This document shows positions 1-30,971 of a stretch of DNA of 30,971 nt, piece by piece. This stretch comes from a virus: the IMG/VR virus record IMGVR_UViG_3300009433_000028, positions 1 through 30,971 of that record; one strand, 5' to 3'. Every line of letters begins with the position of its first letter. The first letter of the stretch is position 1. Position numbers and translations under genes: made by a program. The notes under the pieces were generated by a model, which was not told the origin of the DNA, made no database searches, and saw only the letters and a program-made list of their open reading frames with translations.

Positions 1-1
1 A

Positions 2-685
2 TCACAAAATCGTGACAAATCCAAGGAAAAAAGCAAATTAAGATTGCCTGAAGAATATATCCCACTTTGGAAAAGTGATGATACTATTGTCAAAAAACAC
101 GCATTAGTACATTTGAAAAAAAGAAAAATAGAGATGTGTGATATTATCAGATACAATATTGGTTATTGTGAAAGTGGTTTATATGGCAATAGAATAATTG
201 TACCATCTTATGATGAGACTGGTGAACTAAACTATTTTATTGCTAGAAGTATTTTTGATGGTGGGATGAAATACAAAAATCCACCTGTATCTAAAGATGT
301 TATTGGATTAGACTTATTTATAAATTGGGATGAACCAATTGTTTTATGTGAAGGTATATTTGATGCAATAGCAATAAAAAGAAATGCTATTCCATTATTT
401 GGTAAAACCTTACCAAAATCTCTTATGAAAAAAATATACGAAAAAAAGGTAAAACAGATATATATATTATTAGACAATGATGCCGTAAATGACTCAATAA
501 GAATTACAGATAGTCTTATGAGAAATGGCATAAAAGTTTATTATGTGAAACTTACAGATAAAGACCCATCGGATATGGGATTTGAATCAGTTACAGATCT
601 TATAAAAGGTGCAGGTAAAACAACTTTCTCTGATTTTATTAGGATGAAGCTAAATGGCAAAACAAAGAAATATATGGAAATTTAA
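2..685 (+). CDS. gp61: DNA primase, Toprim part (5' truncated)
   Basis: The reading frame is open to the left edge, so the start and any N-terminal zinc-finger domain lie outside the window. The visible part holds a DnaG/gp61-type catalytic core. A stretch that resembles the region before the Toprim fold in phage primases (GYCESGLYGNRIIVPSYD) precedes a Toprim domain. That domain has the acidic residue in VLCEGIFDA (Glu codon at 350-352) and the DND pair of metal-binding aspartates in LLDNDA (codons at 473 and 479). The role is synthesis of RNA primers at the phage replication fork, normally with a gp41-type helicase. The next gene starts inside its 3' end with a 32-base overlap. An in-frame TTG at 44 is possible but is not needed as a start because the frame continues upstream. 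A Toprim protein other than primase is possible; the flanking recombination genes favour primase. Confidence 0.85.
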   Translation, partial: SQNRDKSKEKSKLRLPEEYIPLWKSDDTIVKKHALVHLKKRKIEMCDIIRYNIGYCESGLYGNRIIVPSYDETGELNYFIARSIFDGGMKYKNPPVSKDVIGLDLFINWDEPIVLCEGIFDAIAIKRNAIPLFGKTLPKSLMKKIYEKKVKQIYILLDNDAVNDSIRITDSLMRNGIKVYYVKLTDKDPSDMGFESVTDLIKGAGKTTFSDFIRMKLNGKTKKYMEI

Positions 686-875
686 TGATAATGACTGGAA
701 AGTTCATATCTCGGATGCTTCTTTATTAGAACAAGTGAAAATAAAATTTGATTTGGGAAAATCTCAGACTATTTATTATGGTAAGGGTAGTTTCAAAGAA
801 GAAACTGCTTGGGATTTAATAGTGCCAGATAAAAAAATAAATAAAGTAAAGAAATTTATAAAGGATAATTCTTGA
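654..875 (+). CDS. Small hypothetical protein
   Basis: This 73-residue protein is not recognised. It is rich in Lys and aromatic residues, with several short predicted strands (WKVHISD, QTIYYGKGSF, WDLIVPD) and a basic C-terminal helix (KINKVKKFIKDNS). It has no signal peptide or membrane segment. The ATG overlaps the primase end by 32 bases, with AGGATG just upstream as a possible binding site. Its stop overlaps the TTG start of the recombination nuclease by 3 bases. The tight packing suggests co-translation in the replication/recombination operon. The function is unknown. Confidence 0.7.
   Translation: MAKQRNIWKFNDNDWKVHISDASLLEQVKIKFDLGKSQTIYYGKGSFKEETAWDLIVPDKKINKVKKFIKDNS
861..874 (+). 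promoter_or_regulatory. RBS supporting TTG start
   Basis: AAGGA at 861-865 lies six bases before the TTG at 872. No ATG is nearby in this frame and the preceding gene ends at 875, so the TTG is the likely initiation codon of the gp47-gp46 fusion. Confidence 0.6.
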
Positions 876-3800
876 AAAAAGAAACTGTTGTAAAGGTTCC
901 TTTTCGAAAACTCAAATACATACACCACATTTCAGATATACAGATTCGTAATCTCAAGCGACATAAAGAGTACGAACAGGTTTTCGAAAGAACATATAAA
1001 CAAGTAAAAAAACATAAAGATAATGCCGTAGTCTATATCGGTGGTGATATAGCACACTCAAAAACTGAAATGTCACCTGAATTAGTCGATCAGCTCTCAC
1101 GATTATTTAAGAATCTGGCAGACATCTGTCCTACGATTCTAATCGCAGGAAATCACGATTGTAATTTAAATAATCTTTCGAGAATGGATGTTCTTTCCCC
1201 AATTGTAAATAATCTACAACATAAAGATTTACATTACCTAAAACATAGTGGTGTGTATAAATGTGCTGATGTAAAGTTTGTGGTTTGGGATGTATGGGAA
1301 AAAGAAGATGACTATATTGAGGCGAAAGATGTTGAGGGTGATACAAAAGTAGTTCTCTTTCATGGAACAGTGGATAAGTCGGAAACAGACTTAGGATATT
1401 TTTTACCATCTGATGTGAAAATTGCTAAGTTCAAAGGTTATGATTTGGGGTTGCTTGGAGATATCCACAAAAGACAGCACCTAAATAAAGAAAAAACTAT
1501 ATCCTATTGTGGTAGTCTGGTTCAACAGAATCACGGAGAAGGACTATCGCATGGTTACTTGTTATGGGATGTAGCAAAGAGAACTTCTGAGTACATTGAA
1601 GTACCGAATGACTACGGTTATTATACTATTGATATAAATAACGGAAAAGTTCCAGATTGTCCTGATATACCTAAAAAGGCTAGATTGAGAGTTAGGGTAT
1701 CTAATACAACGCCATCCCAATTGAAGAAGGCTATGACTATGATTCATAGTACATATGGTGTAAAGGAAGTTTCTGTTACAAGAACAGATTCACTAACATC
1801 TCAAGATAAAGTAAGAGGACAAAGAATTACAGTAGGTGATGTAAGAGATGCTGATTATCAGTATGGCTTGATAGAAGAATATCTAAAACAAAATCACTTT
1901 GTAGATACTGAAACTCTATTAGATATAAAAAAGATAAATAAAGAACTAAACACCTTTTTACCAGCGGATGATGTAAATAGAGGAATAACTTGGGATGTAA
2001 AGAAGTTCGAGTTTGATAATATGTTTTCTTATGGAGAAAATAATGTTGTTGACTTCACTAAACTAAATGGTATCGTTGGAATATTTGCTCCAAATGCGAG
2101 TGGTAAATCTTCATTATTAGATGCTCTATCATTTTGTTTATTCGACACATCATCAAGAGCTTATAAAGCACTCAATGTACTCAATAGTAAAAAAGATAAA
2201 TTTTATTGTAAGGCTACATTAGAAGTAGATGGATGTGAATATTATATTGAAAGAAGAGCTAAAAAGCAAAGAAGTGGTCATGTAAAAGTAGATGTTGATT
2301 TTTGGACACATGATGATGCGGGTGAAAAGTTATCTCTCAATGGAGACCAAAGAAGAACAACCGATGTAAATATTCGTAAGGTTATTGGAACTTATGAAGA
2401 CTTTATTATGACAGCTCTTTCTTTACAATCAAACTCAACTGTTTTCATTGACAAAACACAAAAAGAAAGAAAAGACTTACTTGCACAATTTATGGGTATT
2501 GGTGTATTTGACCAACTATATAATTTAGCTGCTGATGAAATATCTGATGTGAGTTCTCTGTTGAAGTCTTTCAAAAACAATAACTATGATAGAGAGTTAG
2601 CAGATATAAAAGAATCTTTGACTGGTCTAAGAAAAGAATCAAGAACTTTTTCAAAGGACAAAAAAGAACAATCGATAGATAAAAAAGATATCGATAAGAT
2701 GATGATTTCTTTGACTAAAAAGTTGAGAAAAGTAGATAACTCTGCTCTAAACATTTCTGAATTAGAAGAAAAAAAGTCTAGTCTAAGTAATAGTTTATCT
2801 ACAGCAGATAAAAAGTTTGGAGAGCTAAAAACTCTTTCTGAACAATATAAAGTTGAGGAAACTGAACTAACAGAAAAAATAAATATCTATAAAGAAAATG
2901 AGATAGATAAGAAGTTTGCACAATTTGAACAATATAGTTTAGAGAAAACTAATAATCAGATTGAGATAGATAAACTAAAAATAGAAGTACAAAACAAACT
3001 TGATAAAATTAATAAGCTTGGTAATTTAGAATATGATTCCGATTGTTCTTATTGTATGAGCAATCCTTTTACATTAGATGCTATGGAGACAGAAAAGAAA
3101 CTAAATGAAGATAAGACATTAGCAGATAAGTTTGTAAAGAAATCAGATAAATTAGAAACTATTATAAATGGCTTATCTCATATTACAGCACATAAAACAC
3201 AAATGGATGAGTGTATACAACAATTTAGTTTATTGACTTCTAATATCAGTAAAGTAGATAGTGAACAAAAACTAACTACGGAAAAGAAAAAAAATATAAT
3301 TAGCCAGTTAGCTATTATCGAGGATAAGATAAATCTATATCATGAACAAGAAAAAGATATACAATATAACATTAGTTTACAAAAAGAAATAACTTCTGTA
3401 GAAAACGAATCCGAATCTTTAGAACAAACTATAGAAGAATTGGATAAAAAATTACAATCCGTAAATGGTGAGATAAAAGTATTAGAAACTAATCGTAGAA
3501 ACATAATGTCTAATATCAAAAAGGTAGAAGAGTTAGAAGATAAATATGCTGCTTATCAATATTATATGGATGCTGTAAAAAGAGATGGTATACCTTACGA
3601 ACTTATATCAAAAGCAATCCCAACAATTGAGGGTGCTGTAAATGATATACTTTCACAGATTGTGGACTTTTCTATGATTTTAGAAATGGATGGTAAAAAC
3701 ATTAATTGTTATATAGTATACGATGATGACAATGTATGGCCATTAGAATTATCTAGCGGTATGGAACGATTTATCTCATCTCTAGCTATGCGTGTGGGAT

Positions 3801-4027
3801 TGATAAATGTATCTAACTTACCAGCACCTAACTTTTTAGCAATCGATGAGGGTTGGGGAACTATGGATTCGGATAATCTAAATTCTGTTTATAATCTATT
3901 TCAATATCTAAAGTCACAATTCCAATTTACAATGATTGTATCTCATATAGATTCTATGAGAGATGCTGTTGACACCTTATTAGAGATAAAGAAAGAGAAT
4001 ACTTTTTCTAATGTTTCATTTGACTAG
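872..4027 (+). CDS. gp47-gp46: Fused recombination nuclease gp47-gp46 (SbcD-SbcC / Mre11-Rad50)
   Basis: One 1051-residue polypeptide carries both subunits of the Mre11-Rad50 type nuclease that processes DNA ends for recombination-dependent replication in T4. Residues ~15-380 are a calcineurin-like phosphoesterase: SDIQ (D22; Gln where DxH is usual), GGDIAHS (D59), GNHD (94-96), FHGT and GDIH (H199). Residues ~382-1051 are an SMC-like ATPase: KKFEFDNMFSYGENN, Walker A APNASGKSS (K412), a long coiled coil with a CxxC zinc hook (C725, C728), signature LSSGM (960-964) and Walker B FLAIDEGWG (D992-E993). The join has almost no linker. The start is TTG at 872, supported by AAGGA six bases upstream. 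In T4 and E. coli these are two separate genes. The 3' end overlaps the minus-strand gene by 20 bases. Confidence 0.93.
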   Translation: MKKETVVKVPFRKLKYIHHISDIQIRNLKRHKEYEQVFERTYKQVKKHKDNAVVYIGGDIAHSKTEMSPELVDQLSRLFKNLADICPTILIAGNHDCNLNNLSRMDVLSPIVNNLQHKDLHYLKHSGVYKCADVKFVVWDVWEKEDDYIEAKDVEGDTKVVLFHGTVDKSETDLGYFLPSDVKIAKFKGYDLGLLGDIHKRQHLNKEKTISYCGSLVQQNHGEGLSHGYLLWDVAKRTSEYIEVPNDYGYYTIDINNGKVPDCPDIPKKARLRVRVSNTTPSQLKKAMTMIHSTYGVKEVSVTRTDSLTSQDKVRGQRITVGDVRDADYQYGLIEEYLKQNHFVDTETLLDIKKINKELNTFLPADDVNRGITWDVKKFEFDNMFSYGENNVVDFTKLNGIVGIFAPNASGKSSLLDALSFCLFDTSSRAYKALNVLNSKKDKFYCKATLEVDGCEYYIERRAKKQRSGHVKVDVDFWTHDDAGEKLSLNGDQRRTTDVNIRKVIGTYEDFIMTALSLQSNSTVFIDKTQKERKDLLAQFMGIGVFDQLYNLAADEISDVSSLLKSFKNNNYDRELADIKESLTGLRKESRTFSKDKKEQSIDKKDIDKMMISLTKKLRKVDNSALNISELEEKKSSLSNSLSTADKKFGELKTLSEQYKVEETELTEKINIYKENEIDKKFAQFEQYSLEKTNNQIEIDKLKIEVQNKLDKINKLGNLEYDSDCSYCMSNPFTLDAMETEKKLNEDKTLADKFVKKSDKLETIINGLSHITAHKTQMDECIQQFSLLTSNISKVDSEQKLTTEKKKNIISQLAIIEDKINLYHEQEKDIQYNISLQKEITSVENESESLEQTIEELDKKLQSVNGEIKVLETNRRNIMSNIKKVEELEDKYAAYQYYMDAVKRDGIPYELISKAIPTIEGAVNDILSQIVDFSMILEMDGKNINCYIVYDDDNVWPLELSSGMERFISSLAMRVGLINVSNLPAPNFLAIDEGWGTMDSDNLNSVYNLFQYLKSQFQFTMIVSHIDSMRDAVDTLLEIKKENTFSNVSFD

Positions 4028-4181
4028 AGTACATAACCTTTTTTGGTTTTAATTGTCCCCTTTTTAGACTTAGAACATATTGATTCAAGACAGCGCTCAT
4101 GGTAGTGCTCTCTTCTTTCACATATACTCTGAACCAGTCTATTAGCGATTCTTCTATAGTAAATGAATATTTCTTTTTCAT
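4008..4181 (-). CDS. Small ribbon-helix-helix-like DNA-binding protein
   Basis: This 57-residue basic protein is read on the minus strand. The pattern fits a CopG/Arc-type RHH fold: a short strand (KKYSFTI), a first helix (EESLIDWFRVYVKEES), a turn, then a second helix starting TTMSAVLNQYVLSLKRG, followed by a basic tail. Such proteins usually bind DNA as dimers and repress transcription. I chose the ATG at 4181 because GGAG lies nine bases before it. The in-frame ATG fifteen bases further up overlaps that GGAG and would have none of its own. It is the only supported minus-strand gene. It converges on the fused nuclease (20-base overlap) and diverges from the tail fibre gene. A motif of the same type as those before the plus-strand genes precedes it in its own orientation (4212-4220), which supports it being real. 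The RHH call is from pattern only. Confidence 0.6.
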   Translation of the reverse strand: MKKKYSFTIEESLIDWFRVYVKEESTTMSAVLNQYVLSLKRGQLKPKKVMYSSQMKH

Positions 4182-4200
4182 ACCGATAATCTCCATATAT

Positions 4201-4220
4201 TGTCAATATAAATAAATAGA
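4201..4220 (-). promoter_or_regulatory. Candidate promoter/operator of the minus-strand RHH gene
   Basis: Read on the minus strand, TCTATTTAT (4212-4220) is followed by TTATATTGACA (to 4201) and then the GGAG of the RHH gene. It matches the TATATTTAT nonamer found before plus-strand genes with one change. The TATTGACA continuation is shared with the site at 28365. Function as a promoter is inferred from position and recurrence. Confidence 0.45.
4207..4214 (+). promoter_or_regulatory. T4-late-promoter-like box
   Basis: TATAAATA is the exact T4 late promoter core, oriented toward the 2057-residue fibre gene. A start about 6-7 bases downstream would give a leader of about 27 bases. It is the only such box I saw correctly placed before a gene in this window, and it overlaps the minus-strand motif, so chance is possible in this AT-rich DNA. 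Confidence 0.35.
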
Positions 4221-4234
4221 TTATTTTGAAATTT

Positions 4235-4245
4235 TATATTTATAT
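4235..4245 (+). promoter_or_regulatory. TATATTTAT motif, copy before the tail fibre gene
   Basis: TATATTTATAT ends two bases before the ATG at 4248. No Shine-Dalgarno sequence is visible between it and the start. If it is a -10-type element, the transcript would be leaderless. It forms an inverted repeat with 4206-4214 (nine bases each, 22-base spacer), consistent with an operator between divergent genes. Confidence 0.45.
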
Positions 4246-4247
4246 GT

Positions 4248-7200
4248 ATGAGTGTCGTAAAAAGATTTAATCCACTAAAAAACTTAGATGAACTTGATGT
4301 ACTGATTGATGATGTAAACACGTCGTCACATATTGTCATTACAGATATGCCACAAAGTCTCCCACAAGGAAAGAGTTCTTTTCTTATAGAGACAGGTCCT
4401 TATATGAGGGAAGGCATAGAGTTAGTCTTTGATTTCGTTGATAGCGAAGGAAATTCTATATACTTAGAACCAGTGTCTGATTATTTAGAAGGTACGTCCC
4501 GTAGAGTATCAGTAGAAGTTTACAGTGATACAGCGCCAGGTCCTGCTAATATAATTGTCGTTGGGGAGTTAGATGAAATTCCAACTGCTCCTGGTTTATT
4601 TGCTGAAACTGATCCTGTTCCTGAAGAATTTCAAGGGGTTTATAATATTAGACTTACTAGAGAAGTTATAATAAATCCAGTAGCTGTAAATACCCAGCCA
4701 ATAAGATTTTATACACAGCCAAGAGTTAGTATCAATGAAAGACGACTTGGTACTATGGAAAGAACAGACCCACCTGATCTTATTACAACTAATCCTTTTG
4801 CTGTAGAAGGTGTTCCAGCAGATGGTTTTGGATTTAAAGAATTTAGTACAGAAGAACCTAAACAAGGTGCTTTAGCAGAAACGAATACTAAAATTGTACA
4901 ATCAAAGGGGAAGACTGGTAAATTTAGTAGAATGAAAAAGTCTTTCAAAGCTAAAAAAGGTAAAAGAAAATTTAGTTTTTTCAAAAGAGCTGGACATATA
5001 GCAAAAAGAAATTCACCTGAAGCATTTCCATTCAGTTTCAAAACATCAGCACATTCTTTTAATACAAAGGAAATTGATGGTAAAATTATACTAACAAGTA
5101 TAGATACAGCAAAATATAATCAAAGTCAATTCAATGAACTAAAACTTACATTTCCACCAACACTCAATAATACACATACGATGTCTATAGAGGATGTGGG
5201 AAATTCTGCAACCGCATTTGTTACAAAACCATTTACCCAAACTAATGCCGATGGACAAGAAATAATATTACCATTTTTTGGTAATGCTAAAACTAGGTTC
5301 GAACCACCACCAACAGCATCTTACTCTACAGTAAATGTTATGTCTTATGCTGATGTATCAATAACTAATATGAGAACCTTTTCAGGAGATGTATTTAAAG
5401 CAAAAGTTTATGTGAGACCTGAAGGCTCTTTTGATGATTTCAAAGTATTAGCAGAGTTACCAGTAGAAGCATCTGATTTGATGGTGGATTTACAATCAGT
5501 AGGTAGAGGAGAAAGAACTGGATACTTTGAAAATCAAGCAGATATAACTAAGTATTGGGAAAAGTTTGGTGGCACCAACGGATTATCTGGTGGTTCAACA
5601 GTAGCTTCAAATTTTAATAATGATATATTATTAGATGCTGTAAAGTTGTCAGGTAGTCTAGCAACATTTACAGACCAAATGAGATTTCAACAAAAATCTG
5701 ATTATAAATTCAATCTTAAAGCTGGTTTAGACTATAACCTAACATTTACTGCTTATGCAAAAAAGGGTACAAATAAAAGAGCATTACTTATACCATACAT
5801 ATCAGGTTCAGGTATGTATGCGAGTCCCGATGAGTATTCAGATTCCGTTACTGAAAACAAAGTAAAAGAAAATTCTAGCTATGGAAAAAGATTAGGTTCA
5901 TTAGAAATACTTCCAGTCGATGATAATGAAGTAGATTTTAAAGTAGTTACTACAGAATTTTCACCTGATAGGGATGGTGATGGTTTAGTACAATTCAGAG
6001 TAGTTGATGGGGAATGGTATATAAATGATATATCTGTTTCACCAGCAACTGATACTGGATTCTCTCCATCTTTCTTTCAATTTGAAAAGGAAATGCCATC
6101 TGAATATCAACACAAGCGTCCTGAAACATTTGAGTTTATGGTTGAGTTTTACGACCCAAATAATAATATAGCAGACTCTATTGCTTTCAATAGTGGTTCT
6201 GTATTCAATGGTGCTAATGCTTTTATGTCAGGAAATGACAATACTATGGCAGGTAGTTTATTTATAGGTGGTGAAAGTACTGCTAGTGGAATGCACTTCG
6301 GCGGTGTATCTTCTGTAATACCTGAAACAGGTGGAGATGGTGCTACAGGTTCAGGATTTATGAGGTCTGTTGGTTATCAAGGATTTATATCAGCTTCCAA
6401 TCCAGCATTAGCTGGTACATTTGGATTTATGATTTATAGTGGTTCTGTTTTGCCAGATAGTGGTGATAATTATGCGGGTGTTGGTTTAGAATTAGTTGGA
6501 CAAAGTGGCTCACTAAAGTTCAGAACCAATCCATCAGTATTTGAAGTACAAGCAGATGCTTTCTTTGTTGGAAAAACGACAACACAATTCATAAGTGGTA
6601 GTGGTGGAAATATTGAAATTAGCTCGTCTGGCTTACACATAACTCCGGAGGGTAATGTAACCGCTAGTGCTATTCTTTTAGGAGATAAGGCTAACTCACA
6701 ATTTTTACAATTTGATGACGGACAACTTACTGTACAAGGTAACTTATCTGTAGACCAAATTTTTACACCAGCACTAATAAATGGAGCAGCTTCAAATGTA
6801 ACTAATGCTAGTTCAAGTATAACATCTCAAGGATTTGCTAAATTTACATCAGCGTCAATTGCTGGTTTTGATGTAAATACACAAGCAATTGTAAGTTCTG
6901 GTTCAAACTTAGTAATGAGTCAATCAGGACAAATAACTGGATCGACAGTTTTATTTACTGGTGGCAAAATTGGTAGTTTTGATTTGAGTAATGATGCTTT
7001 TACCGCTGGGAATACATTTTTCATAAGTTCATCTGTAACTAATAGTCAAGGATTCTTTATATCATCATCTAACTTCAATATAAAAGCTGGTGGTGATGTA
7101 ACTGGTTCAAATGTAAATTTTGTTGGTGGTACAATTGGTGGTTGGTCACTTGGAGATTCTACAATAACTGGTGGTAATCTAATACTAAATAAGGCTGGTT

Positions 7201-10200
7201 CTATAAGGTCTTCTGATTACATAACAGACACATCAGGATTTATAATATCATCAGAGGAAAATGGATTTGCTGAATTTGAAAATGTAAAAATAAGAGGTAC
7301 TCTTGCTACCACAACATTTGAAAAGGAATCTGTTAATGCTGTAGGTGGACAATTGTTTATAGCAAACTCAGCTGCTATGACTGGTTCAAGTGTCCCTGCT
7401 ACAGGATCAAAATTTAGATTGAAAAATGTAACAGGATTTACCAAAGGTGAAATCTTATTGATAAAAAAAGTCGGTGATACAGGATTCAATACAGAATATG
7501 TAAAGGTAGTATCAGCTTCAAGAACAAATGATGGTGGTGATGATGATCCTGATGGATTGGCTGGAGATTTATTTGTTGAAAGAGGTACTGGATATTATGT
7601 AAGAGCTAAAAAAGAATATCTTGCAGACAACGATAGTAATGGAACAATTAGAACATACAGTGCTACATTACCACTAAAATATGCTACTAGCGTACAAAAT
7701 TTTGATAGCGGTGATGCTAATGGATTCAATGTTACTGGTGGTCATTCACATTCAGGATCTTTTCACATACATGTTACAGGCTCAGTCGGACCAGTAGGAG
7801 ATGGTACAGCATTAGACCTAAGAGTATTGAATAACTCTAATTCTGATAGTGTGATAGGTACTACAAGATTGTGGAGTCTGAGTGATGGTGTTACACAAGT
7901 AGATAGAGAAATATTTCACTTCCATAACACACTTACACCAATACCAACGGGTTCAAAAATAAAAATGGAGCTTGTAGCTACCACCGATGGTACAGATGAT
8001 TCATATCTATATTTATCAAAATTTACTGCTTCTTTAGATTGGGGAACAATAGGTACGCCAACATTGTTTGGAGATGCGAGTGGCTCTGTAGGAGACCCAA
8101 TCGGTGGTCCCGAAAGCTATACTGAAGGACAAGTATTAGTAAGTACTGGAAGATACATAAGTGGTACGGGTACAAATACTGTTGGAACTGGTTATATAAG
8201 ACTGAATGCTAATCCTAAAAATAAAGCTACTCCGTATATGGACATTGTTGAAAGAACAGGTAGTGGCATTTATGATATAGAATTGAAAGCTAGAGTTGGT
8301 GATTTGAGTGGGGTTGCGGGTACAAGAAATGTACCAGCAGACTTTACTGGATTTGGTATAATGAGTGAGGTTGCTTTTCTATCAGGCTCACAGATAAAAT
8401 TAGAAGCTCCTACATTCTTACTTGGTGATTTGAATAGTAATTTTGTAAGTGGTTCAAGTGGTAATATAGAAATAAGTTCATCTAAGTTTCATGTAAAACC
8501 AGATGGTGATATTGTGGTTAGAAAGGTTGATGCTACTGAGGGTTCGCTTGGTGGGTTTAGTATAGCAAACAATGCTATATCAAGTTCTGATGGAAACATA
8601 AACATTAATGCGAACACCAAAGCAATATCTATAAATGACACAACATTTGGAAATACAGGAATACAATTAGAGTATAATAGTGGAACTCCAAGAACATTCA
8701 TTGGTAAGTCGGATGGAGCTAATTTTAATTTCGATGGTGCTAATCTTTCAGTTAGTGCGAGTAACTTTAAAGTGACAAGTACTGGAGAGGTAACTGCTTC
8801 TAGTGCTTTATTCTCAGGTATATCTAAGGCTGATATATTTGAGTTTACTTCAATTAATATTGATTCAGGTAATGAAGATACCTATTTCAGTAATTATACT
8901 GGAGCAGACTATAAAGGGAATGCTTCTGGTAGAAACTACACAAAGTTAGATTTGAGTGGAGTTTCTGCAGCAACAAAAACATATGTAAGGATAGGTAGAA
9001 GAGCTCAATATCCGATAGGACATATCGTCCCACCATCATCTGATGGTATATCAATTTTTTATTTTATATTTACTGGACAAACTACAGGTTTTTATCAACA
9101 GAATTTAATTTGGTCTTTTGCTGGTTTTAATGGAATAAATGACATAGTAAACTGTAACGATATGACAAACAATAGTGTTAACCGAGAGAAGTACAGAGCA
9201 ACTGATGGTGCTGGACAAGAGGGTGGTATCTATTTCAACGATGAGAATGATGATAGATTTCGTGGATTTGCTTACGGAAAAACCAATCTGCTTGGTTCAA
9301 ATCATGGTACAACAAATCTAGGAGGCTCTGAATTTTACGAAATGTCTCATCAGGTAAGTGCAAATGTTATATATAAGTTTATGAATAAAGATGGAAAATT
9401 TTTCTTAATGGAAACATCACATACTAATACTGGATCTTCCCAAAAAACTCATAGATTCGATGGGGGAAATGCTTCTGGATTTGGTGTAAAAGTTCTAAAA
9501 GCAAATCAGATTATACAAGGTGAGCACGCATTACTGTCTGCTTTTACTGGAACAAGTGCTACTACAGGTTCTGTATCTACTCCACAGTTTCACCTAAATA
9601 AAGGTGGTTCGATATCTAACGAAGTTCCCGTCCACAACTATGGTAGGATTACGATAATGGATGGTGACGATATGGACACCCAAGATGGTACATCTCTTAG
9701 CTCTAGAGATGGTGATTTATATATAACTGCTCAAAATCTTGGTGACATTTTTCATAGTGGCGATACCTACTATGATTTATATAATTGGGAAAATACTACT
9801 AACTCATCAAGACTAAGACACTCAATTAGATATGTAAAGGATTCACCAGACCAATTTCTTGTTTGGGGCGATGAAAACGATACTGATACCATTAAGATGC
9901 GCCCGAATAGCGGCAGTATTGAAGCTACAGGTGGTACTACAAGTCATATGCTTTTAGGTTATACTAGAGATACTAGTGTTACTGTAGGTGCTTCAGGAAC
10001 TAGTGCTACAACCATTTCTCAATCACCAGGTGTTTCTAATGGTAGAGGATATCGTATGATAAGAGATGGTTCTGTGACAGGAGCTAGTGTACAATTAGAT
10101 GTAACTACAGTTGGTAACAGTGGTAGTCCAATGTATATACCTGCAGAAGCTAATTTCAGTCTAACATGCTATAAGATTTCAACTGGAGGATCTGCAACAT

Positions 10201-10421
10201 CATTATTTTCAAATAAATGTATTTTTGCCACTTCCTCATCTCCCACGGATGCCGGTGCTACTTTTAGACAAGAAGCAGGAGTGAGTACTTTTTCTATGAA
10301 TGAGACTCTGTCGGTCGAACTACATGCGGATGAAGATACAGGTCACGGAAGCTTTACATTTGAAAATGTAGTTATATTATTAGAAGTACAAACAGATGCA
10401 CCAGGTAAAGCAACATCGTAA
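4248..10421 (+). CDS. Giant tail fibre / virion structural protein
   Basis: This 2057-residue protein is rich in Ser, Gly, Thr and Asn. Residues ~1-175 form an N-terminal region with PQGKSSFLIE and FDFVDSEGNSIYLE, probably the attachment part. Residues ~217-250 are an unusually basic segment (KMKKSFKAKKGK-like). From ~780 it carries repeated beta modules: SGSGGNIEISSSGLHI near 783 and SGSSGNIEISSSKFHV near 1401, plus (I/L)GG(W/F)S(L/I) blocks near 960 and 1428 and a related IGSFDL near 906. This resembles a repetitive trimeric beta-helix fibre shaft. The C-terminal ~120 residues look like a compact beta head ending VVILLEVQTDAPGKATS. The architecture matches fibre-like structural proteins of marine T4-like phages. 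The likely role is receptor binding or baseplate-attached fibre. No Shine-Dalgarno sequence precedes the ATG. Confidence 0.75.
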   Translation: MSVVKRFNPLKNLDELDVLIDDVNTSSHIVITDMPQSLPQGKSSFLIETGPYMREGIELVFDFVDSEGNSIYLEPVSDYLEGTSRRVSVEVYSDTAPGPANIIVVGELDEIPTAPGLFAETDPVPEEFQGVYNIRLTREVIINPVAVNTQPIRFYTQPRVSINERRLGTMERTDPPDLITTNPFAVEGVPADGFGFKEFSTEEPKQGALAETNTKIVQSKGKTGKFSRMKKSFKAKKGKRKFSFFKRAGHIAKRNSPEAFPFSFKTSAHSFNTKEIDGKIILTSIDTAKYNQSQFNELKLTFPPTLNNTHTMSIEDVGNSATAFVTKPFTQTNADGQEIILPFFGNAKTRFEPPPTASYSTVNVMSYADVSITNMRTFSGDVFKAKVYVRPEGSFDDFKVLAELPVEASDLMVDLQSVGRGERTGYFENQADITKYWEKFGGTNGLSGGSTVASNFNNDILLDAVKLSGSLATFTDQMRFQQKSDYKFNLKAGLDYNLTFTAYAKKGTNKRALLIPYISGSGMYASPDEYSDSVTENKVKENSSYGKRLGSLEILPVDDNEVDFKVVTTEFSPDRDGDGLVQFRVVDGEWYINDISVSPATDTGFSPSFFQFEKEMPSEYQHKRPETFEFMVEFYDPNNNIADSIAFNSGSVFNGANAFMSGNDNTMAGSLFIGGESTASGMHFGGVSSVIPETGGDGATGSGFMRSVGYQGFISASNPALAGTFGFMIYSGSVLPDSGDNYAGVGLELVGQSGSLKFRTNPSVFEVQADAFFVGKTTTQFISGSGGNIEISSSGLHITPEGNVTASAILLGDKANSQFLQFDDGQLTVQGNLSVDQIFTPALINGAASNVTNASSSITSQGFAKFTSASIAGFDVNTQAIVSSGSNLVMSQSGQITGSTVLFTGGKIGSFDLSNDAFTAGNTFFISSSVTNSQGFFISSSNFNIKAGGDVTGSNVNFVGGTIGGWSLGDSTITGGNLILNKAGSIRSSDYITDTSGFIISSEENGFAEFENVKIRGTLATTTFEKESVNAVGGQLFIANSAAMTGSSVPATGSKFRLKNVTGFTKGEILLIKKVGDTGFNTEYVKVVSASRTNDGGDDDPDGLAGDLFVERGTGYYVRAKKEYLADNDSNGTIRTYSATLPLKYATSVQNFDSGDANGFNVTGGHSHSGSFHIHVTGSVGPVGDGTALDLRVLNNSNSDSVIGTTRLWSLSDGVTQVDREIFHFHNTLTPIPTGSKIKMELVATTDGTDDSYLYLSKFTASLDWGTIGTPTLFGDASGSVGDPIGGPESYTEGQVLVSTGRYISGTGTNTVGTGYIRLNANPKNKATPYMDIVERTGSGIYDIELKARVGDLSGVAGTRNVPADFTGFGIMSEVAFLSGSQIKLEAPTFLLGDLNSNFVSGSSGNIEISSSKFHVKPDGDIVVRKVDATEGSLGGFSIANNAISSSDGNININANTKAISINDTTFGNTGIQLEYNSGTPRTFIGKSDGANFNFDGANLSVSASNFKVTSTGEVTASSALFSGISKADIFEFTSINIDSGNEDTYFSNYTGADYKGNASGRNYTKLDLSGVSAATKTYVRIGRRAQYPIGHIVPPSSDGISIFYFIFTGQTTGFYQQNLIWSFAGFNGINDIVNCNDMTNNSVNREKYRATDGAGQEGGIYFNDENDDRFRGFAYGKTNLLGSNHGTTNLGGSEFYEMSHQVSANVIYKFMNKDGKFFLMETSHTNTGSSQKTHRFDGGNASGFGVKVLKANQIIQGEHALLSAFTGTSATTGSVSTPQFHLNKGGSISNEVPVHNYGRITIMDGDDMDTQDGTSLSSRDGDLYITAQNLGDIFHSGDTYYDLYNWENTTNSSRLRHSIRYVKDSPDQFLVWGDENDTDTIKMRPNSGSIEATGGTTSHMLLGYTRDTSVTVGASGTSATTISQSPGVSNGRGYRMIRDGSVTGASVQLDVTTVGNSGSPMYIPAEANFSLTCYKISTGGSATSLFSNKCIFATSSSPTDAGATFRQEAGVSTFSMNETLSVELHADEDTGHGSFTFENVVILLEVQTDAPGKATS
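6593..8521 (+). repeat. Duplicated SGS-GNIEISSS shaft modules within the fibre gene
   Basis: Two copies of the protein motif SGS(G/S)GNIEISSS followed by an (H)(I/V)xP(E/D)G(N/D) turn start near 6593 and 8447, about 618 residues apart. Related ISSSNF-IKAGGDVTGS units lie between them. The DNA copies are diverged, so this is an old protein-level repeat that builds a beta-structured shaft. Confidence 0.6.
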
Positions 10422-10433
10422 TAGGAAAATTTT

Positions 10434-10649
10434 ATGGGAAAAATATACATATACAAAAATGGTATGACACTTCACAAAACAATAGAAACGGACTTGCCTT
10501 TAGATGAAGTAATCGTTTCAGGATCTATAATATCATTTTTTCGTAATCTAACTCCAAAACATACAGGCTCATTTGTTTCAGGCAGTATTGAATCAATAGA
10601 TTCAGACGAATATTTTCAGGGCGAGTTTTATAGTTTTGATGACTTTTAG
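10434..10649 (+). CDS. Small hypothetical protein after the fibre gene
   Basis: This 71-residue acidic protein is not recognised. The N-terminus predicts a small beta sheet (KIYIYKNGMTLHKTI). The middle holds two VSGSI motifs (at ~29 and ~49), the same SGS turn motif that is abundant in the neighbouring fibre. It begins 13 bases after the fibre stop with AGGA before the ATG, so it is probably co-transcribed. It could be a small fibre-associated or assembly protein; this is inferred from position only. Confidence 0.65.
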   Translation: MGKIYIYKNGMTLHKTIETDLPLDEVIVSGSIISFFRNLTPKHTGSFVSGSIESIDSDEYFQGEFYSFDDF

Positions 10650-10657
10650 TAAATATT

Positions 10658-10666
10658 TATATTTAT
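10658..10666 (+). promoter_or_regulatory. TATATTTAT motif before the multi-enzyme gene
   Basis: An exact TATATTTAT sits inside a tandem ATATTTATATTTATAT run (10653-10668), about 17 bases before an AGGA binding site and 25 before the ATG at 10691. This spacing would suit a late promoter. Confidence 0.45.
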
Positions 10667-10690
10667 ATATGAACAGAAACATAGGAAATT

Positions 10691-13600
10691 ATGGATAAAC
10701 TTACAAAATACCTCATAGAACCATTCATAGAAAAAGAAGTAATTGAGGAAGGTGCTAGAGATCCTGGTATTTTCAAAGCTATATTTTTAGCTGGGGGACC
10801 TGGAAGTGGTAAATCTTTTGTAGCTCAAAAACTATTCGGTATACCTGAAAAGATAAATGTTTCTAAAACAGGTTTGAAGATGGTAAATCAAGACCAAGAA
10901 TTAGAATTGTTATTAAAAAAATACTTTGGTACAACCGATATTGATAATATGCCAGATGAACTATTTGCTGACCTAACAGGCTCTGATAAAGCAGGTAATC
11001 CCGTAGATTATGATACAAGTGGATTAAGAGCATATGCTAAATCTTTGAGTAAAGAAAGATTGAGATTATATACCAATGGAAAGTTAGGAGTAATCATAGA
11101 TGGTACAGGACACAAATATAAGAGTGTAACAAGAAAAAAGAAGAATTTAGAAAAATTAGGTTATGATTGCTATATGGTATTTGTAAATACCTCATTAGAT
11201 GTTGCTTTAGAACGAAATGAAGAAAGAGATAGAGTAGTACCATCAGGTATCGTAAAGAAAAGTTGGCAGGATGTTCAAAATAATTTGGGAGCCTTTCAAG
11301 GATTATTCGGTGGCTCAAACTTTTTAATCGTATCTAACAATAAAAAGTTATCAGATGCGCAAATACCAAAACATTTTAAAATGTTAGTTAGTAAAGGTAT
11401 AAATAAGTTTTTGGGAAGAGCACCAAAAAATCCTATAGCTAAAAAATGGTTGAGAAGAGAAAAGAAATTTCAAAAGGTATTTAAAGATCCTGGTCAATCT
11501 AAATTCTTTGAAAGTATAAAACTACCAGTAGAGATAGGTGATACTATTTTGATGGGTAAGTTCAAAAATAAAAAAGTAGTAGTAAAGTCTGTTGATTACA
11601 ATGACAAAGGAGACTTACTAATAAATGGTAGACCAGCACTAAAGTTTAGAATGGTAAAGGAAACAACATTACCATCACCAAGTCGTAAGGGTGTAAAGAA
11701 GATGAAGAAGAAAGGTGTTACTTCAGTACCTTTTGGAAGTGGTTATAAAAAAGTAAGTGAAGCGAATGCCGTAAAAGGTAGTAAAGTTCAAAAGTTTATT
11801 ACAGGTCATAATCTTACTATGAAGGGTAAGAAATATAAAGAAATAGAATTTGAAACATTGGGTGTTGATAATGGTAGAAAGATGATTACATTGAGAATTT
11901 TAGCACCAAAGAAATTATTCGGTATTGAGACACCTGTAAAATTTTCAACATTGAGAAGAGGACCTTTTACAAAAACCGATACTGGTAAAAAATTAAAAGA
12001 AGTTCAAAAGACTGTAACAGATAAAGTTTTTGATAAAAAAAGAGAATCTGGTGCTTGGACAGTTATAGGACATATGAAAAAGAAAGGTAAATCTACCTTT
12101 CACGTAAGAGATGAAAAGAGTGGTAAAAGATTTGATGTAAAATTGATGGAACAGAAACAAATCAAAAAAACAATCGGTGTATTCGGTGGAAGATTCCAAC
12201 CATTTCATTCAGGACATCTTGCTACTTATAAGTGGATGAAGTCAAAGTTTGATGAAGTCTATATAACTACATCCAATCTAAAACAATTGCCAAGACATCC
12301 TATGGACTTCAAAGAAAAAGCTCGTCATATGATAAAGATGGGTGTTCCAAAAAATAGAATTATACAAGAAAAAACTCCATATATAGCAAAAAATTTATTG
12401 AAAAAATTTGATCCTAATACTACAGCAGTCGTTTATGCAGTCGGTGGAAAAGATGCTGGTAGATTAGGTGGTAAGTACTTTCAACCTTATAATAAAAGTA
12501 AACCTATGATGGGATTTGAAGAGCATGGATATATCATAACTGCTCCACAATCTGGAACTATGAGTGGTACGAAGATGAGAGAATTATTAGGTTCTCCAAA
12601 ATATGATGATAGTGAAAAACAAAAAACATTCAAAAAAGTATTTGGATATTTTGATAAAGGTGTTTTCACTATGATGACAAATAAATTTAAACAATTATTT
12701 GAGACATACACTCTATCTGATGAGTTGATAAAAGAATATCTGATTGAAGCTAGTAATTCTGCTGCGGGAAATTTAGATGATGGTCCTTCAACATTTCATA
12801 AAGATTATGCTGAATATGTAAAAGTATCAAAAGAATGGTTAGACTCTATATATGAAGACGCTGGATGGGCAGTTTTAGATTTTATTATAAGAGATGGTGC
12901 TAAGAACTCTATAAAAGATGCATATAAATCTGTACCATTGACTTATTTAGATCATGGTCAAGAAAAGGGTTCTAATCTTGCTGTAGAAAAATATAAAAGT
13001 TGGATGGATGAAGTAATAAAACCTTTAGGTTGGGATGTTGTAAGTTGGATGGGTACTGATGCTGCTATAGATAATCTTATCGGAAGTGTGTTTGCAGCTG
13101 GTGCTAATGCAACAGAATACCTGCCAAATGAATTTCAAGTAGTAGAAGCATTTTCTAAAGATTGGTGGAAGAAAGAATTATTATTAGAGGGTGGTGCTTA
13201 TGGGCATTTGAATCATCCATTTGATAATAAAAATTTAACATTTTCAGATTTTAAAACACTAATTATTAATACACTTCAAGGTAATCTTGATAAAGAAGGT
13301 CCTGTTACAGAAAAGACTGATGGACAGAATATAATGATTAGTTGGAAGAATGGAAAATTAGTTGCAGCTAGAAACAAAGGACATATAAAGAATTTTGGTG
13401 CTAATAGTTTAGACATAAGTGGTATAAGAAATATGTTTTCTGGTAGAGGAGACATAGAAAAAGCATTTGTATCTGCTATGACAGATTTACAAAAAGCACT
13501 AAAGGGGCTAAGTAAAAAACAAAAAGACAAAATATTTGCTGAAGGTAAAAAGTTTATGTCACTAGAAGTGATGTACCCAGCAACTTCAAATGTCATACCT

Positions 13601-14419
13601 TATGATAAATCATTATTACAATTTCACGGAACTATTGAGTATGATTCTGCTGGTTCTCCAATCGGAGAAGATAGAGGAAGTGCTAGAATGTTAGCTGGTA
13701 TGATAAAACAGATAAATCAAGATGTACAAAGAACATATAGTATCACAAAACCATTTATTACACAATTGCCAGTAGTAAAGAATTTTGCTCAAAGACAAAG
13801 TTACTTTTTAGGTAAACTACAAAAACTACAAAACATCTACAAACTTACAGATAGTGCTACATTAGGTGATTATCATCAAGCATATTGGATGGAGTATATT
13901 TATAATGGTGCTAAAAATACAGATTATCCAAATCCATCAAATGATGTTCTTATGAAACTAACTAAGAGATGGGCATTTTTTGATAAGTCTTATAAAGTTC
14001 CAATGATTAAAAAAGATTTAAAGGAGTATCCAAAGTTTTTAGATTGGGTTCTATCAACTGATAAAATGGATCACGCTAAGTTACAAAAGAAACATATCAG
14101 AGATTGGGAAGTTCTTTTCTTTGAATTGGGTGCTGAAATCCTAAAAAATATGAGTGATTTCATAGCAGCTAATCCAACTAAAGCAGCTCAACAAATTCGT
14201 AAGGATTTAGTTAAGGCTATAAACAAAGTAAAAAAATCAACAGACCCAAAAGTATTGAGTACATTGAAAACTCAATTAGATAGACTTAATGCTATTGGTG
14301 GTTTGAAATCAGTTGTTCCGTCAGAAGGAATTACTTTTGTGTTCAAAGGAAAGTTATATAAATATACTGGCGCTTTTGCTCCAGCTAACCAAATCTTAGG
14401 TATGTTAAAATTCGTATAG
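10691..14419 (+). CDS. Multi-enzyme protein: P-loop kinase, NMNAT-like and KxDG ligase-like domains
   Basis: This 1242-residue protein has several modules. Residues ~30-235: zeta-toxin/polynucleotide-kinase-like P-loop NTPase (Walker A GGPGSGKS, 35-42; VIIDGTGH; VFVNTSLDVALERNEERDR). Residues ~275-320: basic beta module (PVEIGDTILMGKFKNKK). Residues ~494-640: cytidylyltransferase/NMNAT fold (GRFQPFHSGH, H506 and H509; closing motif SGTKMREL). Residues ~687-830: unknown helical domain. Residues ~834-1242: nucleotidyltransferase of ligase type with EGPVTEKTDGQN (candidate K875) and MSLEVMYP (E959). Linked chemistries would suit NAD/nucleotide salvage or RNA repair; substrates are unknown. IEE-G (20/21), LIE-A (686/687) and LLE-G (833/834) resemble gp21 cleavage sites and fall at the leader or domain borders. 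AGGA lies four bases before the ATG. Confidence 0.8.
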   Translation: MDKLTKYLIEPFIEKEVIEEGARDPGIFKAIFLAGGPGSGKSFVAQKLFGIPEKINVSKTGLKMVNQDQELELLLKKYFGTTDIDNMPDELFADLTGSDKAGNPVDYDTSGLRAYAKSLSKERLRLYTNGKLGVIIDGTGHKYKSVTRKKKNLEKLGYDCYMVFVNTSLDVALERNEERDRVVPSGIVKKSWQDVQNNLGAFQGLFGGSNFLIVSNNKKLSDAQIPKHFKMLVSKGINKFLGRAPKNPIAKKWLRREKKFQKVFKDPGQSKFFESIKLPVEIGDTILMGKFKNKKVVVKSVDYNDKGDLLINGRPALKFRMVKETTLPSPSRKGVKKMKKKGVTSVPFGSGYKKVSEANAVKGSKVQKFITGHNLTMKGKKYKEIEFETLGVDNGRKMITLRILAPKKLFGIETPVKFSTLRRGPFTKTDTGKKLKEVQKTVTDKVFDKKRESGAWTVIGHMKKKGKSTFHVRDEKSGKRFDVKLMEQKQIKKTIGVFGGRFQPFHSGHLATYKWMKSKFDEVYITTSNLKQLPRHPMDFKEKARHMIKMGVPKNRIIQEKTPYIAKNLLKKFDPNTTAVVYAVGGKDAGRLGGKYFQPYNKSKPMMGFEEHGYIITAPQSGTMSGTKMRELLGSPKYDDSEKQKTFKKVFGYFDKGVFTMMTNKFKQLFETYTLSDELIKEYLIEASNSAAGNLDDGPSTFHKDYAEYVKVSKEWLDSIYEDAGWAVLDFIIRDGAKNSIKDAYKSVPLTYLDHGQEKGSNLAVEKYKSWMDEVIKPLGWDVVSWMGTDAAIDNLIGSVFAAGANATEYLPNEFQVVEAFSKDWWKKELLLEGGAYGHLNHPFDNKNLTFSDFKTLIINTLQGNLDKEGPVTEKTDGQNIMISWKNGKLVAARNKGHIKNFGANSLDISGIRNMFSGRGDIEKAFVSAMTDLQKALKGLSKKQKDKIFAEGKKFMSLEVMYPATSNVIPYDKSLLQFHGTIEYDSAGSPIGEDRGSARMLAGMIKQINQDVQRTYSITKPFITQLPVVKNFAQRQSYFLGKLQKLQNIYKLTDSATLGDYHQAYWMEYIYNGAKNTDYPNPSNDVLMKLTKRWAFFDKSYKVPMIKKDLKEYPKFLDWVLSTDKMDHAKLQKKHIRDWEVLFFELGAEILKNMSDFIAANPTKAAQQIRKDLVKAINKVKKSTDPKVLSTLKTQLDRLNAIGGLKSVVPSEGITFVFKGKLYKYTGAFAPANQILGMLKFV

Positions 14420-14427
14420 GAGTTATA

Positions 14428-14958
14428 ATGGGATATAGTAAAGAAACAGAAAGACAAAATGATGCTCTAAGAGATGCTTTATCTGGCAGAGAGCATGTAA
14501 AGAATTATGTTCAAGTAGGATATGAGGGTAAACAAAAACCTAAAGGTGATGTTATTCCTAAAATGACAGAGATAATGAAAGATGTTAGAATGCCATTATT
14601 CTGTCCTAAGTGTGATGTAGTGATGAAGAAAAGACTAGACACTAAAATGTGGAATTTATTCAATCATTGTTTTGATTGTCAAGTAGAAATAGAACATAAA
14701 TTAAAATTAGAAGGTAAATTTGATGAATGGGCTAATGAAAAGATAAGACAAAATAAGATAGCAATCATCAAAGAATCATTACAGCAATTAGAAGAATTCA
14801 AAACTATGAAAGCGCCAGAGTGGTTAAATAATGTAGGTGTAAATTATCCTGAACTTGAAAAAGAAAAATGGGAAGGTGGAACTGAAAAAATGGTTGCTGA
14901 AGCAACAGAGGCAATAGAAAAATTGACAGAACAATTAGAACAATTGGAGAACGAATAA
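14428..14958 (+). CDS. Zinc-ribbon and coiled-coil phage protein
   Basis: This 176-residue protein has a clear four-cysteine zinc ribbon: C59-P-K-C62 and C81-F-D-C84, separated by a basic segment. It is followed by HKLKLEGKFDEWANEK and a Glu/Lys-rich C-terminal half that should form helices or a coiled coil (EAIEKLTEQLEQLE). No catalytic motif is visible. A family with this MPLxCPKC...CFDC layout is common in marine T4-like phages upstream of gp17, without a settled function. The position just before the terminase makes a packaging or small-terminase-like role conceivable, but nothing in the sequence proves it. The start has AGGAG five bases before the ATG. The stop overlaps the next ATG (TAATG). 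Confidence 0.75.
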   Translation: MGYSKETERQNDALRDALSGREHVKNYVQVGYEGKQKPKGDVIPKMTEIMKDVRMPLFCPKCDVVMKKRLDTKMWNLFNHCFDCQVEIEHKLKLEGKFDEWANEKIRQNKIAIIKESLQQLEEFKTMKAPEWLNNVGVNYPELEKEKWEGGTEKMVAEATEAIEKLTEQLEQLENE

Positions 14959-15269
14959 TGAAGTTATGGAAAATAATATTAGGATTTATTGGAGCTGTAG
15001 GTGCTTTGTTTGCTGTAAATAAAGCAAAGAGTGAGGAAGTAAAAAAACTCAAAAAAGTCATTGACGCCAATAAGAAAGAAGAAAAGAAAGTTGAAAAACA
15101 AATCAAAGAATTAGAAACAGCAAAAAAATCTTCTAAAAGAGAGATTGGTAATATGAAAAGAAAACTTACTATATCTAAAAAGAAAACTAAACAGATGGAA
15201 GAAGTTTACGATAATGATGAAGTAGAATCAGCAGAAGACTTTTTACGAAAGTTTGCTAAAAGTAAATGA
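14958..15269 (+). CDS. Membrane-anchored coiled-coil protein (possible inner spanin)
   Basis: This 103-residue protein has a hydrophobic N-terminal segment (residues ~3-21, WKIILGFIGAVGALFAV), then a long Lys/Glu-rich coiled coil (to ~80) and a short acidic tail ending FLRKFAKSK. The topology of one N-terminal anchor and an extended helical rod is that of inner-membrane spanin subunits of Gram-negative phages, but no family is recognised. GGAG precedes the ATG and the gene overlaps both neighbours (TAATG and ATGA), so all are translated together. It pairs in topology with the next gene. Confidence 0.65.
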   Translation: MKLWKIILGFIGAVGALFAVNKAKSEEVKKLKKVIDANKKEEKKVEKQIKELETAKKSSKREIGNMKRKLTISKKKTKQMEEVYDNDEVESAEDFLRKFAKSK

Positions 15270-15676
15270 GACTATCTATGAAAATATTAAAATACTTTCT
15301 TATATCATTTTTCGTTCTATCTTTGGTAGATGGACAAAGCATAAAGAAAGATGGAAAAGTAGTCACTACTTTTACACAAGAACAAGCATTAGAAATGTTA
15401 AAAGCACGTGATGCTCAATGGGAAGAAAAGATAGCTAAAGCTAATACATTGATAGAATTTCAGAAGATAACTATTAGTAAATCTGATTCTGTTATTATTG
15501 AATTAGAGGAACAAGCAAAATTAGATACTTTGATGCTATTAGCACAAAGAAAACAAATTGATTTATTAAAAGCACGTGATGTTGCTAATGAGAAGATGGT
15601 AGAGTTGGTTGAACCAAAATGGTATGAGAATCAATACCTTTGGTTAGGAATAGGATTTATTTTAGGGAAAATATAA
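15266..15676 (+). CDS. Exported coiled-coil protein with C-terminal membrane segment
   Basis: This protein of up to 136 residues has a signal-peptide-like N-terminus (MKILKYFLISFFVLSLVDGQ), a helical, probably coiled-coil middle with two LLKARD/MLKARD repeats (~45 and ~110), and a C-terminal hydrophobic segment (YLWLGIGFILGKI). There is no cysteine near the signal end, so it is not an obvious lipoprotein. It may be the partner of the preceding membrane protein in lysis or envelope disruption. A structural role is also possible. The ATG at 15266 overlaps the previous stop (ATGA); the ATG at 15278 gives a better signal peptide and may be the true start. The stop overlaps the terminase ATG. Confidence 0.6.
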   Translation: MRLSMKILKYFLISFFVLSLVDGQSIKKDGKVVTTFTQEQALEMLKARDAQWEEKIAKANTLIEFQKITISKSDSVIIELEEQAKLDTLMLLAQRKQIDLLKARDVANEKMVELVEPKWYENQYLWLGIGFILGKI

Positions 15677-17253
15677 TGAAACCAAAAGTACTAAAAGAAG
15701 TAATTAAAAAAGAATATGTGAAGTCTGCTCAAGACCCAATTTACTTTTTAAAAAAGTACTGTGTAGTTCAGCATCCAATGAAAGGTAAAGTACCTTTTCA
15801 CCTATATGACTTTCAAGAAAAAGCACTAAAGACTTTTGAAGATAATAGATTAAATGTTATTTTGAAAGCTAGACAATTAGGATTATCTACATTATCAGCT
15901 GGATACTCATTGTGGATGATGACATTTCACAGTGATAAAAACATTTTAGTTATTGCCACTAAACAAGATACTGCTAAAAACTTAGTAACTAAGGTAAGGG
16001 TAATGCACGCCAACTTACCTTCTTGGTTGAAACAGAATTGTGTTGAGGATAATAAACTATCGTTACGGTATAAAAATGGTTCTCAAATAAAAGCAGTTGC
16101 GAGTGGCGAGGAAGCTGGTAGGTCAGAAGCTCTATCACTTCTAATACTTGATGAGGCTGCTTTCATTGATAAGATTGAACCAATATGGGCTGCTGCTTCA
16201 CAGACACTATCTACTGGTGGACAATGTATAGCATTATCTACACCTAATGGTGTTGGTAATTGGTTTCATAAGACTTGGGTTGGTGCAGAAGATGGTTCAA
16301 ATGATTGGAATTTTATAAAATTACATTGGAGTTTACATCCTGATAGAGATGAGGAGTGGAGAAAAGACCAAGATAAATTATTAGGTCCTTCATTAGCTGC
16401 TCAAGAATGTGATTGTGATTTCATTACCTCAGGTCAGACTGTTATTGATGGTGTTACATTGGAAGAGTATAGAGAAAAACATTGTAATGATCCGTTAGAG
16501 AAAAGAGGAGTCGATAGTAACCTTTGGGTATGGCAACCACCAAATTATACAAATGATTATGTAGTATCAGCTGATGTTGGTAGAGGAGATAGTGCTGATT
16601 TTTCTGCATTTCATATTATGGAAGTAGAGACTATGGAACAAGTTGCTGAATATAAAGGTAAAATTTCTACAAAAGATTTTGGTAACTTATTAGTAAATGT
16701 ATCAACAGAATACAATAATGCTTTGTTAGTTATAGAAAACAATAATATTGGTTGGGCAACAATCCAACAAGTAATAGATAGGGATTATCCTAATCTATTT
16801 TATACAAGTAAAGATTTACAATATGTAGACACAGAACATCAGATAAACAATAGATACAGGACACAAGATAGAAATATGGTTCCTGGTTTTTCAATGACAA
16901 TGAAAACAAGACCTTTAGTAATTGCTAAATTAGAAGAATACTTTAGAGAAAAGTCAGTAATTGTCCGTTCAAATCGATTAATTGATGAGTTGTTTGTATT
17001 TATATATAATAACAATAAAGCCGAAGCTATGCAGGGTTACAATGATGACTTGGTAATGAGTTTCGCTATATGTTTATGGGTAAGGGATACTGCTCTTAGA
17101 TTGAGACAAGAAGGTATAGACTTACAGAAAAAAACATTGAGTGGCGTGGCAACACAAATGTTACCACAAAGTTCCAATCAAGTAGATGACGCAAATTGGG
17201 AATGGACGCCCGATGGAAAAGTAAAAGAATCATTAGAATGGCTTATTAAATAA
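15676..17253 (+). CDS. gp17: Terminase large subunit gp17 (packaging ATPase-nuclease)
   Basis: This is the 525-residue DNA packaging motor and headful nuclease. The ATPase has a displaced-lysine Walker A (K64-A-R-Q-L-G-L-S-T, lambda-gpA-like rather than T4's RQLGKTT), Walker B LLILDEAAF (D159-E160) and coupling motif ALSTPNG. The C-terminal RNase H-like nuclease has the acidic triad SADVGRGDSAD (D300), LVIENNN (E354) and GYNDDLVMS (D457/D458). I start at 15676 rather than at an in-frame GTG 36 bases upstream: the ATG overlaps the previous stop (TAATG) and begins MKPKVLKEVIKKEY, a normal N-terminus for this family. The portal gene follows after 11 bases, whereas T4 has sheath (18) and tube (19) genes in between. 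Confidence 0.95.
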   Translation: MKPKVLKEVIKKEYVKSAQDPIYFLKKYCVVQHPMKGKVPFHLYDFQEKALKTFEDNRLNVILKARQLGLSTLSAGYSLWMMTFHSDKNILVIATKQDTAKNLVTKVRVMHANLPSWLKQNCVEDNKLSLRYKNGSQIKAVASGEEAGRSEALSLLILDEAAFIDKIEPIWAAASQTLSTGGQCIALSTPNGVGNWFHKTWVGAEDGSNDWNFIKLHWSLHPDRDEEWRKDQDKLLGPSLAAQECDCDFITSGQTVIDGVTLEEYREKHCNDPLEKRGVDSNLWVWQPPNYTNDYVVSADVGRGDSADFSAFHIMEVETMEQVAEYKGKISTKDFGNLLVNVSTEYNNALLVIENNNIGWATIQQVIDRDYPNLFYTSKDLQYVDTEHQINNRYRTQDRNMVPGFSMTMKTRPLVIAKLEEYFREKSVIVRSNRLIDELFVFIYNNNKAEAMQGYNDDLVMSFAICLWVRDTALRLRQEGIDLQKKTLSGVATQMLPQSSNQVDDANWEWTPDGKVKESLEWLIK

Positions 17254-17264
17254 GAGGTAAAACT

Positions 17265-19082
17265 ATGGCAGACACAACATTAACTGGTAGACTAAAAAGA
17301 CTATTTTCAGGTAGTACTATCGTAAGAAACATTGGTGGTAGAAAACTAAAAGTAGTAGATACTAGTAAAGTACAACATGGTCCTACAAATTCACTTGTAG
17401 ATAGGTTCCAAAAGATTCATTCTAATATGGCTAATCATCCATATAATGAACTTTTGCAAGTACAGCAACTACGATTAGGATTATTCAGAGACTACGAATC
17501 CATGGATTCAGACTCAATTGTTGCTTCAGCATTAGATATTTACTCTGATGAATCTACTATGAAAAATGAATATGGTAAAATTTTAGGTATACGAACTGAT
17601 AATGATCAAATACACGATATTTTACATAATCTTTTTTATGATATTATAAATATAGAATTCAATTTATGGCCTTGGGTTCGTAATATGGTAAAGTATGGTG
17701 ATTTCTTTCTGAAGTTAGATATAACTGAAAAGTATGGTATTACGAATGTACAGCCTATGTCAACATATGACATTTCTAGATTAGAAGGACACGATCCAGC
17801 AAATCCACAAATGGTTCAGTTTGAATATATACCACAACAAGGAAGTGGTCATGTGGGTGCTAGACACTCAAATAGGGGTAGGGAGTCTACTCTTTTAGAA
17901 AATTATGAAGTTGCACATTTTAGATTGCTATCAGATGCTAACTTTGTACCTTATGGACGCTCTATTCTTGAGGGTGGTAGAAAGGTTTGGAAACAATTAA
18001 CTCTTATGGAAGATGCTATGTTGATTCATAGAATAATGAGAGCTCCTGAAAAAAGAATATTTAAATTAGATATTGGAAACATACCACCAGCTGAAGTTGA
18101 TAATTACATGCAACAGGTAATTAACAAAATGAAAAAAGCACCTGTAATGGATGAGAAAACTGGTGAGTATAATCTTCGTTACAATATCCAAAACCTTACA
18201 GAAGATTTCTTTTTACCTGTAAGAGGTGGAGATAGTGGAACTAATATAGAATCTTTGCCTGGTTTACAATATGAAGCTACTGAAGATGTTGAATATCTAA
18301 AAAATAAATTGTTAGCTGCACTTCATGTTCCAAAGGCTTTCTTAGGATACGAAGAGGGATTAGGTTCTAAAGCTACATTGGCTGCTGAGGATGTAAGGTT
18401 TGCTAGAACAATTGAAAGAATACAAAGAATATTAGTTAGTGAATTACAAAAAATTGCTGTAGTACATCTTTATTCTCAAGGATATAGGGATCAAGAGCTT
18501 GTAAACTTTGATTTAGAACTTACTAATCCATCTACAATTTATGAACAAGAAAAGATTGAATTGTGGAATAATAAGGCTTCATTAGCTGACTCTATGATGA
18601 GAGATGGTTTGGTATCTTCTGAGTGGATTTACAAAAATGTATTCAATTTTACAGATGAACAGATAAAAGAACAAGATGACCAAATAACATTTGATTACAA
18701 AACTAAATTTAGAAGACAACAAATAGAATCTGAAGGTAACGATCCAGCAAAAAGTGGACAATCACAAGGTACACCATCAGATATGGCTATGGGTAGAACA
18801 GGTCATGAGTTAGAAGATGAGGGTGGTTCAGAAGAAGGTGGTCAGCCAGGTGCTGGAAGACCTAAAGAAGCTGATAAATATGCTCAAGATAGTGGTGCTA
18901 GAGGCAGAGACCCACTGGGTTCGCATGATATGGGTAAAGCATATAGTACAAAATCACTGGCAAAATACGAAAATATGTTGAATCACTTAGGTGAAAGTGG
19001 TAAACAGCTACTTAGCGAAAGTGGTGAATTAGAAAATGAGTATAAAAGCGAAGTCACTTCGTTAAATACTAAGAAAAAATAA
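17265..19082 (+). CDS. gp20: Portal vertex protein gp20
   Basis: This 605-residue T4-type portal forms the dodecameric ring for DNA entry and is the nucleus of prohead assembly. The family is recognised from the N-terminal block with DYESMDSDSIVASALDIYSD, PWVRNMVKYGDFFLKLD, the HIHR-region equivalent (MEDAMLIHRIMRAPEKRIF) and VPKAFLGYEEGLGSKATLAAEDVRFARTIERIQ-type segments in order. A Gly/Glu-rich, low-complexity tail (~500-560) is probably disordered. AGAGGT precedes the ATG. It is followed by a 46-base gap with a TATATTTAT motif. Confidence 0.95.
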   Translation: MADTTLTGRLKRLFSGSTIVRNIGGRKLKVVDTSKVQHGPTNSLVDRFQKIHSNMANHPYNELLQVQQLRLGLFRDYESMDSDSIVASALDIYSDESTMKNEYGKILGIRTDNDQIHDILHNLFYDIINIEFNLWPWVRNMVKYGDFFLKLDITEKYGITNVQPMSTYDISRLEGHDPANPQMVQFEYIPQQGSGHVGARHSNRGRESTLLENYEVAHFRLLSDANFVPYGRSILEGGRKVWKQLTLMEDAMLIHRIMRAPEKRIFKLDIGNIPPAEVDNYMQQVINKMKKAPVMDEKTGEYNLRYNIQNLTEDFFLPVRGGDSGTNIESLPGLQYEATEDVEYLKNKLLAALHVPKAFLGYEEGLGSKATLAAEDVRFARTIERIQRILVSELQKIAVVHLYSQGYRDQELVNFDLELTNPSTIYEQEKIELWNNKASLADSMMRDGLVSSEWIYKNVFNFTDEQIKEQDDQITFDYKTKFRRQQIESEGNDPAKSGQSQGTPSDMAMGRTGHELEDEGGSEEGGQPGAGRPKEADKYAQDSGARGRDPLGSHDMGKAYSTKSLAKYENMLNHLGESGKQLLSESGELENEYKSEVTSLNTKKK

Positions 19083-19089
19083 CTTCTTA

Positions 19090-19098
19090 TATATTTAT
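19090..19098 (+). promoter_or_regulatory. TATATTTAT motif within a palindrome after the portal gene
   Basis: TATATTTAT lies at the centre of CTTATATATTTATATAAG (19086-19103), eight-base arms around a TT centre. The next gene has GGAG about 19 bases further on and its ATG at 19129. It may be a late promoter or an operator for a dimeric protein. No T-run follows, so it is not a typical terminator. Confidence 0.45.
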
Positions 19099-19128
19099 AT
19101 AAGAGAAATAAACGATTGGAGTTCGTCA

Positions 19129-19989
19129 ATGAGTAATAAAATAAAACACTCAAAGGTAAGGAACACAGGTATCCTTTTTGAGTTAATAACCAGACAAATA
19201 ACAGCAGATATTATCGAAAATAAAGATGGTTTGGCTGTTGGACTATTGAAGAAGTACTTCTCACCTAACACACAGTTAGGAAAGGAGTATGAATTGTACA
19301 AAGTATTAACTACTGAGAACTATAAATCTGAAAGTAAGGCTAATCATTTGATTGATGCTGTATTAAAGACATACAATAAGATAAATCGTTCCCAGCTTCG
19401 TCGTGAAAAATATAACTTAGTTAGTGAAATAAAGAACTCATATAGTGTAGACCAATTCTTTATGGCTAGAATCCCTAACTATAAAGTATATGCTTCTATT
19501 TATAAATTATTTGAGTCTCTAACCACTACTGATCCTTCTACTGAAACTAATTCTAAGTTTACTATAATAGAATCAATTACAAAAAAGAAGAGAAAACATC
19601 TAAAGACTGAATCAAAAACTTTAGAAACTTATAAAAAATCAGAAAAAGATTTGAGACTACTTACATATCAAGTATTAGTTGAAAAATTTAATAAAAAATA
19701 CAAAACACTTAGTGAACAACAAAAAGGTCTGTTGAGAAAATATATCAATAATATCTCAAATACAAACCAACTAAAAGAATTTGTAGAAAAAGAATCTATA
19801 AAAGTCAAAAAACAGCTCCAATCGTTTTTACCTAATATAGATGATGAAGTTACATCCATAAAATTGAAAGAGGCTATCAAACAATCTGATAAGCTACTAA
19901 AGGGCAGGATTGTAGAGGATAATCAAGTTATTACTCTTATGAGGTACTATCAATTATTAAAGGAGTTGAAGGATGTCACTGGAAAATAA
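19129..19989 (+). CDS. Conserved head-region protein, function unknown
   Basis: This 286-residue, very basic and mostly helical protein lies directly after the portal, where T4 has the small prohead core genes 67 and 68, but it is much larger. The N-terminus (KIKHSKVRNTGILFELITRQ) resembles that of a protein found at this place in other marine T4-like phages. No enzyme motif, signal or membrane segment is seen. A C-terminal helical stretch (LRKYINNISNTNQLKEFVEKE) looks like a helical bundle. A role in prohead core or portal assembly is inferred from position. GGAG lies eight bases before the ATG. Its end overlaps the next gene by 17 bases. Confidence 0.7.
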   Translation: MSNKIKHSKVRNTGILFELITRQITADIIENKDGLAVGLLKKYFSPNTQLGKEYELYKVLTTENYKSESKANHLIDAVLKTYNKINRSQLRREKYNLVSEIKNSYSVDQFFMARIPNYKVYASIYKLFESLTTTDPSTETNSKFTIIESITKKKRKHLKTESKTLETYKKSEKDLRLLTYQVLVEKFNKKYKTLSEQQKGLLRKYINNISNTNQLKEFVEKESIKVKKQLQSFLPNIDDEVTSIKLKEAIKQSDKLLKGRIVEDNQVITLMRYYQLLKELKDVTGK

Positions 19990-20392
19990 ACTAAGAGCGC
20001 GAGTTCAAGAAATGCTAATCGATGAGGTTAGTTCATTAGAAGAAGCTTCTACAAGTGCTAATGTGCCTGGCTATCAAACGCCATATGCATTTAGTAAAAA
20101 GAAAAAAGGTCATGAAGATCCAGAAGTTGCTGGATACAAAAAAGTAAATGAGGGTAAGTATCATAACTATAGGAATGATGAAACCCTCACACCAAAGCAA
20201 AAGATTGGTCGTTCAATGAGAGAAGTTAGGAATTCCCTAACAGAACTGAGTAAACTCATTGATATGAATGTACGATTGAAGAAAGAGATGAATGTAAACT
20301 CAGGTTCATATTGGAAAAATACACATAAGGCTTTACATAAAATAAGTGAGAGGTTAGTAAAACTAGCAAACAAAGTAGGACAATTACAGTAA
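19973..20392 (+). CDS. Putative prohead core / internal head protein
   Basis: This 139-residue protein has an acidic helical leader, MSLENKLRARVQEMLIDEV, with two candidate gp21 cleavage sites (IDE-V at 18/19 and LEE-A at 24/25). Next comes a TSANVPGYQTPYAFSKKKKG segment, then a helical C-terminal domain (LTELSKLIDMNVRLKKEM). The VPGYxTPxAF motif is familiar from portal-to-protease genes of marine T4-like phages. It could be a core protein of the gp67/gp68 kind that is trimmed during maturation; this is inference from place and leader. An AAGGAG site precedes the ATG, which lies inside the previous gene. Confidence 0.65.
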   Translation: MSLENKLRARVQEMLIDEVSSLEEASTSANVPGYQTPYAFSKKKKGHEDPEVAGYKKVNEGKYHNYRNDETLTPKQKIGRSMREVRNSLTELSKLIDMNVRLKKEMNVNSGSYWKNTHKALHKISERLVKLANKVGQLQ

Positions 20393-20403
20393 TTGTCTCT
20401 GAT

Positions 20404-20592
20404 ATGGCCTTCGAGGACAAAAAGAAATCCTATATGGATACTCTTTTTAGTATTTCGACTTTGCTAAAAAGGTGGCAGGTTGAGATACAAAAGAAGGATG
20501 TAGACAAAAATTATATGTTAAGGAGACTTGGACAATGGATAGAACATTTAGAAAGTCTCAAACACGAAATTATGATGGAGAAAGATAAATGA
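20404..20592 (+). CDS. Small helical head-region protein
   Basis: This 62-residue protein of amphipathic helices (SYMDTLFSISTLLKRW, RRLGQWIEHLESLKHEI) is not recognised. It starts 11 bases after the previous stop, and no Shine-Dalgarno sequence is visible before the ATG, so it may rely on translational coupling. Its stop overlaps the next ATG (ATGA). Size and place recall T4 gene 67/68 products, but I see no specific similarity. Confidence 0.6.
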   Translation: MAFEDKKKSYMDTLFSISTLLKRWQVEIQKKDVDKNYMLRRLGQWIEHLESLKHEIMMEKDK

Positions 20593-21503
20593 TTTCACTA
20601 TTTGAAATTGCAAAAAATATAAATGAAGCTGATGAGGATAGATATGTTCATGTTGGTGGAGGAGTTTACAAAGAAAAGGATGGTAAAGGAGAACCACTTC
20701 CTAATTCACCGAAGTATCTAAAAAAAGATAATGGTGGTTTTGAGATGGTAGATGACGATGACCCAAGATTAAAAAAGGGTGACGATGATAGTGATAAAGA
20801 AAAAGAAAAAGAAAAACCATCTGGCAAAAAATTAGGTGGCGGTGATTTCGACAGAGATAGTGACGGAGATGACGGCGATGATCTTCAAGCAGATGAAAAA
20901 GCTGATAACGAAAATAAAGTAATTGCTGATAAGCTAGATAATTGGTTCAATCCAAAAAGAAAAGGTATCTACCAATCATACAATTTATCAACATCCGAAT
21001 CAGAAATGGATGGTGGTATGGTACATTCAGTTACAAGAGGAGATGATGATCCTGAAAACGAATTAGTCGTCTCTGCTAATCCATCAGAAGATCAAACGGG
21101 TGTTGAGTATCAAATTGGAATTGGCTCAGGTGGACAGGCTATGTATTTTGATAGTAGAGATGAAATGATGAATGCTTTAGAAGTCTTTATGAATGACAGA
21201 AAGATGAAAAATGCTATGGATGGTGAAGGTGATGATACACTATTAGACTTAGGTTCTCATGCTAAAGAAGCATTAGAGAAAGATAAGAAAAATGAAACAG
21301 TAAAAGAAGCTGGTACTAAATCCATAGATGGTAAAGAGTTGATGAACTTTCTAATGAAAAGATTTAAATATAGTAAACAACAAGCAATTGCTACAATGAA
21401 AAAACATAATATGGACTTATCATTTCTAAAAGAGGGAGAGTCAGAAACTAATCCCAAAAAATTTAAAGAAATTTATGATAGAACATTTAGGAGTCTAAAA
21501 TGA
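20589..21503 (+). CDS. Acidic head-region protein with cleavable leader, unknown
   Basis: This protein has 304 residues. The N-terminus MISLFEIAKNINEADEDRY has INE-A at 13/14, the gp21 consensus. RYVHVGGGVYKEKDGKG follows, then a strongly charged Asp/Lys linker (~55-105) and a probable beta domain (~125-205; GVEYQIGIGSGGQAMYF). A second VKEAG site (~242) precedes a helical C-terminal module (LMNFLMKRFKYSKQQAIATM). The acidic, disordered linker and the site next to gp21 suggest a prohead core or internal protein cut into pieces at maturation. The ATG overlaps the previous stop and has GGAG upstream. The end overlaps gp21 by four bases. Confidence 0.65.
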   Translation: MISLFEIAKNINEADEDRYVHVGGGVYKEKDGKGEPLPNSPKYLKKDNGGFEMVDDDDPRLKKGDDDSDKEKEKEKPSGKKLGGGDFDRDSDGDDGDDLQADEKADNENKVIADKLDNWFNPKRKGIYQSYNLSTSESEMDGGMVHSVTRGDDDPENELVVSANPSEDQTGVEYQIGIGSGGQAMYFDSRDEMMNALEVFMNDRKMKNAMDGEGDDTLLDLGSHAKEALEKDKKNETVKEAGTKSIDGKELMNFLMKRFKYSKQQAIATMKKHNMDLSFLKEGESETNPKKFKEIYDRTFRSLK

Positions 21504-22102
21504 AAAAATTAATAGTAGATTATCTACCATTCGAAATAGGAGCCGAACAAATCAATGAGGCTATGAAAGAGAACAACGGAAAGTTAGTTGTCAAAGGTAT
21601 CTTACAGAGAGCAGATACCAAAAACCAAAATGGTAGAGTGTATCCAAAAGAAATTCTAATGCGGGAGGCAAAAAAGTATTCCGAAGGCTTCGTAAAACAA
21701 AAAAGAGCTATGGGTGAGTTAGACCATCCTGAATCATCTGTTGTGAACTTACAGAATGTATCTCACAATATTACAGAGATGGCTTTCAATGGTGACGATT
21801 TAGTAGGTACAGTAGAAATACTTACAACGCCAAGTGGTAACATTTTGAGAGAGTTATTCAAAAACGGAATAAAATTGGGTATTTCTTCTCGTGGTATGGG
21901 TTCTGTTTCACCAGTAAATGAAAATGGTGCTCAAGAAGTCGGTGACGATTTTGAATTGATTGCTTTTGACTTTGTTTCTAATCCATCTACACATGGTGCA
22001 TTTCTTCATCCTATGAATGAGAGTGTTGATAATAATTCTCCTGTTCGTGATGGTAAGTATGGTAAAGTTGAATCAGTAATCAATGATATATTGAGAGGAT
22101 AA
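21500..22102 (+). CDS. gp21: Prohead core protease gp21
   Basis: This 200-residue herpes-assemblin-like serine protease of the T4 gp21 family (T4: 212 residues) cleaves scaffold, capsid and internal proteins after (I/L)xE and then itself. Likely catalytic residues are H76 in ELDHPESS and S130 in GISSRGMGS, with D157 in AFDFVSNPS nearby. The N-terminal EQINE-AMKE (after E20) fits self-cleavage, as does a C-terminal MNE-S (174/175). GGAG precedes the ATG, which overlaps the previous gene. It lies in the T4-like order 21-22-23, though two structural-type genes and bS21 separate 21 from 22. Confidence 0.93.
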   Translation: MKKLIVDYLPFEIGAEQINEAMKENNGKLVVKGILQRADTKNQNGRVYPKEILMREAKKYSEGFVKQKRAMGELDHPESSVVNLQNVSHNITEMAFNGDDLVGTVEILTTPSGNILRELFKNGIKLGISSRGMGSVSPVNENGAQEVGDDFELIAFDFVSNPSTHGAFLHPMNESVDNNSPVRDGKYGKVESVINDILRG

Positions 22103-22819
22103 ATGCCATTCAAATCTGAAAAGCAGAGAAGATGGATGCACGCTAATGAGCCAGAGATGGCTAAAAAGTGGGAAAAGAAATATAAAAAAGAAGATAGAGA
22201 TTATAAAGATGAATATAAAAAATTTCAATCTTCTAAAAAAGCTAAAAAGTATAGAGCAGAACTAAATAAGTATAATCGAAAGAAAGGTACTTATGGAAAT
22301 GGTGATGGAAAGGACGCATCACACAAAGGGGGAAAGATAGTGGGATTCGAAGCACAATCTAAAAATAGAGGTAGAGCTGAAAAAAGTCGTTTGAAGAAAG
22401 AAAGTAAAGAACAGCGAAGCGTGTCTAATGCTCATATAGCAAAATTTGATAAAGATATAAAGAAAGTTATAGTAGATATAGGTAGGAATGGTGACAGGCA
22501 AAAAGCTATGGAACTAATGAAAATTTATAAAAAACATTGGACAGAATTTGTTATCAATTTTCAAAAGTCGATGGGAGTATATGAATCTATAAATGAAGCT
22601 AAAGAACCTAGTGTAATTGCTAATCTTAGAGATATTGTAAAAAAGAAACAAAATAAAGTTATCAAAGACCCAAAGAGTGGTAAAAGAATGAGAGTAGATG
22701 GATATTCAGCAAATGCTATAATAAAAGTATATGATGCTCTAAACACATCTAATAAGAAGAAATTTTCAGATTCAGGTTTGATGAAAATGCAGTCAATTGC
22801 TTTCAAATTTGTAAGGTAG
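22103..22819 (+). CDS. HNH-like / structural head-region protein
   Basis: This very basic 238-residue protein starts directly after the gp21 stop. Module 1 (1-27), FKSEKQRRWMHANEPEMAKKW, is a short motif common at the start of phage structural proteins. Module 2 (~50-100), NGDGKDASHKGGKIVGFE followed by SKNRGRAEKSR, looks like a shortened HNH-type layout with D-x-x-H and N-R kept, but the zinc and second-His positions are not clear. Module 3 (~166-238) is a helical domain with LRDIVKKKQNK and SANAIIKVYDALN, a block I recall from the C-termini of phage virion proteins. INE-A at 165/166, a gp21-type site, sits exactly before it. It could be a packaged nuclease-like or DNA-condensing internal protein. 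Confidence 0.65.
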   Translation: MPFKSEKQRRWMHANEPEMAKKWEKKYKKEDRDYKDEYKKFQSSKKAKKYRAELNKYNRKKGTYGNGDGKDASHKGGKIVGFEAQSKNRGRAEKSRLKKESKEQRSVSNAHIAKFDKDIKKVIVDIGRNGDRQKAMELMKIYKKHWTEFVINFQKSMGVYESINEAKEPSVIANLRDIVKKKQNKVIKDPKSGKRMRVDGYSANAIIKVYDALNTSNKKKFSDSGLMKMQSIAFKFVR

Positions 22820-22821
22820 TA

Positions 22822-22830
22822 GATATTTAT
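22822..22830 (+). promoter_or_regulatory. Motif variant GATATTTAT before the 270-residue gene
   Basis: GATATTTAT differs from the nonamer at one base and is the core of the palindrome AGATATTTATATCT (22821-22834). It is followed at once by AAGGAG (22835-22840) and the ATG at 22848. The closeness to the ribosome site fits an operator or RNA-structure role better than a -10 box. Confidence 0.35.
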
Positions 22831-22847
22831 ATCTAAGGAGAAAAACT

Positions 22848-23660
22848 ATGGCTAACGTAAAATTAAAAGATTTATTAAACGAAGTAAGTACACAAGGTGG
22901 AATGATTTCTAGAAATCCTTGGGTAAAAGAAGAAGAAGAAAAAGAAGAACCAAAAGTTGATGTAAAGGAGTTGGTATCTAAAATCAATGCTTTTAATTCT
23001 ATTGGTGAATCTATATATGGTAAAGGTAATCTAAAAGAGGTTGCTGAAAACCTTTCTTCTATAGCAGAAGGTGCTGCTCAACATACTCTATCTGAAGCTG
23101 GTGATATGTTCGACAAAATTACAGTTAGCCGTAATATGAAAGAACTTACAAACCTATCTAAACAATTTGGTAAAGTAGCTGGTGAAGCTAATTCTTTACA
23201 AGAAAGAATGAGTGGACTATATGAAGATATGGGTAACATCTTAGGTAGATATTATTCTATCGGTGAAGGGCATGTTACGGGACACGATGACGAAGATAGA
23301 GATGTACAGTCAGAAGCTGATAAAATGATGTTCAGAGAAGAAGATGATTACAAAGCATTCTTCAAAAAAGCTATGAAAAAATTTAATGTATCTAATATTG
23401 AAGATATGGATGATGGAGACAAAAAAGATTTCTTCAACTATGTAGATAGAAATTACAAGGCGAAAAACGAAAACCAAGAAAACAGACAAATGACTAAATT
23501 AAAAGAATTACTAGAAGAGGGACCTGCCGAATTAAAAAGTCTTGAAAAGATGATGTTGGGCTTAATGGATATGAGCAAAAAATTAAAAGATATCAAACAA
23601 AGAAAGCAATTGTCTGTAGTATTAAGTGCTGCTCACAATTTAAGAAATATGTTAAAATAA
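22848..23660 (+). CDS. Head-region protein with cleavable leader, unknown
   Basis: This 270-residue acidic, helical protein has the leader MANVKLKDLLNEVSTQGG with LNE-V at 12/13. More (I/L)xE sites occur as IAE-G (74/75), LSE-A (83/84) and LEE-G before the C-terminal module (KSLEKMMLGLMDMSKK). The number of gp21-type sites suggests it is an internal or core head protein cut into peptides. The middle (TNLSKQFGKVAGEANSLQER) should form long helices. No enzyme motif is visible. A strong AAGGAG precedes the ATG. The bS21 gene follows after 10 bases, so the two are probably co-expressed. Confidence 0.65.
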   Translation: MANVKLKDLLNEVSTQGGMISRNPWVKEEEEKEEPKVDVKELVSKINAFNSIGESIYGKGNLKEVAENLSSIAEGAAQHTLSEAGDMFDKITVSRNMKELTNLSKQFGKVAGEANSLQERMSGLYEDMGNILGRYYSIGEGHVTGHDDEDRDVQSEADKMMFREEDDYKAFFKKAMKKFNVSNIEDMDDGDKKDFFNYVDRNYKAKNENQENRQMTKLKELLEEGPAELKSLEKMMLGLMDMSKKLKDIKQRKQLSVVLSAAHNLRNMLK

Positions 23661-23670
23661 AGAGGTAAAT

Positions 23671-23898
23671 ATGTCAATAAAAGTTGTAGTAAGAAATAAC
23701 CAATATGAAAAGGCTATTAGTATATTCAAAAGAAAAGTAAAGGATGCTGGTATTTTATATGAACTAAGAGAAAGAGAGTACTATAAAAAACCATCTGCTC
23801 TTAAAAAAGAGACTAAAAATAAAGCAAAGGCCCGTAATTATTGGAAAAAAGTAAAGTTATCTGAAGAAGATAGCAGAAATAGAGGAAGAAAATTCTAA
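23671..23898 (+). CDS. rpsU: Ribosomal protein bS21 homologue
   Basis: This 75-residue basic protein has the bS21 pattern: an N-terminal VVVRNNQYEKAISIFKRK strand-helix, then DAGILYELREREYYKKPS (compare the host family motif xAGxLxExRRRExYEKPS), then a Lys/Arg-rich helical tail. In bacteria bS21 sits on the 30S platform next to the anti-Shine-Dalgarno sequence and helps initiation. Phage copies are known in pelagiphage HTVC008M and many environmental phages. The acidic/Asn C-terminal end (SEEDSRNRGRKF) is unlike the short E. coli tail. Its place inside the late head cluster, just before the scaffold and capsid genes, suggests late expression and possible redirection of host ribosomes to late mRNA; this is inference. 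AGAGGT precedes the ATG. Confidence 0.88.
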   Translation: MSIKVVVRNNQYEKAISIFKRKVKDAGILYELREREYYKKPSALKKETKNKAKARNYWKKVKLSEEDSRNRGRKF

Positions 23899-23903
23899 AT
23901 ACT

Positions 23904-23912
23904 TATATTTAT
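23904..23912 (+). promoter_or_regulatory. TATATTTAT motif before the gp22-gp23 unit
   Basis: This exact TATATTTAT starts six bases after the bS21 stop, about 110 bases before gp22. If it is a promoter, the transcript for scaffold and major capsid would have a leader of about 100 bases containing two hairpins. Confidence 0.45.
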
Positions 23913-23929
23913 ATATATCTAAAATAAAC

Positions 23930-23980
23930 ACACCGTTCCTATCACATACGGTGTAATCGAAATATAATAATTCTATTATA
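23930..23980 (+). promoter_or_regulatory. Two hairpins in the gp22 leader
   Basis: Hairpin 1: ACACCGT (23930-23936) pairs perfectly with ACGGTGT (23948-23954) around an 11-base loop TCCTATCACAT. Hairpin 2: TATAATA (23963-23969) pairs with TATTATA (23974-23980) around ATTC. No T-run follows hairpin 1, so it is not a standard terminator. The leader then runs to a GGAG at 24011-24014 and the ATG at 24022. The first stem is GC-richer than its surroundings and may be a protein- or ribosome-binding element. Confidence 0.4.
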
Positions 23981-24021
23981 GTTCCCAATAACTATACTAA
24001 TATCCTAAACGGAGAATAAAA

Positions 24022-25077
24022 ATGGATAATCTCTTAAAAGAAGCGATTGCCGACGCTAAAGCTGTTCGTGAGACTGCTTTAGAAAACGCAAAAATGGCTT
24101 TAGAAGAGGCTTTCACACCAAAACTTCAATCTATGTTGTCTAAAAAAATCCAAATGGAAATGGATGACGAGGATGAAAAAGTCGATGAAGCTGAAGATCA
24201 TGAAGAAGATGAGGATGTCGAAGAAAGAGCTAAAATGGCTCGTGACGGAGACGAACTCGAAGAACGTGGTGATGAGGACGAAATGGACGAAGAAATGGAA
24301 GATGAACCTGAAATGGAAGAAGAAGGTATCATTGAAATTGATGGTGTAAAGTACGCTCCTGTAGTTTCTGAGGAAGAAGAAGATGAGATGGACGAAGAAA
24401 TGGAAGATGATGAAGATGACGAAAATTCTGATCTTGACTTAGAAGCTGTAATTAAAGAACTAGAAAGTGAAATCAATGAAGAAGAAGAAGATGATGATGA
24501 AGATGATAAGGTAGAAGAAAATGACGTTTCTTCAGACATTGGTAAAGCTGACAATAAAGTCAATGCGAAAGCTAATGACTCATCTAATGTTGGTAGTGAC
24601 GGAAAAGCTAAATTGAAAGAAGAAGCTGATCTTGACGAAGATATTGATTTAGATGAAGTTCTTAAGGCTCTTTCAGAGGAAGAAGATAAAGAAGAAGAAG
24701 TGGATGAAGTTTCCGAACTAAAATCAGATCTTGCTGAACATCGTTCTGTAATCGAAGAGTTGCGTGGAAAGCTAAACGAAGTCAATTTGCTAAATGCTAA
24801 ACTTCTGTTCACAAACAAACTATTTAGAAAATATGGTTTGAATAACGATCAGAAAATGAAAGTCGTTGAGCAATTCGATAGAGCAGCCAACCTACGTGAA
24901 GTCAAGTTAGTGTATTCTACACTTGGTGAATCTTTTGGTTCTGCTAGAAAAAATGAAATTAATGAATCTAAGGGTAGCGCTTCAAAGCCAGTTGCCTCAA
25001 CTAAATCTGAAAAAGAAGTAATAACTGAAAGTTCAGAGTTGAGAAACAGGTTTAAAAAGTTAGCTAACCTTATCTAA
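24022..25077 (+). CDS. gp22: Prohead core scaffold gp22
   Basis: This 351-residue scaffold (T4 gp22 is about 270) fills the prohead before cleavage by gp21. The N-terminus MDNLLKEAIADAKAVRETAL and the FTPKLQSMLSKKI helix match the family. A very long Asp/Glu-rich middle (~47-235) is interrupted by a segment with EIDGVKYAPVVSEEE. The helical C-terminal domain (~235-351) contains LLNAKLLFTNKLFRKYGL, a family hallmark. LKE-A at 7/8 is a possible gp21 site. Placement directly before gp23 is as in T4. GGAG precedes the ATG. CGT and GAC codons are frequent here, unlike the AGA/GAT preference of upstream genes. Confidence 0.92.
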   Translation: MDNLLKEAIADAKAVRETALENAKMALEEAFTPKLQSMLSKKIQMEMDDEDEKVDEAEDHEEDEDVEERAKMARDGDELEERGDEDEMDEEMEDEPEMEEEGIIEIDGVKYAPVVSEEEEDEMDEEMEDDEDDENSDLDLEAVIKELESEINEEEEDDDEDDKVEENDVSSDIGKADNKVNAKANDSSNVGSDGKAKLKEEADLDEDIDLDEVLKALSEEEDKEEEVDEVSELKSDLAEHRSVIEELRGKLNEVNLLNAKLLFTNKLFRKYGLNNDQKMKVVEQFDRAANLREVKLVYSTLGESFGSARKNEINESKGSASKPVASTKSEKEVITESSELRNRFKKLANLI

Positions 25078-25091
25078 TTGGGAGACATATA

Positions 25092-26750
25092 ATGTCAAAC
25101 TTTGAAAATCTAAGCGACGTGATGACGGGTCATAACCCTCATCAGGAGCTCCTAAAACAGACTAGAAAGTTAGTCGATAAGTGGGAGCCAACTGGATTGC
25201 TAGATGGTATTGAAGATTCAACAAAGAAAACAGGAATGTCTGTTCTTCTTGAAAACCAGGCTACACAGTTGATTAAGGAAGCTTCTTCAACAGGTACTGG
25301 TGGAAATAAGGAAGAATGGTCTGGTGTTGCTCTACCATTAGTGCGTAGAATCTTTGGTGAAATATCTGCACAGGAATTCGTTTCTGTTCAGCCTATGAAT
25401 TTACCATCTGGACTAATCTTTTATCTTGACTTCAAATACGGTAGTACACAAACTGCTAACCATACATCAGGTGCTGATATCTTCGGTAACACATCTGGTA
25501 GTGGTGATGCTGCTGGTGGACTTTACGGTGGTGGTAAGTCAGGATATTCAATTAACGATGAAGAAACAGGCGCTCTTACATTAGCCGCTTCTGCAGCAAA
25601 TACAACTTTTGCTACTGCTTCAGCTACTTGGAAAGAAGTAGAATTCGAACCAGATTTGAGTTCTTCTGTTGCCGATGGCTTAGCAACAAACAATGAGTTG
25701 ATAAAATTAACTGTTGGAGCTGGTTCTATGACAAGACCTGATAAAGAAGGAATCAAAGCATACTCTATCTCTGGTAGTGGATTCGATGAGTTCTTTCCTC
25801 ACTACACTTCAATCAATGCTGCTGGTACAGAAATCAGCTTTATTGTTCGTAGTGCTGGTGCTCAAATCGGTCCTTCAAAAGTTAAGTATCATAAAGCACC
25901 AACCGATCAACAAAGAGGTGAGTTTGAAGCTTCACCAACTGCTGGTTCTGATGGTGGATTCTCTGGAGAAGGCGATGCCGGTATACCAGAAGTAGACATC
26001 CAGCTACGTTCTATCAGTATAGTTGCTAAAACACGTAAGTTGAAAGCTGTTTGGACTCCAGAGCTTGCTCAGGATCTTAACGCTTATCATAGTGTTGACG
26101 CTGAAGCTGAATTAACTGCTATGTTGAGTGAATACATTGCTATGGAAATCGACTTAGAAATCCTAGATATGTTAGCAATCAATGCTTCTGCTAAAACAGA
26201 GTACTGGTCAGCTAAAGTTGGCTTTGAGTATGATGGTTCTGGAACAGGCGCACCTGCTTGGTCAGAGATTAGTGGTTCATCTAACGCATACACAAAACCA
26301 TCTTGGTTCCAGACACTTGGAATTAAGATTCAATCCGTTTCTAACGCAATTCATCAGAAAACACTTCGTGGTGGTGCTAATTTTGTTGTTGTTTCACCTG
26401 AAACATCTACAATCTTAGAATCCGTAAGTGGATATGTTGCTAATGCTGGAGATGCTAAATCTACTAACTACGCTATGGGTGTAGAGGCTGTAGGTTCTAT
26501 CAATAACAGATATACTGTTTATAAGAACCCTTACATGACTTCTAACGATATACTAGTTGGATTCAGAGGTAGTAACTTCTTAGAAACTGGTGCTGTCTAT
26601 GCTCCATATGTACCAATGATTATGACACCATTAGTATACGATCCTACAAACTTCACACCAAGACGTGGGGTAATGACTCGTTATGCTAAGAAGATGGTCA
26701 GACCAGAGTTCTATGGAAAAGTGATTGTCGCGGACATCAACAACGTTTAA
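25092..26750 (+). CDS. gp23: Major capsid protein gp23
   Basis: This 552-residue HK97-fold capsid protein of the T4 gp23 family (T4: 521) forms the hexamers of the head. The N-terminal pro-region ends at QLIKE-ASSTGTGG, giving cleavage after E63, matching T4's cut after E65. Family segments follow: WSGVALPLVRRIFGEISAQE, SVQPMNLPSGLIFYLDFKYG, RKLKAVWTPELAQDLNAYH and FTPRRGVMTRYAKKMVRPEFYG. A Gly/Ser-rich insertion (~115-160) and a loop (~185-275) are larger than in T4. Codons are more C-ending (AAC, ATC, TTC, CGT) than in most neighbours, fitting very high expression. GGGAG precedes the ATG. An intrinsic terminator follows. Confidence 0.97.
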   Translation: MSNFENLSDVMTGHNPHQELLKQTRKLVDKWEPTGLLDGIEDSTKKTGMSVLLENQATQLIKEASSTGTGGNKEEWSGVALPLVRRIFGEISAQEFVSVQPMNLPSGLIFYLDFKYGSTQTANHTSGADIFGNTSGSGDAAGGLYGGGKSGYSINDEETGALTLAASAANTTFATASATWKEVEFEPDLSSSVADGLATNNELIKLTVGAGSMTRPDKEGIKAYSISGSGFDEFFPHYTSINAAGTEISFIVRSAGAQIGPSKVKYHKAPTDQQRGEFEASPTAGSDGGFSGEGDAGIPEVDIQLRSISIVAKTRKLKAVWTPELAQDLNAYHSVDAEAELTAMLSEYIAMEIDLEILDMLAINASAKTEYWSAKVGFEYDGSGTGAPAWSEISGSSNAYTKPSWFQTLGIKIQSVSNAIHQKTLRGGANFVVVSPETSTILESVSGYVANAGDAKSTNYAMGVEAVGSINNRYTVYKNPYMTSNDILVGFRGSNFLETGAVYAPYVPMIMTPLVYDPTNFTPRRGVMTRYAKKMVRPEFYGKVIVADINNV

Positions 26751-26772
26751 TTGAGAAATCATTAAACTACAT

Positions 26773-26802
26773 AAAAAAGGGGAGTTTTACTCCCCTTTTT
26801 TT
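26773..26802 (+). terminator. Rho-independent terminator after gp23
   Basis: There is a perfect 12-base stem, AAAAAAGGGGAG (26773-26784) with CTCCCCTTTTTT (26790-26801), a TTTTA loop and a run of T. It lies 23 bases after the capsid stop. The stem is symmetrical (A-run and T-run), so it could also act on the other strand. It insulates the high-level capsid transcript from the next unit. Confidence 0.93.
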
Positions 26803-26809
26803 GTTTCTG

Positions 26810-26818
26810 TATATTTAT
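26810..26818 (+). promoter_or_regulatory. TATATTTAT motif after the terminator
   Basis: An exact TATATTTAT followed by TATTGA lies directly after the gp23 terminator and about 24 bases before AGGAG of the next gene. A start site here makes biological sense because the terminator ends upstream transcription; this is the best positional support that the motif is a promoter. Confidence 0.55.
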
Positions 26819-26850
26819 TATTGAATTGATATATCTTTTAGGAGAATAAA

Positions 26851-27264
26851 ATGGCTGCTGGTAAATATAGCTTTACTATCGAACAAGGAAGTACCTTAGA
26901 TTTCGAAATACAATACAAAGACTCAAATAATAATCCTGTTGATTTAGCAGGATATCAGGCAAGAATGCAGATAAGAGAAAACATAAGTTCTACTTCTACG
27001 ATATCTGAATTATCTTCTAGTTTGGGTGTCGATGGAACAGGGTTAAACCTAAGTGGCTCAGGAGGACTTAGTGCTAATAAACCAGTTTCTTCAGGAAGTA
27101 TAGGTGTTTATATGAGTCACGCAACTTCTTCTAATCTTAGTTTTGAAAATGCTGTTTATGATTTAGAAATAGTTTCCGGAAGTGGTAATACTGCTGTGGT
27201 TACTAGAATTTTAGAGGGAAGTGTCAAGCTTTCAAAAGAAGTTACCAAAGGCTCTGTATACTAA
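26851..27264 (+). CDS. Small beta-sandwich virion protein
   Basis: This 137-residue protein begins AAGKYSFTIEQGSTLDFEIQYKD and includes DLAGYQARMQIREN and ends ILEGSVKLSKEVTKGS. The alternating-hydrophobicity pattern predicts a beta-sandwich. Small proteins of this type (FTIEQGxTxxxxIxYKDxxxxPVDLxGYxAxMQIR) are frequent among structural genes of marine phages, probably as head-decoration, collar or tail components. Two LSGSGG/VSGSG turns match the SGS habit of the fibre proteins here. AGGAG precedes the ATG. It is the first gene after the terminator and motif, and the next gene starts 12 bases on. Confidence 0.7.
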   Translation: MAAGKYSFTIEQGSTLDFEIQYKDSNNNPVDLAGYQARMQIRENISSTSTISELSSSLGVDGTGLNLSGSGGLSANKPVSSGSIGVYMSHATSSNLSFENAVYDLEIVSGSGNTAVVTRILEGSVKLSKEVTKGSVY

Positions 27265-27276
27265 TAGGAGAATAAT

Positions 27277-28347
27277 GTGTCTGTAGATATAACTCCGAAT
27301 TCACCAAACAATGTTAGTGTTAGTACGAGCAATAAAAATGTCACTATCATCAAATCTGATGGAAATGTTGATCGTAATATAACTAAAACATCAGTAGTCA
27401 ATATTGTTACTACAGGTCCTCAAGGACAAAAGGGTGGGTTCTTATCAAATATTGCCGAAGATACTTATATAACTGGTTCACTTATTGTATCTTCTTCTAA
27501 TGTGGACTTTACAAAAACCACAGGAGTTAGTGGTTCATTTTCAGGAATATTTAGTGGTGTTTTAAGTGGCTCATCACAAATTGCTTCTGATATAAGTGGT
27601 TCGTTTGTACAGCCTAGTTCTAGTTTTTCAACAAGGGTTACAAATCTAAAAACAGATAGTGGTTCATTTTCAACAAGAATAAGTACTGCTGAATCTGAAT
27701 TGGGTAATACTTTGATAAGTGGTTCATCACAAATTGCTTCTGATATAAGTGGCTCATTAGGTTCTAATGCCGCATTGATAAGGTCGTTATCAGCAAACGT
27801 AATTAGTGGCTCGGTTACTCAAATGAGTTCGTCTATATCTTCAAGAATACAACCAATAGAAAAGGGTAGTGGTATTGGTACTGGTTTAACTGTACAGTAT
27901 AAACTAAATGCGACATCTCAAGATATAGGTACAAGTGACGAAACAATAGTATTCAACGCTACTCCAGAATTGACATCATCAGCAAATTATGCTAATGTAC
28001 ATGATGTAAATGGAACAAGTGATGATTTTTATATTGCTTTCAAAGAAGATTCTTTCTTTACAATCAATATGAATTCTTCTATAGAAGCAAATGGTGCTGA
28101 TTTCAGACTTCAAATGAAAGCTGAAAAGTCAACTGATAAAGGAAGTAGTTATATTTTAGTACCTGGCAGTTTACATAACCTATCATTTTCTTCAGATTTA
28201 CCTGATTTCTATTCTTATGGGTATAGTTGTGCTAGTTATTTTCCAAGCGAAAGTAGACTAAGAATACGTGCTAAAAAAACAGGACAAAGTGCTTCTTTGA
28301 TAAGTGGAAGTAATGGGACAACTAATTTACTTATCACAAGAGTTTAG
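27277..28347 (+). CDS. Fibre-like structural protein with collagen-like and SGS repeats
   Basis: This 356-residue protein has an N-terminal beta part (TPNSPNNVSVSTSNKNVTII), a short collagen-like remnant GPQGQKGG (~48-55), and a shaft rich in SGS with two copies of SGSSQIASDISGS (~97 and ~148) and SGSFSTRI-type units. A C-terminal globular beta domain (~200-356) ends TTNLLITRV. This is typical of short fibres or whiskers attached to the head or neck. The neck genes follow, so a fibritin/whisker-like role is possible. The start is GTG at 27277 with AGGAG six bases upstream; an ATG at 27275 is in another frame and meets a stop at once. Confidence 0.7.
   Translation: MSVDITPNSPNNVSVSTSNKNVTIIKSDGNVDRNITKTSVVNIVTTGPQGQKGGFLSNIAEDTYITGSLIVSSSNVDFTKTTGVSGSFSGIFSGVLSGSSQIASDISGSFVQPSSSFSTRVTNLKTDSGSFSTRISTAESELGNTLISGSSQIASDISGSLGSNAALIRSLSANVISGSVTQMSSSISSRIQPIEKGSGIGTGLTVQYKLNATSQDIGTSDETIVFNATPELTSSANYANVHDVNGTSDDFYIAFKEDSFFTINMNSSIEANGADFRLQMKAEKSTDKGSSYILVPGSLHNLSFSSDLPDFYSYGYSCASYFPSESRLRIRAKKTGQSASLISGSNGTTNLLITRV
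27565..27755 (+). repeat. Direct DNA repeat in the fibre-like gene
   Basis: The 38-base segments 27565-27602 and 27718-27755 differ at only two bases, both synonymous third positions, and encode SGSSQIASDISGS twice. They start 153 bases (51 codons) apart, so loss or gain of one unit by recombination would stay in frame. It looks like a recent shaft duplication. Confidence 0.8.
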
Positions 28348-28364
28348 TGAATTTATTAGTTTTT

Positions 28365-28373
28365 TATATTTAT
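28365..28373 (+). promoter_or_regulatory. TATATTTAT motif before the neck gene unit
   Basis: An exact TATATTTAT followed by TATTGACA lies about 19 bases before the AGGAG of the gp13-like gene. The TATTGACA extension recurs at the minus-strand site (4201) and, as TATTGA, at 26810. Confidence 0.5.
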
Positions 28374-28402
28374 TATTGACATAGAACATTTAGGAGAATT
28401 TT

Positions 28403-29554
28403 ATGGAAGCAATTTGGCCAGGCAGTAGTTCGTTTTCACCAGGTGATACACCTTATGGGTTTTACGATAACGAAGCACAATTCAATGGTTCAGGTATACA
28501 TTCCGTTGACAGATTTAGTGATTGGGCTGCTAAGAGATTAGGGTTTCCTATCATAGCAATCGAACTACAAGACAAACAATTTTATGCTTGTTATGAAGAG
28601 GCTGTTACTGAGTATTCAGCACAAGTAAACCAATTCAATATAAAGGATAACTTGCTTTCTCTCCAAGGACAATCTACAGGATCAAGCATTACACATAGAA
28701 AAACATCGCCTACCTTTGGAAGAACTATAGAACTATCTGAACAATATGGTACGGAAGCCGGTGTTGGTGGTACGATATCGTATAAAACGGGATCTATAAA
28801 CATAGTTAGTGGCTCACAACAATATGATTTGAATAAATTGTATGCAAATGTATCTGAAAGCGGCGACTCTATTGAAATAAGAAAAGTTCATTACGAAGGT
28901 TCTCCTGCAGTAACTAGATATTTTGATCCTTACGCTGGAACAGGCGATGGTTCTTATAATATGCTAGATTCATTTGGTTGGGGAAATAAGTCACCAGGAA
29001 TAAGTTTTATGATGATGCCTATGTATGCTGATTTATTAAAAGTACAGGCAATAGAGTTTAATGATCAAATAAGAAAGTCTGCTTACACATTTGAGTTAGT
29101 AAATAATAATCTAAGAATATTTCCTAACCCGACATCAAACTATAAGTTACACTTTACTTATCTACTGAAAAAGGATAGAAATAATACACTACAAGGAACT
29201 TCAGAGGGTGTAATTTCAGACTTTTCAAATGTTCCATATGATAATATGAAGTATGAGTTTATAAATGATGTAGGTAAACAGTGGGTAAAGAAGTACGCTT
29301 TAGCGCTATGTAAAGAATTATTGGGAACAATAAGAAGTAAATATGCTTCACTTCCAATACCTGGTGCTGAGACAACAATGGATGGAGACACTTTAAGAAC
29401 CGAAGCTACTACAGAAAAAGAAATTTTGGTAACGCAACTTAGGGAGATGTTGGAACAAACAAGTAGAAAGGCTTTGTTAGAGGCTGATAAAGATGAAGCA
29501 CAGCATCTACAAGAAAAACTACAAAAAGTTCCTTACCCAATATACATAGGATAA
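28403..29554 (+). CDS. gp13: Neck protein gp13-like
   Basis: This 383-residue protein (T4 gp13: 309) contains DWAAKRLGFPIIAIELQDKQFYACYEEAVTEYS, residues that mark the gp13-like family of marine T4-like phages; the middle and C-terminal helical region (FINDVGKQWVKKYALALCKELLG) also fits. gp13 forms the neck ring that joins the portal to gp14 and the tail. A Gly/Ser insertion around 85-120 is not in T4. AGGAG precedes the ATG. The gp14- and gp15-like genes follow in T4 order, but the trio lies after gp23 instead of before gp17. Confidence 0.8.
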   Translation: MEAIWPGSSSFSPGDTPYGFYDNEAQFNGSGIHSVDRFSDWAAKRLGFPIIAIELQDKQFYACYEEAVTEYSAQVNQFNIKDNLLSLQGQSTGSSITHRKTSPTFGRTIELSEQYGTEAGVGGTISYKTGSINIVSGSQQYDLNKLYANVSESGDSIEIRKVHYEGSPAVTRYFDPYAGTGDGSYNMLDSFGWGNKSPGISFMMMPMYADLLKVQAIEFNDQIRKSAYTFELVNNNLRIFPNPTSNYKLHFTYLLKKDRNNTLQGTSEGVISDFSNVPYDNMKYEFINDVGKQWVKKYALALCKELLGTIRSKYASLPIPGAETTMDGDTLRTEATTEKEILVTQLREMLEQTSRKALLEADKDEAQHLQEKLQKVPYPIYIG

Positions 29555-29558
29555 TCAA

Positions 29559-30047
29559 ATGGCCGGAAGATTTTTACCTCAAAAGGACATAAATCTTATA
29601 ACCAGAGTAACCAAAGAGTTAGTTGGTGATAAGCAAAGTAACAAAGATGGAATAGTAAATCAGCTAGTAACTATTTATAAACCATCTGCAAAAGAGTCAG
29701 CAATAAATATGTATGGGGAATCTGCTGGGGGTAATAAGGTATATAGTGATGGTGTTCAAATGAACTGTCTGATTACAGCAGAGGACTTTGATTTCACCGA
29801 AAATGACTTTGGGGTAGATAATTCACAAACTGCAGTTTTTGCTTTTCTAAGACAATCTTTTATAGATGCTAGTATGGTATTAGAAACTGGCGATTTGATT
29901 GATTGGAATTATGCTTACTTTGAAGTAGGTTCTATAAATGAAAATCAATTAATAGCTGGAATGTTCGATCAAAACTATTCAGTTATTGCTAATACATTTT
30001 TGGTAAGAAAGAGCTCTGTACAGATTGAAAGAGTTAGGAGTATATAA
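29559..30047 (+). CDS. gp14: Head-completion (neck) protein gp14-like
   Basis: This 162-residue protein is shorter than T4 gp14 (about 256). The N-terminus FLPQKDINLITRVTKELVGDK and the beta-rich C-terminus (LETGDLIDWNYAYFEVGS, then NTFLVRKSSVQIERV) resemble the gp14 pattern of a GDW-type strand followed by a Lys/Arg-rich end. The call rests mainly on its place between gp13- and gp15-like genes. The product would close the head and form the docking site for the tail. AGGA lies seven bases before the ATG. The stop overlaps the next ATG (TAATG). Confidence 0.65.
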   Translation: MAGRFLPQKDINLITRVTKELVGDKQSNKDGIVNQLVTIYKPSAKESAINMYGESAGGNKVYSDGVQMNCLITAEDFDFTENDFGVDNSQTAVFAFLRQSFIDASMVLETGDLIDWNYAYFEVGSINENQLIAGMFDQNYSVIANTFLVRKSSVQIERVRSI

Positions 30048-30971
30048 TGGCTCGTGAAAAACCAATACCACGTTCTGCTAGAAGAAATAAAAATCGTGGC
30101 TTTGATAGATCTAGAAACGATGATAATGTAAAAAACTTTTCAATAGGGTTGATGGATATTGATGCTACTATTATGTATTACTTCAATAATGTTATCAAAC
30201 CTAAAGTTGTTGAAAATGATGAGCTGATAAAAGTGCCGATTATGTATGCTAATCCTGAACGATGGGCTATGATACAGAAACGTGGATTTTTATTTGATAA
30301 TAAACAACAATTAGTAATACCACTTATAGCATTCAAACGGACATCTATTGAGAAAGATGACCAAATGTCAGTTGATAAGTTAGACCCATTGAATCCAAAG
30401 TTACAATATACATTTCAAAAACAATATAGTGATAAGAATAGATACGATAAGTTTTCTGTACAACAAGGACTAAATCCAACTAAAGAATTATATTCTGTAG
30501 CTGTGCCTGATTATGTAAAACTTCAGTATGAGTTTGTAATATGGTGTACTTATACAGAGCAAATGAACTCTATTGTAGAGAAACTAATTTATAGTGAAGG
30601 TGCTTATTGGGGAGAAGATGGCAAGTTCAAATTCAGAACACAGATTGACAATTATACTGATGCTAGTGAAGTAACAGTAAACTCTGAGAGAATTATAAAA
30701 ACTACTTTTTCAGTAACTATGAATGGTTATCTTTTACCAGAAGAATTTTCAGATGTAGTAACGACACAGAAAAAATTAACTCCTAAAAGAATTCTAATTG
30801 GAGATGATGTTTCTTTAGATTTAGGAGCTATTACAAAAAAAGGACAAGATATAAATGTAAGTGTTCAGCAAAAATCTAAAGGTGGTGGATTAGAGAATCC
30901 ATTTAGCATAGTCGAAGGGACTGGTGTTAGTATTGCGGGTGCTGGTACATTTGATGGTACTTCTACATCTA
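30047..30971 (+). CDS. gp15: Tail terminator / sheath stabiliser gp15-like (3' truncated)
   Basis: The frame runs from the ATG at 30047 (GGAG upstream, TAATG overlap) to the window end, 308 codons, without a stop; T4 gp15 has 272 residues. Matching landmarks in order are: IDATIMYYFNNVIKPK then LIKVPIMYANPERW (T4: FIRVPITYASKEHF); VKLQYEFVIWCTYTEQMNSI (T4: IKMIYELSIFTRYEDDM); FKFRTQIDNYTDASE and KTTFSVTMNGYLLPEE (T4: RRIEWSLTFEVNGWMYPP). gp15 caps the tail tube and sheath and binds gp14 in the neck. The C-terminal Gly/Ser extension (VQQKSKGGGLENPFSIVEG) appears extra relative to T4. T4 comparisons are from memory. Confidence 0.78.
   Translation, partial: MAREKPIPRSARRNKNRGFDRSRNDDNVKNFSIGLMDIDATIMYYFNNVIKPKVVENDELIKVPIMYANPERWAMIQKRGFLFDNKQQLVIPLIAFKRTSIEKDDQMSVDKLDPLNPKLQYTFQKQYSDKNRYDKFSVQQGLNPTKELYSVAVPDYVKLQYEFVIWCTYTEQMNSIVEKLIYSEGAYWGEDGKFKFRTQIDNYTDASEVTVNSERIIKTTFSVTMNGYLLPEEFSDVVTTQKKLTPKRILIGDDVSLDLGAITKKGQDINVSVQQKSKGGGLENPFSIVEGTGVSIAGAGTFDGTSTS

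Follow-up and report, generated by a model that had tools for sequence, protein, structure and literature searches.

The locus and its minus-strand gene

We analysed one stretch of viral DNA of 30,971 bp (the window), a virus record assigned to a T4-like myovirus by its T4-type terminase and gp20 portal. The closest isolates by portal are the Microcystis phage Mel-JY01 and the Flavobacterium phage immuto, with ~50% identity; nothing relevant was found in the literature on either phage. A small minus-strand gene lies between a convergent gene of the SbcCD type and a giant divergent gene (Table 1). The former fuses an SbcD-like nuclease and an SbcC-like ATPase in one 1051-aa ORF, corresponding to the separate genes 47 and 46 in T4. 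The 2057-aa product of the latter has no PHROG match, so that "fibre" is a label taken over from a sequence-only reading of the window. The size of this divergent neighbor is variable, reaching ~4580 aa in a 165-kb relative. Among the structural genes, a 1242-aa ORF at 10691-14419 joins AAA/zeta-like kinase and cytidylyltransferase domains.

Table 1. Genes, probable promoter boxes, and candidate operator sites at the locus (window positions).
Feature	Position	Strand	Basis
SbcD-SbcC fusion (metallophosphoesterase + SMC/AAA)	872..4027	+	convergent, overlaps RHH gene by 20 nt; Pfam Metallophos, AAA_23; PHROG 77
Predicted RHH (Arc-like) repressor gene	4008..4181	-	57 codons + stop; kept frame, PHROG 3180, CopG/Arc-like fold
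Candidate operator site 3, TTATCGGTATG, overlapping start codon	4179..4189	-	ATCGGTATG identical in 43/43 family-1 loci of the first scans
Candidate operator site 2, ATATATGGAGA	4190..4200	-	11-bp self-similarity of leaders
Shine-Dalgarno GGAGA of RHH gene	4190..4194	-	sequence; conserved in relatives
Candidate operator site 1, TTATATTGACA	4201..4211	-	11-bp self-similarity; reads TATCGGTAT in L109, L177
Probable promoter box of RHH gene, CTATTTAT, variant of ATATTTAT	4212..4219	-	same place in relatives, mostly ATATTTAT
Probable promoter box of divergent fibre gene, ATATTTAT	4236..4243	+	directional box; perfect in 31 relatives compared
Giant fibre-like gene, 2057 aa	4248..10421	+	ORF; long divergent gene here in relatives

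Relatives were collected via pattern scans of viral contigs (31 first and 42 later, counts that are inflated by redundant contigs), and their genes were called with a simple script. The minus-strand gene claimed in the sequence-only reading is real: the window and the 42 relatives all retain its frame of 57 codons, under constraint (mean pN 0.10, mean pS 0.65, pN/pS 0.16). Counted from the first ATG, the ORF would span 4008-4196, but the ATG at 4196 is absent from several relatives and was ruled out as the true start. The start is the ATG at 4181, since in several relatives no start codon stands in frame ahead of it; this ATG, the Shine-Dalgarno, and the spacer are all retained in relatives. 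The tail-to-tail overlap with the SbcD-SbcC gene, from a few to ~23 nt, occurs in all 43 loci, and a long gene is called divergently on the other side in nearly all of them where enough sequence is available. The gene had also been described as the only one on the minus strand, which is nearly so: the 165-kb relative has 148 plus and 4 minus ORFs by the simple gene caller. In the window and the 42 relatives alike, no other gene separates SbcCD from the fibre-like gene. No cognate toxin gene was found there, and a type II toxin-antitoxin pair was rejected for want of a partner. Conservation does not extend to a terminator-like hairpin inside the gene at 4092-4109 (2-6 of 6 pairs), which was likewise rejected.

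All 32 scanned members of the protein family match the PHROG 3180 "Arc-like repressor" (best E 1.3e-7). Pfam and NCBIfam gave no match above cut-offs with the protein, and a sequence search of the PDB returned a chance nanobody match only. The AlphaFold model (pLDDT 80) contains an extended, confident N-terminal segment followed by two helices; it represents a single chain, and the N-terminal strand of the ribbon-helix-helix (RHH) fold forms only in the dimer. The best PDB match in Foldseek is CopG (probability 0.96, E 0.06), with omega, CdbA, ParD, Arc, AmrZ, and MatP among the further leading matches; the E-values are weak, although the leading matches are nearly all RHH proteins. Four polar residues of the strand segment (K2, K4, S6, and T8) are invariant, as is S29, where helix B starts. 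By family match and modelled fold, the product is thus an RHH-type protein and a predicted DNA binder, as the pattern of its residues had suggested, with relatives in 42 viral contigs. No homologues were found in named phages by tblastn or in bacterial and archaeal genomes by pattern scan.

Probable promoter boxes and the 11-bp repeats

The two 9-mers reported to form an inverted repeat are exact at the stated positions (ATATAAATA, 4206-4214; TATTTATAT, 4237-4245), and the 9-mer occurs 10 times in the window, counting both strands, vs 1.8 expected. Paired arms are present in the window and the first 31 relatives, with a variable spacing of 24-29 bp, and the same element does precede both divergent genes. 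Once the relatives are aligned, the actual minus-strand box turns out to be CTATTTAT at 4219-4212, and ATATAAATA reads the same AT-rich run in a shifted register. In every lineage genome checked, ATATTTAT stands ahead of many genes in the coding-strand orientation and exceeds chance ~8- to 40-fold, and the reversed ATATTTAT is near chance in the same genomes. The inverted repeat arises because two oriented ATATTTAT boxes face away from each other; as read from these sequences, the "mirror" motif is two ordinary virus promoters facing apart. Position and direction indicate that ATATTTAT is a promoter, likely a late one, and once set apart from the regulator, the box can be studied as such.

The late box of T4 is TATAAATA. 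On the coding strand of the present lineage, we found TATTTATA in place of this T4-type box; the coding-strand box is the reverse complement of that of T4, both in the window and in Mel-JY01 (L065). A search with the T4 gp55 sequence, run without a positive control, gave no match. In the 165-kb relative of L021 (L033-L041), 8-mers from TTCGTAGC to TAGCTTTA occur five times in upstream segments vs ~0.01-0.1 expected and are possibly a second promoter class.

The leader of the RHH gene carries three 11-bp-spaced sites that extend over the start codon. Family-1 leaders, from box to start codon, are self-similar at lag 11 (z=6.1) and lag 22 (z=6.6), and score higher still at lag 9 (z=7.5); the close relationship among the main family-1 leaders makes these z-scores overstate independence. 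Self-similarity is also found in diverged family-1 members (lag 11 z=7.4, lag 22 z=4.6) and in the upstream regions of a second family described below (lag 11 z=5.0, lag 22 z=3.2), all in test windows chosen after the repeats had been seen. At 46 other ATATTTAT promoters, the 11-bp periodicity is absent both downstream (z -1.2) and upstream (z 0.1) of the box. The array of the window alone (4179-4211, minus) is weak, with p about 0.04. Clear repeats are visible in L173 (AAAAGTATCTA AAAAGTAGGTA AAAAGGATGTA) and L192 (GTATAAGATGA GTATAAAGTGA GTATAAAAATG), and L109 contains TATCGGTAT twice, 22 bp apart. Intergenic TATCGGTA occurs about once per genome, which fits a local target.

The repeat sequences follow the subgroup of the protein strand: KKYSFT/KEKVSFT occurs with TATCGGTAT, KRYNFT with GTATAA, VNIKI/VTIKI with AAGTAGkTA, and VDIKI with TATGA, a covariation that is confounded with phylogeny and comprises few independent groups. 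The paired proteins and repeat sequences offer a natural series for how an RHH strand reads DNA. Relative to the promoter box, the array is downstream in family 1 and upstream in family 2. An RHH autorepressor is expected to have tandem or inverted operator sites beside its own promoter; the 11-bp repeats lie in such a place and are absent at the 46 control promoters. Judging from the sequences, the three sites over leader and start codon are a likelier operator than the ATATTTAT box, and some of the leader conservation could serve translation instead.

Loci without the gene and a second RHH family

Scanning with the SbcC end yielded 80 loci, 54 of which carry the family-1 RHH gene, while 17 have a different small gene there, likewise on the minus strand. 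Five more have no minus-strand gene and run straight to the fibre promoter, and the remaining four hold other sequence. The 17 loci define family 2, with proteins of 50-60 aa (MEDKFVNIKIRKEYRDMLK...); their profile aligns with that of family 1 over its full length (hhalign probability 91%, E=1.2e-6). Eleven of 12 match the Arc-like repressor PHROG 582, weakly, and the family-2 model resembles Arc, MazE-mt9, CopASO, and CopG. The presence of a second RHH family in the same place suggests that the slot is kept for an RHH gene even though the protein changes.

Neither RHH family was found in the 126-kb contig of one RHH-less locus, where the family-2 search had a working positive control. This contig, which is possibly incomplete, has ATATTTAT in 11 of 63 upstream segments vs 0.8 expected. 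Mel-JY01 has such boxes in 6 of 14 upstream segments; its best family-1 match is partial (E=0.014), and PHROG 3180 gave no match. The ATATTTAT promoter set thus appears, on sequence evidence, to have no need for the RHH protein. A manA RNA (Rfam RF01745) is located just 3' of SbcCD in the RHH-less relatives L175 (3737-3932), L178 (3752-3946), and L194 (3737-3924).

Probable self-regulation, alternatives, and known systems

The product of the minus-strand gene is probably an RHH repressor of the Arc/CopG type whose main target is its own gene, with the fibre promoter as a possible further target. The gene would be transcribed from its own late-type promoter box, and RHH dimers would occupy the 11-bp array next to one another, each taking one helical turn. 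The half-sites of Arc are about one helical turn apart. In RelB, adjacent RHH dimers bind on one helix face at 12-bp half-sites (PMC2812701). The array stretches from the promoter-proximal leader across the Shine-Dalgarno to the start codon, and enough protein would shut the gene down by blocking its transcription. By analogy with Arc, CopG, and RelB, we infer both the binding of the protein to the 11-bp repeats and its repressive effect. An effect on the divergent fibre promoter is possible; its box is only about 24-29 bp away, so this promoter may be damped as well. In this way, a widespread uncultured T4-like lineage would gain a specific local regulator whose operator is predicted.

The sequence-only reading had proposed a much wider role, in which the protein binds ATATTTAT in front of all late genes and sets the timing of the entire late program as an early-to-late switch. 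ATATTTAT does stand at both divergent promoters, and the box is nearly palindromic, as are sites favored by RHH proteins. However, the box is strongly directional, the arm spacing varies, and the box remains unchanged where another RHH family and other repeats replace family 1. It is equally enriched in the 126-kb RHH-less relative and in Mel-JY01, and its persistence in relatives with no detectable RHH gene argues against a genome-wide switch; the separate 11-bp array, which other promoters lack, is a stronger candidate for the operator. Regulation of the whole motif set is therefore not supported, and we regard the global switch as very improbable. A local regulator acting in both directions, on its own gene and on the divergent fibre gene so as to set the amount of fibre, is a more serious, if still tentative, alternative. 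The shared intergenic region of <100 bp, the strict divergent pairing, and the position of the family-2 repeats between the two boxes are in keeping with it, but the family-1 repeats lie on the RHH side of their own box, away from the fibre box, and five relatives retain the fibre promoter with no RHH gene at all.

Two other readings place the function of the locus in its transcript. If late minus-strand transcription ran antisense into SbcCD, it could stop early read-through, and the protein would limit this; the tail-to-tail overlap with SbcCD in 43/43 loci and the location of the gene between a replication gene and the structural block agree with such a boundary element, which we consider unlikely in view of the unconserved hairpin and the five relatives that have no RHH gene. 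The conserved leader might instead be a site of translational control at the RNA level rather than a DNA operator, since its conservation is highest across the Shine-Dalgarno and start codon. The leader has no strong fold, and a structured RNA at the RHH locus was dismissed when no Rfam match was obtained; moreover, the family-2 repeats should not be transcribed because they are upstream of the promoter box. RNA-level control is accordingly improbable. A broader proposal combines several of these elements into a device at the module boundary: the RHH protein would tune both divergent late promoters, the antisense transcript would close the early replication operon (SbcCD) as the structural operon opens, and two or more RHH families would reuse the slot, their 11-bp operators being coded differently. 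We hold this combination to be doubtful.

The proposed self-repressor can be compared with three known systems. The Arc repressor of phage P22 is likewise small, of RHH type, and shares its fold elements with the present protein, but sequence identity is low, and the present gene belongs to a T4-like virus with late-type promoters and has three candidate sites over its own leader. Among the plasmid and toxin-antitoxin autorepressors CopG, omega, and RelB, CopG is the best fold match. RelB represses itself by dimers on adjacent sites (PMC2812701), an arrangement that is predicted here from the DNA; unlike these autorepressors, however, the gene has no toxin or replication partner and is flanked by SbcCD and the fibre-like gene. 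The probable promoters differ from T4 late promoters in reading ATATTTAT(A) on the coding strand, where T4 has TATAAATA. Nevertheless, they share with the gp55/gp33/gp45-dependent promoters of T4 (PMC2988020) a short AT-rich box close 5' of structural genes and no obvious -35 element.
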